From: Pirellulaceae bacterium
GTDB taxonomy: Bacteria; Planctomycetota; Planctomycetia; Pirellulales; Pirellulaceae
DNA length: 64,000 nt
NCBI GenBank assembly: GCA_022448315.1
Contig: JAKVCA010000017.1
Location: forward strand, 88,220-152,219
Direction: 5' to 3'
The position numbers and the translations under genes were made by a program. The notes beneath the pieces were generated by a model. That model was not told the origin of the DNA. It ran no database searches and was given only the letters and a program-made list of their open reading frames with translations. Positions within the stretch are counted from its first letter, which is position 1; each line of letters begins with the position of its first letter. This document shows positions 1 through 64,000 of this stretch, one piece after another.

Positions 1-876
1 TTGATCCTCAAGCATGTGTTCGAGTAAAGCTTCATGGTCTCGAAAGTCGGGAATGATGTAGTGTGCGCCGACGGAGATCAGGCGTGGGCGTTTCCATGGA
101 TCCACAGAGCCGTCGCGTTTCTGCTCGTCGCTTGCCACTCCCACCGCCAGCCCCCCATGCCTCACCAGGTTCTCAATCTCAACGTAGCCATCGCCAAATC
201 CGATCAGTTGTTTGGGGTCAGAGACTTTCTCTTCGAGAAGTTGCCGAATCACGGCTTCCTTTGAAAAACTTCGATAGTCGTTGACAGCTCCATAGACGCG
301 ATCTTCGAAATAGGGATCGAGACCCAGAAGTCGAGCTTCCTCGCGAACATAGACCTCATCAGTTCCGCTGGCCAAGTAAAGCTGGACACCCCGACGATGC
401 AGGTTTTCTAGTAACTCGCGACTGTGGGGGACAAGCCATTGATCTGCCGTCGCCTCTCCACTTCGTAAAGCTTCACGCCGTTGCTCGATTCGCGCTAGGA
501 GTCTCCGGTGATACACCTCCTTGTACCATTGAGGATCTCGTGGTTGACCTCCGCGTTTTTTAATCTCCTCAACCAACTGAAGCATCTGGTAAATCGTCTG
601 CTTGCCGGTCAGGCGATGGACGAAGTCGGTTACCAATGCCGTTAACGCGGCTTCCGACTCTCCGGAATCAAGCTCAGACAAGACCTGGACCATCATCGGA
701 ATCATGATCTCGGGCCAACCCTCACGGATGAGGCTCAGAGTTCCGTCGAAGTCGAAAATCGCAACGCGAATCTTTTGAGTGTGGTAAGGCCTCACCACTT
801 CGATGGAGCTGCCACTCAGCATGCATGGAGTATCCGGAAGCGGAAATTTTACGTGGAAGTCACTTTCGTGGTTCAT
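1..876 (-). CDS. HAD-superfamily hydrolase (3' end cut by window edge)
   Basis: Reading the minus strand from ATG at 876 gives 292 codons with no stop before the window edge, so the C-terminus is missing. HAD motifs appear in order: IFDFDGTLS (motif I, nucleophile and acid/base Asp, about residues 40-48), YLASGT (motif II), a Lys in SFSKEAVI (motif III) and IGFGDGYVEIEN (motif IV, Mg2+-binding acids). A helical stretch of roughly 90 residues between motifs I and II fits a C1-type cap, as in phosphoglycolate phosphatase-like and beta-phosphoglucomutase-like enzymes. There is no signal peptide, so it should be a cytosolic phosphatase or related phosphotransferase. The substrate cannot be read from the sequence. 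It is transcribed divergently from the next gene across a 272-bp gap. Confidence 0.85.
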   Translation of the reverse strand, partial: MNHESDFHVKFPLPDTPCMLSGSSIEVVRPYHTQKIRVAIFDFDGTLSLIREGWPEIMIPMMVQVLSELDSGESEAALTALVTDFVHRLTGKQTIYQMLQLVEEIKKRGGQPRDPQWYKEVYHRRLLARIEQRREALRSGEATADQWLVPHSRELLENLHRRGVQLYLASGTDEVYVREEARLLGLDPYFEDRVYGAVNDYRSFSKEAVIRQLLEEKVSDPKQLIGFGDGYVEIENLVRHGGLAVGVASDEQKRDGSVDPWKRPRLISVGAHYIIPDFRDHEALLEHMLEDQ

Positions 877-1148
877 GGTGACTCTTGGATTCCATGCGTG
901 ACAGGAGGGGTTTGTGAGCGGTTCGCGATAGTCTCAGGTTTGATTGAATGATACGAGTGCTAGCAGTGTTTGGCGAGATGGTCGCGACAGTGGGGTGTTT
1001 GTCGGTGTAAATCTCTCTAGGACGTTCCGACTGTTGGTGTTAAATTGTCGACCGTCAACGACCTTTGTCGAGTAGGCAGGCCAAAAGAGGGATGACGGTT
1101 CGTTGTTGGCGATGTCTTAAATTACGACCGCAATTCACGGATGAAAAC

Positions 1149-2213
1149 ATGTGGTACAACGGTTTGCGAATGGCGACGAGTGAATACGTAGCCTTGGGTA
1201 TCGTACTTGGCGTTGCGCTCGGGGCGGCGCAAGCTGCACCCCAACAGGGAGACTTCGGGGCGAGAGCCGGAATCAATGACCGCCCTCAGGTCAACAATGC
1301 GGGGAATGCGACGTCGGTTCCAGGCGGAGTCTCGCAAGTACAGACCACGGGATTACTCCCCTGCCCCTTTGAAGCTCTGAGCGTTGATCATCAAAAATAT
1401 CTCTCCGATCTCTTGAGCTATTGGGAGAACAGTACTCAGCAGATCGATCGTTTCAGATGCAAGTTCAATCGCTGGGACTATGATCCGGTTTGGGGACCCA
1501 AGCCTGACCCCCAAACGGGCGAAATGCAAGCGATGTACATCTCGACGGGAGAAATCAAATATCAGGTTCCCGACAAGGCCATGTATGAAGTCACCGGGAT
1601 GTGGGAGTTTCAAGCCGGTGATGCTGCGACGGAGAAGAAGTCCGAATTCGTAGAAGTGTCGTCTGAGACTTATGACAAATGGATAACCGATGGTAAAGCA
1701 TCTTTTCAGTTCGACGTTGCGACCAAACAGGTACGCCGAATTCCGATTCCTCCGGAGATGCAGGGAAAGACCATTGCGGATGGCCCAATCCCGTTCATCT
1801 TTGGTGCCAAAGCGGAGAAGATGAAGTCGCGATATTGGATTCGGGTAATTACCCCAACGGAGGCTCAGAAAGCGGGTGAGTACTGGTTGGAGGCGTATCC
1901 GAAGAGTCTCCAAGACAAGCAGGAGTTCAGTCGGGTCAAAGTGATTCTGGACAAGCAATTCCTGCCAAAAGCGGTTGAGATTTACGCGACAGACTACGAT
2001 GAGGTGCGAAATCGAAAAAGTCAAACGTACGTTTTTGAACAGAGGAAAATCAACGAATCAAACCTAAGTCTATTTCGCATCCTTGATCGCCCTTTCTACG
2101 AACCGACAATCCCGGGGGGATGGCAGATGGTGGATGTGAATCTAAACCAGCCCGGTGTCGCAACAGGCGGGCCGACTACAAACTCAGGGCAAACGGGCAA
2201 TCTCAATCGCTAG
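1149..2213 (+). CDS. Secreted planctomycete protein, TIGR03009-like
   Basis: A 354-residue exported protein when started at ATG 1149. An in-frame TTG at 1065 and ATG at 1092 would add an arginine/cysteine-rich N-terminus that does not look like a leader. The hydrophobic run EYVALGIVLGVALGAAQAA gives a signal peptide cut near AQA; ATG 1170 is the next best start. The mature part (YLSDLLSYWENSTQQID, then a WG.KPDP segment, GEIKYQ, and a C-terminal GGWQMVDV) matches my memory of the planctomycete domain TIGR03009, which has no assigned function. Its alternation of short strands suggests a lipid-carrier-like beta fold, but that is inference. The gene stands alone and is followed by a strong terminator. 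Confidence 0.75.
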   Translation: MWYNGLRMATSEYVALGIVLGVALGAAQAAPQQGDFGARAGINDRPQVNNAGNATSVPGGVSQVQTTGLLPCPFEALSVDHQKYLSDLLSYWENSTQQIDRFRCKFNRWDYDPVWGPKPDPQTGEMQAMYISTGEIKYQVPDKAMYEVTGMWEFQAGDAATEKKSEFVEVSSETYDKWITDGKASFQFDVATKQVRRIPIPPEMQGKTIADGPIPFIFGAKAEKMKSRYWIRVITPTEAQKAGEYWLEAYPKSLQDKQEFSRVKVILDKQFLPKAVEIYATDYDEVRNRKSQTYVFEQRKINESNLSLFRILDRPFYEPTIPGGWQMVDVNLNQPGVATGGPTTNSGQTGNLNR

Positions 2214-2241
2214 TCGAGTTGGGAACCACAACAAGAAATCC

Positions 2242-2280
2242 AAAAAAGCCCACCGGTCCTTCAGGCCGATGGGCTTTTTT
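2242..2280. terminator. Bidirectional rho-independent terminator
   Basis: The arm AAAAAAGCCCA (2242-2252) pairs with TGGGCTTTTTT (2270-2280) around a 17-nt loop that can itself partly pair (CCGG/GGCC). It lies 28 bp after the stop of the secreted-protein gene. The U-tract is present on both strands, so it can end transcription either way. Confidence 0.85.
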
Positions 2281-2708
2281 CTTTGGCGACGGTCCACACA
2301 TCGGAGTAAGTGGCTTCTCCAGGCCAATCGCCACCCCTATAATACAAGGGTAAAGATTATTCAGGTAGTGAAGGCCATCGTGTTGTTGTTTGGCGACGAC
2401 GCTCACTGCCTTGCCCTCGACAGGTACCACATTTCCTTTTTTCGTCGTGTTTCTCTAATCAGGTCAAAAATGGGCGGCGAAATTCGAATGATCCGTCGTT
2501 AAGTGGACGAACCAATCCGGTTTCATAAAGGAACCTGTCGGTTGGGATGTGGTGACCTATTTGACCATCGGGTGGTGTCAGGGTCACGGTCGACAGGAAA
2601 AGAATAACTACGGCTGCCATTGTTCATGCGGCGTTTTCCTGACTCGTTTCTGTGGGATCAGATTCTCGGCGGTCAAGGTGAGGATCCGTAATTAGGGAGG
2701 GGCTTGTG
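2281..2708. other. Intergenic stretch before the NfeD pair
   Basis: No convincing gene here. A perfect TATAAT hexamer sits at 2338-2343, without a clear -35 box at 17 bp spacing; if it is a promoter, the leader to the NfeD gene would be about 360 nt. A good ribosome-binding site, AGGGAGG, is at 2694-2700, eight bases before the ATG at 2709. The open frames crossing this stretch start inside the preceding gene or terminator and look random. Confidence 0.4.
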
Positions 2709-4904
2709 ATGGTGACTTGCACACGAATGCGCATGTTGTCGATGACATTTTTCTGGTGCCTTCTCAGCATCCATATCGACTCCACACACGCTCAAGCTTT
2801 GTCAGACGCAAAGGACTTGCGAGAAGGCTTCCTCGTGCAGGTTCCCTTGCCCATCACGGGTGATGTTGACCTTCAGGTCCGAACGATGATCGAAAAAACA
2901 CTGGAGAATCTCCCGGTGGTCGAGGCGGCCGAAGATCGTCCTGTCCTCGTCCTGCAGTTCGATACATCGACGGGAAGAAGCGGGCGAGGGAGTCAGTTTG
3001 AGCGATGCATCTCCTTGGCCCGATTTCTCACAAGTCGAGCACTGAACAAGGTGCGGACGATTGCCTACATCAAGGGCGGCTCAGATTCCTCGCCTTTGTC
3101 AGGGCACGCATTGCTGGTGGCCCTCGCTTGCGAACGTTGGTATGCCAATGAAGATGGCGGCATCGGCAGTGTGGGTGAAGAACCTGAGGGTGATCAGTTG
3201 ATTCTCGATGCTTACCGATCTTTGGCCGCTCGACGTTTAGTGATTCCCGAGACGGTAATCCTGGGGCTTTTGGAACCTGCACGCGGGATTTTCCGAGTTG
3301 AGGCGGTGGACGGCTCCTTGAGTTTCGTCGATCGGGCGGAGCTTCAACGTATGGAGCAGGCCGGTCAAGTTGCAGTTGCAGAAACGCTGGTTGAGCCGGG
3401 TGAAGAGGCCGTGTTTTCGTCGGACCTCCTTTTTCGATTTCAGCTGATCGAACAACGAATTTCTGACCGCCGCGATTTGGCGAGCCGACTCAATCTGCGA
3501 CCAGAAAGTCTCGAAGGTGATCCGAGCCTTGGGGCCTCATGGAACGCCATTCAAATCGAGCTAAAAGGCCCCATTGATCAAACCCAGGTCTCATGGGTTT
3601 TGGCGGCCCTCCAACAGCGATTAAGTGAGGGGGTCAACCTGATCATCATCGCAATCGACAGTGGGGGCGGGTCGTTTCGGGATGCCAATCGTCTTGCCCA
3701 GCAGCTTGGTCGCCTGGATCCATTGCAAGTTCGCACGGTTGCTGTCGTGACCCGCGAAGTTCGTGGTGCAGCGGCATTTGTGGCTTTGGCCTGTCAGCAT
3801 CTTGTCATGGAAGAATCTGCAGTCCTTGGGGGTAATGGACAGCCCCCATTTGCAGAGGATGATCGTCGCAATTTGGTTGAAGTGACGCCCGACTTGGCCA
3901 GAGCCCTCGAACGTGATGAATCGATCTTTCTTGCTTTGACCGAACCGGGGTTTCCTCTTACCCAATATCGGCATGAGGTGACGGGGGAGACCCGTTACTG
4001 GTCGGAGGAGCAATACGAACAATTGGCGGAACCAACTCTTTGGCAGAAAGTACGAGAGGTTTCCGTCTCTGAAGGTTTGACGGCGACGCAGGCAGATGAT
4101 GTCGGGATCGTTCGTTATCTGGTCAAGGATCGCAGCGAGGTTGAGGCACTTTATCAACTGGAAGAATCGCCGGAACTTCTGGTTCCAACGGCAGCCTTTC
4201 GCGGGATCCAGAGGTTTGCGAAGTTTCTGGCTTCTCCGTGGATTTCATGGATGCTGCTTTTCGGTGCAATGATGTTTTTCTCCACGGAGCTTTCGAGTCC
4301 GGGATTGGGCGTTCCCGGTTTTGCAGCCGCCGTTTGCTTCATGCTCTTCTTCTGGTCGCAATACTTGAATGGCAATGCAGACTGGTTGGAGATCATGTTG
4401 TTTGCTCTGGGCGGACTGAGTTTGGCACTCGAAATTTTTGTGGTGCCCGGATTCGGAATTTTCGGTGTCGGGGGCATTCTGATGATGCTCGTGTCAGTCA
4501 TTCTTGCTTCTCAAACTTTTATCTGGCCAACTACCCAGGAGGATTATTCTCAACTGCCTATTTCTCTTTCGATGGTCTTTGCCTTGTTTTTCGGTGTTGC
4601 GACACCCATGATGTTGATACCTCGCTACATGAATCGAATTCCGATCCTTCGACGACTCTCCTTGAATCCCGCAGAGGATACCGAGTTCGCTGAAGTTGGT
4701 TCCAGAGAGGCAATTCTCCAGTTGGATTATTTAAAAGGCAAAGTCGGAATCGCGGTTACGTCACTCGTCCCGGGAGGCAAGGTGAGGTTTGGGGATGAGA
4801 TCTACAGTGTCGTTACTGATGGTCGGCCAATTGATGATGGGGACCATGTGGTTGTCCGCGAAGTTCGAGGAACCCATGTGGTCGTGGAACCTGTCGACCT
4901 TTAG
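2709..4904 (+). CDS. NfeD-family membrane protein with two ClpP-like domains
   Basis: 731 residues. The ATG at 2709 is preferred over GTG 2706 because AGGGAGG lies 8 bp upstream. Order of parts: signal peptide (1-30); a ClpP/SppA-like domain (about 40-200) with a PLSGHALLVAL stretch where NfeD1 proteases carry the nucleophilic Ser; a second ClpP-like domain (about 285-400) with a clear beta strand and IDSGGG turn, but RGAAAFVAL where the Ser should be; a cluster of hydrophobic segments (about 500-640); and a C-terminal OB-fold-like NfeD domain (KVGIAVTSLVPGGKVRFG). NfeD1 proteins are membrane-bound serine proteases thought to work with stomatin/flotillin proteins. A second NfeD gene follows 36 bp downstream, so the two are probably cotranscribed. 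Whether the protein is an active protease is uncertain. Confidence 0.85.
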   Translation: MVTCTRMRMLSMTFFWCLLSIHIDSTHAQALSDAKDLREGFLVQVPLPITGDVDLQVRTMIEKTLENLPVVEAAEDRPVLVLQFDTSTGRSGRGSQFERCISLARFLTSRALNKVRTIAYIKGGSDSSPLSGHALLVALACERWYANEDGGIGSVGEEPEGDQLILDAYRSLAARRLVIPETVILGLLEPARGIFRVEAVDGSLSFVDRAELQRMEQAGQVAVAETLVEPGEEAVFSSDLLFRFQLIEQRISDRRDLASRLNLRPESLEGDPSLGASWNAIQIELKGPIDQTQVSWVLAALQQRLSEGVNLIIIAIDSGGGSFRDANRLAQQLGRLDPLQVRTVAVVTREVRGAAAFVALACQHLVMEESAVLGGNGQPPFAEDDRRNLVEVTPDLARALERDESIFLALTEPGFPLTQYRHEVTGETRYWSEEQYEQLAEPTLWQKVREVSVSEGLTATQADDVGIVRYLVKDRSEVEALYQLEESPELLVPTAAFRGIQRFAKFLASPWISWMLLFGAMMFFSTELSSPGLGVPGFAAAVCFMLFFWSQYLNGNADWLEIMLFALGGLSLALEIFVVPGFGIFGVGGILMMLVSVILASQTFIWPTTQEDYSQLPISLSMVFALFFGVATPMMLIPRYMNRIPILRRLSLNPAEDTEFAEVGSREAILQLDYLKGKVGIAVTSLVPGGKVRFGDEIYSVVTDGRPIDDGDHVVVREVRGTHVVVEPVDL

Positions 4905-4940
4905 GCCGAAAGACCGTTCTCAATTGGGGGCACAAAACTT

Positions 4941-5522
4941 ATGGACCCGATTTACTGGGTGATTCTGCTCCTGTTGAGTGGTTTCATTTTGATGGTGCTT
5001 GAGTTCTTCGTCCCTTCCGCCGGGAGTCTGGGTGGTCTTTCGGCGATCTGTCTGATTGCAGCCATAGTGATGGCGTATTCCATCGGCGCACCGGCAGGAA
5101 CAACGGTTCTTCTGCTGGTCCTTGTGGGCGTCCCAATTGTGCTGGCTGGGATGATTAAGATATGGCCCTACACGCCAATTGGGAAACGACTATTTCTCAA
5201 CCCTACTCCGCCGGATGATGATCCTGTGCAAGTTGATCTTCAGCAGTATGTCGGACGTGTCGGGGTGGCGACGACACCCATGTTGCCGGCCGGTATGATT
5301 CGGATTGATCGTTCCTCTTTTGACGCACTGGCCGATGGAGAGGCCATTGAGAAAGGCGAAAATGTAGTGGTGAAAGGAGTGCGGATGAAACGCCTCGTCA
5401 TTCGCAAGGCGGCTTCCTATGAGGCCTCTCGTCCGAGGGTACCGGGACCTGATGAGGCCAAAGATGACCTCCTTGCTCGTCCCATTGATGAATTTGGAAT
5501 TGAATCCTGGGATGAGACCTAA
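4941..5522 (+). CDS. Short NfeD-family membrane protein
   Basis: 193 residues. Three closely spaced hydrophobic segments (residues 5-30, 33-50 and 53-73) are followed by a soluble C-terminal domain with the NfeD OB-fold pattern (YVGRVGVATTPMLPAGMIRID...FDALADG..IEKGENVVV). This is the short, protease-free NfeD type, which usually partners a flotillin/stomatin-like protein in membrane microdomains. The IGKRLFLNP segment just after the membrane part is also present in the upstream protein as LRRLSLNP, which supports homology between the two. No flotillin gene follows; the next gene is convergent. Short NfeD proteins have no known enzymatic activity. Confidence 0.85.
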   Translation: MDPIYWVILLLLSGFILMVLEFFVPSAGSLGGLSAICLIAAIVMAYSIGAPAGTTVLLLVLVGVPIVLAGMIKIWPYTPIGKRLFLNPTPPDDDPVQVDLQQYVGRVGVATTPMLPAGMIRIDRSSFDALADGEAIEKGENVVVKGVRMKRLVIRKAASYEASRPRVPGPDEAKDDLLARPIDEFGIESWDET

Positions 5523-5536
5523 TCGCATACGATTGC

Positions 5537-5566
5537 GATGGCTGCAAAGAAGATGGCTGCAAAGGA
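5537..5566. repeat. Two tandem 15-bp copies
   Basis: GATGGCTGCAAAGAA (5537-5551) is followed at once by GATGGCTGCAAAGGA (5552-5566), one mismatch apart. It lies in the 82-bp gap between two convergent genes. It is probably a recent slippage duplication; I see no hairpin or U-tract in it. Confidence 0.7.
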
Positions 5567-5604
5567 AAATCGGTATTTCGGTGGGGAGGCTCCAGAGGCA
5601 AACC

Positions 5605-6633
5605 TTATTCGGAAACGTGGAACCGTTTGCGAAAGTAAGCCTGCTGTTCATCCGTTAGCATGGAAATCTGTTTAGAGGTCAATGGGTTCTCTGATGAAAA
5701 TTTGGCAGCTTGCTGGTTTTGTTCATCGATGAATGTCGCGCCGAAAAGTGAGGCATTTCGAAAGGAAGCGTCAGATAAATTCGCTCCACAGAAGTCGGCG
5801 CCCTCCAAATCCGCATCGTCGAACTTGGCACCGGTGAGATCGGCATGGGCCAAGTTGGCGTTAGAGAGGTTGGCAGAACGGAAGTCTGCGCGGATCAGCG
5901 ATGCCGAACGAAAGTTTGAATCCCGAAGTTTTGAGCCTTGAGCTTTGAGTCCGTCGAGTCGACGATCTTGAACGTCAAACCCTAGCAGTTTCTGTTGGGT
6001 GATGTCGAGCTTCTGAATGAGTGTAGAAACTTCTTTCTTTGAGAGTTGGCTGGCGATGTACCGTTCTTCCTTCCAGGGATCAGCGTGGTTGTGATACCCC
6101 GACTCTCTTTCCCAGTAGCCTAGACGGTCTTGCACCAACAACTCGATTCGTTCGAGCCACTTCAGGCTCTTGTAGAAGTATTTGCCCGGCGTGATGAGAC
6201 GCAATGGGCCCCCATGTTCCTTGGTAAGGGGGACGCCATCCACCTCCCAAGCAACCATTGGCTGGATTCGTTGGATATCCTTCAAGGAAAGGGATGTTGA
6301 GTGGTTCCTGTCGCTCCGCGCCACGAAACTTGCGAATTTGATGTCCGAGTTTGGCCGAACTTCTTTCATTAAACGGAGCAAGGGAACGCCCGTGACTTTC
6401 ATGTCGAACTTGGACCAACGCGTGACACAATGGATGTCAAGTGTCTGGTCGATTTTGAATCCTTGTTGGAGCTCCGTAAGAGACCATGTGCGTGGGGCCG
6501 AACAACCTCCCTCGATACTCAAGGTCCATGGGCGATCCCAGTCACTCGGCGGAAGTTCACCGACCAAGGGCCACTTGTCCGCTTTCACAAGTTGTTGCCT
6601 TGGCGGTAATCTCGATGCCTTAGGATCGTTCAT
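5605..6633 (-). CDS. Molybdopterin oxidoreductase fused to pentapeptide repeats
   Basis: 342 residues. Residues about 20-190 match the sulfite-oxidase/YuiH Moco domain. HCVTRWS (Cys69) supplies the thiolate ligand of the molybdenum, GGPLRLITPGKYFYKSLKW is the conserved pterin-contact region, and GYWERESGYH closes the domain. Residues about 225-301 are a run of pentapeptide repeats of the A(D/N)Lxx type (ADFRS ANLSN ANLAH ADLTG AKFDD ADLEG ADFCG ANLSD), predicted to form a right-handed quadrilateral beta helix. There is no signal peptide, so a cytosolic location is expected, unlike periplasmic MsrP. No membrane or heme partner is adjacent. The fusion is the unusual part; the substrate is unknown. 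Confidence 0.88.
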   Translation of the reverse strand: MNDPKASRLPPRQQLVKADKWPLVGELPPSDWDRPWTLSIEGGCSAPRTWSLTELQQGFKIDQTLDIHCVTRWSKFDMKVTGVPLLRLMKEVRPNSDIKFASFVARSDRNHSTSLSLKDIQRIQPMVAWEVDGVPLTKEHGGPLRLITPGKYFYKSLKWLERIELLVQDRLGYWERESGYHNHADPWKEERYIASQLSKKEVSTLIQKLDITQQKLLGFDVQDRRLDGLKAQGSKLRDSNFRSASLIRADFRSANLSNANLAHADLTGAKFDDADLEGADFCGANLSDASFRNASLFGATFIDEQNQQAAKFSSENPLTSKQISMLTDEQQAYFRKRFHVSE

Positions 6634-6703
6634 GCTTGAACCTTAGGTGAATTCAATGATTGCTTCGGGGATAGAAAAGTGGGGGGCCAGAAACGTAAGT
6701 TGG

Positions 6704-8611
6704 TCAATTGAGTTCCATAGCCTCTTCCCAGTGTTCGTACAGTGAGGCGAGCCGAACTTGCTCGGAGGACAGTTCTTCCTGGGCTTGTTTGATACGCTCG
6801 CCATTTCGCAAAATATCTGGGGAGGCAAGTTGCTCGTGAAGGTGCCCAACTTTGTCCTCGCAAGCGGCAATTTCTGCTTCGAGCTCCTCCACTTTGCGAT
6901 AGGGAAACTTACGTTTTCTTTTTGCGGGTTTGGTGGGCTCATCTTGGCGACCCGACTTTGGAGATACCGTTTTTTTACTCTGCGACGCGTGGGTTGCCTC
7001 TCGCGCCAGCCCCGAGGCTTCCAGGTTTTTGAACGTCTCGTAGTTGCCTTCGATCACCTGGAAGCGGCCATCACCGCCGACCACGATCAGATGATCTGCC
7101 ACTTCGTTGATGAAATATCGATCATGGCTGACGAACAATACGGAGCCGGTAAAGTTGGAGACAGCTGCTTCCAAAGCTTGTCTCGCCCAGAGATCAAGAT
7201 GGTTGGTCGGCTCGTCCAGGATAAGAAAGTTGGCGTCTGAGCCCGCCAGTTTTGCGAGTGCAACCCGATTCCGCTCACCCCCACTGAGTTGATTTACCGA
7301 TTGAAACGCCATGTCGCCAGTGATGCCAAATCGGGCCAGTAGATTTCGTCTTTCTACTTCAACGGTCGCCCTGTGTTCAGGACGGACGGCCTCTTCGGCA
7401 TCGACGTTGTCTGGAACACATTGAAGTTGTTGGTCGAAGTATCCAACTTTGACACCTTGGCCAAGACTTACACGTCCCTGATCGCAGGGGAGTTGCCCCA
7501 GAAGACATTTGAGCAATGTCGTTTTCCCGGAGCCATTGGGACCGAGGATTCCCCATTTTTCCCCTCGCAGGAGATCAAACGTGAGCTTCTCGAATAACGG
7601 CTCATCCGAAAAGCTTTTCTCAATCCTCTCTACTCTGAGGACAATGTCACCGGTCCGCGAAGCGTCTGCAAAGCCCATGACTGGCGAGGTGATTTCTCTT
7701 GGCGGAGCCACCAGTTCGATGCGTTCCAGTTTCTTTCTTCGATCTTCAGCCTGAGCATGTTTCTGACCGTGATGATGACGTCGTACAAAGTCCTCCAGTT
7801 TCTCGATTTCTGACTTCTGCCGGTTATAGGTCTTGCGTTCGATTTCGACACGCTCAGCTTTCAGTCTCAGGTACTTCGAATAATTCCCCGGGTAGGAATC
7901 GATGGTTCCTTGGAAAAGCTCGAGAGTTCGATTTGCAACATTATCCAGCAGGTAGCGATCATGGCTGATGAGCAAGATGGCAGAGGATGACTTCCGGAGG
8001 AACTCTTCCAGCCAGACCGTTGCCTCCACGTCCAGGTGATTTGACGGCTCGTCGAGAAACATCAGGTCAGGCGACTCAAGTAGGAGTTTCGCCAGCAACA
8101 GGCGGTTTTGCTGACCCCCACTCAGGGTCTCGACGCGTTGCTTGAAGGTATCTCTGGTGAACTGCAGACCTTCGAGGACTTTCTCAACTCGATGGTCAAG
8201 CTGGTAGGCGTCTTGCTGCTCCAGTTCCGCATGCAATCGATCGAGTCGACTCGCGATAGCTTCGTATTCTGACTCCCGAGCTTGTCCGAGTTCCTTCGCC
8301 AGACGTTCCGCCTCCTCTTGCAGTTTCAGCAAGGGCTCCAGAGCGGAAAATGCTTCTTCCCAGAGCGTCTCATGCTTGAATTCAGGGTGCTGCTCGAGAA
8401 CTCCACATTTGGCCCCGGGTTGGTAGGTCACTGAACCGGCATCGGGTTCAACTTCACCGGTAAGAATACGGAAGAGTGTGGTTTTGCCGGCGCCATTTGG
8501 CCCAACAAGGGCCACATGTTGTCCTGCCCGGATTTCGAAACCTGCACCATCCAACACGGGCTCGGGGCCAAAATATTTACGAATCCCTTCAACATTCAGC
8601 AGAACGGACAT
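6704..8611 (-). CDS. ABC-F family ATPase, Uup-like
   Basis: 635 residues with two ABC ATPase domains and no membrane segment. The first has Walker A GPNGAGKTT (about residue 37), signature LSGGQQNRLLLAK and Walker B LMFLDEPSNHLD. The second has GPNGSGKTT, LSGGERNRVALAK and FLILDEPTNHLD. The linker between them is strongly basic and helical (RRHHHGQKHAQAEDRRKK). The last 70 residues form a charged coiled coil (RKVEELEAEIAACEDKV), typical of Uup/ABCF3-like proteins. ABC-F proteins act on the ribosome or, for Uup, are linked to branched DNA intermediates and ribosome assembly. Some confer antibiotic resistance, but nothing here points to that. No obvious ribosome-binding site precedes the ATG. 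Confidence 0.9.
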   Translation of the reverse strand: MSVLLNVEGIRKYFGPEPVLDGAGFEIRAGQHVALVGPNGAGKTTLFRILTGEVEPDAGSVTYQPGAKCGVLEQHPEFKHETLWEEAFSALEPLLKLQEEAERLAKELGQARESEYEAIASRLDRLHAELEQQDAYQLDHRVEKVLEGLQFTRDTFKQRVETLSGGQQNRLLLAKLLLESPDLMFLDEPSNHLDVEATVWLEEFLRKSSSAILLISHDRYLLDNVANRTLELFQGTIDSYPGNYSKYLRLKAERVEIERKTYNRQKSEIEKLEDFVRRHHHGQKHAQAEDRRKKLERIELVAPPREITSPVMGFADASRTGDIVLRVERIEKSFSDEPLFEKLTFDLLRGEKWGILGPNGSGKTTLLKCLLGQLPCDQGRVSLGQGVKVGYFDQQLQCVPDNVDAEEAVRPEHRATVEVERRNLLARFGITGDMAFQSVNQLSGGERNRVALAKLAGSDANFLILDEPTNHLDLWARQALEAAVSNFTGSVLFVSHDRYFINEVADHLIVVGGDGRFQVIEGNYETFKNLEASGLAREATHASQSKKTVSPKSGRQDEPTKPAKRKRKFPYRKVEELEAEIAACEDKVGHLHEQLASPDILRNGERIKQAQEELSSEQVRLASLYEHWEEAMELN

Positions 8612-8921
8612 GGGAGGTTTAAACTCTTGCTTTCAATGGTCTTCAAGTACGGGAATTCGACGGGGCTTGGGGTGTCGAAGTCGCCACGTCCGCTGCCCAA
8701 TTTTCTGGAAGGAGGGCTGGAGACTGAATTCTTCAGGATCTTTTAGATCGTCTGCAGTCCAGAGGTGGGCAATGGGCTTCGCTCTGCAAAGATCGGACTG
8801 CTAGAGTATAAGGGCAATCATGCTGAATACCGAGGGTGGATCAGAGACCGCTGGAAACAAGAGTTTCCCATGAAGTCACGGCGGAAACCGGAAGTATTCA
8901 TCACAGGCACAAACCTCAGGG
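8612..8921. other. Divergent intergenic region
   Basis: This 310-bp stretch lies between the divergent ABC-F and glycosyltransferase genes and must hold promoters for both. A TATAAG hexamer near 8806 could be a -10 box for the plus-strand gene, without a convincing -35 box. I see no RNA gene or repeat in it. Confidence 0.35.
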
Positions 8922-10211
8922 GTGTGTCAAAGCAATCCAGTTGGAGAGTCCAGTTTGATTACCGCCCTGCTGTTCTTGATCACACTCGCCGTTTTCGCTG
9001 CGGTTCAAACGCTGATGGTTGTGCGATTCAAGCAACATCTGGGGGGACCTGCACGAGAAAAGGGGGAAGAAAAATGCCCAGATGTTGCCGTACTGCTGTG
9101 TGTCCGCGGAGCCGACCCCAGTCTTAGTGATTGCATCTCAGGGCTCGCCGGCCAAAGTTATCGCAACTGGCGGCTCATTATTGTGGCGGATGACCCTCAA
9201 GATCCTGCATGCGAAACCATCGAATCCAGCATGACGCCCACCTTGAGGGAACGTACCGAGTTTCATATCACTTCCGCTGACGATCGTCTGACTTCGTGTA
9301 GTTTGAAATGCAGTAATCTTCTTTCGGCCTTCAAGCGACTTTCTCTCAAGGAGGAGGTTGTTGCGTTTCTGGATGCAGATACTTGTCCTACAGAAAATTG
9401 GCTGGACCGACTGGTGGCTCCCCTGCAAGATGACCGGGTCGGGTGCGTGAGCGGGATTCGCTGGTACCAGCCGCAGGATGGGTGTTGGGGGGCTTGGGTC
9501 CGTTATGTTTGGAATGCTGCGGCGATTGTCCAGATGTGGTTTTACGGTATTCCTTGGGGTGGCTCATTGGCGATTCGACGGCGAATCGTCGAGCAGGCCA
9601 ATTTGCTTGACGTCTGGAGGGAGACGTTTTGTGAGGATACGCCCTTGCCTGACGTACTCAGGCGACTTGGGAGTCGAGTCGAAGTGGCTGCCGACCTTGT
9701 AGTTGTGAATCGAGAGTCTTGTGATTATCGCGGTTTGTCAGGATGGGTCGGACGCCAATTGTTGACAACAAGGTTGCACCACTGGAGTTGGGGACTTGTC
9801 CTCGGGCACGCGATATCTACGACGCTTGTTCTGGCTGCTGGGGCGTTGATCTTCGCAACAACGTTGATGAGTGGAGCTTGGAAGGTGTTGGGAGTGACGA
9901 TGTTTGGATTGGTGCTTTACCAGTGGTGGATGCTGGCACTCGTGAGGCTCATCGATTCAGTTGTGGCAACTAACGTGAATCGAACTTCGGGTAAATCGTC
10001 CCTTCAGCGGCCGGGGGCGATGCGTTTATGGATTGCGATTGGGCTATCGCAAATCACTTACGCGCGGGCAGCGTGGTTTGCTACCCTTAAGAAGACGGTG
10101 GTATGGCGGGGGATTGAGTATCAGATTGGACCGCGTCGTTCAATCCGTCGAGTAAATTACATGCCTTATACACAAGTCCGCACGGGTGAAACGCGTCAGT
10201 CCATTGAGTAG
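8922..10211 (+). CDS. Membrane glycosyltransferase family 2
   Basis: 429 residues from GTG 8922; TTG at 8955, just before the first membrane segment, is an alternative start. One N-terminal hydrophobic segment (about 12-35) is followed by a GT-A catalytic domain. It shows AVLLCVRGADPSL, the metal-binding DAD in FLDADTCPTENWLDRLV, GGSLAIRRR, the acidic ETFCEDTPL, and GRQLLTTRLHHW near the end of the catalytic part, which resembles the Q/RxxRW acceptor-site motif. Two or three C-terminal membrane segments follow (about 285-345). This layout resembles ceramide glucosyltransferase-like and HpnI-like enzymes that transfer sugars to membrane lipids. Donor and acceptor cannot be told. It is monocistronic. 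Confidence 0.8.
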   Translation: MCQSNPVGESSLITALLFLITLAVFAAVQTLMVVRFKQHLGGPAREKGEEKCPDVAVLLCVRGADPSLSDCISGLAGQSYRNWRLIIVADDPQDPACETIESSMTPTLRERTEFHITSADDRLTSCSLKCSNLLSAFKRLSLKEEVVAFLDADTCPTENWLDRLVAPLQDDRVGCVSGIRWYQPQDGCWGAWVRYVWNAAAIVQMWFYGIPWGGSLAIRRRIVEQANLLDVWRETFCEDTPLPDVLRRLGSRVEVAADLVVVNRESCDYRGLSGWVGRQLLTTRLHHWSWGLVLGHAISTTLVLAAGALIFATTLMSGAWKVLGVTMFGLVLYQWWMLALVRLIDSVVATNVNRTSGKSSLQRPGAMRLWIAIGLSQITYARAAWFATLKKTVVWRGIEYQIGPRRSIRRVNYMPYTQVRTGETRQSIE

Positions 10212-10333
10212 AAACGATACGGTCTGATGCGGCCCGACAGCGATTTTGCCATGGACCATCGTGGAAGAACTGAAGTGAAAACGGTCCACTGCGTTTCGCA
10301 TGTTTACCTGGACATTTTCAAAGGTGCTTTAAC

Positions 10334-11350
10334 GTGAAAAAGATAAGACAAGTTCCACTTGGGGGCGCGATTTTCGTTGCCACGATGTTGTTTCTTTTGC
10401 AAGGCCTCGTTGCAGGAAATGAGGATCAGGACTCGCCAAAATGGGCAATCGTGATTCATGGTGGTGCGGGAAGTACGCCGAAAGATTCTGACAGTCCGCG
10501 AACAAGAGCAAAACGCGCCGCATTGAAGCAGGCCCTTGATGCTGGAGTTGAGTTGCTGGAAAAGGGTGGTTCAAGTCTGGATGCCGTCGAGGTGGTGATT
10601 CGCATTCTGGAGGATAATCCGTTCTTCAATGCGGGCAAGGGAGCCGTCAAAAATGCCCGGGGTCAGCACGAGCTTGATGCTTCGATCATGGATGGCAAAG
10701 ATCTATCCTGCGGGGCAGTTGCCGGCGTCACGACCGTGAAGAACCCAATCTCTCTGGCACGCAAGGTGATGACCGAGACTCGCCACGTGCTGCTTCAAGG
10801 TAAGGGGGCGGAAGCCTTTGCCGACCAGCAAGCCGTTGACCGCGTCGATAATCAAGATTTCTCTGTCTCTCAGTTTGATTCTAGAAAGTCTCCCAATTCG
10901 CTGCCGCCTCAGGGGGATCGGAGCTATAAGGGGACCGTCGGTTGTGTGGCACTTGACCAGCAGGGGCATCTCGCGGCTGGAACTTCGACCGGTGGTCTGT
11001 CGGGAAAAAAATTCGGAAGAGTTGGAGACTCTCCCATCATCGGTGCGGGGACCTATGCCAATGACGCAACATGCGGGGTGTCCTGTACCGGCACCGGAGA
11101 AGAATACATTCGCCATGCGGCCGCTTTCACGGTATCCGCCCTGATGGAATTCAAAGGTTTGCCTGTTGATCGTGCTGTCTCTCACGTGATGAGGCAGCGA
11201 CTCAAACCGGGAGATGGGGGGATGATCGCGATCTCAAAGCGGGGAGAAATCTGCGCGGACTACACCACGGGGGGCATGGCCTACGCTTTGGCCGATAGTC
11301 AGGGGCGATCGGAGGTGCACTGGGGGGATGTGGAAAGTGGCCTGAAATAA
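10334..11350 (+). CDS. Exported isoaspartyl peptidase/L-asparaginase, Ntn-hydrolase
   Basis: 338 residues from GTG 10334, with AAAGG nine bases upstream. A signal peptide (1-28) is followed by the plant-type asparaginase fold: AIVIHGGAG (38-46), GGSSLDAVE, NPFFNAGKGAV, ASIMDG, and Thr201 in KGTVGCVALD. Thr201 is the expected autocleavage site and N-terminal nucleophile of the beta subunit. The substrate-binding AAGTSTGGLSGKKFGRVGD and GAGTYA follow. The family cleaves isoaspartyl dipeptides and/or L-asparagine. The leader suggests a periplasmic role in peptide salvage. It converges with panB, with 14 bp between the stops, so the two are not cotranscribed. Confidence 0.92.
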   Translation: MKKIRQVPLGGAIFVATMLFLLQGLVAGNEDQDSPKWAIVIHGGAGSTPKDSDSPRTRAKRAALKQALDAGVELLEKGGSSLDAVEVVIRILEDNPFFNAGKGAVKNARGQHELDASIMDGKDLSCGAVAGVTTVKNPISLARKVMTETRHVLLQGKGAEAFADQQAVDRVDNQDFSVSQFDSRKSPNSLPPQGDRSYKGTVGCVALDQQGHLAAGTSTGGLSGKKFGRVGDSPIIGAGTYANDATCGVSCTGTGEEYIRHAAAFTVSALMEFKGLPVDRAVSHVMRQRLKPGDGGMIAISKRGEICADYTTGGMAYALADSQGRSEVHWGDVESGLK

Positions 11351-11364
11351 AGACCGCTCAGGAC

Positions 11365-12165
11365 TTATTCAGCAAACGTATGCTCGGGTCCGGGGAAACT
11401 GCCGTCTTGGACATCCCTGCAGTACGATTTAACCGCATCGCTAATCGTGCTTTCCAAGTTGGCATAGGTTTTTACAAATCGGGGTTTGCAATCGGTGGGT
11501 AGGCCGAGCATGTCGTTGATGACGAGAACTTGCCCGTCACAATCGGCTCCCGCTCCGATTCCAATTGTCGGAATTCGAATCTCTTCAGTGATCAACTTGG
11601 CGTATGTGGCCGGGATGCACTCAAGAACGATACCGAAGGCACCTGCCTGAGCAACTGCTTTGGCATCGTTAAGTAACACCTCTTCGTCCCTTTGGACTTT
11701 GAAGCCGCCCATGGTGTGAACGCTTTGTGGTCGTAGTCCCACATGTCCCATGACGGGGATGCCCGCATTGACCAAGGCAGAAATGACCTCCGCCTGATCT
11801 GCTCCGCCTTCAAGCTTAACGGCTTGTGCCTCCGTTTCCTTCAATATGCGAGCCGCATGTTCTACGGTCGCATGGATCCCAAGGTGATTGGTTGGGAAGG
11901 GAAGGTCAACGATGACAAGGGCACGCTCGACTGCTCGACTGACCATGCGACCATGGTAGATCATTTCGTCCAATGTTACGGGCAATGTGGTCGCCTGACC
12001 TTGAATCACCATCGCCAATGTGTCGCCGACGAGGATGGAGTCAACTCCCGCCTCATCCAGCATCTTCGCGGTCGGAAAGTCATACGCGGTCAGCATCGAA
12101 ATTTTTCGACCCTGCAGCTTCATCGCGGTAAACCGAGGAACCGTGATTCGTTGATTTTCTTTCAT
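11365..12165 (-). CDS. panB: 3-methyl-2-oxobutanoate hydroxymethyltransferase
   Basis: 266 residues, the normal PanB length. It transfers a hydroxymethyl group from 5,10-methylene-tetrahydrofolate to alpha-ketoisovalerate to make ketopantoate, the first committed step of pantothenate/CoA synthesis, in the cytosol. Family marks: KISMLTAYDFPTAKMLDEAG, SILVGDTLAM (metal-binding Asp), LPVTLDEMIYH, VKLEGG, MGHVGLRPQSVH, FGIVLECIP (catalytic Glu region) and IGIGAGADCDGQVLV. It follows the bactofilin-like gene in the same direction after a 125-bp gap. No panC or panD is nearby. Confidence 0.96.
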   Translation of the reverse strand: MKENQRITVPRFTAMKLQGRKISMLTAYDFPTAKMLDEAGVDSILVGDTLAMVIQGQATTLPVTLDEMIYHGRMVSRAVERALVIVDLPFPTNHLGIHATVEHAARILKETEAQAVKLEGGADQAEVISALVNAGIPVMGHVGLRPQSVHTMGGFKVQRDEEVLLNDAKAVAQAGAFGIVLECIPATYAKLITEEIRIPTIGIGAGADCDGQVLVINDMLGLPTDCKPRFVKTYANLESTISDAVKSYCRDVQDGSFPGPEHTFAE

Positions 12166-12290
12166 TTGCTCTTACAGGGGCGACTGAAGGATCGAGGCAA
12201 GGCAACCGAAGGTCTGTTATTCTGCCTTTCATTGTCGCGCTAACAACGGGTTTGCCAAGTCGCCTCTCGGAAATGGTCTGGCCATGCGGA

Positions 12291-13604
12291 TCAGGTGATG
12301 CGGTTTTTCGGTGAGCGTGTGGTGGGTCGGTAACGTCCTGCGGGCGGGGGTTCCGATTCCGCCCTGATAAGATAAGCTCCGCTGCCAAAACTGGCGATCA
12401 CCAGCCATACAATAAACCCGTATTGAGGGATCGCAGCGACGGCGGCAACTCCCGCGGTGCCTGCAATGACGGGCAGGAGGAAGGCCTCCCGCCCAAATCC
12501 GGGCAGCCAGCTCAAGATGGTACGGCAGAACCATACCCCAGTGAGAACCGGACTGAGGATGAGGCCCAGGAGCGTTCCACCACCCCAAAAAGTAATCACG
12601 GCGACGAATCCGATGAAGCATACAAGAGGCATTACATCCCAGAGTTCAATGAATGAAAGGCCGATGGATAAAGCCACGGTGGCTGCGATGGCCAACGCGC
12701 CTCCTGCCATGACCAAAAGCCAGTAACATGGGCCGAGCAAGACTGCAGGAATGGGAAGGCGATGGAGATTGTTGAGATATTGCTTCGTTCGGCCTGGCAG
12801 GACGATACGGAACCCGAATCCAACGAGCAAGAGCTGTCCCCAAATGAGCAGCGTCTGATGCAAGTACGCCTCGCCAGGACTTTTAGAAGTTGGGCCCGCC
12901 GAACCCCAGGGAATGATCGTGGTCTCTCCTGCCACCTGAAGGTTGGTTGGTAAAGTCGGCTCAGACTCGGTTTGGATCATCAGGTCCCCGCCAAAATTCG
13001 TATTTTCGCCGATCGTTAGCCCCGTCTCTGAATCCGTACCTGTGAGCCCACTGACCGACGCGATGGCCAATGAGACGTCGGATTCAAACCTGCCTACCAG
13101 CTTCACGTCATCTCCGGCCAAACGGGCTTCCTGAACCACGTCGCCCTGCAGGTCTAATGAACGCGCCGCCACATTCAATGAGCCCGTGATCTGTGTCTGT
13201 GGCTCAGTCGAGACGGAATTGCCGAGGGCAAATAAGTCTCTCGCCAAGGATGCGTTTTCGAGTAGGGAAATTGAGTCACCTGCCCACCTCACGGTCCCTT
13301 GCATCGTTCCGGAGACTTGGGTCGTTCTGGCCAAGAGGTACGTTGACCCACCAATTTCTCCAGAGATTCTGACTTCATTGGCAATAATGAATAGGTCACC
13401 TTCGACTTTCCCTGAGATGGTTGCAACGCCTGCGGTGATGAAGAGGTCCGTCGTAACCACTTCGTCTGCAGCGATTTCAATCGTTTCGGCTTGGAGTGAC
13501 TCGGCGGCCACTGTGCTGTCACAAAGAGGGTTCAACAGGATGAAGCTTGTCACGCTCCACAAGGCCATCAAAACGATCGGCTTCAGTTGGGGAGAATGGT
13601 GCAT
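12291..13604 (-). CDS. Secreted bactofilin-like beta-helix protein with C-terminal membrane region
   Basis: 437 residues. A signal peptide (about 1-34) is followed by about 190 residues of regularly spaced short hydrophobic repeats (ITAGVATISGKVEGDLFII, VRISGEIGGSTYLL, TQVSGTMQGTV, QITGSLNVAARSLDL). This is the pattern of bactofilin-type right-handed beta helices. From about residue 255 to 420 there are four or five transmembrane segments, rich in Gly and Ala, and then a short basic tail with GRYRPTTRSPKNR. Classical bactofilins are small cytosolic filament proteins. Here the leader and orientation would place the beta-helix outside the cytoplasm, joined to a membrane anchor, so filament formation cannot be assumed. 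Confidence 0.65.
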   Translation of the reverse strand: MHHSPQLKPIVLMALWSVTSFILLNPLCDSTVAAESLQAETIEIAADEVVTTDLFITAGVATISGKVEGDLFIIANEVRISGEIGGSTYLLARTTQVSGTMQGTVRWAGDSISLLENASLARDLFALGNSVSTEPQTQITGSLNVAARSLDLQGDVVQEARLAGDDVKLVGRFESDVSLAIASVSGLTGTDSETGLTIGENTNFGGDLMIQTESEPTLPTNLQVAGETTIIPWGSAGPTSKSPGEAYLHQTLLIWGQLLLVGFGFRIVLPGRTKQYLNNLHRLPIPAVLLGPCYWLLVMAGGALAIAATVALSIGLSFIELWDVMPLVCFIGFVAVITFWGGGTLLGLILSPVLTGVWFCRTILSWLPGFGREAFLLPVIAGTAGVAAVAAIPQYGFIVWLVIASFGSGAYLIRAESEPPPAGRYRPTTRSPKNRIT

Positions 13605-13699
13605 GGAGTGTAGGACCTCAAATGCAAAGGGTCAGGGGTGTGTTTGGGGAGTCGCAACTTGGGGAGGCTTCACTCGTTGTCGAGTTGCCTTCTCGAAGG

Positions 13700-14710
13700 T
13701 CAGTCCTGCGGTGCGAGCGAGCAGATTCTTAACTTTTTATCGTAGTGGGACGTCGCGATTCTCAGTCCATCGAGATGCAGGTCCATGTCTCTTGCGAGAT
13801 GGGGTAACTTTAGTCGGTGGATGTCTTTCTCCGATTCCATATCCCAAAAAAGGAGGTAACCTCCGCTGCTACCACCACTGGCCGCGAACAAAAATCCAGC
13901 CGTGTGATAGAGACATCGCCAGATGCCCCCTTTAAGATCTGGAGCGATCAGACTTTTGGTGACCTCTTGGCTTTCCCAATCGAATAAAACGATGAGGGGA
14001 TCGTGAACAGAGCCGAGCGGATTTGAAGCGTTGTGAAGACCGCCGCAGGCAAGCTGTTTCTGATCCTTGGAAATCGCGAGCGAACGCACCCCTCCAAAAT
14101 CGACCCGCTGGCCACCGTTGTAGGTATGCAACGCCTTTGCATCAAATGATCGAGTGACTTGATGATTGGGCCAGTCCCACTCATTCACCACACCTGCCAG
14201 ATCTCCGGTGAGCACGCAGTTTAGTGTCGGGTGAAAAGCGACGCTGTAGACGTTTTTTTCGTGGCCCGAGAGCGTGTGTAACAATTCGCCGCTACCGAGA
14301 TTCCAAATCTTCGCAAGGTTGTCATTTCCTCCCGTGACCAGCAGTTGCCCGTTGGGGCTGCTATGACAGGAGCGAATCCAGCCCTCGTGGGCATCGAGTT
14401 TTCTTGCCGGCTCAGTGGAGGTCGATGAAAGGTCCCACCACGCGAGTTGGCCATCAAACCCTCCGGTGATCAGCCATTTTCCATCCTTGGAAAACTCGAT
14501 GCCGCGGACCCAGCTGTCATGTGAGGTGTACTCCACCTTCTCCCCGGATTCGAGATCCCATCTCAAGACCTTGTTGTCCTGCGAAGTGGCAACGACATAT
14601 TGGCCCGTTGGATCAAATCGGCAGGCAATCAGAGGGCTGTCGTGAACAAATTCCTTGACGACCTTGACCTTTTTGGGATCCGCCGCGGCGGCGCTCATGG
14701 GAAGCTTCAT
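13700..14710 (-). CDS. WD40-repeat protein
   Basis: 336 residues with at least five clear WD40 blades. Examples are SPLIACRFDPTGQYVVATSQDNKVLRWDLESG, HDSWVRGIEFSKDGKWLITGGFDG..AWWDL, HEGWIRSCHSSPNGQLLVTGGNDNLAKIWNL and HEKNVYSVAFHP; weaker ones complete a probable seven-bladed propeller. There is no signal peptide, although the two upstream operon partners are exported. The ATG overlaps the DUF1501 stop as ATGA, so it is the third gene of a coupled operon DUF1549/DUF1553 - DUF1501 - WD40. WD40 propellers are interaction platforms; the partner is unknown. Confidence 0.9.
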   Translation of the reverse strand: MKLPMSAAAADPKKVKVVKEFVHDSPLIACRFDPTGQYVVATSQDNKVLRWDLESGEKVEYTSHDSWVRGIEFSKDGKWLITGGFDGQLAWWDLSSTSTEPARKLDAHEGWIRSCHSSPNGQLLVTGGNDNLAKIWNLGSGELLHTLSGHEKNVYSVAFHPTLNCVLTGDLAGVVNEWDWPNHQVTRSFDAKALHTYNGGQRVDFGGVRSLAISKDQKQLACGGLHNASNPLGSVHDPLIVLFDWESQEVTKSLIAPDLKGGIWRCLYHTAGFLFAASGGSSGGYLLFWDMESEKDIHRLKLPHLARDMDLHLDGLRIATSHYDKKLRICSLAPQD

Positions 14711-15990
14711 GAGAGAAGGTCCTTGATCGGTTCCGATGCGGGATCGGCAATGGGCATGGGCCGACCATCGATATCAAAACTTTCGGTCGTATCGACACCG
14801 ACCGCTTGAAGGTAGGTGTGAAAAAGATGACCGTGGTCAACTTCGTTCTCGGAGACTTCAGTTCCCTGCGCGTTGGTTGCTCCCCAGACGGCTCCACTCT
14901 GGATGTTGGCACCCCCAAGGCAGACGGACCATGCTTTGCCCCAGTGATCTCGCCCAAAATACTGGTTGATGTTCGGAGTTCGACCAAACTCACTCAAGAC
15001 GACGATGAGTGTATTTTCCAGTAAGCCACTGGATGCCAAATCCGAAACCAGAGTCGCGAACGGTCCATCGAACTCACCGAGCTGTTCCAAGTGGAAATTG
15101 AAGTTCTCGTTGTGGGTGTCGTAATTCGAGTGGGTGACTTGAACGAACGTAATTCCACGCTCAAGTAGGCGGCGTGCAAGAAGGCAGTGGCGACCAAAGT
15201 CATGGCTTCCATAGCGATCCTGGTCCTTCTTCGATTCCTTGGTGACGTCGAACACTTCTCGCCGATGCATCAGATCCAAAGCCTGTTCATAGCTCGCCGT
15301 GTAGGCATCCGTCATTGCCGTTCGGCGTCGATTGGCGAAAAGGTCATTCATTCGACGACGCAACTCGTTACGGCGTTGGTCTGCCTCTTCGGAAAGGGAT
15401 TCAGGGCGTTGCGAGTTTTTGGGCGGATTACCATTTCCCAGAACCACGCTGGAGTACTTCGGTCCAAGGTAGGCGGAGTCATTGCCACGATTTCCGCCTC
15501 CACCCGGTGTGATCTGAATGTGGCCAGGAAGTGAGTTTTGGTTGTCCGATAAGGCTTTTGCCGCCACGGCACCGATTTTGGGGTAGGACACTCCTGGCAT
15601 TTGTGCGCGGCCGGTTTGCATCATGAACGAACCTTTGCCGTGGTCGTTTTCTTGGGTGTTGATGCTTCGCACCAAGGCAAGATGGTGCATTTGCTCAGCC
15701 GTTTTTGGCAATAACTCACTGATGTGGATACCAGGAACTGAGGTGGGAATGGCTCGAAAGGGGCCGCCGGTCGCCGTACTTGGTTTGGGGTCCCAGCTTT
15801 CCAGTTGGCTCAGACCACCTGCCATATTGAATACGAGCACATGTTTCTGTTTCCGCTTCAGTTGTTCTGCTGAAAGGGGGCGGGTCAGAACACCCAAGCC
15901 ACCCAGGGTTGCTCCCGAGGCGAGAGAACCCATGAATTTTCGGCGAGCTTGGAGGTGATCGAAAGAGCCGCAAGCATAGTCACATCGCAT
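14707..15990 (-). CDS. DUF1501 secreted protein
   Basis: 427 residues of the planctomycete-rich DUF1501 family, which belongs to the alkaline phosphatase/sulfatase superfamily. ARRKFMGSLASGATLGGLG (about 16-34) is a Tat-like leader whose twin Arg is followed by a hydrophobic stretch. Family marks: VLVFNMAGGLSQLESWDPKP, PGIHISELLPKTAEQM, DHGKGSFMMQTGR, QVTHSNYDTHNENFN, VVLSEFGRTP and a DHWGKAWSVCLGG segment. It starts 19 bp after the DUF1549/DUF1553 gene, the usual pairing in this phylum. The biochemical role of DUF1501 is not established; links to polysaccharide breakdown are suggested by gene context in the literature. Confidence 0.93.
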   Translation of the reverse strand: MRCDYACGSFDHLQARRKFMGSLASGATLGGLGVLTRPLSAEQLKRKQKHVLVFNMAGGLSQLESWDPKPSTATGGPFRAIPTSVPGIHISELLPKTAEQMHHLALVRSINTQENDHGKGSFMMQTGRAQMPGVSYPKIGAVAAKALSDNQNSLPGHIQITPGGGGNRGNDSAYLGPKYSSVVLGNGNPPKNSQRPESLSEEADQRRNELRRRMNDLFANRRRTAMTDAYTASYEQALDLMHRREVFDVTKESKKDQDRYGSHDFGRHCLLARRLLERGITFVQVTHSNYDTHNENFNFHLEQLGEFDGPFATLVSDLASSGLLENTLIVVLSEFGRTPNINQYFGRDHWGKAWSVCLGGANIQSGAVWGATNAQGTEVSENEVDHGHLFHTYLQAVGVDTTESFDIDGRPMPIADPASEPIKDLLS

Positions 15991-16009
15991 GGCTTATTTC
16001 CTTGCCTCA

Positions 16010-18883
16010 TTAGTGATTGAATCGGAATTCAGAACTGGTGACCAAGGCCCAGATGAGGTCTTGCGTCGCGGTGGAACGATTCGTCCCCTCTTGACTCAGA
16101 TATTCGTCAACCAATGCCAATTCGTCTTGTGATGGTGGACGACAAAAAACACTCAAGAAGAGTTCCTCTGCGAATGCTTCTGGCTCTTCAATTTTTCGTA
16201 GACGTTGATAGAGACTGTTCCCGCCTTGCGCAATCCAACCTCGGACCGTACCTGCATTGGCAAAAAACAGGGATTGATCGACGGTTGCGAAGAAGCCGTC
16301 TTGAGGCTGCCCAGCTCCATGTCCGAACAATGACACGAAGACGTTGACGCTGCTCTGTAGTTTGGCTCTTGCAAGAGCGGCCGCACGGACTTTCCGCTCA
16401 GTGAGCAGGTCAGGCTGGGATTTTTGCGCGTCCGTGAGCGGCTCATCCTTGTCCAACTGATTCAGTTGAGCCTGGATCTGATTGTCGATCACTCCGGTCA
16501 CTTGCATCAGGCTCCACGCCAACTGCTCGGGCGTAAGCGGGGTCAATCCCGATGCGATGAGACCGGCTTCGGCCGTCTCGACCCAGGCTGAACGAAGGGC
16601 ATCCGTGTTGGAAGCGAGGGAGATCGTCCGTTTTTCGAGTTCCGTCATTTGTTGTTGAGCCATCTGCTGAACCGATTCCAGTTCAGACAAGAGTGTTGTC
16701 CACTTTGTCATCGAGGATTTCAAGGCGACCTGAGTCGATTCGGTTCTTCGGAAAGCCTGGCTTGTCTGCGCAAGTTCAGATTCGATGAGCAAGCTCGCTT
16801 GCTTGCGTCGGATGACTTGCTGAACCAGAGACTCCCTGATCGAGATCAGTTTGGAGCTTTCAGAGGGGTCAGGGATGGAATCCACTGCTGTTAACGCCGA
16901 AGCAAGTTCATTCTGAATCCTCTTGCCTTGGGAGAGGTTCGTTTGAAGTTGATTCCGTTGCCCCATCAGCTGGGCCCGTTTTTTTTCCCCTAGTGTCAGT
17001 TTCCTCGAGGTTTCTAACACAAATTGTCGTGTTTCCTCGAGTCGCTGTGCCGTCTCTTCAAGCTGAATTCGCTGCTGGCCCAGCTGTTGCTGATGTTCGG
17101 TCCATTCACGTTGAGAGTCCATCAAGTTCCGTCCCGTTGCCAGCAATTTGATGGCCTTGTTGAGTTGTGCAATCCGATAACTTTTCTGGTCGAATTGGTT
17201 TTGATGAGACGCCCATGTCTTTTTCAAGTCTGCTTCAATGGATTCTTGTTGGTGCTTCAGACTTTGGAGCTGCTCCGTCTTCTCTCTGGAATTGCGGATC
17301 AAGTCCGCTGTGGGAGACAATTGGGTTTTCAGTTCTTCAATCCGCTCTTGTGATTTGTCCAGGTCAGGTTTCAAAGCCTCAATTCTTGTCCTGAAAATTT
17401 TCTGCGTCGGCAGGAAGGATGTTGGCTCCAGCGTTTCACTGGCGTTCTCAAGTCCAGCAATCGCCTTTTGCAGGAGTTCCCGACGGCGTTCAAGGAGGTT
17501 GGCTTGTTCAGTGAGATTCTGGAGTTCGGTCGACCAGACCCTCTGGTTCGACTCCAGCTTGACCCCGTCTGTTTTTGCGACGATCCATGCATCGATGGTG
17601 GTGTCCAGGGCATTCCTCGTCTCTCTCCATGCGGTCAACGTTTCGAGTTGGGATTTTTTCGCGCCTTCAAGTTCGGAGACGAGTTGATCTTTTTGCGCGG
17701 ATAAAGTTTCAATCTGTTGAGGAAGATCTAGTTCCGATTGAGTCATCCATGCGGGAAGTTCCGAGGAGAAAGCTCGACGGTAGGCGCGAGATAATGCAAC
17801 CTCACGGAGAAATCGGCGCGTATCGAAATTGTATTTCGACAAACTGCTGCCGAGTGTTTCGAGCAATTCGGGGTGGGTCGGGGGATTGTCTCTGTGGTGA
17901 AGGTCGAGCGGGTGCACCAGTCCGCGACCAAACATCAAAGCCCAGAGTCGATTTGCCCAATTCTTGTTGAAGGCGGCATTGTCACCATCGGTAGCGTGTT
18001 CAGCGAGCCATTTTCGACGGCTGAAGTTCGGGATTGGGCGTACACCATCTGCTGGAGCAGTGGTATACGACTGATCGGGGGGGATAATTGGCTCAATCAG
18101 ACGGGCCCCCCCAGGAAGTTGAGGGCCCGTTCGTCCTTCATCGCCCGTGAAGACGGAGGTGAATTCAACTTCCCCATCCGCCTTGTCTGCGACAAATGCC
18201 TTCTTGTCTTTGTCGGTAAAGAGTGAACTTCGGTTGACGAAAGCGAAAATGCCGTAGTAGTCCGACTGGTTGTAGTCCTCGATGTGCGGGTGGTTATGAC
18301 ACTGTGCGCATTGGAGATCACGACCGAAAAGAAAACGCCCGATGTCGCGTGTCAGCAAATTGGGCTCAACACTTCTTGCAAGATAGAACCTTGCCGCCGG
18401 ACGCCCGAGTGCATCGCTCCCATCGGCCATCAGGATCTGCCTGACGATGGAATCCAAAGTCCGTTGGTCCTGAAAAGCGTTTTCAAGGTAAGTCTTCCAC
18501 TCGGTCAGATCGATGTGAACCTTGGCCCGCCGTTCCATCAGGGTGAGATCAAGCCAATCTGCCATGCGGCGAGAGTGTCGCGGATCCGACAGCAGGCGGT
18601 CTACAAGTTGAACATATTTCTCAGGAGAGGCGTCCACGATAAAAGCGCGAACCTCAGATGTGGCTGGCGTTTCTCCAACCAGGTCGAGCGTGACTCGGCG
18701 AATCAATGTTGCGTCCGATGCTAACGTCCATTCTGAAACGCCTGTGGATTGGGTCACCAACCGGTCAATCTGATCTGTCAGTGACCAAGATGGCTGAGCG
18801 GGGGCCTGGCCAAACAGCGAGCAAAGTTGGCCGCCCAACAAAATCCAGAAAGATAAACCAACGAAGGCCGAACGCGAGGTCAT
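16010..18883 (-). CDS. DUF1549/DUF1553 protein with long coiled-coil insertion
   Basis: 957 residues from ATG 18883, chosen because GGGAAC lies upstream and a signal peptide (MTSRSAFVGLSFWILLGG) begins there; the open frame runs 40 codons further back to 19003. Residues about 30-230 match DUF1549 and include the heme-c-like CAQCH (192-196). Residues about 285-372 match the start of DUF1553 (FNKNWANRLWALMFGRGLVHP, FLREVALSRAYRR). Then about 400 residues (roughly 385-790) of Gln/Glu/Leu-rich sequence are strongly predicted coiled coil. The rest of the DUF1553 pattern (FVSLFGHGAGQPQDG.F..VDQSLFFANAG, ELFLSVFCRPPSQDEL) resumes at the C-terminus. It heads the operon with DUF1501 and WD40. Whether heme is attached is unproven. 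Confidence 0.92.
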   Translation of the reverse strand: MTSRSAFVGLSFWILLGGQLCSLFGQAPAQPSWSLTDQIDRLVTQSTGVSEWTLASDATLIRRVTLDLVGETPATSEVRAFIVDASPEKYVQLVDRLLSDPRHSRRMADWLDLTLMERRAKVHIDLTEWKTYLENAFQDQRTLDSIVRQILMADGSDALGRPAARFYLARSVEPNLLTRDIGRFLFGRDLQCAQCHNHPHIEDYNQSDYYGIFAFVNRSSLFTDKDKKAFVADKADGEVEFTSVFTGDEGRTGPQLPGGARLIEPIIPPDQSYTTAPADGVRPIPNFSRRKWLAEHATDGDNAAFNKNWANRLWALMFGRGLVHPLDLHHRDNPPTHPELLETLGSSLSKYNFDTRRFLREVALSRAYRRAFSSELPAWMTQSELDLPQQIETLSAQKDQLVSELEGAKKSQLETLTAWRETRNALDTTIDAWIVAKTDGVKLESNQRVWSTELQNLTEQANLLERRRELLQKAIAGLENASETLEPTSFLPTQKIFRTRIEALKPDLDKSQERIEELKTQLSPTADLIRNSREKTEQLQSLKHQQESIEADLKKTWASHQNQFDQKSYRIAQLNKAIKLLATGRNLMDSQREWTEHQQQLGQQRIQLEETAQRLEETRQFVLETSRKLTLGEKKRAQLMGQRNQLQTNLSQGKRIQNELASALTAVDSIPDPSESSKLISIRESLVQQVIRRKQASLLIESELAQTSQAFRRTESTQVALKSSMTKWTTLLSELESVQQMAQQQMTELEKRTISLASNTDALRSAWVETAEAGLIASGLTPLTPEQLAWSLMQVTGVIDNQIQAQLNQLDKDEPLTDAQKSQPDLLTERKVRAAALARAKLQSSVNVFVSLFGHGAGQPQDGFFATVDQSLFFANAGTVRGWIAQGGNSLYQRLRKIEEPEAFAEELFLSVFCRPPSQDELALVDEYLSQEGTNRSTATQDLIWALVTSSEFRFNH

Positions 18884-19177
18884 GACGAGTTCCCTGTCGC
18901 GAGTCGAATGGAGTCTTGTCGGTGGAGAGTCGACTTGGGTGGGAAAGTTGGCGGGGGCGGAAATCAAATGGGGGGGCAGGAGACTCGGGATTCTTACACA
19001 CACACAATCCGAGCCTCAAATTCGCTCCGGAAGGCTTCATCGTAGATGGCGACCGGGGCTAAAGTCAATCAATTCTCCGCCCCACGAGCGGAAGTCGGTG
19101 CTTTATCATGACCCTGATATGGGGCACGTTGGCGACCGAGGTATTGATTGACGACCTCTAGATTGATGTGGGGTTGT

Positions 19178-19612
19178 CTAGTCGTCGAGTGATTTCGCAA
19201 GCGCTTGCGGTGACACGACCTGACTTAGGTCCACTTTTGTTGCTTCCGCCCAAAGATTTTCCAGACTGTAAAACGCTCTTGTTTCTTCATCAAACAAATG
19301 AATCACAATGGTCCCAAAGTCCAAGATGATCCAGTGGCCGTCATCCTTGCCTGCCAGTGAAAGTTTGGTTTCTCCAAACTCGCTTTCCAATGCCTGCTCG
19401 ATTTCTTCAGCGACTGCCCTCAATTGCCTGCCGCTCGTCCCGGTGGCGATCACATGGTAATCGAAAAGGGCGGTCAACTTCGTCATGTCCAAAACCACAA
19501 GATGGTGACATTGGTTATCACCAATCGTGCGAGCAGCAGCCAGGGCGAGTGCTTCGCTTCGTTGAGGATTGGATCTGTCGAGCGAACCGTAGATGATGTC
19601 GGAATCTGTCAC
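19178..19612 (-). CDS. rsfS: Ribosomal silencing factor RsfS
   Basis: 144 residues from GTG 19612. RsfS/Iojap binds ribosomal protein uL14 on the large subunit and blocks joining of the subunits when nutrients run out. Marks: LVVLDMTKLTALFDYHVIATGTSGRQLRAVAEEIEQAL, DDGHWIILDFGTIVIHLFDEETRAFYSLENLW. Upstream, AAGGA is 13 bp away, rather far. The same frame is open a further 107 codons to an ATG at 19933, so a longer protein of 251 residues cannot be excluded; the family is normally 100-140 residues, which favours the short form. No nadD or proA neighbour is visible. Confidence 0.9.
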   Translation of the reverse strand: MTDSDIIYGSLDRSNPQRSEALALAAARTIGDNQCHHLVVLDMTKLTALFDYHVIATGTSGRQLRAVAEEIEQALESEFGETKLSLAGKDDGHWIILDFGTIVIHLFDEETRAFYSLENLWAEATKVDLSQVVSPQALAKSLDD

Positions 19613-19933
19613 GTTGCTGTTTTTTGTCCTTAAGCGTCGAAAAAGTGAAGCGTGGAGTCCAACGGCTTGAAAACGTGAACCGCGAATCTGCTTCGAGAAA
19701 GATGCCCTTCGTCTTCGTCGATTCGCCCCACCGTATCTCCCCAAATTGAGAAGGTCATCAGGCTGATTATCGCGTCCCGATTCGTCCACATGATAGGGCG
19801 CGAACTGGCTGTCGTACACCTCTGAACCGTTTTTGTCGGTGAACGCTTGCCTTGGGCGACGCTTGGCAACCTCGCAAGCTGGGTTGATGAACACAGCCAC
19901 CTTTTCCGGCAGATGGTCTAAGCGGTCGTCCAT
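19613..19933 (-). other. Open extension in frame with rsfS
   Basis: From ATG 19933 the rsfS frame is open through 107 codons. The first 70 or so codons encode a plausible hydrophilic protein (VAVFINPACEVAKRRP, FTDKNGSEVYDSQFAPYHVD, LLNLGRYGG) with a GC-rich third position, then an Arg-rich stretch leads into RsfS. No ribosome-binding site precedes 19933. It could be an N-terminal domain of a longer RsfS, a remnant or separate small gene, or chance. Promoter elements for rsfS and the divergent Coa1-like gene would lie in 19934-20123, where I recognise nothing specific. Confidence 0.35.
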
Positions 19934-20123
19934 TTCGAATTTTGTTGGCGGTGGCTGAATCTCAGGAGGCTAGTCAAATCCGTGGTTGAGTGGGTAAACT
20001 AGGACGGAATGATCGCGGCCGAAGTTATCCGTGTGGGCCACCGTGAGGTGTTTTACCTCAGGCAAGTACCCTTCCGCAGTTCCGAATCAAATCCATTGGC
20101 TTCAACCCACTCGAGGAAACATC

Positions 20124-20585
20124 ATGTCAGAAGGATTCCCCACTGAAACGCAAGCTTCACCTTCGGCACCCGAGCCCCAGCCCAAACAGGGAAAGGGCTT
20201 GGGGCGCGTCGTTCTCATTGTCTTGGTGTTGGTCGGGCTTTGCTCGACATGCTGTTGCTTGTCTTGCGGTGGTTTGATCTGGATGGGCTTCGGTGAATTT
20301 GCGAATCAGGCCAAGGCGAAATACGAGAACGATCCGGTGGTGATTGACCGTTTGGGCGGCATAGATTCCTGCGGCTGGAACGTGATAGCAACGGGAGAAG
20401 AGAGTGAACAGAATTCTGGCAACACTTTTGTTTTTGACGTCGAAGGCCCTAAGGGGAGTGGTCAGTTGATCATTGTTTCATCGACACAGGATTTGGAGAA
20501 CGTCGAGTCGGCGGTTTTACGGCAGGGTGGAGTGGATTATCCATTGAGTGATTACCTCTTGGATTTTGAATCCCTTCCGCAGTAG
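20124..20585 (+). CDS. Single-pass membrane protein, Coa1-like
   Basis: 153 residues from ATG 20124, with GAGGA six bases upstream; the frame is open further back to 20031. A proline/glutamine-rich cytosolic N-terminus is followed by one membrane segment (about 29-55) with an odd cysteine cluster, STCCCLSCGG. The extracytoplasmic part has NDPVVIDRLGGI, then a strand-rich block ending in VFDVEGPKGSGQLIIVSSTQ. This resembles the bacterial cytochrome oxidase assembly factor Coa1 pattern (a length-limited N..DP..., then V.GPKG.G...). The match is from memory and no oxidase gene is nearby, so treat the name as tentative. Confidence 0.5.
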   Translation: MSEGFPTETQASPSAPEPQPKQGKGLGRVVLIVLVLVGLCSTCCCLSCGGLIWMGFGEFANQAKAKYENDPVVIDRLGGIDSCGWNVIATGEESEQNSGNTFVFDVEGPKGSGQLIIVSSTQDLENVESAVLRQGGVDYPLSDYLLDFESLPQ

Positions 20586-20639
20586 CCCGTTGGGCTGTGT
20601 GCCTCTCGAATCCGGCGAGACTTCAGTGTTTGTTCGGGG

Positions 20640-21617
20640 ATGGATCACATCATGACCGTGAAGATACGTGACGCTGTGGATGTGCGACGCGCTAGCCAGC
20701 AGATTTCAACTTGGGTCAATCGCACTCCCCTCATGACCAGTCGAAAACTCAACCACCGTGTGAACGCCGAGGTGTTTGTCAAGTGTGAGCAGTTTCAGCG
20801 TGTCGGAGCCTTCAAGTTTCGCGGTGCCAGTCACGCCGTGGCATGCCTTTCAGATACAGACCGATTGCGCGGAGTGGTGACCCATAGCTCGGGGAACCAT
20901 GCTCAAGCGTTGGCGTTGGCTGCCAAGCTCCAGGGTATCCCGGCATACATTGTGATGCCTAGCCACGCGCCCAAAGTGAAACGAAATGCCGTTTTGGAGT
21001 ATGGAGCTGAGGTGATCACTTGCGAACCGAATCTTGAGGCTCGTGAAACCACTGCGGCGAGTGTCGCTCAGCGGACCGGTGCGACGTTCATCCATCCTTA
21101 TGACCATTGGGATGTGATTACGGGTCAAGGAACCGCTGCGATGGAAATGCTCGAGGAAGTTCCCGATCTCGATCTGATTGTGGCGCCTGTTGGCGGCGGC
21201 GGGCTGATCAGTGGGACCTGTCTGGCAACGATGGGGGAAAATCGGAAAACTGAGGTCTGGGGTGCAGAACCGCGGGGCGCTGACGATGCCTGGCAGAGCA
21301 AGCAGCGTGGTGAATTGATTCCACAAACGGATCCTCAAACAATTGCCGATGGGTTGAGGACAAGCCTCGGAGAATTGACTTGGCCGATCATTCGCGATCA
21401 GGTATCGAAGATTTGTCGGGTCAGCGAGTCGGAAATTGTGACCGCGATGCGATGGACTTGGGAGCGAATGAAGCTTTTGATCGAACCAAGCGCGGCGACG
21501 GTCATCGCGGTTCTCAGTCAACCTGATTTTCAAGCGTTCCATGGCAAAAAGGTGGGAGTGATTGTCAGTGGAGGGAACGTCGACCTGGAACGGTTGCCTT
21601 GGCAAGAGTCTCCGTGA
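20640..21617 (+). CDS. Threonine/serine dehydratase-like PLP enzyme
   Basis: 325 residues of the fold-type II PLP family. It has the Schiff-base Lys in GAFKFRGASHA, the substrate loop SSGNHAQALALAAKL, and the phosphate-binding VGGGGLISGT. The length and the absence of a C-terminal ACT domain match catabolic threonine ammonia-lyase or serine racemase/dehydratase rather than biosynthetic IlvA. It would deaminate L-threonine to 2-oxobutanoate and/or L-serine to pyruvate in the cytosol. Starts at GTG/ATG 20640-20652 are all possible (ATG 20640, ATG 20652). Its stop overlaps the epmA start by one base, so the two genes are translationally coupled. Confidence 0.88.
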   Translation: MDHIMTVKIRDAVDVRRASQQISTWVNRTPLMTSRKLNHRVNAEVFVKCEQFQRVGAFKFRGASHAVACLSDTDRLRGVVTHSSGNHAQALALAAKLQGIPAYIVMPSHAPKVKRNAVLEYGAEVITCEPNLEARETTAASVAQRTGATFIHPYDHWDVITGQGTAAMEMLEEVPDLDLIVAPVGGGGLISGTCLATMGENRKTEVWGAEPRGADDAWQSKQRGELIPQTDPQTIADGLRTSLGELTWPIIRDQVSKICRVSESEIVTAMRWTWERMKLLIEPSAATVIAVLSQPDFQAFHGKKVGVIVSGGNVDLERLPWQESP

Positions 21618-22624
21618 TGTCGAGAGAAGAAGAAGTTGGCTCCCACGCCCACAGCGAATTTGAGCTTCCAAAGCCAGAATCGATGATGGCAATGAGTCGC
21701 GAAACCTTGCGTTCCAGGGCGGAGTGGCTTCGTCGCTTGCGAGAGTTTTTCTGGGAGCGGAGTTTTATCGAAGTCGAAACTCCTGTGGTCTCTCGGGATA
21801 CAGTGATCGATCTTCATATCGACCCCATCCCGCTTTCACTACCCGGCAGAAGCTTCCGCTTTTATCTTCAGACCTCTCCCGAATATCTGATGAAGCGACT
21901 TCTGATGCTTGGGGAGCCCGCAATTTTCCAAATTGCCCACGCATTTCGTGCCGAAGAAACAGGGTTTCAGCACAACCCGGAATTCACCATGTGCGAATGG
22001 TATCGCGTGGGAGACGACTATCAGGCTGGTCAGGAACTGTTGGTAGAACTCGCTCAAGTGATGTTCGACGTAGACGGCTGCAATCGCTTAACCTATCGCA
22101 ACGCTTTTCGTCAGTGGGCCGGTGTTGATCCATTCAACGATTCAACATCGCGAATTCGTGGCCTCTGTGATGAGTGGTTGGGGAAAAAGGTCGATGGTGT
22201 TGCGAGAGACGTCTGTCTCGACCTCCTCTTCTCGGAGAAAGTGCAACCTCAGTTGGGCCAAGGTATTCCGACGCTGCTGACGGATTTTCCCGCGGAGCAA
22301 TCCGCGCTTGCCAAAGTGACTGCACGTGACTACGGGTGGGTGGCTGAGAGGTATGAATTGTTCTGGAAGGGACTAGAGCTCGCGAACGGGTATCACGAAC
22401 TACTGGACCCCGAAGAGCTGACCGCACGTCAACACCAGGTCAACGCGAAGCGAGTGGAGGCAGGAAAAGACCCGCTTCCTGAACGCAGTCGTTTACTGGA
22501 TGCAATGACGACAGGACTCCCCCCTTGCAGTGGCGTCGCGCTCGGGGTCGAGCGTGCGTTGCAGGCGTTTTTGGATCTCGAGAGCATCTCCGAAGTGATG
22601 CCCTTTCCGATCGATCAGGCATGA
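21617..22624 (+). CDS. epmA: EF-P beta-lysylation protein EpmA (lysyl-tRNA synthetase-like)
   Basis: 335 residues from ATG 21617, which overlaps the previous stop as TGATG. EpmA (PoxA/GenX/YjeA) attaches beta-lysine to the conserved lysine of elongation factor P, so that ribosomes do not stall at polyproline. It is a class II aminoacyl-tRNA synthetase catalytic core without an anticodon-binding domain. Motifs: FWERSFIEVETPV (motif 1 region), YLQTSPEYLMKRLL, IFQIAHAFRAEETGFQHNPEFTMCEWYR (motif 2), ELANGYHELLDPEE and GVALGVERAL (motif 3). Start and full length agree with the family. The partner genes epmB (lysine 2,3-aminomutase) and efp are not in the window. Confidence 0.93.
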   Translation: MSREEEVGSHAHSEFELPKPESMMAMSRETLRSRAEWLRRLREFFWERSFIEVETPVVSRDTVIDLHIDPIPLSLPGRSFRFYLQTSPEYLMKRLLMLGEPAIFQIAHAFRAEETGFQHNPEFTMCEWYRVGDDYQAGQELLVELAQVMFDVDGCNRLTYRNAFRQWAGVDPFNDSTSRIRGLCDEWLGKKVDGVARDVCLDLLFSEKVQPQLGQGIPTLLTDFPAEQSALAKVTARDYGWVAERYELFWKGLELANGYHELLDPEELTARQHQVNAKRVEAGKDPLPERSRLLDAMTTGLPPCSGVALGVERALQAFLDLESISEVMPFPIDQA

Positions 22625-22673
22625 CTCCGAGTTCTTCAGGCGACTTGCTGCCTCCGCACAATGCCAACTGAAA

Positions 22674-25424
22674 TCAAGAGTGTTGAATCTTCAATCGCCC
22701 TTTTGTCGCACGCCACGCTTGCCAGCGAACCACAAGGGCAAGATAGGCGGGAAGCAAAACGGGGCGGACAATGAAGGTGTCGAGGAGTACTCCAAGTGTT
22801 AGGGCAAATCCCATTTGGATCATCCCTTGCAAGGATCCTCCTTCAGGCCGCAGCCACTCTTTGATCCCTTCAAGCTGAGGTGGTACCAAGGTGTACCAGA
22901 CAGGGCTGGTCATCGTAACGAACGTGCCCGCCATGATGATACCGCAACTGGTGATGATTCCACCTGTCTTGGTAATGGCTGTACGAAGGCCTCGGATTGG
23001 ACCGTGTTTTCTCTGTTCTTCAAAAACGCGGCTGGCAAGGTAGACGTTGTAGTCTTCACCCACCGCTACCAGGATCACGAAAAGGAAGAGCGGAACTTTC
23101 CACTCCAAGCCCGGATACCCGTCCTGGTAGCAAAATGCAAACAGCCAATCCGTGACGCCTACCGTGACAAGAAAGCTGAGCAACACGGAAAAAATCATGT
23201 AGGCACAGATAACCGGGTGTTTCAAAATCACGACCAGAACCGCGAAGACAACGATCACAACCAGGAATTGAATCCTGCTCGTATCTTTTCGGGTGACGGT
23301 GCGCAAGTCGCGAATCGCTGCGGTGGTTCCTGCGACGTCGAATCGAGTGGCATACCATGCTGAATCAGGGTCAGCCGCCAATTCTTCCAAGATGGTTGAA
23401 ATTTCATTCAGTGTCTCCGTTGAATTCAGAGAGAACAGATCGGACTTCAACACGACGTCAAATTTTACGACCCAGGGTGATTCGGTATCTCCCGGGACAG
23501 AAATAAACAGGGATTGAACCGAGGGAAGTGAACGCATGACCTGCTGTGTCGGGTCACTCGGTTTTCCTCGATGGCCCAGCGGGGCCTGAAGGCTGCGGAC
23601 ATAGTCCACACCCTCTATGGACTCAATCCGAGTTGCCAGGAGACTTGACTTGTCTTGGAGTTCGATGATTGCTTCGTCATTTTGGGGTCGGCCTTCCGTC
23701 CCCGGCAATTTGGCCAGCACCATGACCGGGCCACTTTCGCCGATAGGAAAATACTGTTTAAGAACCTCGGTGCCTTCTCGGCTCGGGCGTTGACTGTCTA
23801 AACCTGCCAACAGATCGTAGGTGATGCGTTGGGTACTCGCCTGGCCGTGGATCGCTGGAACAGCAAGAAGAATCAACGCTACGGAGAGAATGGAACCGGG
23901 ATACCTCACGACTAAATACGCCACTCTGTCCCAGATTTTCTGGCTCGAGCGACTCAAGGAGTCGAGCATCGCGGTGAGCCCCGGAATGCGTGGGGACCAG
24001 AATACAGTTTTGCCAAAGGCTGCCAGTAAAGCGGGAGTGAGTGTCAAACACGCCAGGAGCGTGACGGAGAGAGCCATGCCAATCGCGGGGCCGCTATTAC
24101 TGAGCTTGCCGAAACTGGCGAAGATCATGGTTCCAAGGCCTAGGATCGTTGTCAGGGCACTCGCGATGAGCGCGACACTGACTTGATTCAGCGATTGACT
24201 GAGTGCTTCTTGATGGTCAGGAAATTTAGAACCATTCTCGCGAAGACGAGAGATCAGGAAGAGGCAAAAATCGGTGCCCGTACCAAACAGTATGACCACA
24301 ATGAAGATCTTGGTGGTCTTGAAGAGGCTGAGATACGGTCCCGAGGGGCCTTCAATCTGGCTGATGAGAGCCAGAGTATGCAAAGCAATATCGAGGGAAA
24401 CGCCGATGGTTACCAAAGGGACGATGACCAGGAGCGGGGAGCGGTAGACGGTGATCAGAATGATTGTGACAAGGATGAGAGTGAACCACTCGGTGTTCCG
24501 AACACTGTCCGCACTTGCAAGCAGCAGATCGCTTCCCACTGCCGCGGAACCGGAAATCGAGAGGTCCAGTCCAGTGATCGCCTGGTCGCGGGTCCACGCT
24601 TCGACAGCCTCCAACTCGCGTTGGACGATTTCGAATAATCCTACGTTTCCAACCGCGAGGAACTCCGTGTCGAGATGGATGACCAGCAACCGCGCGACTG
24701 CTTCTTTGCCCTTGATCCGCATCAGTGCGGGACCAATTCCCTCGGTCTGCCAACTCCATATTTTTGAAATGGGAAGTTCCAAAAACTCCGCAGGAAAGGC
24801 GGAGCCTTGCAGTTCGGCCAGAGCAGGGTCAATATCTTTGGCATTGGCAAGATCTTCATCAGCGGCGGCTTGTTCCCCAAGGCGGGTATAAACCAACGAG
24901 CGATTGTAGAGGGCCAACGCAAGTGGATCGTAGGTGCCAGAATCGAAGTAGGCAGCCGCAGTGTCATCCGGCACCGCCTTAAACTGGTAAAGTTCCTGAG
25001 TAAGGGAAATCGTCCGGTTTAAGTTGGCCAGGGCTTTTTGAGCAAATTCCAGTTTCTTTTTTAAGGTGTCCTCATTGTCGCCAGCGGCGACTCGGGATTG
25101 GCCCAACTGCGAAATGCCCGCCATCAAGTGGAGTCTTCGCGAAAGATCGTAGGCGACGTAGACATCTCCGGGTGCAACGTTTCCCGCTGGCCTTGCCACG
25201 ATTCCAACGAGATGGCTTTGCATTGCAAGTTCCGGGAAGGAACCGGACAGGGTTTCCTGTCCAACCACACTCGGGCTCTCATCAGGTAAATACTGAAAAT
25301 CGCCGTCCTTTGTGATTTCATCCCATGCGGGTGCGGCCCATCTCAGAGTGATGAGCAGCCCGACCCAAAAGGTGAGTACAAGGGGCCAGTGGCGAATTAG
25401 CAGACGATGGAGGGTTAACATCAT
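22674..25424 (-). CDS. MMPL-family RND transporter
   Basis: 916 residues with the duplicated RND/MMPL plan: TM1 (about 11-30), a large extracytoplasmic loop, a cluster of five or six TM segments (about 310-470), a second large loop, and a closing TM cluster (about 695-895). Marks are GTGTDFCLFLISRLREN and VAVGEDYNVYLASRVFEEQRKHG, the conserved GxxxDY-type relay positions of MMPL proteins. It should export a lipid or other hydrophobic molecule using the proton gradient. The first loop carries an unusual helical insert (about 100-210) with a TPR-like ALYNRSLVYTRLGEQAAADEDLANAKDIDP. The gene is monocistronic and converges on epmA. Confidence 0.9.
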   Translation of the reverse strand: MMLTLHRLLIRHWPLVLTFWVGLLITLRWAAPAWDEITKDGDFQYLPDESPSVVGQETLSGSFPELAMQSHLVGIVARPAGNVAPGDVYVAYDLSRRLHLMAGISQLGQSRVAAGDNEDTLKKKLEFAQKALANLNRTISLTQELYQFKAVPDDTAAAYFDSGTYDPLALALYNRSLVYTRLGEQAAADEDLANAKDIDPALAELQGSAFPAEFLELPISKIWSWQTEGIGPALMRIKGKEAVARLLVIHLDTEFLAVGNVGLFEIVQRELEAVEAWTRDQAITGLDLSISGSAAVGSDLLLASADSVRNTEWFTLILVTIILITVYRSPLLVIVPLVTIGVSLDIALHTLALISQIEGPSGPYLSLFKTTKIFIVVILFGTGTDFCLFLISRLRENGSKFPDHQEALSQSLNQVSVALIASALTTILGLGTMIFASFGKLSNSGPAIGMALSVTLLACLTLTPALLAAFGKTVFWSPRIPGLTAMLDSLSRSSQKIWDRVAYLVVRYPGSILSVALILLAVPAIHGQASTQRITYDLLAGLDSQRPSREGTEVLKQYFPIGESGPVMVLAKLPGTEGRPQNDEAIIELQDKSSLLATRIESIEGVDYVRSLQAPLGHRGKPSDPTQQVMRSLPSVQSLFISVPGDTESPWVVKFDVVLKSDLFSLNSTETLNEISTILEELAADPDSAWYATRFDVAGTTAAIRDLRTVTRKDTSRIQFLVVIVVFAVLVVILKHPVICAYMIFSVLLSFLVTVGVTDWLFAFCYQDGYPGLEWKVPLFLFVILVAVGEDYNVYLASRVFEEQRKHGPIRGLRTAITKTGGIITSCGIIMAGTFVTMTSPVWYTLVPPQLEGIKEWLRPEGGSLQGMIQMGFALTLGVLLDTFIVRPVLLPAYLALVVRWQAWRATKGRLKIQHS

Positions 25425-25656
25425 GACGTGAGGACAACAACCTCAGGTGAGGCGTGTTGAGGAAAGGGGCGATGGACTTGAGGTCAGCCCAGAAAGTTGC
25501 TGCGGGCCACAAGTCGAGACTCTAGGACCGCTGTTGGTTTGCCCCGGTATAAGCTTTTTAAATCTGCTACGTGTCGTTGAGTTGCTTTGTCTCTTTCTTA
25601 AGTCTGAAAGGCTTCAGAGTGGGGCTGGGGACAATTCTATGTCCGGCCGGGATGAT

Positions 25657-26868
25657 TCACCGGAGATGCTGGGAAATTTCCAACTCCCGAAACTCACGGT
25701 TGTACATGAAATGAAGATCATCGACGTTGTCGAAAAGGTGGACCAGCAAAGCCGCACGGGCCCACATGCCGTTCCTTGCCTGACGGAAGTACATTGCTCT
25801 TGGGTCCTCGTCGATCACCGTCGGGATCTCGCCCACAACACTGTCGCGAGGAAAAGGATGGAGAATTGGCGCGTAGGATTTCATTCTCGCGACTCTCTCC
25901 GGGCTCAGTCGGAAATGGGACAAATCAATTTTGTCGATTTCGTCACTTTCACTTCCCTTGTTATGTTCCCGCTGGATGCGAGTCATGTAGAGGCAGTCAA
26001 TCTGTTCCAAAACAGGTTTGCCATTGATTGTGGCATCCAGAGAATCGAATTCCTGAATTTCAATCCCGGAGTCAATCAGTTGTCTTCTCAGGTTAGGGTC
26101 CAGTTGCAGCGTGTCGTGCTCCGGGGCAATAAAGAACAACTTGATGTCGTCAAATAAAGTCAGTAGTTCGACGAGCGAACGAACCGTTCGCCCCCGGCCG
26201 AGGTCACCGCAAAAGGCGTAAGTCTTCTGGTCAGGGCCCAATGTCAGGTCGGTGTAACATTTCCGGAGTTCCATAAACCGTGAACGACGGTCCTGTTCAT
26301 CGTGGTCAAACTGGAACGTTCTTTGAATTGTGTACACGTCGAGCAACGCCTGCGTGGGGTGTTGATCAGTCCCTGCGCCGCCGTTGATGATGGGAACGGA
26401 CCGCCTCTCTTGACGCTCCAGGTCATTCATGAGGTAGCCGCAACACTCCGCAAAATTTGGAATCTTGCTCCTCATGATGATCAAGTCGAAATAACTGGAG
26501 AACATCCTGATGGAGTCGATTGGGGATTCACGTTTTACTTCTGAAGATGTACTTGGATCTCGGACCTCGTTGCAGGTCAACCCAAGGATCTGGCAGGCGG
26601 CCATGAAGGAAAGAAAGGTGCGGGTCGAGGGTTGCGTGAAATAAAGCATCGCCCGTTTATGAGAGAGCAGGCTTCTTAATTGGTCACTGCCCTGCTTGCT
26701 CTTCGCGAGTTCCCGGATCATGTCCGCCATGCGGCACAGTCGTTCGAGCAACTCGCGACTGAATTGCGCCGAGAACAGCACATGTTTTAATCGACCGTCT
26801 CGCTGAAATTCGTTGGCCCGCATTCGGACCGGACGACTAAGCCGTCTGTCGAAATCGGACAAATCCAT
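25657..26868 (-). CDS. pyrB: Aspartate carbamoyltransferase, long form
   Basis: 403 residues, about 90 more than the classical catalytic chain. It condenses carbamoyl phosphate and aspartate to carbamoyl aspartate in pyrimidine synthesis. Key motifs: QPSTRTFLSF (carbamoyl phosphate site), STSSEVKRESPIDSIRMFSSY (Ser and Lys of the 80s loop), GTDQHPTQALLDVYT, YMTRIQRE and ILHPFPRDSV (the HPLPR-type loop). Extra length is at the N-terminus (about 35 residues) and in insertions such as FQFDHDEQDRRSRFMELRKCYTD. AGGGG lies about eight bases before the ATG. No pyrI regulatory gene or pyrC is adjacent, so it is probably unlinked and possibly unregulated by nucleotides. Confidence 0.9.
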   Translation of the reverse strand: MDLSDFDRRLSRPVRMRANEFQRDGRLKHVLFSAQFSRELLERLCRMADMIRELAKSKQGSDQLRSLLSHKRAMLYFTQPSTRTFLSFMAACQILGLTCNEVRDPSTSSEVKRESPIDSIRMFSSYFDLIIMRSKIPNFAECCGYLMNDLERQERRSVPIINGGAGTDQHPTQALLDVYTIQRTFQFDHDEQDRRSRFMELRKCYTDLTLGPDQKTYAFCGDLGRGRTVRSLVELLTLFDDIKLFFIAPEHDTLQLDPNLRRQLIDSGIEIQEFDSLDATINGKPVLEQIDCLYMTRIQREHNKGSESDEIDKIDLSHFRLSPERVARMKSYAPILHPFPRDSVVGEIPTVIDEDPRAMYFRQARNGMWARAALLVHLFDNVDDLHFMYNREFRELEISQHLR

Positions 26869-27396
26869 AACGCTATCCCCTCAACCGGAATGAATTCTTC
26901 AGGGCTCAAAGATCGGGCGGTCCAAGTGTCACCCATACCTCCCATGGAGAACCCGAAACGCCTCGATGACTTCAGCGGCTTGCGGGGTCATGGTAGACCG
27001 GATCGGCGGCAGATGTCCCGGCCCGCCAATTTTAACGCCGCGAAAACGTCCCCCCGCATCTATTTTTCCTAAAGTCTTTCAAAAGATACTCTTTTTGCAG
27101 GTGTTCGACCATTGGGCAGGTTTCAGCATTCGAGTCGGTGTATCGATTTTCCATGAGCTTTTCCGACGGTGAATGCCGATTCTGATTAAGCTATGGGCCG
27201 CCGTGCTTGGTGTCATGGTATGAAAAAACAGTGGTTCTCCCATGTGAACCGGTTGTCGCTTCGTGGGGGGCTCGATGAAATTTCGATTCGACGCTCTGGA
27301 TGCGAAACTGCACCTTCGCTGGCGAGGGGCCCTCGAAGGTATCTGCAAGAGCGTAGTAAAGTCAAAATCGAGAAGAGGAATGGAGGGACAGCAGAG
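26869..27396. other. Divergent intergenic region
   Basis: This 528-bp gap separates pyrB (minus) from the lyase gene (plus). The lyase frame is open back to 27193, but that part is Arg/Ser-rich, has no recognisable start signal and looks non-coding. I see no attenuator hairpin, RNA gene or repeat. Confidence 0.35.
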
Positions 27397-28413
27397 ATGC
27401 AACGTACCGGGAAGCTAAAGGGAATCTTTACCCCGAATATTGTCCCGTTAGATTCTCATGGAGAGATTTATGAGGACGAGCTGCGACGCTACGTGGACTG
27501 GCTGATTGATCAGGGGGTCCACGGTTTGTACCCGAACGGGTCAACCGGCGAATTTACCCGCTTCACCCCTGAAGAACGTCGGCGAATCATCGAGATCATG
27601 GCCGATCAAACCGCCGGTCGTGTCCCTATCCTTGCCGGGGCGGCTGAGGCAAATGTGAAAGAAACGATCCACGCCTGCGAATATTACTATGAACTGGGAG
27701 TGACAGCCGTTGCGATTGTTTCCCCTTTCTACTATCGCTTGACGCCGGATGGGGTTTACGCCTACTTCAAAGAAATTGCGGACCGATCTCCGATCGATAT
27801 CACACTCTACAACATCCCCATGTTCGCATCGCCAATTGATGTACCTACGGTTCGTCGACTGGCGGAGGAGTGTCCCAAAGTGGCGGCTATCAAAGACTCT
27901 TCCGGGGACTTGCCGCACATGATGAGGATGATTGCCGAAGTGCGGCCGATTCGACCCGACTTCTCCTTTATGACGGGATGGGACGCGGCACTGATGCCCA
28001 TGTTACTGGTGGGCTGTGATGGTGGAACAAATGCCACCAGCGGGGTTGTCCCCGAGATTACTCGCCGACTCTACGATCTGACGGTCAATGGAGATATTGA
28101 TGAGGCTAGGGAACTTCAATACCGCCTTCTCCCCCTGTTCGACACCATGCTTTATTCGGCCGAGTTCCCGGAGGGGTTTCGAGCGGCGATGCGGATCCGT
28201 GGGTTCGATCCTGGACAAGGTCGTCAACCGCAGTCGGAGGTTCAGCAACTTGCGTTAGAGAAACTGACCCGGCAGATTCAGTGTCTTCTTGCCAATGAGG
28301 GTTACACGGGAGAGCCAACAGAGGGATGTGTTGTTTCTCCTGAGGTGGATCCGGAACAGGTGGCGAGAATCGTCCGCCAGGTGATGGGGCAACTCGACAA
28401 TCGTCATGGTTAG
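27397..28413 (+). CDS. Dihydrodipicolinate synthase/N-acetylneuraminate lyase family, with encapsulation-peptide-like tail
   Basis: 338 residues from ATG 27397 (GGAGGG about 11 bases upstream). The (beta/alpha)8 class I aldolase core is complete: [11 protein letters not shown] (family GTTGE loop), catalytic Tyr138 in LYNIPMF and Schiff-base Lys166 in AAIKDSSGD. It should cleave or form a 2-oxo acid such as pyruvate plus an aldehyde. Substrate-specific residues do not settle whether it is DapA, NanA or a sugar-acid aldolase. After the core, a flexible linker (about 300-315, [10 protein letters not shown]) leads to residues 316-334, [16 protein letters not shown]. That amphipathic helix resembles the encapsulation peptides that carry enzymes into bacterial microcompartments. 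No shell gene lies nearby. Confidence 0.85.
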
Positions 28414-28530
28414 GTTTTTTGGGTGACGCGGACGTTTGCGCCACCTCGAATCGACTGCCTGATAGGCGATTCCTCGGAGCTCACCGCGACCGGGGCCAGA
28501 GTCGTCGGACATCGACCGGTCGGCTCGATT

Positions 28531-30312
28531 TCAGGCATCCTCTTCGGTGGATATTCCACGGGCCGTTCCTGATTTGCGTGTTTCACGCCATTTCAGGAAA
28601 TCTTCGAGTGGGAGCGTGTTCAAAACGCGAGAGGGAGTCAATCCCCCTCGACGCGCCTGGAGAATCCCGTATCGAAGAACGTCTAGGCCATCCGTGCTGT
28701 GGGCATCGCTGTTGATGACGATGGGGATCCCAAGTTCGGTAGCGTGCATCAGCTGGATGTCGTTCAGGTCAAGTCGCATTGGGTTCGCATTGATCTCCAA
28801 CGCTTTACCGTATTCAGCACACGTCGTCATGACCCTTCGAAGGTCGACGGCGTAAGGTTCCCGCTTGAGTAGCAAGCGGCCTGTCGGATGAGCAATCGCA
28901 TCCACCTCGGGGTGTCGGATGGCTTCCAGAATCCGTTCCGTAATCTGTTCGAGGGATTGTTGCTGGCCATAGTGGATCGCACCAAGGACCCAGTCTCCCT
29001 GAGCAAGCACTTCGTCGGGCAAGTCCATGCCACCTTGTTCCAGAATGTCGCACTCAATTCCTTTGAGGATACGAAAGCTGCCATCGAGCTTGGCGTTCAG
29101 ATCGTCAATCTGGTCCCATTGTTCCAAAAGGCGATCCGGAGTGAGGCCTCGCGCCATGGAAACTCGCTGGGAGTGATCGGTAATCGCAATGTACTGAAGC
29201 CCGCGACTTCTCGCAGCTTCGACCATTTCTTCCAGCGTTCCTTTACCATCGGTGGCGGTCGTATGCATATGCAGGTCGCCAAGCAAATCGTTCGCGTCAA
29301 TCAAGCGGTTCATGGTGTGAGCGGAATTCGTGGAAAACTCAATGCGATTCTCACGCAATTCCGGAGGTATCCACGATAAGCCCAGAGTCTCATAAACTTC
29401 GGTTTCCGTTTGTCCCGAGACATAGACTTCCTCTTCGCCGCTCGTGTCGAATACTCCCCATTCGTTAAGCCTGAGCTGTTTCTGCTTCGCCAGACCTCGA
29501 AGTGCAACATTATGCTCTTTGGAACCTGTGAAGTAGGCGAGCGCGGCACCAAAGCTTTCCCGTGGTACGACACGGAGGTCAATTTGAAAGGCCTTTTTGG
29601 TTCGAACAGACATCTTGGTATCGCCGCGGACGGTCACGCTTGCGATTTCCGTAAATTCACCGAAATGATCCATCACCTCGGGTCCTGCCTGTGAAACCAC
29701 CAAGACATCCAGGTCACCGACGGTTTCTTTGCCTCTGCGATAACTCCCTGCAAACTCAAGCTCCTGAATCGCCTTGCACTTTTTAAGGTGAGTACGCAAA
29801 CGTTGCACAAGTTCATCGGCGGTTGCCCAGTAAATTCTTTCATTGGCTGCCGCAGCGATCTGGATTCCATCGAGGATCGCCTGTTGAGTCTTTGCCCCAA
29901 AGCCCTTCAGATTTTTTACCCTGTCGTTTCGACAGGCTTCCGCCAGGTCCTCAAGGGACTGGACATCCAGTTCTTTGTACAGCACTGCGGCCTTCTTTGG
30001 CCCCATTCCAGGGACTCGGAGCAGGTCCAGAACGCTCTCGGGAATCGTTGCCTTCAGTTCCTGCAACTGAGGGAGTTCACCCGTGTCGACCAATACCTTG
30101 ATTTTTTTCGCAACAGCATCACCAATCCCCGGAATGTCAGTCAGGTCAAAACTCTCATTTCTGGCGAGGTCGGCCACGGACTCGGGGTAATCCTCAATCA
30201 CTCGTACGCTGTTGCGGTAAGCGCGGATGCGAAAGGGATTTGTGCCACCAAATTCAAGGAGATCGGCAAGCTCCTGAAAGTGCTCAGCAATCTGGGGGTT
30301 GGTTAAGCTCAT
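28531..30312 (-). CDS. polX: DNA polymerase/3'-5' exonuclease PolX
   Basis: 593 residues from ATG 30312, chosen because AGGA lies seven bases upstream. The protein starts with helix-hairpin-helix repeats (FRIRAYRNS, DIPGIGDAVAKKI, RVPGMGPKKAAVLYKEL). The family X polymerase palm follows, with GSYRRGKETVGDLDVLVV providing the catalytic aspartates. Residues about 330-580 are a PHP domain (GDLHMHTTATDGKGTLEEMVEAA, AITDHSQ, GIECDIL, INSDAHS), a metal-dependent 3'-5' exonuclease. It likely fills short gaps in base-excision repair. It converges with the lyase gene. There is no Ku or LigD gene nearby. Confidence 0.94.
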   Translation of the reverse strand: MSLTNPQIAEHFQELADLLEFGGTNPFRIRAYRNSVRVIEDYPESVADLARNESFDLTDIPGIGDAVAKKIKVLVDTGELPQLQELKATIPESVLDLLRVPGMGPKKAAVLYKELDVQSLEDLAEACRNDRVKNLKGFGAKTQQAILDGIQIAAAANERIYWATADELVQRLRTHLKKCKAIQELEFAGSYRRGKETVGDLDVLVVSQAGPEVMDHFGEFTEIASVTVRGDTKMSVRTKKAFQIDLRVVPRESFGAALAYFTGSKEHNVALRGLAKQKQLRLNEWGVFDTSGEEEVYVSGQTETEVYETLGLSWIPPELRENRIEFSTNSAHTMNRLIDANDLLGDLHMHTTATDGKGTLEEMVEAARSRGLQYIAITDHSQRVSMARGLTPDRLLEQWDQIDDLNAKLDGSFRILKGIECDILEQGGMDLPDEVLAQGDWVLGAIHYGQQQSLEQITERILEAIRHPEVDAIAHPTGRLLLKREPYAVDLRRVMTTCAEYGKALEINANPMRLDLNDIQLMHATELGIPIVINSDAHSTDGLDVLRYGILQARRGGLTPSRVLNTLPLEDFLKWRETRKSGTARGISTEEDA

Positions 30313-30798
30313 GGTGGTGTCCTGCATCACGTGGGAGACGGCGTTGAGTCTCCAGTGGAACGAATTCTCCTCTCAGTGAAAAGGTGCTTGGCCGAAGTGG
30401 ATTCAAACGAAAACCGGACCCAAAACAGAGTCGAATTTGAGTCGTTCCCATTTCCTTAATCTGCTGGATCAACTTCGAGGTTGCCTGACAAAAACGGGGT
30501 GGGTGGAACAATGGATGCGAGGCGTGAGCGGGCCATTTGAACGGAGGTGCACTCCTGAAACAGCCTTTTCTTCACATGGTTGGACGTCCAAAAGAAGTGG
30601 ATTGCCGATTGTACTCAGGGATTTGTGATTCAAGTTGCCTCATTTACCTCGGGCGTGACATGCTGATGGTTGTCAGTTTGACGTTCGCGGGTGATGATAG
30701 AAAGACTGAAGAGGGCGGGTCCTGTAAGATCACGCCATGTGTGCAGGGCCGCCGATTTTATATGGCCGGTTGAGTTGGAGTTTATCGGAGTTCCCAAG
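30313..30798. other. Divergent intergenic region upstream of selA
   Basis: 486 bp with no recognised gene. I looked for a selenocysteine tRNA, expected as a roughly 95-nt gene with a TCA anticodon and a TTCGA T-loop; none is apparent. A frame open into selA from 30691 has no good start. The selA ribosome-binding site GGAG lies at 30786-30790. Confidence 0.35.
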
Positions 30799-32229
30799 GT
30801 GCAAAACCCACTTCGTCATTTACCCAGTGTCAACGAGTTGCTGACCGCTCCAAGCGTTAAAGTTTTGGTCGATCGAGCCAGTCACAATACCGTTGTGACT
30901 GCGGCCCGTCGCGTCCTCGATGACGTCCGCCAGCAGGTGAAGACGACGGCCCACGAAACTCAGGTGCCGACCGCATCTGAACTGGTGGATCGCATCTCCG
31001 ACTGGATCCATCAGCACGACCGTGCCACGCTGGTCCCCGTGATCAATGGCACAGGAGTTTTACTTCATACCGGATTGGGGCGGGCGCCGTTGTCGAATGT
31101 GGCGGTTCAAGCGGTCGATCAGATTGCTCGAGGTTATTGCAGTCTGGAAGTCGATATTGCGTCGGGGAAACGCTCGCAGAGAAACCAGTCGGTTGAAAGT
31201 GACCTGACGGAATTGACTGGAGCCGAAGCGTCGGGTGTCGTCAATAACAACTCGGCAGCGACGCTCTTGACACTGTCTGCCTTGGCACAAGGGAAAGAGG
31301 TGATCGTATCACGTGGGCAGTTGGTTGAAATCGGTGGCAACTTTCGATTGCCGGACGTGATGACCGCCTGTGGGGCGACACTGAGGGAGGTGGGTACAAC
31401 GAACAAAACCCGGCTTTCAGATTACGAATCGGCCATAAATGAAAACACTGGGGCCATCATGCTTGTCCATCCCAGTAATTACAGAGTCGTTGGGTTTACG
31501 GAGTCGGTCACGATCGAAGCTCTGGCCGCTTTAGGCCAGAAACACCAAATACCAGTGGTGGACGACATCGGTTCGGGCGCGATTGTCAATTTTGAGCGGT
31601 ACAAATTGTTTGACGAGCCTCATGCACCTACCAGCATTAAAAAGGGGGCTGACCTTGTTTTGTTCAGCGGGGACAAGCTCGTGGGGGGGCCTCAAGCCGG
31701 GATTATCTGCGGAAAAAAGAAGTGGGTTGAGAAGTTGACGCAGCACCCGATGATGAGGGCGATGCGGGTGGACAAAATGACTCTCGCCGCGCTTGCTGCG
31801 ACGCTGAAGATTTATCGGGATGAGAAACGGGCACAGATGGAGATCCCATTACTCGCCATGCTTGAGACTTCTGTCGAGAATCTGAAGCTGCGAGCCGACC
31901 GAATCAAGACCCAGTTGAAGCCTGCAGCGTTTGATGGATTCATTGAGGCGGTGCCGACTTCCTCAACTTTAGGAGGGGGCACCTTGCCGACGCAACAAAT
32001 TGATTCGTGGGGCATCCGTATCGACGGTCAGGTGGCCTCAGCAGATCGCGTGGCGGAACAATTGCGCAATGGTCAGCCCTCAATTTTTGGCCGCGTGTCG
32101 GAGGGGGCTTATTGGATTGACCTTAGAACGGTCTCGCCGGACGAAGATTCGCATCTGGTGACCGCGATTGAGGGTCTCGCGAAATCCACTGCGACAGACG
32201 GAGAGTCGGAAGCCAGTGCGGAGTCCTAG
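30799..32229 (+). CDS. selA: L-seryl-tRNA(Sec) selenium transferase SelA
   Basis: 476 residues from GTG 30799, eight bases after GGAG. SelA converts seryl-tRNA(Sec) to selenocysteinyl-tRNA(Sec) using selenophosphate and PLP. Marks: LPSVNELL, VINGTGVLLHTGLGRAPLS, VNNNSAATLLTL, LVEIGGNFRLPDVM, VGTTNKTRLSDYE, DDIGSGAI and the PLP lysine in FSGDKLVGGPQAGII. The protein is full length. In many bacteria selB follows directly; here the next gene is an unrelated secreted protein, so selB, selD and selC must be elsewhere. The presence of selA implies that some UGA codons in this genome are read as selenocysteine. Confidence 0.96.
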   Translation: MQNPLRHLPSVNELLTAPSVKVLVDRASHNTVVTAARRVLDDVRQQVKTTAHETQVPTASELVDRISDWIHQHDRATLVPVINGTGVLLHTGLGRAPLSNVAVQAVDQIARGYCSLEVDIASGKRSQRNQSVESDLTELTGAEASGVVNNNSAATLLTLSALAQGKEVIVSRGQLVEIGGNFRLPDVMTACGATLREVGTTNKTRLSDYESAINENTGAIMLVHPSNYRVVGFTESVTIEALAALGQKHQIPVVDDIGSGAIVNFERYKLFDEPHAPTSIKKGADLVLFSGDKLVGGPQAGIICGKKKWVEKLTQHPMMRAMRVDKMTLAALAATLKIYRDEKRAQMEIPLLAMLETSVENLKLRADRIKTQLKPAAFDGFIEAVPTSSTLGGGTLPTQQIDSWGIRIDGQVASADRVAEQLRNGQPSIFGRVSEGAYWIDLRTVSPDEDSHLVTAIEGLAKSTATDGESEASAES

Positions 32230-32374
32230 AGGCTGAGCCAGATAATCGATTAATCCAATGAAAAAAAGTGAGAAGCCTCTGGCCATTCACTGGCTCGCCA
32301 GCGACGATATTTGAAGAACTATCTTTGGTGATTTTGTCCTGCAACCTTTCATTCAATTTCAACGTTTACGAGCC

Positions 32375-33319
32375 GTGACGGAATCTCATTTTCATACAAC
32401 GCCGACGATTCCAGTGAGGACCACCCGCCGGATGGCCCATTGGATCTGGAATCTCCTGTTGCTGGGGAGCATGCTTCTTGGTCCTGGTAGTCGCGTGGGG
32501 CATGCAATTCAAGACTCGCCGGAGCCGCTTATTCCCCGAAAATGTCACGTTTGGGGCGCGTTTGGCGAAGGAGCTTGGAGCCGGCTTCGGGTGACCTCAG
32601 AAACGCGGGATGATTTAGGCAACCCACTTCAAGTGCAGCGGCAGGTGGTCCGGACTCTGCACAAGGTGAACGATGCTGGCTACACCCTGCATCTACAGTC
32701 TTTTAAAGTGGTTGAGTCGCGTCCCGAGAACGAGGCCAATGAGCAGTTCATCGAAAATCCTTGGTATGTGACCTCAGCGGACTTGCTCAAAGATAATCCT
32801 TCAGATGTCCAACGGACCCTAAAAGTTTCAGGTCAAGAGGTTCAATGTCAGGTCTTCGAATACCGAGTGGGTCCTGAGGGGCAGCAGGTCACGCATCAAG
32901 ATTTTTTCAGTAAGAATGTCTTCCCCTTCTTTTTGAGGCGAATCGCCCTCAAACCTTCTCCGGTAAAGGATGAGCCTTTCATTTTGTCACAAGAGTACGA
33001 CATTCTCGAAGTTGACGTGCCCGTGCAGAGGGGCGACCGTCTTATCACGGCGGCCCAAACCCGGACGCTTCTGAAAACCGCGGACGCGACCACGGTTATC
33101 CTCGAACTCGTCTCCCCTGAGATCCCTGGAGGAATTCTGACCAAACGGACCATCGTGAGAGACAAAGAAGGTGTCATTCTTCGCCGGGAAACGATGGAAC
33201 TCGAGGATTTCGGCTTGCGAACGGATGCCGCCGAAGCTGAGCGGCGTGGGCAAAGATTTCGTGAATTTCGCCGGTTAGGTCGACCAATCCGCCCTCGACA
33301 GCCTGAGGCCATGAACTAG
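32375..33319 (+). CDS. Secreted protein of unknown function
   Basis: 314 residues from GTG 32375, or 295 from ATG 32432, which begins the hydrophobic leader (MAHWIWNLLLLGSMLLG). No family recognised. The mature part starts after GHAIQD with CHVWGAFGEGAWSRLRV and is rich in short beta strands. Its middle holds the pattern QRQVVRTLHKVNDAGYTLHLQSFKV, and the end is charged and Arg-rich (AEAERRGQRFREFRRLGRPIRPRQPE). The exported character and lack of membrane segments suggest a periplasmic or surface protein. It lies 145 bp after selA in the same direction. Confidence 0.7.
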   Translation: MTESHFHTTPTIPVRTTRRMAHWIWNLLLLGSMLLGPGSRVGHAIQDSPEPLIPRKCHVWGAFGEGAWSRLRVTSETRDDLGNPLQVQRQVVRTLHKVNDAGYTLHLQSFKVVESRPENEANEQFIENPWYVTSADLLKDNPSDVQRTLKVSGQEVQCQVFEYRVGPEGQQVTHQDFFSKNVFPFFLRRIALKPSPVKDEPFILSQEYDILEVDVPVQRGDRLITAAQTRTLLKTADATTVILELVSPEIPGGILTKRTIVRDKEGVILRRETMELEDFGLRTDAAEAERRGQRFREFRRLGRPIRPRQPEAMN

Positions 33320-33583
33320 GACAATTTGTGGTCTCGCGTGTTTTCAGTGGTTACCACCCCGTCGTGAAACGTCGGTTTCTGGCTCATGACACAAGTATTT
33401 CAGAGCCCATGTTGGGCCTGAAGGCCCATGGATTGTTTAAGTCGTCCCCTTTTGGCAGCGGTTTCAAACCCACATAATACGGGGATCAGGGCGGAAGGTC
33501 CTCCTTGGGACCCGGGGCTCCCGCCCGATACTCGCACTAGAGACGAGTGATCCTTTCTGCTTGTGTCATTTTTGAGAACCACC

Positions 33584-35062
33584 ATGGATAAAATCGTTCA
33601 ATCGGCAATTACTTTTGACGACGTCCTGCTGCAACCTCGATACAGCGAGGTCCTGCCTGCTGAAGTGGATCTCACCACACAATTCACCAGAAATGTTCGG
33701 CTAAATATTCCCATGTTGAGCTCGCCGATGGATACGGTGACCGAACATGCGATGGCCATTGCACTCGCCAAAATGGGTGGCGTAGGAATCATCCACAAAA
33801 ACATGTCGATCGAGTCTCAGACTGAAGAAGTCTACAAAGTCAAACGCAGTGCGAACGGCATCATTTTTGACCCCGTCACGTTGCCGCCAACGGCCCCTGT
33901 GGAAGAGGCACGCCGCGTGATGGATCAACACAACGTGTCCGGCGTACCGATTGTAGAAAATGATGGCAAGCTAGCAGGAATCTTGACCCGACGCGATTTG
34001 CGATTCCTTGAATCCTCTGACTTACCCATTTCCCAAGTAATGACTCAAGATGGGTTGGTGACGGCGACGGGAGAAGTAACGCTTGCGGAAGCTGAAAAGA
34101 TTTTAACGGCTAAAAAGGTGGAGAAACTTTTACTGGTTGACGAATCTTACAAATTAACGGGCCTGATCACGATCAAAGACATCGACATGATGAATAGCTA
34201 TCCCCGAGCCTGCAAAGACAGGCAAGGGAGGCTAAGAGTGGGGGCAGCGATTGGGGTTTACGACTTCGAAAGAGCCGAAAACCTTATTCGCAAAGATGTT
34301 GACGTCTTGGTGGTGGATAGCGCTCATGGCCACACGGCGAATGTGATTGAGACGGTCAAGGAACTGAAGTCTCAGTGGGACATTGATGTGGTTGCCGGCA
34401 ATATTGCGACCCAAGAGGGCTGTCGAGCTCTGGTGGATGCAGGTGCGGATGCGGTCAAAGTGGGAATTGGACCGGGTTCCATATGTACCACACGAGTCGT
34501 ATCGGGTGTTGGTGTTCCGCAGATTACGGCAATTCACAGTGCTGCCTCGGCTGCTCAAGAGTTTGGTGTGCCGATCATCGCAGATGGAGGCATAAGGTTC
34601 TCCGGCGACATCACCAAATCTTTGGCAGCGGGCGCCAATGTGGTCATGATCGGCGGTCTTTTTGCAGGTCTTGCAGAGAGCCCCGGTCAGGTCATTTTGT
34701 ATCAAGGAAGGACGTTCAAAACCTATCGCGGCATGGGATCCCTTGGAGCTATGGCCAAAGGTTCAAGTGAACGCTACCGCCAGCCCGGTGCTGAAGGTGG
34801 TCGGAAATTTGTACCTGAAGGCGTTGAGGGACGAGTTCCGTTTAAAGGACCTTTGAGCGACTTTGTATACCAGCTGATTGGTGGTCTGCGAGCCGGCATG
34901 GGCTACTGTGGGACTCGCACAATAGAGGAATTGCGAACGGATGCGCGATTTATCCAAGTCTCGGCTGCGAGTGTTCGAGAAAGTCACCCCCACGACATTG
35001 CCATTACACAAGAGTCTCCCAACTACAGTCCGGAGTACCCTCTTACGGGAGAAGGCAACTGA
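33584..35062 (+). CDS. guaB: IMP dehydrogenase
   Basis: 492 residues from ATG 33584 (GAGAA upstream). It oxidises IMP to XMP with NAD+, the committed step of GMP synthesis. The TIM barrel starts with [17 protein letters not shown] and [20 protein letters not shown] pair (about 95-205) is inserted, with [20 protein letters not shown] and LITIKDIDM. The catalytic loop [18 protein letters not shown] carries the active Cys. The flap has [16 protein letters not shown] with a following RVPFKG. The preceding 264-bp gap contains a small hairpin near 33411-33429 and CATAAT at 33472, neither convincing as a regulator. An exported protein follows 22 bp later. Confidence 0.97.
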
Positions 35063-35084
35063 GGGAAACGCGACTCGGCCAACA

Positions 35085-36464
35085 ATGGTCGTGGCCGCTC
35101 GTATGTTGCTTCTGTGCGGCTCCATCCTGTTCGGACTTCAAGGCGGAATTTCGGCCCAAGAGGTCGGAGAATCGGAAAGCGGTTTGGGAAATGTCCCGGT
35201 TTTAAAACGACCGCTTCCGCAGACAGCGACGAACGTGACTGATCACGATCAAGTGGCATTCAATGAAGCGCGTCTTGAGAAGCCCTCCGGCACTGATCAG
35301 CGGGAATTGAAATGGCGTCGTCGCGATATTGCTACCGCAAGCTATCCGGGCAAGGTTGAAACTCAGTCCCGGAATTCCCACGCTCGTCTTCGAGTTGCGA
35401 GGCAGCATGATCCGCTCGACGATCCCTTTGGGGACAGAACCTCTCGTGTCCACCCGCAAGGGACTCTGATGCCTGGCGCCGCACCTCGACTCCATTCAGC
35501 GACCGGAGTGGCAGGTTTTAGCGCGAGAATGCAGCAAGTCGGAGGCACCTATGGCGAAGGCGAACCTGTCGCGGATGGAGATAGCCGGGTCGGCTGTGAG
35601 GCCTTGGCTGGCACTCCGATCACTTCGATCAAATTCTCGATGGCCCCCCAGCTGTTTCCCGGGCAATCGGAGGAGAAGCGAGAGCGGTACCTCAATTTAC
35701 TACGTAAGCTGATTGGTAATCCTGTGGTGACATGGACCACCTATGAGGGAGCGGATCGTAGTGTTGAGAAACGTTATGAGGGACGCTTCAAATCACAGTC
35801 CGGCGATGACTACATCACGATCGTGACCATTGAAACTTTAGATAATCAGATCATCGAACTCGGGAAGCCAGAAACGGGGTGGCTCACCGCTGAAACGGTG
35901 GAGATGGCTCATATCCTCACGAACAACCCCAAGCAGTCATGGACCGACAAACAGGGACACGTTGTCGCTGAAGGTTGGTTCATTAATTACATCAACGACT
36001 CAGTCGTCATCCGAACTGCTGAGGGAAAAGACATCTCCATCCGTCATAACGATCTTTCGAATGGAGCTTTGGCGACCGTTTCAGAATTATGGGACTTGCC
36101 AATCGAATGTGGTGTCCCGGAAGCGGGATCGGCGCAAAGACACTGGGTCGCTCAGAAATACACATGGAAAGCATCCGCCCTCTGCCATAAGCCGCTCTAT
36201 TTCGAGGATATTCAACTGGAGCGGTACGGCCACTCCGGTGGATTCCTGATGCAGCCAGTTCGATCCGGTGCACACTTTTTCCTGAACATCGCTGCCCTGC
36301 CCTACCACGTCGGGGTTTATCCACCACGTGAGTCCAGATACGCCCTTGGTTATTACCGCCCAGGAAATTGCGCCCCATTCCGAGGTTACGCGTTTCCTGT
36401 CAGTGCTCAGGGCGGTTTAACGGCGGCAGGTTTTTATGTCGGGGCCCCTTTTGTCCTGCCATAA
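35085..36464 (+). CDS. Secreted planctomycete protein with C-terminal LCHKPLYFED motif
   Basis: 459 residues from ATG 35085; the frame is open into guaB. A signal peptide (about 1-30, AARMLLLCGSILFGLQGGISAQ) leads into a disordered middle with basic and Ser/Pro-rich sequence. A central domain (about 205-335) is strand-rich. The end is a conserved-looking block LCHKPLYFEDIQLERYG, SGAHFFLNIAALPYHVG and LGYYRPGNCAPFRGY. I recall this Cys/Tyr-rich tail from other planctomycete proteins of unknown function. The protein is likely outside the cytoplasm. It follows guaB by 22 bp and may be cotranscribed, but there is no functional link. Confidence 0.7.
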   Translation: MVVAARMLLLCGSILFGLQGGISAQEVGESESGLGNVPVLKRPLPQTATNVTDHDQVAFNEARLEKPSGTDQRELKWRRRDIATASYPGKVETQSRNSHARLRVARQHDPLDDPFGDRTSRVHPQGTLMPGAAPRLHSATGVAGFSARMQQVGGTYGEGEPVADGDSRVGCEALAGTPITSIKFSMAPQLFPGQSEEKRERYLNLLRKLIGNPVVTWTTYEGADRSVEKRYEGRFKSQSGDDYITIVTIETLDNQIIELGKPETGWLTAETVEMAHILTNNPKQSWTDKQGHVVAEGWFINYINDSVVIRTAEGKDISIRHNDLSNGALATVSELWDLPIECGVPEAGSAQRHWVAQKYTWKASALCHKPLYFEDIQLERYGHSGGFLMQPVRSGAHFFLNIAALPYHVGVYPPRESRYALGYYRPGNCAPFRGYAFPVSAQGGLTAAGFYVGAPFVLP

Positions 36465-36598
36465 CGCATGGGCTGATTCAAGCGGATAACGATTGGCCTG
36501 CGGAGAGGATTCTTGGCTCAGTCGTGGAGCGACTGGGGACTCATAGGGGGTAACTTCCGTGGGTGAGGAGTCTTTTTTCCGATTGTAAATGCCTTGGC

Positions 36599-36639
36599 AG
36601 CGGCCGCGTTTTTCAAAGAGGAACAACGCTAGCGGCCGC
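36599..36639. repeat. Pair of GCGGCCGC palindromes forming an imperfect hairpin
   Basis: The 8-bp palindrome GCGGCCGC occurs at 36599-36606 and again at 36632-36639. With the flanking GTT/AAC bases they form an imperfect stem around a short A/G-rich loop. No U-tract follows, so it is not a simple terminator. It lies between a secreted protein gene and a TPR lipoprotein gene. Confidence 0.4.
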
Positions 36640-36725
36640 AGATTCACCTTGTCGCACCAAGATGGATTCGCTACAGTCCCCGCCAGTTTCTCAGATAAGT
36701 GGCGGCGAACTCAAGGAATCAGCTG

Positions 36726-37472
36726 GTGAAGGCGACCTGTGATCGAGCGATAAGACAGGCTTATGTCGGGCTCTTTGTCATGTACTGCGTGTTAACGGTG
36801 GGTTGTGGGGCCGTTGCCAATAGCAGCAATGTGCAGGGAAAACGCCTATTCATGGCTGGTCAGTACAGTCAGGCACTGCAGTCATTTGAAAAGGCGGTCC
36901 AACAGGATCCTCAGAATGCGGATGCTTACTACAACATGGCCGCTACCTACCACAAGCTGGGGGCCAGTTCGGCGAATGCGCAGTACCTGAATCAAGCTGA
37001 GGTTCTGTATAACGAATGCCTCAATCGAAATGCTTCGCATACGGATTGTTATCGGGGACTCGCGGTTTTATTGGTTGAAACCAACCGGAAAGACAAGGCG
37101 TTTACCTTGCTTCGTGGCTGGAATGCGGCTGAACCACGTTCCACCGATCCCAAGCTTGAGCTTGCTCGACTCTACAAAGAATTCGGAGACACTCAGACCG
37201 CGTCTGACCTGGTGGTGGATGCCATCAAGCAGAATCCCCGCGATGCTCGCGCTAATCGGGCGATGGGAATGCTTCGAGAGCAACAGGGTGAGCTCAACCT
37301 TGCGTTGGATAGTTACCAACGGGCTCTGAACGCCAATTCCATGCAACCGGATTTGGCCGCTAAGGTCGCGAGTCTACAACAGTCCATCGCGACTCAATAC
37401 GCGGGACAACCCGGAGCACGGTCCACGCAAATGGCGACCACTCTCCCCGTGCCGACGGCTGGACGCTACTAA
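36726..37472 (+). CDS. TPR lipoprotein
   Basis: 248 residues from GTG 36726, preferred over GTG 36699 because AAGGAA is seven bases upstream. A leader ending in VLTVGCGA places a lipobox-like Cys at the N-terminus of the mature protein; the -3 residue is not ideal, so lipidation is likely but not certain. At least four tetratricopeptide repeats follow: GKRLFMAGQYSQALQSFEKAVQQDPQNADAYYNMAATY, then others through NLALDSYQRALNAN. The last 35 residues are Pro/Ala/Thr-rich. It is probably a scaffold at the inner or outer membrane. A strong hairpin follows the stop. Confidence 0.85.
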   Translation: MKATCDRAIRQAYVGLFVMYCVLTVGCGAVANSSNVQGKRLFMAGQYSQALQSFEKAVQQDPQNADAYYNMAATYHKLGASSANAQYLNQAEVLYNECLNRNASHTDCYRGLAVLLVETNRKDKAFTLLRGWNAAEPRSTDPKLELARLYKEFGDTQTASDLVVDAIKQNPRDARANRAMGMLREQQGELNLALDSYQRALNANSMQPDLAAKVASLQQSIATQYAGQPGARSTQMATTLPVPTAGRY

Positions 37473-37475
37473 AAG

Positions 37476-37503
37476 ACGACGCATTGGAAAAACTATGCGT
37501 CGT
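37476..37503 (-). terminator. Perfect 9-bp hairpin between convergent genes
   Basis: ACGACGCAT (37476-37484) pairs with ATGCGTCGT (37495-37503) around a 10-nt loop. On the minus strand it is followed by CTTTTAG, a short U-tract, so it may end transcription of the thioredoxin-like gene 120 bp upstream. On the plus strand it starts four bases after the TPR gene stop. Confidence 0.55.
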
Positions 37504-37622
37504 TGACCGCGTGCAGTTGACCGCGGATGTCATAATCGACTCCAACTCCCGTCTTGAATTCGGTGTTTGACTGGGCGGAACAGCGGGCTCTATCCCACTC
37601 CTTGACATGCGAGTCGATGAAC

Positions 37623-38180
37623 TTAATCGCCGTGGCGTTCTCTCAATTTGGGTGAGAGACGCACGATCCAGTGCACCCGTTCAAATTCATTCAGCCATTG
37701 CTGGGTCACTTCCTTCGTCAGATCGTGATCTGTGGAGAGCCCCGTGGGACATGCCGCGCCGTTCAACGAGGCGGACATGTTTCGATACTTTGCGAGAGTG
37801 CGATCTCCAAAGTGCGATAAGAAGTCAAAATCTTCATTGAGAAATACGACTTGAGGCACTCGAGCTGCTCCACAAATCCTGAGCGATTCTGCCAACTCAG
37901 TATCACTGTCACGATCGAGGAATCGGAGTTCAAAGGTGGAGGTGGCCTCACAGAGTGCATGAATGATGGGGCACTGCTCAACACAGTCACCGCACCACGT
38001 GCCTGCCATGCACAACAGGTAGACTTTGCGATTGAATGACTTCGCCAGAATCATTTGTGCTTCTGACAATTCAACCGAGCTTAAGGTCAGTTCAAACCTG
38101 CGACGATGTTCATCCGTGCCGTACTTCGCCAGAAATTCTTCGTAATTGAGCGCAGCTTCGTACTTGCTCTTGAAGTCCAT
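37623..38180 (-). CDS. Thioredoxin-fold protein with WCGDC motif
   Basis: 185 residues without a signal peptide. A helical N-terminus (KYEAALNYEEFLAKYG) precedes a thioredoxin domain with VYLLCMAGTWCGDCVEQCPIIHAL; the redox pair is Cys-Gly-Asp-Cys. The cis-Pro equivalent is in ARVPQVVFLNEDF. This is the thioredoxin-like family with a WCGDC motif seen in cytosolic proteins, presumably a disulfide reductase or a peroxide-related electron donor. The C-terminus is helical and contains two more Cys-poor acidic stretches. It is transcribed toward the TPR gene. Confidence 0.85.
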   Translation of the reverse strand: MDFKSKYEAALNYEEFLAKYGTDEHRRRFELTLSSVELSEAQMILAKSFNRKVYLLCMAGTWCGDCVEQCPIIHALCEATSTFELRFLDRDSDTELAESLRICGAARVPQVVFLNEDFDFLSHFGDRTLAKYRNMSASLNGAACPTGLSTDHDLTKEVTQQWLNEFERVHWIVRLSPKLRERHGD

Positions 38181-38314
38181 GGGTTTCTACCTGTTTTGCG
38201 AATGCGAGAAACATGCTGAAAAAGCTCGAAGGTCTTCAAACGGGATACAGATCGCCCGGATTGCTTCGCTGCGTGCGGCCGCCACGTCGGGAACCCATGA
38301 GCGTGCTCGAAGAT

Positions 38315-38494
38315 CTAGGTTTTCTTCTTGGTGACTTTCTTTTTGGTCGTTTTCTTTTTTACTGACTTCTTGGCCGCAACCTTCTTGGTTGCTTTTGCCG
38401 CAGCCTTTTTGGCCGTCTTCTTCTTGGGTTTTCCAAAAGCGCCCGCAAAGTTGTCAGAATATTTCTGCGTGGCTCCCACGCGTAAAATGGTCAT
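38315..38494 (-). CDS. Lysine/alanine-rich histone H1-like small protein
   Basis: 59 residues from ATG 38494, with GAGGA six or seven bases upstream, a clear start signal. The first 22 residues form an ordered-looking head, MTILRVGATQKYSDNFAGAFG. From residue 23 on the sequence is a KKK/AAK/KTTKKK tail like the tail of bacterial H1-like proteins. Such tails bind DNA or RNA without sequence specificity. The head is distinctive and, as I recall, is shared by other planctomycete proteins. A nucleoid- or ribosome-associated role is inference. The low-complexity tail means the antisense frame is also open. Confidence 0.75.
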   Translation of the reverse strand: MTILRVGATQKYSDNFAGAFGKPKKKTAKKAAAKATKKVAAKKSVKKKTTKKKVTKKKT

Positions 38495-38628
38495 CGTCAA
38501 TCCTCGGTTCGGTAACAAAGATGGCTCAGGAGCGTTGTGATTGGTAGCGGTGTGAACCCTCGTCACCCGCAACATGCCCCATTGAATTTCCTAGTTTGAT
38601 AAAACATCTCTTGGGTGGGGTCAAGTCG

Positions 38629-40302
38629 TCATTGTTTCAACCTCTTGTATCGGAAACGCTGTGGTTCATCCGCCCCGATTCCCAATCGTTCTCTTCGCTG
38701 CTTTTCGTAGGTTTCAAAGGTGCCCTCGGACCAGTGGACGTAGCCATCTCCTTCGAAGGCTAGGATGTGGGTGGCAAGGCGATCGAGGAACCAGCGATCG
38801 TGACTGATAACAACCACGCAGCCCGCAAAATTCAGAACAGCCTCCTCGAGTGCCCGTAGTGTATCGACGTCGAGATCGTTGGTCGGCTCGTCGAGGAGCA
38901 ATACGTTGCAGCCCCTTCGCAAGAGTTTGGCGAGGTGGACTCGGTTACGCTCTCCCCCGGAGAGCACACCCACTTTTTTCTCCTGATCCGGACCGCGGAA
39001 ATTGAATCGGGAGACGTAGGCGCGAGCGTTGATTTTCCGACCACCCATCTCGAGCGTATCGTTGCCCTCCGAGATTTCCTCGTAAACGGAGTGCTCATCC
39101 TTCAGTTCATCACGACTTTGATCAACATAGCCGAGTTCGACGGTTTGACCGACTTTCAATGAACCGCGATCAGGTTCGGCCTGCCGGGTCAACATGCGGA
39201 ATAGGGTGGTTTTGCCAGCACCATTTGCACCAATCACTCCAATGATGCCACCCGGCGGAAGATTGAACGAAAGGTTTTCGAATAGAACTTTTTCGTCGAA
39301 AGCCTTTGAAATGTCATTTGCTTCAATCACGGACTGTCCGAGGTGCTGACCCGGGGGGATCTGTAGTTCAAATTCGTCGGGCCGCTCCTCAAAACTCTCT
39401 GCCGCCATTTGCTCGTAGGCCGCGATACGAGCCTTGTTCTTTGCCTGTCTCGCTCTGGGGGCCATTCGGACCCATTCAAGTTCCCTTTGCAGCGATTTCT
39501 GTTTCGCCTCTTGCGACCTTTCTTCCTGCGCTAATCTGGCCTGTTTCTGTTCGAGCCAGGAACTGTAGTTGCCTTCCCATGGGATGCCTTTGCCTCGGTC
39601 CAATTCAAGGATCCAGCCGGCCACATTGTCCAGAAAATACCTGTCGTGGGTAACCGCGACCACGGTCCCTTCGTATTCTTTAAGAAAGTGTTCCAGCCAT
39701 TGGACACTATCGGCATCAAGGTGGTTGGTCGGTTCGTCGAGCAGCAGCAGATCGGGGCGTTCCAGCAGAAGTTTGCACAGGGCCACTCGTCGACGCTCAC
39801 CACCGGACAGCGTGCTGACCTCAGCGTCTCGAGGAGGGAGATTCATGACCTCCATTGCAACTTCAATTTCGTGATCCAGTTCCCAAGTGTTCGTTGCTTC
39901 GATCTGATCTTGGACACGCGCCATTTCGTCGTAGACTTTTTGCATGGCGTCATCGTCAAGAGGCTCCGCACACTTCATGCTCAACTCGTTGTAGCGATCC
40001 AGCAGAGCTCGACGCGGCGCGACAGATTCTTGCAGATTGCCCCAAACGTCAAGTTCAGCGTTGAGTTGTGGCTCTTGAGGCAGATAGCCGACCGTAAACC
40101 CGTCTGTCAATCTTGCTTCACCATCAAATTCGCGGTCCAGACCCGCCATGATTCGAAGCAGCGTACTCTTTCCTGATCCGTTTCGCCCCAGTACACCAAT
40201 TTTTGCTCCTGGATAAAACGCCAGCCAAATGTTGCTCAGCACCTCTTTGGTACCATGCTTTTTGGTCAACTCTTGAATCGTGTAGATGTACTGCTTGCCC
40301 AT
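38629..40302 (-). CDS. ettA: Energy-dependent translational throttle protein EttA
   Basis: 557 residues, the exact family size. EttA binds the ribosomal E site and gates the first elongation step according to the ATP/ADP ratio. Two ABC ATPase domains: GRNGSGKSTLLRIM with LSGGERRRVALCK and LLLLDEPTNHLD, then GANGAGKTTLFRM with LSGGERNRVHLAK and VLLLDEPTNDLD. Between them is the characteristic linker containing EWVRMAPRARQAKNKARI. The ATG at 40302 is followed by the EttA-type QYIYTIQELTKKHG start. A second ABC-F protein sits 30 kb away in this window, but the two have different C-termini and roles. Confidence 0.95.
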   Translation of the reverse strand: MGKQYIYTIQELTKKHGTKEVLSNIWLAFYPGAKIGVLGRNGSGKSTLLRIMAGLDREFDGEARLTDGFTVGYLPQEPQLNAELDVWGNLQESVAPRRALLDRYNELSMKCAEPLDDDAMQKVYDEMARVQDQIEATNTWELDHEIEVAMEVMNLPPRDAEVSTLSGGERRRVALCKLLLERPDLLLLDEPTNHLDADSVQWLEHFLKEYEGTVVAVTHDRYFLDNVAGWILELDRGKGIPWEGNYSSWLEQKQARLAQEERSQEAKQKSLQRELEWVRMAPRARQAKNKARIAAYEQMAAESFEERPDEFELQIPPGQHLGQSVIEANDISKAFDEKVLFENLSFNLPPGGIIGVIGANGAGKTTLFRMLTRQAEPDRGSLKVGQTVELGYVDQSRDELKDEHSVYEEISEGNDTLEMGGRKINARAYVSRFNFRGPDQEKKVGVLSGGERNRVHLAKLLRRGCNVLLLDEPTNDLDVDTLRALEEAVLNFAGCVVVISHDRWFLDRLATHILAFEGDGYVHWSEGTFETYEKQRRERLGIGADEPQRFRYKRLKQ

Positions 40303-40810
40303 GTTGATTGATCAATTCCAGGGTTGATTTTTTGGTTTGCTCAGTGAGGTCGAGAGCCAGGCCCGCCGCCCGACTTGCATGGCCCTTTGAAACGCGTTGT
40401 TTCGTCTCTGAGGCCTAGACATGCCCAATGTTCTGCCTCTCGTCGAAGCCTCAAATTATAGCGAAACAAACGCAACTCTAAACGGGAGGCAGGAGACGGC
40501 TTTTCGTGAGCCGAGGGCTTCTTGAAAAGCTCCTCGTAACCCGTCTTGAAAGGCCAAGCCCGCCCCTTTTTATCTCGGCTTGTATTCCTTCGTTTCAACG
40601 AAAAACCGGGCGAGATGGGCTAGGTGTTGGCGATCCGTTCGTTATTATGTCGTAAGGCCTCCCTAGAGTCTGAAGGATCGAGGGTAAGCATGACCGAGAC
40701 GACATTGGGCAAAGAAATTCTGGCCGTGTCCATGCTGTGAAATCTAGAAGGCCCGTGAAATCTAGAAGGCCCGTCCGTTCCCACTGCCTCGGCAATGATT
40801 TGGAATCTGA
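40303..40810. other. Divergent intergenic region with an 18-bp tandem duplication
   Basis: 508 bp between ettA and the exonuclease gene. It holds two perfect copies of GTGAAATCTAGAAGGCCC at 40737-40754 and 40755-40772, adjacent and in the same orientation. No coding region, RNA gene or terminator is evident; several short frames are open but weak. Confidence 0.5.
40737..40772. repeat. Perfect 18-bp tandem duplication
   Basis: GTGAAATCTAGAAGGCCC is repeated head to tail twice, 38 bp before the exonuclease start codon. Each copy contains the palindrome TCTAGA. Two repeats could be a binding-site pair or a slippage product. Confidence 0.85.
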
Positions 40811-41377
40811 ATGGCGAAATCGCTTGACCAAATACTCGTGATTGATATCGAATCGACCTGCTGGGAAGGCGGTTTTTCTCCACCTGGTCAAGTTTCAGAA
40901 ATCATCGAGATAGGCCTTTGTCTCGTTGATGTGGCTTCGCTCGAGAGGCTGGAGCGTCGGTCGATTATGGTGCGACCGCAAATGTCAACGGTGAGCCCCT
41001 TTTGTACCGAGCTCACGTCCATTACTCCCGCGATGGCAGAAGCGGGCATGACCCTTGCCGAAGCCGTAGACATTCTGCTTGACGAATACGACTCAGAGCA
41101 CCGATTATTTGCGAGCTGGGGGGATTACGATCGTAATCAGTTCAAACGGAACTGCGACGATTACCGACTCCCCTACCCTTTCGGCCCGACTCATCTCAAC
41201 GTCAAGAATCTATTCTCCGTGGGCTTCGGGATTCGCAAAGAACTTGGAATCGATGGTGCCATGGATCGGGTCGGTTTTTCGATGGAAGGTACTCACCATC
41301 GTGGCGTTGACGATGCATGGAATATCGCTCAACTGCTTTGCCTTGTTCTGAAAAGGATGCGCCGCGGGCTCGGCTAA
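40811..41377 (+). CDS. DEDDh 3'-5' exonuclease (ERI1/KapD-like)
   Basis: 188 residues. The DEDDh catalytic residues are visible: DIEST (motif I, with ESTCW), a second acid in SWGDYDRNQF (motif II) and the catalytic His plus final acid in HRGVDDAWN (motif III). The DIESTCW and HHRGVDDAWN signatures match ERI1/KapD/RNase T-like exonucleases, which trim short RNA or DNA 3' ends. There is no signal peptide. No other RNA processing gene is adjacent. The two 18-bp repeats lie directly upstream. Confidence 0.9.
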   Translation: MAKSLDQILVIDIESTCWEGGFSPPGQVSEIIEIGLCLVDVASLERLERRSIMVRPQMSTVSPFCTELTSITPAMAEAGMTLAEAVDILLDEYDSEHRLFASWGDYDRNQFKRNCDDYRLPYPFGPTHLNVKNLFSVGFGIRKELGIDGAMDRVGFSMEGTHHRGVDDAWNIAQLLCLVLKRMRRGLG

Positions 41378-41451
41378 TGCCATGCCCGCGTCTCGCCTGA
41401 AAGTGCAATTTCCCGAGGTTTGCGAAGTGCAACGAAGGGTCTGTGCGGTCT

Positions 41452-43026
41452 CTAGGCAGTTGCAATACTCTCGCGAAGGTCCCTCGCCAGTTGTTTAGAT
41501 TTGACGTAAAAGCCCCTCAATAGAAAACCCATGTAGGCATTCAGGCCGACCGAGAGGAATAAGAGCCCCATGATTCCGAAACGATTATCTTTGGGTGTTG
41601 AAGCAGTTTCCGACCTGGAATCGACCAATGACGATTTCGGAAGGGCTGAAGATGAGGGAGCACTCTGCTCTGCTTTCTCGTTCGTGGATGCCGAGACGGG
41701 GGCAGAGATGGCCTTCGCGAGTCTAGAACCACTGCCTGCACTGGCTTGCGAGTCCTGGCGATTCACCAGTTCCCACCAGGAAGGTTCCGTGGTTTGCTGA
41801 GGGTGGACGGGTTGTGCGGCGGCGGGGCTCATTTGGGGAATGCGAGTTTTGAAACCGGCGTCCACCGTGTTGATCGGTTGATTGGATGCGGGAACAGGTT
41901 GAATTCCACCTGTGTATCTTGCTGGGGTCGTGGCGGCCGCAGGAATCGATGGGGACTCTCGCGAAATCGCGTAATCGTTGGGATGGGCCGGGTTCTGTAA
42001 AGGAATCCCGCCTTGAACAAGAGTTCCACTGGCCCGATTTCCACTCGGCCGCGAATTACCATTTTGCCATTGAGTTTCCGTGCCGCTCAATAAGGGCGGC
42101 GGCGCGATGACCTGTCTTTCGGTGCCAGGATTTAGGGGTGTCGCTTGAGAGGCGACAGGGCCGGGTAGACGAAAGTCCTGACTTGCCGGTTGAGGCTGGA
42201 CAGTGTTGAGTGCCCCGCCCGAAGTCGGCAGACTGGGGGGCAGATCGGAGAGTGTTGAACCCTGTGTCGTTGAAAAGTCATTTGGCATCATCGGGCCGCG
42301 AACGTTCGGAGAAAATTCAGACGCAGCACCGAGTTTGTCTACAGGAACCGAATGCCATTGAGGTGCTAAAACGCCGTGACCCGGCGGTAGCCGAATCGGT
42401 CGGGTATCGTCAAATCCCGAAGAGGTGGAGGGCGCGCCTAACGGATTGACTTGTCCGTTTGAAAGCAATGATTGACCGTCGTAGGTGGTACGTGGATCCG
42501 CAGGCGTTTCTGAGCGGGCCTGCCGAACTTCGGGAATTCGCGGTGCGGGGACCGATGGAAGAGGGGCAGAAAATGTCCCACCGCTCACTGCTGGAGTAGA
42601 ACTTGGGGGCGTGGCTGGAGAGCCGGCGACCGTTGCGGCCAATGGCCGACCTCGGTCAGGATAATTGATTTGGGTTCCCGTTTCGTTTTGGCGATAGGCT
42701 TCAGCAGGACTGAGGGTACCTTGTTGGGCCGTGTGGCTGGCAAGAACGATGGGGCTTCTTTCACCCATCGCGGTGCCAAGTCCTTCGTCAATGGGCATGA
42801 TAAGGGCAGGCTTGCGGAGCTTGCGGTTCCCATACTGCAGGCGAATCGACTTGAGTTGACTCAACTCGTCAGGCAAAGCGCTCGTGATGCTATAACCTTG
42901 TTTCAACGCGTTGATGGCCTGATCATCCAGCTGAACGACATAGACGACATCGCCTTCTTTATTTTTTTCCCACGTTGTTTCGATGCCCCCGGACGCAACA
43001 ACGAAGGCCAATATCAATCCGTTCAT
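41452..43026 (-). CDS. Proline/serine-rich protein with C-terminal membrane anchor
   Basis: 524 residues from ATG 43026 (GGAG eight bases upstream); ATG 43044 adds six residues. The N-terminus has a short leader (about 1-18) and an ordered domain of about 80 residues, TTWEKNKEGDVVYVVQLDDQAINALKQGYSITSALPDELSQL. The long middle (about 100-430) is disordered and rich in Pro, Ser, Gln and Thr. A single transmembrane helix (about 485-510, IMGLLFLSVGLNAYMGFLLRG) and a basic cytosolic tail close it. It looks like an envelope-spanning linker. I do not recognise a family. Confidence 0.65.
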   Translation of the reverse strand: MNGLILAFVVASGGIETTWEKNKEGDVVYVVQLDDQAINALKQGYSITSALPDELSQLKSIRLQYGNRKLRKPALIMPIDEGLGTAMGERSPIVLASHTAQQGTLSPAEAYRQNETGTQINYPDRGRPLAATVAGSPATPPSSTPAVSGGTFSAPLPSVPAPRIPEVRQARSETPADPRTTYDGQSLLSNGQVNPLGAPSTSSGFDDTRPIRLPPGHGVLAPQWHSVPVDKLGAASEFSPNVRGPMMPNDFSTTQGSTLSDLPPSLPTSGGALNTVQPQPASQDFRLPGPVASQATPLNPGTERQVIAPPPLLSGTETQWQNGNSRPSGNRASGTLVQGGIPLQNPAHPNDYAISRESPSIPAAATTPARYTGGIQPVPASNQPINTVDAGFKTRIPQMSPAAAQPVHPQQTTEPSWWELVNRQDSQASAGSGSRLAKAISAPVSASTNEKAEQSAPSSSALPKSSLVDSRSETASTPKDNRFGIMGLLFLSVGLNAYMGFLLRGFYVKSKQLARDLRESIATA

Positions 43027-43281
43027 GGCTAAGACTCCATTCATCTTACGCGCGATGCCGATTGTCGGTATCGTAAACGGTTTGGTGGCTTGACGTAAAT
43101 AGAGAAATGAAGGCCTGCATTCCTCTTTCAGGCGGTTTCAAAATCTGTGTAAAACAGTGACTGCCTGATGAGATCTGACCCTTTGTTTCACAAAAGATCA
43201 TCCACGTGGAGGCAGGGGGGACATGTCTGGCGGACCCATGATAGCTAGCATAATGAAAGTATTCAGGCGGCCCACTTTCCG

Positions 43282-44310
43282 ATGAGGATGATTCAAGTAA
43301 GGGGACCAGAGATCGAAAAAGCCGACCAGAAAAAAAGGGTCAAACTTTGGATCGTACGTGGGTTTCGATCAGTCATCCTGATTGCCGTTCTCCTTGGGCT
43401 CACCGCTGCGACTCGCCGGTGTCTGCAGGAACTTCGAGAACAGAACTTCTCACTCACCTCAGTCGATGGTCTTGGATTCCTTTCTGCGTGTTTCTGGTAT
43501 GGTCTGGGAATGTTGCCCTGTTGGGCCTACTGGCATCGCATTCTGAAAGCGATGGGGCAGAAACCGACTTGCGTGGAGTCTTTCCGGGCCTTCTTTATTG
43601 GCCAGCTCGGTAAATACGTGCCGGGGAAGGCGACGGTCGTCGCTTTGCGGGCTGACTGGGTCGGAAGCGAGAGGACCCGTCTGACGCCAGCAGCAACAAG
43701 CGTTTTCATCGAAACTTTGACCATGATGGCCGTTGGCGGAGGGCTCTCTTGCACCTATCTGCTCGTGGTTCCACAGCAACATATTGCAGGCGTTCCACTT
43801 GGCCCCAACACATTGGCGGCGTTGGCCCTTGCCTTGATGTTCGTGTCCGGGGTTCCGATCTGGCCCCCCCTGTTCCGCAAGCTGGTGGTGATGGTTGGGG
43901 TTAAACGGGCGGATCCTGAAATTGAGTCGGCTCTTAAGGGAATCGACTTGAGTCTCCTGCTAACGGGGTGGCTGCTTAATTTTCTCGCGTGGTCGTGCTG
44001 GGGCATGAGCTTGCTGATGATTCTCCGCAGCCTTCCGGATGCAACAGCTTCCTGGAGCGATTGGCCTCTTTTGACGGCGAGTGTTGCGTTAGCCATGGTC
44101 GCTGGATTCCTGTCTCTCATCCCGGGGGGGCTAGGGGTCCGAGAGATGGTTATCCTGTCGTTACTCGCTCCCTACGGAGGGACCGTTGCATTGGTCTCTG
44201 CGGTAATGCTTCGGTTTGCGTGGCTGCTAACGGAAGTGTTGTGCGCGATTATCCTATACATTGGTAGGTGGATTCCGTTTGACCGTGACCACTCGAACCG
44301 TCATCTATAA
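43282..44310 (+). CDS. Lysylphosphatidylglycerol synthase transmembrane/UPF0104-type flippase-like protein
   Basis: 342 residues with about seven hydrophobic segments. Marks of the LPG_synthase_TM (YbhN/AglD) fold: WYGLGMLPCWAYWHRIL, AFFIGQLGKYVPGK (the conserved KYxPG motif), ERTRLTPAA and SLIPGGLGVREMVIL (the PGGLGxRE motif). Members flip or present lipid-linked substrates. It is the first gene of a plus-strand unit with a GT2 and a polytopic membrane enzyme, a common combination for attaching sugars to lipid or surface polymers. The gap to the GT2 gene is 113 bp. Confidence 0.88.
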   Translation: MRMIQVRGPEIEKADQKKRVKLWIVRGFRSVILIAVLLGLTAATRRCLQELREQNFSLTSVDGLGFLSACFWYGLGMLPCWAYWHRILKAMGQKPTCVESFRAFFIGQLGKYVPGKATVVALRADWVGSERTRLTPAATSVFIETLTMMAVGGGLSCTYLLVVPQQHIAGVPLGPNTLAALALALMFVSGVPIWPPLFRKLVVMVGVKRADPEIESALKGIDLSLLLTGWLLNFLAWSCWGMSLLMILRSLPDATASWSDWPLLTASVALAMVAGFLSLIPGGLGVREMVILSLLAPYGGTVALVSAVMLRFAWLLTEVLCAIILYIGRWIPFDRDHSNRHL

Positions 44311-44423
44311 TGGCTCTCGAAGATAAGCATTTCTAGTTTGGAAACGGGCGGTTTTCGAGCGCCCTCTGGCGGTATCAATAAGTCCTTTGTGCACGCTTTT
44401 TGACTTCAGCATCTGAGATCACC

Positions 44424-45536
44424 ATGCTTTGCTCGGCCGTCATTCCCGTTTTCAACGAAGAAGCAAGCCTCGCTCGGCTTCACGAAGAACTCCGGCAGGT
44501 CTGCCGAGACCACGATCTTCAGCTTGAAATTTGGTTTGTCGATGATGGCTCTCGGGATGGCAGTTGGAGTGTCATTGAGCAGCTTGCCGAGACAGACCCA
44601 ATGACTTACGGCCTTCGCTTTAGGAGGAATTTTGGCAAGGCTGCTGCGCTGAGTGCCGGGTTTGCGTCGGTTCGGGGTGACGTGGTCTTTACGCTTGATG
44701 CCGATTTACAGGACGATCCAAAGGAGATTCCACGATTCCTTGGGATGTTGAAGGAGGGCTATGAGGTAATCAGCGGATGGAAGATCGTCCGGAATGATCC
44801 TTGGCATAAGACGTTTCCCAGTCGCATCTTTAATGGTTTGGTTGGCAAATTCACCGGGGTCAAACTGCACGATCACAATTGTGGGTTCAAATGCTATCGA
44901 CGAGAAGTACTTGATGAAGTGGATCTTTACGGAGAGTTGCACCGATTTATTCCCGTCCTTGCATCCTCAAGGGGGTTTCGTGTTGGCGAACTGGCGGTGG
45001 ACCATCGGGCACGTGAATTCGGTGCTTCCAAGTATGGGTTTGAGAGATTTATCAAAGGCTTCCTAGATCTCCTGACCGTCTATTTCCTGACGGGATTTCG
45101 CCAGCGTCCACAACATCTGCTCGGCACAGTAGGCCTGTTGGCATTCGGGTTAGGAGGAATCGGGATGACCTACCTGGCAGGCTATTGGATCCTTAAGGAA
45201 TTCAGCACTTTCGGTGAAGATTGGCTACCTCTGCATCAGCGTCCGTTAACCCTTTATTCGCTCGGGGCACTGCTGCTCGGTTTTCAGCTTATCTCGTTAG
45301 GCTTCCTCGCCGAACTCATTACCGCCTATCAAGGGCGTTCGACATCCAATTTCTCCATCAAGCAGAGAATCGTGCCGTCTGAGGATAGGCGACCATCGGA
45401 GCCAACTTCAGCATTGGCAATCGGTGTCGACGGGGCAGTTGGAGAGTCTAAGTCAGAGACCCGTTGGACCGATGTTGTGACCGAGACGCCTGATCTTGAA
45501 GACCCCTCAGGTCTAAGGCGAGAGGATAACGCATGA
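44424..45536 (+). CDS. Polyprenyl-phosphate glycosyltransferase, family GT2 (DPM1/GtrB/ArnC type)
   Basis: 370 residues from ATG 44424, where the typical MLCSAVIPVFNEEAS begins; TTG 44400 is a weak alternative. The GT-A fold shows IWFVDDGSRDGSW, RFRRNFGKAAALSAGFASV, the DADLQDDPKEIP metal site, and NCGFKCYRREV. Two C-terminal transmembrane helices (about 230-260 and 285-305) match GtrB/ArnC-like enzymes that load a sugar onto undecaprenyl phosphate at the cytoplasmic face. A charged tail follows. The stop overlaps the next start as ATGA, so the two are coupled. Confidence 0.92.
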   Translation: MLCSAVIPVFNEEASLARLHEELRQVCRDHDLQLEIWFVDDGSRDGSWSVIEQLAETDPMTYGLRFRRNFGKAAALSAGFASVRGDVVFTLDADLQDDPKEIPRFLGMLKEGYEVISGWKIVRNDPWHKTFPSRIFNGLVGKFTGVKLHDHNCGFKCYRREVLDEVDLYGELHRFIPVLASSRGFRVGELAVDHRAREFGASKYGFERFIKGFLDLLTVYFLTGFRQRPQHLLGTVGLLAFGLGGIGMTYLAGYWILKEFSTFGEDWLPLHQRPLTLYSLGALLLGFQLISLGFLAELITAYQGRSTSNFSIKQRIVPSEDRRPSEPTSALAIGVDGAVGESKSETRWTDVVTETPDLEDPSGLRREDNA

Positions 45537-47221
45537 TGGATCATCAAACGGTTGGCCCTGGCGAGCTGGATGTCGAAAGAGCTGGAGAGGAAGAGGCTCT
45601 GAAGGCGATCACGACGGGCAAGAGTTCAAAGGTCTCCCTGTGGGCAATTTATGCCTTGTTGATCATGATCTGTGGAGGGACGCTTGTCGGTCGTATCTGC
45701 TCGTTGCAGCCGACGTTGAGCAATCGAAACTCCCCCTTTTTTTCAGCAAATGATCGAAGCCGTTGGGCGACCATCAGGGCCCTTGGTGATGATGGCATCT
45801 ACGAGATCGATTCACTCGTGATGCAAAACGAAAAATTTGCAGGCAGGGATGTCCGGCCTTGGGATACGATCGACAAGGTGGCGCACCGAGGACAGGATGG
45901 CGAAATACACTATTATTCGAGTAAGCCGACACTGCTTCCGACTTTACTTTCTGCACAATACTCGATGTGGAAAGTCGTGACCGGTTGGAATCTCGAGGAT
46001 CATCGTTTTCCGATGGCCAAGTTGATTTTGATTTTCAGCAACGTGCTGCCATTCATGCTGTACCTTGCGTTGATCGCAATACTGGTTCATCGCTTTTCAC
46101 AAACAATATTCACTGCTTGCGTTGTGATTCTGGTCGCGGGACTCGGGACGTTTCTCTCCACCTTTGCAATTTCACTGAATAATCATCTGCCCGCTGCGAT
46201 TGCCGTCTCCGCGGTCATCTTTTGTGGAATTCAAGTGAAAGATCGACAAGTTCGCGGTCTCGGTTGGTATGTGGTCGCGGGTTTGGCGTCGGCTTTTGCT
46301 GTTAGTAACGAATTGCCGGCACTTTCGTTCTTTTGCCTTGCTGCCTTGGCTTTCCTTGTCATGTGCCCGAGACTTTTTCTTCTCGGTTTTCTACCTGCAG
46401 CAGGCCTGGTTGCAAGCGCCCATTTTGGTACGAATTGGCAAGCCCACGGAAGTTGGAGGCCAGCGTACGCTCACCGACAAGACGGCGCGATCATCGGACA
46501 ACTCCCCGAGAGTTGGACGGCGTCTTTTGATGCCGAGCGTTTGCCTGACCCGCTTCGCAAAGAACTCGAGAGCCTGGGGGTGGATGTCAGCGATGCCTGG
46601 CAGATCTGGCTCGGTGAAATGGAGGTGCCGGAAAGCACCCGCCGCTGGGTGATCATGAATTTGAGAACCAGCGAGAGGTGGGCGTTGGTTCAGTCCAATG
46701 AGGGGCAGCCCGTTACCGTGCATCAGTGGGACAATTGGTACGAATATCCCGGCAGCTATTGGACGGCAGATGTGTCGCGAAGGTCTTCAGTGGACCAAGG
46801 TGAAGAGTCACAAGGTCTTTATCTTTTTCATATGCTGTTGGGACATCACGGCATCTTTTCGCTGACGCCGATGTGGCTGTTATCTCTCGGGGGCGCAACG
46901 ATCTGGCTGTTTCAAGATCGCGGGTCCAGACGCTGGCTAGTGATCGGTTTTTCAATCCTGTTTGTCGTCTGTATCGCGTTTTATGTCGGGCGACCTGTCA
47001 TCGATCGCAATTATGGCGGTCAGACGAGTGGGCTCCGATGGATGTTCTGGTTCATTCCGTTTTACGTGTTGGCCGCGGTGCCCATGATTGATCGCCTCGC
47101 GACTTCGAGTTGGGGAAAAATTACCGTGATCTTGCTGGCTGGAGCCAGTGTTGCATCCGCGACCTATTCCTCCATGAATCCCTGGGTCCATCCCTGGATT
47201 TACCAGTGGTTTTTCGCTTAG
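45533..47221 (+). CDS. Polytopic membrane protein, probable GT-C-type glycosyltransferase
   Basis: 562 residues with about ten transmembrane segments: one after an acidic N-terminal tail (about 30-55), a group at about 150-300 and a group at about 420-560. The long loop following TM1 contains NDRSRWATIRALGDDGIYEIDSLV and YYSSKPTLLPTLLS, a pattern like the first extracytoplasmic loop of ArnT/PMT-type GT-C enzymes that use polyprenyl-phosphate sugars. The N-terminal asparagine/acid pair is not clearly conserved, so the class is inferred mainly from the operon with GT2 and the flippase-like gene. It would transfer the sugar outside the membrane. A terminator follows. Confidence 0.75.
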   Translation: MMDHQTVGPGELDVERAGEEEALKAITTGKSSKVSLWAIYALLIMICGGTLVGRICSLQPTLSNRNSPFFSANDRSRWATIRALGDDGIYEIDSLVMQNEKFAGRDVRPWDTIDKVAHRGQDGEIHYYSSKPTLLPTLLSAQYSMWKVVTGWNLEDHRFPMAKLILIFSNVLPFMLYLALIAILVHRFSQTIFTACVVILVAGLGTFLSTFAISLNNHLPAAIAVSAVIFCGIQVKDRQVRGLGWYVVAGLASAFAVSNELPALSFFCLAALAFLVMCPRLFLLGFLPAAGLVASAHFGTNWQAHGSWRPAYAHRQDGAIIGQLPESWTASFDAERLPDPLRKELESLGVDVSDAWQIWLGEMEVPESTRRWVIMNLRTSERWALVQSNEGQPVTVHQWDNWYEYPGSYWTADVSRRSSVDQGEESQGLYLFHMLLGHHGIFSLTPMWLLSLGGATIWLFQDRGSRRWLVIGFSILFVVCIAFYVGRPVIDRNYGGQTSGLRWMFWFIPFYVLAAVPMIDRLATSSWGKITVILLAGASVASATYSSMNPWVHPWIYQWFFA

Positions 47222-47229
47222 ATCTTGCC

Positions 47230-47277
47230 AAAAAAATCACGCATCGCCTCAGGACGATACGTGATGATTACTTTTTT
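47230..47277. terminator. Bidirectional rho-independent terminator
   Basis: A stem of ATCACG.ATCG paired with CGAT.CGTGAT (47236-47246 and 47255-47265), each arm with one unpaired base. It is flanked by AAAAAAA (47230-47236) on the left and TTTTTT (47272-47277) on the right. It lies between the convergent GT-C-like gene and sod and can serve both. Confidence 0.8.
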
Positions 47278-47297
47278 GTCGAAAACTTTTGAGTGAT

Positions 47298-47906
47298 TCA
47301 GGCAGTTGCACCAGCATATCGCTCAGCAACGGCATCCCAATCAATCACATTGAAGAACGCTTCGACGTAGTCGGGTCGGCGATTCTGGTAATTCAAGTAA
47401 TAGGCATGTTCCCAGACGTCGAGTCCAAGAATCGGCGTACGTCCTTCCATGAGAGGACTGTCCTGATTGGCGGTACTTTCGACTACCAGTTTTCCACCAT
47501 CGACACTGAGCCAAGCCCAACCGGAGCCGAAGCGGGTTGCTGCCGCTGCGCTGAACTGCTCTTTGAACTCATCAAAGCTGCCGAAAGTGGCGTTGATTGC
47601 ATCTCCCAATGCACCGCTTGGTGTGCCGCCGCCGTTCGGGCTCATGATGGTCCAGAAGAGGGTGTGGTTGGCGTGCCCTCCCCCATTGTTGCGCACAGCC
47701 CCCTGGGCGTCTGCAGACACGCTGGAAAGGTCGGAAACGAGGTCTTCGATCGATTTCTCTTCCAATGTTGTGCCAGCAATGGCGGCGTTCACCTTGGTGA
47801 TGTAGGCGTTATGGTGCTTCGAGTGATGAATTTCCATGGTTCGCGCATCAACATGCGGCTCGAGAGCGTCATAAGCATAAGGTAAGTCGGGCAGAGAGTA
47901 TGCCAT
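47298..47906 (-). CDS. sodA: Superoxide dismutase (Fe/Mn)
   Basis: 202 residues, complete. It dismutates superoxide to oxygen and hydrogen peroxide. The metal ligands are His in [10 protein letters not shown], His in HANHTLFW, and Asp and His in [28 protein letters not shown] with the downstream Gly-Ser-Gly-Trp segment ([11 protein letters not shown]) is closest to the Mn type, but Fe and Mn enzymes cannot be separated safely by eye, so the gene symbol is tentative. There is no signal peptide; it acts in the cytosol. AGGAT lies six bases before the ATG. It is monocistronic. Confidence 0.95.
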
Positions 47907-48181
47907 GCTGGATCCTTTCGAAAGAGGGTGAATTTGCTCAACGAATACTCTATCGTTAGGGCCTGATCGCTTTTTAGCAAGCGGGGGTCGACCATGTTTA
48001 TCGCCGGTCGTAGAAAGTGCCTTCTACGGAGGGCGTTTCGTTTGGAAGTTGGCGAGTAAAATGAAAGCACGGCTCGTGAGGTTATCCGACGCGATTGGGT
48101 TGCATCGGAACCAGTGTGCCGTGTTGAAGTACCGCGGTTTTAAAAATCGCGCGTAGGATCGATCTCTCTTCTAAGGACAGG

Positions 48182-49702
48182 GTGACTGACGAAAGGTTGA
48201 GCGAACCGATGCAAACTCGTTCGATGGCGACGGGGGCTCCTGTGAGTCAGTTGGCACGACGGCGGAAATGGAAGTTCAGAATTCTGGCCCTAATTCTTGC
48301 CATGACGCCTTGGGGCGTGGCCGAGTTAACGCTGCAAATGTTGGAACGACAGCCACGGTCGGATTTCGAGGACCCTTTTATCGGCTTTGATTCAGAACAG
48401 CCTCTTTTTCAGCTTGGAGAGCAAGGGCAATTATACCGAACCGCTGAGAACCGTCAGGTCTATTTTCGTCCTCAGGAGTTTGGTGTTGATAAAGGGCCCA
48501 ATGAAATCAGGATTTTTGTGATTGGGGGATCTACCGTGCAGGGGCGACCCTACGAGGCAGAAACTGCATTTTCAACCTGGCTGCAGATCGCGCTTTCCAC
48601 CGCCGAACCCTCGAAGAAATGGACCGTGGTGAACTGCGGCGGAGTCTCGTATGCGTCGTACCGTTTGGTGCCCATTGTGGACGAAGTTTTGAATTACGAT
48701 CCTGATCTCGTTGTGATCTGCACGGGAAACAACGAATTCCTCGAACACCGGACTTACGAAGATTATCTGAGCCAACCCCTTTGGCAACGCAAGCTTTCAG
48801 GTTGGTCCCGAAATATTGCCTTGGTTCGCGCGGCGCAACGCTTTTTGCAGGCGGATGAGACTGAGTTGCGGGAACGATTGCCAGTCGAGGTTGATGCCGA
48901 GTTGGATTACGAAGATGCGATGGAATCGTACCAGCGTGACGACCTTTGGACCCGAGCGGTGCAGGATCATTTTCGTGAGAGTTTAAGGCGGATGGCGTTG
49001 AAGACGCGTGCCGCCCAAGTGCCGGTGTGGCTTGTATTACCTCCCACGAATCTGCGCGATTGTCCACCATTTAAAAGTGAGAGGATGGGGGCCGCTAGAC
49101 AGGTTGAAGACCGGCTCACAGATGCCTTGCAGGATGGCTGGTATTCTCGACCTCTAACAGAGCGGAAAACCTTACTCGAAATGGTTCTACAGGAGGAACC
49201 GAGGTTTGCACTTGCTCAATACTGGCAGGGCAAGTGTTTCGACGAGGAGGGGGATTATGAAAACGCAGCGAAGGCCTATCAGGCCGCGATCGATGAAGAT
49301 ATCTGCCCATTGCGAGCGACTCAAAGCACCTTGCAGATACTTCGAGAGCATGCCTCCAGATTTGATTGGGCACTGGTGGATGCACCTTCGCTTCTGTCTA
49401 CATCGTGCCGGGGAGGCATTACGGATCAAACGATCCTTGAGGATCATGTACATCCCAAGATTCAGGGGCACCAGTCTATTGGTTTGGCTTTATTAGAAAG
49501 AGCGCGTACCGAATGGGGACTCTCAAATCGTGAAGAGGTTGATCAGCAGGTCCAAAAAGCATTTCGAAAGCATCTCGATTCGCTTCCCTCAGCCTATTTT
49601 GAGCGGGGGCGAGGTCGGCTCGAGGCATTGAATCGGTGGGCGAGAGGGAGAGCGATCGGCGCGAAGGCACGCCGGGGTAAAGACGCGAGGAGCGAGCTTT
49701 AG
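48182..49702 (+). CDS. SGNH/GDSL-type hydrolase with TPR insertion
   Basis: 506 residues from GTG 48182, or 497 from ATG 48209. A single N-terminal membrane segment (about 30-50) makes it membrane-anchored, facing out. SGNH blocks: IFVIGGSTVQG (nucleophile Ser), NCGGVSYASY (Gly block), VVICTGNNEFLEHR (Asn block) and a C-terminal DHVHPKIQGH (Asp and His). Between the third and last blocks, about 370-410, is a TPR-like LAQYWQGKCFDEEGDYENAAKAYQAAI. Proteins of this layout resemble acetyl-esterase-like SGNH proteins common in planctomycetes. The substrate is unknown. It overlaps the convergent lhgO gene by four bases. Confidence 0.88.
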   Translation: MTDERLSEPMQTRSMATGAPVSQLARRRKWKFRILALILAMTPWGVAELTLQMLERQPRSDFEDPFIGFDSEQPLFQLGEQGQLYRTAENRQVYFRPQEFGVDKGPNEIRIFVIGGSTVQGRPYEAETAFSTWLQIALSTAEPSKKWTVVNCGGVSYASYRLVPIVDEVLNYDPDLVVICTGNNEFLEHRTYEDYLSQPLWQRKLSGWSRNIALVRAAQRFLQADETELRERLPVEVDAELDYEDAMESYQRDDLWTRAVQDHFRESLRRMALKTRAAQVPVWLVLPPTNLRDCPPFKSERMGAARQVEDRLTDALQDGWYSRPLTERKTLLEMVLQEEPRFALAQYWQGKCFDEEGDYENAAKAYQAAIDEDICPLRATQSTLQILREHASRFDWALVDAPSLLSTSCRGGITDQTILEDHVHPKIQGHQSIGLALLERARTEWGLSNREEVDQQVQKAFRKHLDSLPSAYFERGRGRLEALNRWARGRAIGAKARRGKDARSEL

Positions 49703-50943
49703 TGTTGAAGGTTTTTTTCGACGGCGTCGACGATCGTTTGGGCGATGCGAAATGAGGCGGTGGCCGCCGGCGAGGGCGCGTTATTGATACTCGTTACTCC
49801 GTCCCCTTGGAGAACCAAAAAATCATCCACAAGTTGACCGTTTGGAAGGAGGGCCTGCGCTCGGACCCCCGAAGGTGCCGCACGAAGATCGCCTGCCTGG
49901 ATTTCTGGCATCAACCGTTGTAAAGCCCGCACGAAAGCGCGTTTACTTATCGAACGCCAAAATTCTCCAAGTCCTTTCTGCCAGTGTCGCGATATTAAGC
50001 GGAGAAAACCCGGATAGGTCAGGCTGTCCACAACGTCCCTTGGATTGACGGTCGTTTTACCATAGCCCTCACGCGCGAATGCCAGCACCGCATTTGGGCC
50101 ACACTCCACGGTCCCATCAATCATGCGCGTGAAGTGAACTCCCAGAAAGGGGAAGGAGGGGTCAGGGACCGGGTAAATTAGATGCCGACAGAGATGTTGA
50201 CGCTCTCGGATCAACTCAAAATACTCGCCCCGGAATGGAATGATTTTGGCGGAGGATGGAAGCCCAAGTGTTTTGCCCACACGATCGCAATGCAAGCCGG
50301 TGCAGTTGACCACATGTCGGGTGCTGAGTTCTCCCCGGTTTGTCAGCAGCCTTGTAAAGCCTTCTCGCCGTGTCGCGGCCCGCACTTGGGTGTCCAATAA
50401 AATGCGATTCTCTGGATTGGCTTGAAGCAGGTCGGCCAACACTTCACAAACTCGTGGGTAATCGACAATGCCTGCGGCGGGTACGTGAATCGCCGCCGTG
50501 CCTTTGACGTGAGGTTCGATTTCTCGTAGTTCTGAAGCTCCGATCATTCGGCAGGAAATCTGGTTGTGTTGTCCACGCTCAAGAATTTTCTCCAGTCGTG
50601 GTAACTCTCTGTCTTCTGCCGCCACAATAACTTTGCCGCAGACGTCGAAAGAGATCGAGTGTTTGACGCAGAACTCCTGCAGGATTTCTTTGCCCTCTCG
50701 GCAAAGCGTTGCTTTTAAGGAGCCTGGCTTGTAGTAGATGCCACTATGCAAGACGCCTGAGTTTCGTCCTGTCTGATGGGCGGCCACACGGTTTTCCTTA
50801 TCGCACAGCCAGATCTTAGCGTCCGGCCGTCGATTCATCAGTTCGTACGCGGTCGTAAGTCCAACAATCCCTCCGCCGATGACCACGAAATCCGCAGTTT
50901 TTGACCGCTTGGAAGGCAAGGAAGGATTAAGGGCTCGCGCCAT
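49699..50943 (-). CDS. lhgO: L-2-hydroxyglutarate oxidase-like FAD enzyme
   Basis: 414 residues. The FAD-binding Rossmann fold starts with DFVVIGGGIVGLTTAYEL (GxGxxG), followed by KENRVAAHQTGRNSGVLHSGIYY, which is diagnostic of the LhgO/YgaF family. Other marks: GTAAIHVPAAGIVDYPRVCEVL, NCTGLHCDRVGK, IPFRGEYFEL, HFTRMIDGTVECGPNAVLAF and a C-terminal APSPAATASFRIAQTI. It oxidises L-2-hydroxyglutarate to 2-oxoglutarate, passing electrons to quinone or oxygen, as metabolite repair or in glutarate breakdown. No csiD or gabDT gene is adjacent, so metabolite repair is more likely here. Confidence 0.93.
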   Translation of the reverse strand: MARALNPSLPSKRSKTADFVVIGGGIVGLTTAYELMNRRPDAKIWLCDKENRVAAHQTGRNSGVLHSGIYYKPGSLKATLCREGKEILQEFCVKHSISFDVCGKVIVAAEDRELPRLEKILERGQHNQISCRMIGASELREIEPHVKGTAAIHVPAAGIVDYPRVCEVLADLLQANPENRILLDTQVRAATRREGFTRLLTNRGELSTRHVVNCTGLHCDRVGKTLGLPSSAKIIPFRGEYFELIRERQHLCRHLIYPVPDPSFPFLGVHFTRMIDGTVECGPNAVLAFAREGYGKTTVNPRDVVDSLTYPGFLRLISRHWQKGLGEFWRSISKRAFVRALQRLMPEIQAGDLRAAPSGVRAQALLPNGQLVDDFLVLQGDGVTSINNAPSPAATASFRIAQTIVDAVEKNLQH

Positions 50944-51045
50944 AAGGAAGGTTCTGCGTCAAGAGGAAGACGGATGGAAAGGGACTTGGGCGTTGCCTGA
51001 TCTGCGGTTTTCGCACCATAGGAGTTGCAAGCGGTGGGCTCGTTC

Positions 51046-51085
51046 AAAAAAATACCCCCGGGTCTCATGGCGAGATCCGGGGGCA
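51046..51085 (-). terminator. Rho-independent terminator
   Basis: On the minus strand GCCCCCGGATCTC pairs with GAGACCCGGGGGT (one bulged base), closing a 5-nt loop, followed by ATTTTTTT (51052-51046). It lies about 30 bp after the small lipoprotein gene and ends the DUF1559-lipoprotein operon. Confidence 0.92.
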
Positions 51086-51115
51086 TTGATCAATCTTCGA
51101 AAAAGACTCTGCAGC

Positions 51116-51301
51116 TTACTGTCCAGGAGGAACGGTCGCTTCGGGAGCAGTCTCTCCTTCATCGGCACCACCTTCACCACCTGGATCGGCAGTAGGTACA
51201 GCTTCAGGATTCTCAGGTGTTTCCACGCCAGTGGAACCACCGCAACCAATGGCTGAGACCATCAGCAGGCCGGACAAAACAAGTCCAAAGAAGGTCTTCA
51301 T
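51116..51301 (-). CDS. Small lipoprotein
   Basis: 61 residues from ATG 51301 (ATG 51304 adds one Met). A signal peptide MKTFFGLVLSGLLMVSAIGC ends in the lipobox SAIGC, so the Cys should be lipidated. The remaining 42 residues are Pro/Glu/Gly/Ala-rich and acidic (ETPENPEAVPTADPGGEGGADEGETAPEATVPPGQ is the general character), so probably unstructured. It follows the DUF1559 gene by 20 bp with a shared terminator. I recall such small lipoproteins next to DUF1559 genes in planctomycetes; function unknown. Confidence 0.8.
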   Translation of the reverse strand: MKTFFGLVLSGLLMVSAIGCGGSTGVETPENPEAVPTADPGGEGGADEGETAPEATVPPGQ

Positions 51302-51321
51302 CAAAACTTACCTTTCTAAAA

Positions 51322-52320
51322 CTAGTCTAGGCTAGGAACGTTGTCATCTTGAATCGCGGAAATCGGGATGTACTTGCCCCAACGTCCGGAGCCTGTTCCA
51401 TCCTGAGTTCGGAACTTCTGGACCGAGCCGTCACCCATGCAGAACTGAACCTGCGTGGGGTGATCGCTACCAAAGCGGTACCAACGTTGGTCGTCACGCT
51501 TCACAGGCAATCCCCAAGCGGTCGGCATGATACCACAACCCAACCAACCATGCACCCAAGTACGCTGTTTGTTGGATAGCGAACCGGTGACTTCACCGAT
51601 GAGGAAACAATTGCTAGAACCATCGGTCGCCGCACCAAAGTTGTAATCGGTTCGGTTACCGAAAAAGCCCTTGTAGCGAGCCCATGCGTTGGTTGGATTG
51701 ACGTTGCCCAAACCACCAGCACAACCGAGGTAGTTGGTTTTACCCAAAGCACGACCAGTTGCACCACCAAAACCGGCGATGCCCATGGTGCCTGAGTTCG
51801 AATTACCTCGCCCCCAAGTACCAATCAAAGCACCGGTGATTCGGCCTTCATTGACATTGGTTGACGGACAATTGAACATGCCCATTTTAGTTTGTGCCAT
51901 GGTGAAGGCCTGACTACCTCGCCACCAAGCCTGAGCGGGAGGAACGACGGTCATGTCAGGACCGAAGATGTCGATGTTCAAATTGACCTCCTGAGAGATC
52001 CGATCGAACATGTTTTGTTGTTCCATGAAAGGCAGCAGGAACGTCAGAAGGCCAACGTTTTGTGCTCGGTAGCGGAAAACGTTGAACGAAGGTGATAAAG
52101 GATCTTCCCCGAGGTACCCGGGTGGCATGTGCTTGTGGGTCGAATGGAAGTTGTGTGCTGCCAAACCAATTTGCTTCAGGTTGTTTGCACACTGGGTTCG
52201 ACGGGCCGCTTCACGAGCCATCTGAACGGCGGGAAGCAATAGTGCGACAAGAATACCGATGATGGCAATCACCACGAGGAGTTCAACCAATGTGAACCCT
52301 GAACGACGAGACTTTAACAT
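51322..52320 (-). CDS. DUF1559 protein with type IV pilin-like N-terminus
   Basis: 332 residues from ATG 52320, with GAGGAG just upstream; the frame is open further back to 52398. The start is a class III/prepilin-type leader, [38 protein letters not shown]: cleavage before Phe by a prepilin peptidase leaves a hydrophobic helix. Then [19 protein letters not shown], typical of DUF1559, and the C-terminal H-x9-DG motif [12 protein letters not shown]. These proteins are hugely expanded in planctomycetes and are thought to be pseudopilin-like surface or secretion components; their exact role is unknown. Confidence 0.95.
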
Positions 52321-52713
52321 AGCGCTCCTCACTAAAATGCGAAGGCACCCGGGTTTACGGTAAATAACAACTAAATCAGAAAACGAATGACTCACCACAA
52401 AAAGAGAAAAATATGATTGCGGTTCCTGAATCGTTCGTGCGTACCGAGGGCCTTCTAGTTAATTCCGCCTAGTTTAGTCGATTTCGAAGCTCGTTGAAAC
52501 TAAGATCCGAGGAAATTAAACCCTTTTTGCCGCCGTGCACGAGCATGTAATGGTCATTCGGTCGTCGATGGATCACTTTCGGGCGCACAAGGTTCTGCAT
52601 ATGACGCCGTTCGACTCCTCATAACCAATAAAAAAGGGGCATTGCTGATCGCAATACCCCCTAGGTGAGCATCAATTGTGGATGGGGCCATACCCCTTGC
52701 TTCACTTTGAAAA
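52321..52713. other. Intergenic region upstream of the DUF1559 gene
   Basis: 393 bp. It contains the terminator of the oxidoreductase gene (52630-52661) and, on the DUF1559 side, an AT-rich 5' leader without a clear promoter pair. The ribosome-binding site GAGGAG sits at 52326-52331. No gene is seen. Confidence 0.5.
52630..52661 (-). terminator. Rho-independent terminator
   Basis: On the minus strand GGGGTATTGC pairs with GCAATGCCCC (one mismatch) around a short loop, followed by TTTTTT (52635-52630). It is about 50 bp after the Gfo/Idh/MocA stop codon. Confidence 0.88.
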
Positions 52714-54567
52714 CTAACCTGTCACTTCGCGAGAACCGCTTCTCAATGCAATTTCGTTCGGAATCTGAAGATTTTCTTTTTCCGAAGCCATGGAAGGGGA
52801 ATTCTCTCCGCTGAGGATCTCGGGGACCTCATCTGCGTACTTGTCGAACCAGTTTTTGTCAAATTGGATGTAGCCTGATCCCCCGGGCCTTTTGTTGTTG
52901 GAGATTGCGATTTTCGTCGTCAAGGCGATCACTGCATCGGCAAGCGCGATGTCGGGATTGCAACGTGGCTGGTTGGTCCAGTCGCCGCTGGAGATGCACC
53001 ACGCCCAGTGTTCGATTTCCTCTTGATAACCCCGACTGACCGGACCAGTCGCTTCGGCTGCTTTGGCGGGGCCCGTGTCGCCGCTGGCGGTGGTGTCCAA
53101 CGCGGCTCCACCGCTGTAGTCCTTCTTAACTCCCGCTCGGGACGAAGTGCTTGAACCGGGCCAGATCATGACCTCTTTCTCACGATCCAAGGCCAAAGTT
53201 CCCTTGGTGCCCATGACCACTTCACCGTAACCGCCGAAACCATTTCCGTTGATCGATGAATAGGTGACGACGACCTTTTTCTCGGGATCTTGTTCGTACG
53301 ATGGCACTCCCGATGGGCCGGGGTAGCCATTGACGCGATCATTGAATCCGACTCGGAAGTCAGGCGAGTACTTAGGCCCTGGGAATTCGAACATGCAATA
53401 AACATGGTCGTCGGCGTCACGGTCTTCTGGGAAGATGTGACGCCCTCCGGAAGCCATGACGGTGAGCGGGTGGATTTTGTCTTCACTCATTGCGCTGATA
53501 AATATGCTGGCGGCGTCCAGCTGATGACTGCCCAGTTCCGCCATCAGACCGCCTCCAGTGCGCTCCCAAATTCTCCAACGTACAAGTTCTTCGATCGCCG
53601 ACCGGCTGCGATCTCCAATCATGGCGTCTTCGTAACCGAACTTGGTCGCATCAATGGTTTTATCAAGGTCCCATTTTTGCCACTGAGCAAGTTGCTTTTG
53701 AAGTCGCTCACGGTCTTTGCCCGAAGCCGTCAGCAAGTTGTTCTGGAATCGCTGGATGTCGTCGGCAATTGGATCCAGAACCTGCTTGTTCCCGCTCGTA
53801 TCGACAAATGACTCGCCGCCGGGAATCGGTAACGCCCAGGAGTCTTTGCCGGGCAGGTTGCCGCGGTGCCACTGGGCCCGAATGTGGTGGATTTGGCCAA
53901 GCAGGCCCCAACGAATCAAGTTGACGGCGTTGTCGTACAAGATGCTGTAATGGCGTTGATGGCCTGTGGCACAATAACGCTGAGTCGCCTCGGAGACGCG
54001 TCCCAACCATTTGCACTGAGCCACATTGTGCGCCATCAATTTTTCCGTCAGGACATGCTTGCCTTTCAGCATGGCCTCAATGGCGACGGGAGCATGAAGA
54101 TGCAAAGGCAACGCGATGATGACCCCTTCGATGTCGGGATCGTCAAGGACTTCTTTGTAATCACTCGTGACGTGGACGTTTTTCCTCGCGACGTCCTCAC
54201 TGTTCCAGCCGTAAACATTCATCAGGCCAGGGCGTACTTTGATGGTGTTCGCCGTGCCCCAATCACCATGAAAGGCACGTTGAACGCTTGAAGGCCGGAT
54301 GTCACAAATGGCCTTGACTTCCACATAGTTCGGATTCAGTGCACCAATCAGTACGTTGCCTTCGTCACCAGTGCCGATCACTGCGATACGTACGGGACGA
54401 CGAGGGATGTTGTATCCGAAATACAACGCACCCAACCCGGCCGCTGAAGCCGCTCCGGTGTAGATCACAGATTGTAGGAAGCCGCGGCGATTCACCTGGT
54501 TGAATTGCGTCACAGCATCGTAGTAATTATCACGACCGATATCACGATCTTCAGGCGACAGATTCAT
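52714..54567 (-). CDS. Gfo/Idh/MocA-family oxidoreductase, Tat-exported
   Basis: 617 residues from ATG 54567; the frame is open back to 54651 inside the upstream gene. The N-terminus holds NRRGFLQSVIYTGAASAAG, a Tat-like signal starting about residue 27. The Rossmann motif VIGTGDEGNVLIGAL follows, then VKAICDIRPSS, and HVLTEKLMAHNVAQCKWL in the place of the catalytic EKP-type motif; here it is EKL. The C-terminal part is long (family about 350-450) with a serine/glycine-rich insert near 510-530. These enzymes oxidise or reduce sugars or cyclitols with NAD(P); planctomycete Tat-exported versions are common and their substrates unknown. It overlaps the DoxX-like gene by 17 bp. Confidence 0.88.
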   Translation of the reverse strand: MNLSPEDRDIGRDNYYDAVTQFNQVNRRGFLQSVIYTGAASAAGLGALYFGYNIPRRPVRIAVIGTGDEGNVLIGALNPNYVEVKAICDIRPSSVQRAFHGDWGTANTIKVRPGLMNVYGWNSEDVARKNVHVTSDYKEVLDDPDIEGVIIALPLHLHAPVAIEAMLKGKHVLTEKLMAHNVAQCKWLGRVSEATQRYCATGHQRHYSILYDNAVNLIRWGLLGQIHHIRAQWHRGNLPGKDSWALPIPGGESFVDTSGNKQVLDPIADDIQRFQNNLLTASGKDRERLQKQLAQWQKWDLDKTIDATKFGYEDAMIGDRSRSAIEELVRWRIWERTGGGLMAELGSHQLDAASIFISAMSEDKIHPLTVMASGGRHIFPEDRDADDHVYCMFEFPGPKYSPDFRVGFNDRVNGYPGPSGVPSYEQDPEKKVVVTYSSINGNGFGGYGEVVMGTKGTLALDREKEVMIWPGSSTSSRAGVKKDYSGGAALDTTASGDTGPAKAAEATGPVSRGYQEEIEHWAWCISSGDWTNQPRCNPDIALADAVIALTTKIAISNNKRPGGSGYIQFDKNWFDKYADEVPEILSGENSPSMASEKENLQIPNEIALRSGSREVTG

Positions 54568-55717
54568 GGGTTCCAACCTCGTTTCCTGGAGTTCCTCTGG
54601 GTATGAAATATTCAATAAAGTAGTCGAGCCCGCCGAAACGACCAGCACCAATCGCTGCGAGCATCAACAAGGCACCCATCTCTGTAATCTGAGCGATGGT
54701 GTCCTGTGCGCCAGGGAAACCTGGCATCTGGGTGAGTACGATCATCGATAAAAATCCCGCACCGATCACCCCGACGTAGCGGGTGAACAAACCCAAGATG
54801 AGCAGAATACCAACGGCCATATCGAAGTATGGAACCGACGCATCAATCCAGCTCAGGAGGATCGTCTTTTGATCTGGCTTGGCAAGAGGAACCTCAATTC
54901 CGCTTGCTGGGCGGGTTGCCGAAAATTGCCTTGGTAGCGCCAAGTTGTTCAATTCAAGTTCAAGACTCGTCCATGATGCGTTGATCTCGGACAACCAAGG
55001 GCCTCGTGCTTTGAGCAGATCACCATAGATCTGACCCTGTTGCCAATTCAGCGATTCAACTTCTGCGACGACTTCACTTCGGTGGTCGCCGTCACGTGCG
55101 AACCCGGACCTTCTTTTGTCCCATCCATTGAAGTAGTTGTTCACGTCTTCGTTGTTGACGTCGAAGAAATAAGCGAGCGACTCGACGGATGTCTCAAAAA
55201 CCTTGTCTGCCCGAGCGTTTTGGGTCCTAAGTGTTTCAATTTCAATGCGCAGTGCGCGTTCCGTCTCGCGGGCGACTTTCAATTGGTTAGCGTCGCTGTC
55301 GCTGAGTTCACCCTCAGCAGCCTGTTTCTCCAACTTGTCGAGGACCTCACGGTTCTTCATCCGCTCATTCGCAATCACCGCCTCAATTTCCGGATCTCCA
55401 AATCCGTAATGTCGCGCGACCTGCTCTTTGTAGCGTGCCCACTTCTCCAGAGTGGGTTGCATATTGACGCGATCGGGTCCTTGGGCGTCGGCATCGAAGC
55501 AGAGTCGTTGTTTGCCGTCGTAATCGCTGATCAGTGTCTGAAAAAGGGGCGAGAGTGGGCCCACGGACGCACTGAAGAAACCGCCAGCCGTCCAGTACTC
55601 ACCGTGGAGTTTTTTCTCACCTTCCCGAACGAAATGAACGCCGATCACCACTCGAAGGAAAATGGCGGCCAAGATGATTACGATGCTGAGTTGTGTCCGT
55701 CCAGTATGGTGGGTCAT
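54551..55717 (-). CDS. DoxX-family membrane protein with large coiled-coil insertion
   Basis: 388 residues from ATG 55717; the frame is open to 55834. TM1 is at about 9-28 (SIVIILAAIFLRVVIGVHFV), then a loop KKLHG typical of DoxX. About 200 residues (roughly 60-265) of charged helical sequence follow, with coiled-coil patterns (EKQAAEGELSDSDANQLKVARETERALRIEIETLRTQN). The DoxX helices resume at about 285-375 (AVGILLILGLFTRYVGVIGAGFLSMIVL, ALLMLAAIGAGRFGGLDYFI). DoxX proteins are small quinone-linked or redox-associated membrane proteins of 100-150 residues. The last 17 bases overlap the oxidoreductase gene, suggesting a coupled pair. Confidence 0.82.
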   Translation of the reverse strand: MTHHTGRTQLSIVIILAAIFLRVVIGVHFVREGEKKLHGEYWTAGGFFSASVGPLSPLFQTLISDYDGKQRLCFDADAQGPDRVNMQPTLEKWARYKEQVARHYGFGDPEIEAVIANERMKNREVLDKLEKQAAEGELSDSDANQLKVARETERALRIEIETLRTQNARADKVFETSVESLAYFFDVNNEDVNNYFNGWDKRRSGFARDGDHRSEVVAEVESLNWQQGQIYGDLLKARGPWLSEINASWTSLELELNNLALPRQFSATRPASGIEVPLAKPDQKTILLSWIDASVPYFDMAVGILLILGLFTRYVGVIGAGFLSMIVLTQMPGFPGAQDTIAQITEMGALLMLAAIGAGRFGGLDYFIEYFIPRGTPGNEVGTHESVA

Positions 55718-56002
55718 GGATGCAATTCTAGCGTGTAGTGAGTCGTCTCCAACTCGGAGGGAGGCAGGAGGGTGTGCCTTAGCGCACCCGATCAGAAACC
55801 GCATTCGATTATTATGGTTAACATAATGCCACAAGCCAAGCGAGCCAGAGCGATTCGGTCGTAACTTGAGGTCGCCAACGCAAAATCACCACCGCTTGCG
55901 ATCGTTCGTACGATTCCGGCGTCAGTCTCGTCTCGCCACAAGGTTTGATCTCAGGGTGAACTAGCCCTTTGGACTCGTGGCGGCCATTCACAGTGGAGGG
56001 GC

Positions 56003-57649
56003 TTATTTCCCCCCGGAGGAAGGGCGACTTTCGTTCGACATGGTTTCAAGTTGTTGGGCATACTCACCCGTTCCGGTTCGAGCGAAGACAAAATCGAGGA
56101 CGAAAGGGTCCGGGAACGGCTCAACGAGTCGCTCCAGGACAAGACGATATTCTCTGACGGACTCTTCGAGTTCCTGAGCCGTCACGCCATCGATGAGGAC
56201 CGGATACGCTTCAAAGACCTCGGACCACTTCTCAAACGCTTTTTCGTACATCTCCTTCGCGCCGAGTTTTTCCGTCGTTTCACCCGTAAGGGGGTCCACC
56301 TGATCGGTCGTCGTGAGAATGGTTTGCTCGTTCAATGCTCGCGCGTCGTACATGGCAGCTCGGGCCTCGAGATTCAGTTCGCTTTGCTCGGCTTCGCATC
56401 GATTCAACCAGTAATAATAGTTGGTTTGTGACCTATAGTTCTCGATTCTGCGGAGGTCTTCACCGGCTTGCTGAATGGCACGCAGAGCCCGATAGCCCTC
56501 GTCACTCTGATTTGAAGGAACCTGATCCGCGACCTCTTGATCCTCAACTCTCACGAGACCTTCGGCTTCCATCGCCAGGTAAACCTCCTCCAAGGTTCGC
56601 TTACTGGGTTCTTTATCAAAGGCAGCCATCTGTTCAGGGGATAGTTTCTTGCGTCGCTCTTGAAGCAGTTGATCTCTGACTCCTGGGGCAAGTTGATCAA
56701 GAGCGGCTTGCAAGCGACGAAACTCCTCCAAAGCTGTGGCCTTGTCGTTGAGTCGCAATTCCGTTTCCCAACTGGTAAGGAGTGCGCGGTTTCCATACTC
56801 ATTCCAAGCTTCCAAAGCTTCGCTCCACTTACGCCTTGCGGGCTCTTCCGGGCGAAACTCTTCTTCGAGGTCCATGGCACAGTTACGGAGTTGGCTCGGT
56901 GCGTCCTTGTAGAACATCAGGTGGCTTGACTTCAGGTTTGCAACGCCATCGCGGACTTTGTCTTCCGCTTTGTCGTACCATTGTTTAGCAACCAGCCAAT
57001 TGTCGATACCGTAGAGCGTGCTGACCTCGCTCCCCATTGGAATGTAGTCGCCGAGCATTTCATGGTAATCACGATCGCGGCGAAACATGGCTCGGAATTG
57101 AAGGCGCTCGTCTGAACGACCAATCTTGCTACCGTAGAAAAAACCTAGATTGCGCAGGATTTTGTAATCTCGACGGTTGTATGCAAGCCCTTGAATCAGG
57201 AAGTCCAGTCCCTTTTTGACCCAGTCGTAACGTGCCTGGTAGTCATCGAATTCCACGGACACGTTGTATGCGATGTTGTGGGCTTGGTATTCCCACACCG
57301 TGATGAAGTTTGGCTGCAGTTTGATGATCTGGTTTACGGTGGCTGAGAACGCTTCCCAGTTTTCTTCATCCTTATATGTGTTGGCGTTGTCCCAGAGGAT
57401 GGTGACTGCCACCCCTTTCAGGCCGAGAGTCGCGAGTTTCATCGTCTCACTCGCCGGATCGATGTCACCGAGGCTGGATTGGGCCAAGCCCTCCTGTTGC
57501 CTCATCTGCGCCAATACACCACCGCCATCTGGCAAGTCAGAGCCAGCGCTTTTCGTTGACGGTTGCCCGAGCATCGAAAGTGGCAGGAGGAGAAGACCAA
57601 TGATACTGATGTAAATGACTTTGCGCCAGAAGGAGGAACTTTGGGTCAT
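56003..57649 (-). CDS. Membrane-anchored TPR-like protein of an ABC exporter operon
   Basis: 548 residues from ATG 57649, which overlaps the permease stop as ATGA. A signal/anchor segment (about 10-28) precedes a long alpha-helical protein. Helical pairs resembling TPR-like repeats run along it, including LWDNANTYKDEENWEAFSATVNQIIKLQPNFITVWEYQAHNIAYN and WYDKAEDKVRDGVANLK. I do not recognise a named family. Its translational coupling to an ABC permease suggests an extracytoplasmic partner of that transporter, perhaps a substrate- or cell-wall-binding scaffold. Confidence 0.75.
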   Translation of the reverse strand: MTQSSSFWRKVIYISIIGLLLLPLSMLGQPSTKSAGSDLPDGGGVLAQMRQQEGLAQSSLGDIDPASETMKLATLGLKGVAVTILWDNANTYKDEENWEAFSATVNQIIKLQPNFITVWEYQAHNIAYNVSVEFDDYQARYDWVKKGLDFLIQGLAYNRRDYKILRNLGFFYGSKIGRSDERLQFRAMFRRDRDYHEMLGDYIPMGSEVSTLYGIDNWLVAKQWYDKAEDKVRDGVANLKSSHLMFYKDAPSQLRNCAMDLEEEFRPEEPARRKWSEALEAWNEYGNRALLTSWETELRLNDKATALEEFRRLQAALDQLAPGVRDQLLQERRKKLSPEQMAAFDKEPSKRTLEEVYLAMEAEGLVRVEDQEVADQVPSNQSDEGYRALRAIQQAGEDLRRIENYRSQTNYYYWLNRCEAEQSELNLEARAAMYDARALNEQTILTTTDQVDPLTGETTEKLGAKEMYEKAFEKWSEVFEAYPVLIDGVTAQELEESVREYRLVLERLVEPFPDPFVLDFVFARTGTGEYAQQLETMSNESRPSSGGK

Positions 57650-59772
57650 GCCGCGATTTCCCTTGTTTTCAGGCTGAAGTAACCAACGATGCACAGGACC
57701 ATGGCGAAGGCAAAGGCCACCATGGTATGAAAGCCGACCAATCCGACTGGGATGTTGTAGCCGTCAGCCAAAGGTCCTTGTGTATGCATTTGGGTGAAGT
57801 CGGGGATGATGTAGGTCATCACCTCCATCAACTTCACCAACAAGACGTCAATGTAGGATACGAAGCGGATGGTTCCCTCCAGTTCGCTCGTAACATTCAT
57901 TTGGGTAATGAGTCGGTAGGTGGCCTCAAGAGGTCCTCCACCCTCGATCTGTTGCGTTGCAACATCACGTATGAAGTCGCCAAAGAATCCGATCAGAAGT
58001 GCGACGACAGTAGCGAGCAGAGAAACCGACGCATTGAGGAAGCTGCTCAACGTGACCCCGAGACTCGAGATCAACATAAATTGCAGCCAGATCCCGAAAA
58101 AGCATTTCGCGAAATTTAAAGCGAACGAGCCGTCTCGCAGTTTGAAATAGACGCTGGACGGAGCGACACCGAAATACATGCCCGCTTCGTTGCACCGCAA
58201 AACGACTTCGAACTTCCCGTTGTCTGCAAATTCGGTCAGTAAATCCATTTCCTGCCGGGCCGGGTTTCCTTCAACATCGGTCCACAGGGCCACCACATTC
58301 CGGCTCAATTCGAGCGTCTGGACAGAGTACTCTTGTGACTCAAAAACGACCGGTTCAGTTTCGTAGGTAATTTTGCGGCCATCTTCCTCTTTCGTGACGC
58401 GAAAATACACGGACCCGGTCACCCTGTGGATAATATCACCCTTCAGGGTTCTAAATACTCTCAGATTCATATCGATGGCAACGCGGTCGTCGGAAAACAT
58501 GCCCGGCCGCAAACCATTAAAACGGTAAATGGCCCTTGCCAAGCTTGTCCCGCCATCGATGTAACCGTACTTCTCGTTCATCTTACCGACGCTCATGCCC
58601 CGTTCTTCGGTGATGTTTCCTTCCCGATCCAGGTAGCTCAATTCACGGGCATAGTACGGAACTCTCGCCTGTAACATTTCTTGTGGATTCGAGGTGACGA
58701 GCGTCACATTCATTTCTTGCAGAACTTCGTTCAGGGGGCGTTGAGCAAGCATCGCTTCCGGATTTTCGAAAATCCCTTCTTCAACATCCATTCGGAGACC
58801 AACCCGATAACGACTTTCGCTGAACAAATTCAGGAGACTTTCCAGCAAACCTGAACTTTTCTGTTCGATCTTCTCCTCAAACAGCGTGTACTTGATCCCG
58901 CCAGCGATCAGTTCCTGATTACCACCCACACTTCGGAAGTCATGGGTGTGGCCACTCTCGTTTTGGACTTGGAGATAGAAAATCGCGGTTTGAAGCCCGC
59001 TACCGATGGATCCCCCTTCGCCTCGACTCAATTGTTGAAGAACCAGCTCGATACGATGGCGATGTCGAGCGTTTCGAGTCGACAAGGCTTCGTAGTAGGC
59101 GTTGGCTGAGGCTCTTCGCCCACTCGAGGTGTCCGTGCTGTCGGGATTTACGCGGACAAATTCACTGACGTCCACCGAGTGGCGATGGTTGAGGCCTCCA
59201 ACGACGAAGAAATAGCTGATCAGCCCCATCGACCCAATCATGACGGTGCCGATTAGAAGAAATCCGAGCACGCGGCCCATGATGATCTCGCCCGCCCGTA
59301 TCGGTTTTGTCACAACCGTGTAGATCGTCTTGTTCTGGATGTCTTGAGGTAGACTCGCGGTGCTGATGAGGAGGCCGAGGAACAGCACCAGGAATTGGGT
59401 ACCTCCCAAGACAAAGCCGAGATAAGTTCTCTCCGGATGATCGCTGCCAGCATCCAGAAACCAACCCCCGAACAGAAGAGCAAGGGCGAATAACGCGAAG
59501 ACGACCAACAGAACACGTCGTCGTAATGTTTCCTGGATCGCAAGTCTCGCAATGGCGGCCACGCGTTTTGGGCTCGTGAAGAGCAGATCAGGGAACGCCT
59601 GAAAAATCCCCTCCCATAATTTGTAAAACGCCTCGGACGGTCCGTATCGAACAATACCGACGAGGTAGGCCAAAATCGCGCCCAAGAACGCGCATGACAC
59701 CAGAATCAGACCGAACGTCGCAAGAGAGCTCGGTAACCAATCAGCAAAACTGACGAATTCTTCGTATCCCAT
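57646..59772 (-). CDS. ABC-2 type permease with large extracytoplasmic domain
   Basis: 708 residues from ATG 59772 (TTG 59793 is possible). One N-terminal transmembrane helix (about 10-35) is followed by further helices at about 80-115, 125-150 and 165-200, with the ABC-2 signature (PQDIQNKTIYTVVTKPIRAGEIIMGRVLGFLLIG). About 330 residues of soluble sequence (roughly 215-545) then lie between membrane helices, and a final group at about 550-620 and 680-705 closes it. The loop is strand-rich and is expected outside the cytoplasm. It is followed by the coupled TPR-like protein and preceded by the ATPase gene, so a complete exporter is encoded. The substrate is unknown. Confidence 0.85.
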   Translation of the reverse strand: MGYEEFVSFADWLPSSLATFGLILVSCAFLGAILAYLVGIVRYGPSEAFYKLWEGIFQAFPDLLFTSPKRVAAIARLAIQETLRRRVLLVVFALFALALLFGGWFLDAGSDHPERTYLGFVLGGTQFLVLFLGLLISTASLPQDIQNKTIYTVVTKPIRAGEIIMGRVLGFLLIGTVMIGSMGLISYFFVVGGLNHRHSVDVSEFVRVNPDSTDTSSGRRASANAYYEALSTRNARHRHRIELVLQQLSRGEGGSIGSGLQTAIFYLQVQNESGHTHDFRSVGGNQELIAGGIKYTLFEEKIEQKSSGLLESLLNLFSESRYRVGLRMDVEEGIFENPEAMLAQRPLNEVLQEMNVTLVTSNPQEMLQARVPYYARELSYLDREGNITEERGMSVGKMNEKYGYIDGGTSLARAIYRFNGLRPGMFSDDRVAIDMNLRVFRTLKGDIIHRVTGSVYFRVTKEEDGRKITYETEPVVFESQEYSVQTLELSRNVVALWTDVEGNPARQEMDLLTEFADNGKFEVVLRCNEAGMYFGVAPSSVYFKLRDGSFALNFAKCFFGIWLQFMLISSLGVTLSSFLNASVSLLATVVALLIGFFGDFIRDVATQQIEGGGPLEATYRLITQMNVTSELEGTIRFVSYIDVLLVKLMEVMTYIIPDFTQMHTQGPLADGYNIPVGLVGFHTMVAFAFAMVLCIVGYFSLKTREIAA

Positions 59773-59807
59773 GAGGCTCAAATTACATTTCAAGGGGAGA
59801 AAGAGGG

Positions 59808-60731
59808 TTACTTCGAGCCGGCTCGCATGCCCGGACGTTCTTCGCTCTGACGGACGATTTCAAGGAACAATTGTTCCAGCGTGGACTGAGGATTGGAGAC
59901 GTCCTTCAGTTCTCCTTCATGCTTCGCGATGACCTGTTTGATCTCGTCGATCGCTCCCTCAGAGAGATGGGAGCATCGGATTTGGGTTTCATCTTCAACT
60001 CGCAATAGTTCATCGACACGACCGAGTTCCTTCAGCTCACCCTGATAAAGGATTCCGATTCTATCGCATACATCTTGCACGTCATCCAACTGGTGGCTCG
60101 ACATGACCACGGTCTTCCCCTTGGCTTTCAAGTCCAGAATCAGATCCTTCATTTCCCGAGTACCGAGCGGATCAAGACCAGATGTTGGCTCATCGAGAAA
60201 AATTAATTCGGGATCGTTGATCAACGCTTGGGCAAGACCGATTCGCCTCGTCATTCCCTTGGAGTATTCCCGAAGCTGCCGTCTTCGTGCCCAGCCCAGG
60301 CCGACTCTTTCGATCAACTCGTTGGTTCTATCTCGACGCTCTTGGCCAGACATGTCGAACAGGCGACCGTAAAAATCCAGAGTCTCTTCGGCCGTCAGAA
60401 ATCGATAAAGATACGACTCTTCCGGGAGGTAGCCAATTCGCTCGTTTTTGTCGACCTTGGTTGCTTCCTCGTCCAGAACGATCGCACGCCCGCTCGTTGG
60501 GAACAGGAGTCCGAGTAGCAGTTTGATGGTGGTGGATTTTCCGGATCCATTCGGACCCAACAGGCCGAAAATTTCGCCTTCGCGAATTTCCAGATCCAAA
60601 GCTTTGAGCGCCCGAACCTTCTGGCGACCCCAGAAATCTCGATACACCTTGGTCAGGCTTTGAGTTTCGACAACAGTTTTTGGGCCTTCATCAACACTCT
60701 CGGCCGGAGCGGATTCTACCTGAGTCGACAT
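59808..60731 (-). CDS. ABC transporter ATPase (CcmA/GldA-type)
   Basis: 307 residues. Walker [12 protein letters not shown]-loop [10 protein letters not shown], signature [16 protein letters not shown], Walker [14 protein letters not shown] and H-loop MSSHQLDD are all intact. This subfamily energises ABC-2 exporters. The N-terminus (about 25 residues) is acidic. The gene starts a minus-strand operon with the permease (35 bp downstream) and the TPR-like protein. Its residues 270-307 are a helical tail with [16 protein letters not shown], as in other exporters of this type. Confidence 0.94.
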
Positions 60732-61373
60732 GGAACGTCCTTGGGTACGCTGATGCAGGGACTTTTGTCAGCGGGGGTAAAACGATTTTGACAACGGGGT
60801 ATCGCCAGAACGATATCGGCTTCATGAACCTCATTCCGCCCGTTGGAGGGTGGGATTCCTAAATATCGCGTCGAGCGAGGGGATTCTGCTCATGCAAGAC
60901 AGGAAGGTCTGGCAAATAGCATCACCTATGATCGCTGGAACCGGCCCGTCTGCCAACCGCTTGGAGTGGCGTTGCCGCTGGAAAATGTGACCTTTAATCG
61001 GAATTTGCGGTCTGCTCCTCTTTTCATAGGGCCCTAAGACGAAGCCCAAGGCCAAGAGTATTGTGTACGCCCGCTTTGAAGGGTAAGTTCGGAAAAAGTT
61101 ATCGACCCGGCGAAATCTGACGGGAACACTCCATTTTTCAACAGTTGGTGGCTGAAACACGACTTTGTCATTGCTCTGATTGGAGCACAACAAAGGTGAA
61201 ACTGGCCGAAGATCGCTCCGCCAGACCTGCTCGGTCCGTGCATGCTATCGCCAATGGCTACCGTGAGGACGGAAGAACATCGGTCCGGCGAATGCACTTG
61301 CGATTCGATGTTCGGCCGTCCTTTACTGGCTCGATCGTTGCCTGCTGCCCGCTGATTTTAATTCGGAAAAGCC
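60732..61373. other. Divergent intergenic region
   Basis: 642 bp between the ABC ATPase and folC. Several short frames are open in both directions, but none has a good start signal and a recognisable product. No RNA gene, terminator or repeat is seen. Promoters for both operons must lie here. Confidence 0.35.
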
Positions 61374-62882
61374 ATGTTACCATCGACTCGTGACGAAGCG
61401 ATTGAGTTTCTGATGCGATCGATCAACTACGAAAGATGCGATCCCGGTGTTGGCACGGACGCTTCGTTCAAGCTGCACACGATGCATTGGCTGGCCAAAC
61501 GATTCGGCGACCCACACCGGGACTACCCGGTTATTCATGTTGCAGGAACCAAGGGCAAAGGGTCGACGGCGACGATGATTGCTGAGATGCTCTCTCATGC
61601 AGGCATTCGAACGGGGCTCTATACCTCACCCCACCTTCATCGGCTTGAAGAGCGGTTGGCGATCGATGGGGCGATGATTTCTGAAACGCAACTTTTGGAG
61701 GTGGTTCAGGATCTCGCCAGGGTGGTCGATTCGTTACAAGGAGAAATCGACGGTGGCCAGTTTACCGGCAAGATGCCGACATTTTTTGAGTTGGTAACCA
61801 TGGCGGCCTTGCTGTTTTTCTCGCGTCGTCAAGTCGATGCGGCTGTCGTTGAAGTGGGATTGGGCGGTCGTCTGGACTCGACCAACGTCTGTCACGCGGA
61901 TGTTGGTGTCATCACGTCTATCAGTAAGGATCATATCCAACAGCTTGGGCATACATTGGATGCGATTGCTGGAGAGAAGGCAGGGATCATCAAGCCTGGC
62001 ATGCGGGTGGTCTCTGGGGTGCTGCAATCTGAAGCTGCCGAGGTCATCCGACAGCGTGCGGAAGAGGTGGACGCAGAACTTTATATTTTGGGCCGGGATT
62101 TCATCATCGAGCCAGAAAAAACGGTGGCTGCGAACGCGGTGACATCGGAGGGGCAGGCAAGTGAAACGGGAGCCGCGGTTACCCAAGATGCACGATATCA
62201 TTTTCGATGGCAGATCCCACCCTCGGAGTCGAAGAAGGCCCTCACGCCGGTTTCCGATCTCAAAATTGCACTGCGAGGGGCCCATCAAATGCGGAATGCC
62301 GGGCTTGCAATCGCGGCGACCCAACTATGCCGGGAACTTGAATTCTCAGTTCCCGCAAGGTCAATCCAGGCGGGAATTGGGACGGCGCGGCTGCCCGGAA
62401 GGATTGAGTTTCTTCGAGGGGCCATGCCCATCGTGGTGGACGTGGCTCACAATCCAGCCGCCATCCTTGCGCTGGTTGGTTCCTTGGAAGAGGAACGGAA
62501 GGCTTGTCGACGTACGGTGGTGATTTGTTCGATTAGTGTGGACAAGGACGCGAGGGAAATTTTGTCGCCGCTTCTTTCTTTCGCGGACACGCTCATTCTG
62601 ACCGCGTTTCAAGATAACCCTCGGGCGTTTTCTCCGAGGGCATTGTATGAAATCGCCTCCGAAGCCATGGGGCAAGCGGGCCATGAGGGCATGGCCCAAC
62701 TTAAAGTGCTTCCAGATCCCGACGCCGTGATGGCCTGGTTCACGTCCGCCGCTGACGCCCGCGACTTTGCCCTTGTCACGGGCTCTACGTTTCTTGTATC
62801 CGAGCTCCGTCATCCACTCCAGCAATGGAATCAGCGGCAACTGCCCGCGCTGGGTCAAGCTGCGACTCTTCCTTCGTCGTGA
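61374..62882 (+). CDS. folC: Folylpolyglutamate/dihydrofolate synthase
   Basis: 502 residues, longer than the typical 420-440. It adds glutamate to dihydropteroate and/or folates in the cytosol, an ATP-dependent Mur ligase-like step. Marks: VIHVAGTKGKGSTATMIAEML (ATP loop), GLYTSPHLHRLEERLAID, VEVGLGGRLDSTNV, TSISKDHIQQLGHTLDAIAGEKAGIIKPG, and VDVAHNPAAILALV. The extra length lies mainly in an insertion near 255-290 (VTSEGQASETGAAVTQDARYHFRWQIPPS) and a short C-terminal tail. The ATG at 61374 is supported by GGAAAA just upstream. It is monocistronic, with the next gene 419 bp away. Confidence 0.93.
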   Translation: MLPSTRDEAIEFLMRSINYERCDPGVGTDASFKLHTMHWLAKRFGDPHRDYPVIHVAGTKGKGSTATMIAEMLSHAGIRTGLYTSPHLHRLEERLAIDGAMISETQLLEVVQDLARVVDSLQGEIDGGQFTGKMPTFFELVTMAALLFFSRRQVDAAVVEVGLGGRLDSTNVCHADVGVITSISKDHIQQLGHTLDAIAGEKAGIIKPGMRVVSGVLQSEAAEVIRQRAEEVDAELYILGRDFIIEPEKTVAANAVTSEGQASETGAAVTQDARYHFRWQIPPSESKKALTPVSDLKIALRGAHQMRNAGLAIAATQLCRELEFSVPARSIQAGIGTARLPGRIEFLRGAMPIVVDVAHNPAAILALVGSLEEERKACRRTVVICSISVDKDAREILSPLLSFADTLILTAFQDNPRAFSPRALYEIASEAMGQAGHEGMAQLKVLPDPDAVMAWFTSAADARDFALVTGSTFLVSELRHPLQQWNQRQLPALGQAATLPSS

Positions 62883-63301
62883 ACGACGATGAAAGCCTGT
62901 CGGTTCAAGTGATGATTCTTCGGACTCACTAGTAGTGATGCGAGAAAATCTTGAGCCAATTGCAGCGCAATGGTAAGTTGACCGGTAAATAAATATGCTT
63001 ATTTTGCCTACCGTCTAGGTTGATCCTGACACGCTTTCTACTTTCGTAAATGATCCTTCGATCAGCTTGCTGTCTGAAGATGTGAAGGCTTCCTCGGGAC
63101 CTTGTTTTACGTCATCGACGCGACGATTGAATTCAAATTGCTCGGATGGGGAATATGGTTATGGGGGCGAGATGAAAATTCGTCCCGGATTCGTCGAACT
63201 CCTCAGCCGCGAAAGGTGAATCAAGAGGTCGCTTGGTTTTCGTCAATTAGCTTCGATCATGGTGAAATGCGGAACGCTGTTACTTGGTGGAGAGCCGTGT
63301 C
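62883..63301. other. Intergenic region with promoter-like boxes
   Basis: 419 bp before the DUF1501 gene. TTGACC (62978-62983) and TATTTT (63000-63005), 16 bp apart, resemble a sigma-70 type promoter on the plus strand about 300 bp upstream of the start codon. No gene or repeat seen; a 68-codon frame ending at 63308 lacks support. Confidence 0.4.
62978..63005 (+). promoter_or_regulatory. Promoter-like -35/-10 pair
   Basis: TTGACC (five of six consensus bases), a 16-bp AT-rich spacer and TATTTT (four of six) lie upstream of the DUF1501 gene, facing it. It is a weak prediction because the leader would be about 290 nt long. Confidence 0.35.
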
Positions 63302-64000
63302 ATGTTAACGATTTATGGACGCAGGGACGGAAAGAGGGAACGCTGTTGTGACGGTCAAAGCCGCCGCAACTTTCTCAAAATCGGTGGCATGGTGATGGGT
63401 AGTTTATCGCTTCCCGACGTGCTTCGAGCCGAGCAGCAGAGTGGCTCGAGTCACAAAGCCATCATCAACGTCTTTCTGCCAGGTGGCCCGCCGCACCAAG
63501 ATATGTGGGATGTCAAAGTTGACGCTCCTGCAGAAATTCGCGGTGAGTTCCAACCGATCAAGACTGCTGTGCCGGGAATTGAGATTTGCGAACTCTTTCC
63601 GCGGCTTGCAAATATCATGGACCGCCTTGTTCCCATTCGTACCATGGTGGGTGCGAGTGGTGCACACTATTCCACGGAGTGCATGACGGGTCGGCGGGAA
63701 AATAATCCCCCCGCCGGCGGTTGGCCCTCGATGGGAGCTTGGGTGTCGAAGATGCAGGGGCCGGTTAATCAGACGATCCCTCCTCACCTTAGCTTGTTCT
63801 ACAAAACGGGCCATGGCCCTTGGGGCGAGCCCGGAGGCGGCGGTTTTTTAGGCATCAAGCATGCTCCGTTCCGACTGGTGGGCGGCAAAGGGGAAACCAG
63901 CAAAGTGGACAACATGGTTCTCAAGAACATGACGCTGGAAAGATTGTCTGATCGCAGCAGTTTGCTGCATGCGATGGATCAGTTTCGGCGGGATTCGGAT
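63302..64000 (+). CDS. DUF1501 secreted protein (3' end cut by window edge)
   Basis: 233 codons are open to the window end. The Tat-type signal is near residues 21-45 (SRRNFLKIGGMVMGSLSLP). DUF1501 marks follow: KAIINVFLPGGPPHQDMWD, EIRGEFQPIKTAVPGIEICELFPRLA, LVPIRTMVGASGAHYSTECMTGR, and a GGWPSMGAWVS segment. It is a separate paralogue of the DUF1501 protein at 14.7-16 kb, with a shorter N-terminus and different start. A DUF1549/DUF1553 partner would be expected nearby, but none is upstream; it may lie beyond the right edge. Confidence 0.93.
   Translation, partial: MLTIYGRRDGKRERCCDGQSRRNFLKIGGMVMGSLSLPDVLRAEQQSGSSHKAIINVFLPGGPPHQDMWDVKVDAPAEIRGEFQPIKTAVPGIEICELFPRLANIMDRLVPIRTMVGASGAHYSTECMTGRRENNPPAGGWPSMGAWVSKMQGPVNQTIPPHLSLFYKTGHGPWGEPGGGGFLGIKHAPFRLVGGKGETSKVDNMVLKNMTLERLSDRSSLLHAMDQFRRDSD

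Follow-up and report, generated by a model that had tools for sequence, protein, structure and literature searches.

The window, a 64,000-nucleotide stretch of Pirellulaceae DNA, contains a gene in which a Moco oxidoreductase domain of the sulfite oxidase type runs straight into a block of pentapeptide repeats. This locus raises two questions: whether the two parts belong together, and what a pentapeptide beta-helix would do on a redox enzyme. Enzymes of the sulfite oxidase fold, pentapeptide helices and enzymes that include a pentapeptide domain have each been known before, and for most pentapeptide-repeat proteins no biochemical function is known.

Layout of the fusion gene

The gene lies on the minus strand, which the sequence-only note had left unstated, and starts with an ATG, its open frame extending three codons further upstream; the features along it are collected in Table 1. 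Pfam searches placed both domains well above their cut-offs: Oxidored_molyb (PF00174) matched with 104 bits against a cut-off of 24 and covered profile positions 5-169 of 169, and Pentapeptide (PF00805) matched from residue 235 onward with 62.6 bits against 20.2. The Moco domain, which carries the cofactor motif GGPLRLITPGKYFYKSLKW and has Cys69 within HCVTRWS, is thus complete, as an earlier reading of the sequence alone (the sequence-only reading) had claimed. Downstream of it the same search returned pentapeptide families only, and no C-terminal dimerisation domain. The repeat block, put at about 75 residues in that reading, is indeed present but longer, the structural model giving about 95 residues in 19 strands, from about 210 to 300. 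Beyond it, L326 and Q330 of the C-terminal cap region are invariant in alignment A1. At the other end of the chain, a hydrophobic N-terminal stretch is absent over the first 60 residues (maximum 17-residue mean hydropathy 0.04), in agreement with the earlier statement that there is no signal peptide, and the fusion protein is, judged by its sequence, probably cytosolic.

Table 1. Features of the fusion locus, with positions in the window
Feature	Position	Strand	Basis or remark
Moco oxidoreductase / pentapeptide-repeat fusion gene	5605..6633	-	342 aa plus stop; 28 full-length homologues in 97 relatives
Sulfite-oxidase-fold Moco domain, residues 28-174	6112..6552	-	Pfam PF00174, E 7e-30; best fold matches YedY 1xdq, SorA 2blf, Z about 19.5
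Cys69 codon, predicted Mo ligand	6427..6429	-	Conservation in homologues
Conserved Moco-domain tail, residues 175-195, GYHNxADPWxEER	6049..6111	-	Highly conserved
Beta-helix N-terminal cap helix, residues 199-208	6010..6039	-	AlphaFold model, DSSP
Pentapeptide-repeat quadrilateral beta-helix, residues 209-303	5725..6009	-	Pfam PF00805, E 2e-17; model
C-terminal cap helices, residues 320-337 (320-324, 328-337)	5623..5676	-	Model; match to 3n90, 2g0y
ABC-F-type ATPase, upstream neighbour	6704..8611	- (same as fusion gene)	Pfam

The continuity of the frame, also claimed earlier, is borne out by comparison. Full-length, co-linear homologues with 45-53% identity and no internal stop were found in 28 of the 97 other relative genomes, split evenly between the window's family (14) and other families of its order (14). 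These homologues rule out a chance fusion, as well as the frameshift or assembly error between the two parts that the sequence-only reading had named as one possible refutation. The fusion of a Moco domain and a pentapeptide beta-helix is genuine.

Distribution and ancestry of the fused proteins

Proteins with both domains, which the sequence-only reading had proposed to count, were also sought in 392 genomes drawn from the phylum. Eleven of these carry a clear fusion, and a twelfth (G204) carries a divergent fused form with degenerate repeats. In this divergent locus (L161, G204:C1:5628700-5631400) the planctomycete Moco domain has ECVSAG in place of HCVTRW, and the degenerate pentapeptide region is followed by about 100 extra C-terminal residues. 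A scan of 84,980 species found fused loci, among the matches listed, in at least 11 phyla (Planctomycetota, Myxococcota, Fraserbacteria, Pseudomonadota of the alpha and gamma classes, Armatimonadota, Binatota, Zixibacteria, Verrucomicrobiota, Chloroflexota, Actinomycetota and Acidobacteriota), with many of these genomes being metagenome bins whose single phylum assignments may be wrong. The fusion clade is also present in cultured Rhodopirellula and Stieleria species. Judged by these homologues, the fusion is a conserved family and not a single curiosity. One Pseudomonadales copy (L078) lies on a 4.36 Mb contig (CATOTI010000002.1), and the protein that this megabase contig encodes is nested among planctomycete ones, a placement that suggests transfer between phyla.

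An unrooted tree of the Moco domain alone, whose stand-alone proteins are limited to those that our queries had found, has a single branch with the fused rows on one side and the stand-alone rows on the other. This branch has an SH-aLRT of 99 with 114 rows; with 66 rows and a careful method its support is 100/99, and it occurs in all 200 bootstrap trees examined. Because the tree splits fused from stand-alone proteins at 100/99, one origin is the simplest reading, and the sequences probably descend from one fusion event. Fused and stand-alone copies occur together in 1 of 98 genomes (Fisher p = 0.036, kinship ignored); since this p value ignores relatedness and two of the 11 fused genomes of the phylum sample hold both, we do not rely on an avoidance between them.

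The sequence-only reading had allowed that the pairing might turn out to be a common and well-described architecture. Widespread it is; a description, on the other hand, was not found in the literature searched, and the pairing may already be catalogued in InterPro or Pfam without comment. Similarly, none of the NCBIfam models reaches its cut-off on the window protein. The Moco-pentapeptide fusion thus appears to be undescribed.

The predicted Moco site and its nearest relatives

The Moco half matches YedY, SorA and SoxC in fold, with Z scores of 19.0-19.6. Sulfite oxidase and the sulfite dehydrogenases dimerise through an Ig-like domain, and heme domains or subunits are common among them. Sulfite oxidase, SorA, SorT and SoxC share the Moco-domain fold and the Cys ligand with the fusion protein, which instead has the pentapeptide helix after its Moco domain and scores far below their equivalog cut-offs. 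YedY/MsrP (1xdq), a periplasmic methionine sulfoxide reductase, has the same Moco fold (Z 19.4, with 26% identity over 178 residues) and a Cys ligand and, like the fusion protein, has just one Moco domain and lacks the dimerisation domain of sulfite oxidase. However, YedY is a Tat-exported protein with the membrane cytochrome YedZ as its partner (PMC4228395), whereas the fusion protein, probably cytosolic, has no hydrophobic N terminus that could serve as a YedY-type Tat signal, has no such partner adjacent and carries the pentapeptide helix. It also misses the MsrP equivalog cut-off, with 64 bits against 207.

The nearest relatives of the Moco half, at 34-44% identity, are small stand-alone Oxidored_molyb proteins ("sulfite oxidase-like", about 190-240 aa). 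These have the HCVT and YHxxxDPW motifs in common with the fusion protein, but their chains end 6-27 residues past the YHxxxDPW motif. Several stand-alone homologues, mostly myxobacterial (L096, L099, L101, L102, L105-L107 and L109), begin with a hydrophobic twin-Arg segment and, in contrast to the fused clade, look exported.

Cys69 does not vary in alignment A1, and its conservation is at least 90% in the fused set and in the stand-alone set alike; the HC(V)T motif was present in homologues read individually, and distant members with CVTGW or CVTSW keep the Cys as well. Both sets keep H68, C69, R145, K155, S156, K158 and W159, among others. Three positions separate them. Specifically, residue 111 is H in 100% of the fused proteins and Y, W or F in the stand-alones; residue 114 is S in 96% of the fused proteins and N in 32 of 33 stand-alones; and residue 154, inside the cofactor motif RYFYKS, is Y in 99% of the fused proteins and W in all stand-alones. 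By their position in the sequence, H111, S114 and Y154 may line the Mo site. The fused proteins form a separate clade of putative cytosolic Moco enzymes with a Moco-domain signature of its own.

The fold and the conserved cofactor motif suggest that the protein binds Moco of the plain molybdopterin type, with Cys69 as the ligand. A different role for the same fold is known from PruR, a pterin sensor that matches the Moco half with a Z of 14.7 and frequently carries a molybdopterin oxidoreductase annotation (PMC13259868). PruR, however, has a Trp in place of the Mo-ligand Cys, is about 170 aa long and is periplasmic (PMC13259868). Because they lack this Cys, PruR-like sensors are a poor model for the fusion protein, which keeps it, has no signal peptide and so displays neither of the traits that define PruR (loss of the Cys and periplasmic location); that it is a sensor of this kind and not a Moco enzyme is very improbable.

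In the window genome, searches found MoaC and two MoeA; a contig end additionally carries the N-terminal half of MoaA (L142, G000:C63:3-476), and these genes refute the idea that Moco biosynthesis is missing. A search for the C-terminal MoaA domain found nothing here because the assembly breaks within moaA, at the contig end. Among the fused relatives, MoaA was found in 27 of 28, the exception (G049) being an 86% complete genome. The fusion gene is the sole PF00174 member of the window genome, which has two other Moco enzyme candidates, one of the DMSO reductase superfamily and one of the xanthine dehydrogenase type. No case was established in which the fusion is a genome's only Moco enzyme; fused genomes have other candidates.

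The beta-helix, its conserved face and the gene neighbourhood

The structure of the full chain, whose prediction the sequence-only reading had also proposed, was modelled with AlphaFold from 29 homologues (pLDDT 90.8, pTM 0.82); a distant Chloroflexota member, about 41% identical, gave a pLDDT of 95.2 and a pTM of 0.89. DSSP of the window protein's model finds the strands at five-residue spacing, making about 4.75 coils. With these 19 strands and the Pfam match, the protein has the eight or more consecutive repeats, forming a quadrilateral beta-helix, that define the pentapeptide family. Since pTM values of 0.82 and 0.89 for a two-domain chain imply a confidently predicted relative position, the models suggest a fixed arrangement of the two domains.

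The best fold matches of the C-terminal half are At2g44920 (3n90; Z 18.8 over 133 residues, matching residues 201-341) and Rfr32 (2g0y; Z 18.6 over 125 residues, matching residues 208-340), thylakoid-lumen pentapeptide proteins without known function (PMC8145042). Like the fusion protein, these Rfr-type proteins have about five beta-helical coils closed off by capping helices, but they are free-standing and exported, whereas the fusion's helix is part of a probably cytosolic enzyme. MfpA matches less well (Z 14.6). The sequence-only reading had proposed that the helix could be a docking or DNA-mimic-like surface, and the second half of this proposal fared badly. Gyrase-protecting pentapeptide proteins act as long rods through their DNA-like shape and charge (PMC8145042), and the fusion's helix does have weak similarity to the Qnr and MfpA models (E about 1e-7), although at about 30 bits it misses their equivalog cut-offs of 240-460 by far. 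Compared with those rods, the helix is short, with fewer than five coils, capped at both ends, and weakly charged (net charge about -3 in the window protein, with family tails from -13 to +6); its nearest folds are the Rfr-type lumenal proteins, and it is conserved on one face only. A DNA-mimic or gyrase-type surface attached to the enzyme is therefore extremely improbable.

Of the five residues in each pentapeptide repeat, i and i-2 face the inside of the helix, while i-1, i+1 and i+2 face outward. Over 80 dereplicated fused proteins, the outward positions of one face average 3.23 bits, as against 1.89, 2.15 and 1.69 on the other three (permutation p = 0.008). The conserved face carries a ladder of R237, N255, S257, N258, D275, E277, G278, S295 and G298; residue 237 is R or K in 80 of 80 proteins, N255 and D275 are each kept in 78 of 80, residue 277 is E or D in all, and G278 is kept in 79 of 79. 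Furthermore, the N, D, E and G residues of the face show little or no variation in an alignment headed by the Chloroflexota member. A single strongly conserved outer face is what would be expected of an interaction surface, and to this extent the earlier docking proposal holds.

Based on the sequences and models, we give an even chance to the following reading. The protein would be a soluble, cytosolic, Cys-ligated Moco oxidoreductase of the sulfite oxidase fold, and its C-terminal beta-helix, occupying the position of the sulfite oxidase dimerisation domain, would be packed in a fixed position on the Moco domain. The Arg/Asn/Asp/Glu ladder on one of the four faces would be the functional surface, either lining the access to the Mo site or holding a substrate or redox partner there. 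In its stronger form, which we consider unlikely, the helix would be integral to the catalytic unit, its face lying over the Mo site beside H111, S114 and Y154 and shaping the substrate pocket. If true, the fusion would stand as a class of cytosolic Moco enzyme in its own right, and its helix would be the first pentapeptide fold known to us that contributes to an active site.

The same conserved polar face could instead be a docking platform that binds a separate redox partner or protein substrate and makes no contact with the active site. The protein has no fused electron-transfer module and would hence need a partner, and pentapeptide domains serve as binding scaffolds in ubiquitin E3 ligases (PMC8145042). 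One of these, NleL (3naw), is likewise an enzyme with a built-in pentapeptide domain (helix match Z 16.1), although it differs in enzyme and role and its enzyme parts are not homologous to the fusion's. We find a pure docking role somewhat doubtful, as no partner gene is linked across the fused family and the high pTM suggests a fixed packing on the Moco domain that would bury some of the surface.

The fixed packing can also be taken to mean that the helix is a stabilising or oligomerising cap and nothing else, put in place of the sulfite oxidase dimerisation domain, whose position after the Moco domain it matches, with a face conserved through packing. The high pTM of both models would fit such a cap, and MfpA-like pentapeptide proteins dimerise via their C-terminal helices (PMC8145042). 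Yet stand-alone homologues exist without any such domain, and the near-invariant charged residues D275 and E277 would, over eleven phyla, exceed usual packing needs, which leaves the cap distinctly unlikely. The role of the helix is directly testable, because in at least 11 phyla it is tied to a redox enzyme that can be assayed, with a mapped face and clear residues to mutate.

A neighbour gene common to the whole fused family was not found by neighbourhood comparison. In the window, the neighbours of the fusion gene are NfeD genes and, upstream, an ABC-F-type ATPase, in keeping with the earlier statement that no heme or membrane partner is adjacent; the ATPase is not conserved as a neighbour in the family. 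A recurrent neighbour is a Cys/Met metabolism PLP enzyme (PF01053, about 595 aa), directly 3' of the fusion gene and on the same strand in 11 planctomycete loci of about 97 fused (L005, L006, L018, L033, L036, L039, L056, L060, L065, L067 and L075). Its gene overlaps the fusion stop codon in some loci and lies within about 0.5 kb in the rest, and its copies are 65-75% identical to that of L036, with an N-terminal extension of about 135 aa. Loci L006 and L018 come from family f3 and group with L033 in the Moco-domain tree. Counted by genome, the enzyme turned up in 7 of 29 fused relatives, as against 9 of 69 non-fused ones, and the window genome lacks it. We therefore rejected it as a conserved partner: it recurs only in some Pirellulales and hardly tracks the fusion genome-wide. 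Where it does lie downstream, it hints at a sulfur-centred substrate (an S-oxide, sulfite or similar), which we take as a lead and no more.

Fatty-acid-synthesis and ATP-synthase genes lie near several other loci, and are not shared by L033 or L039. In the window itself, the two adjacent NfeD-family genes (2706-4904 and 4941-5522, plus strand) differ in length: the first encodes a long, NfeD1b-like protein whose N-terminal half resembles a protease, the second a short NfeD protein.
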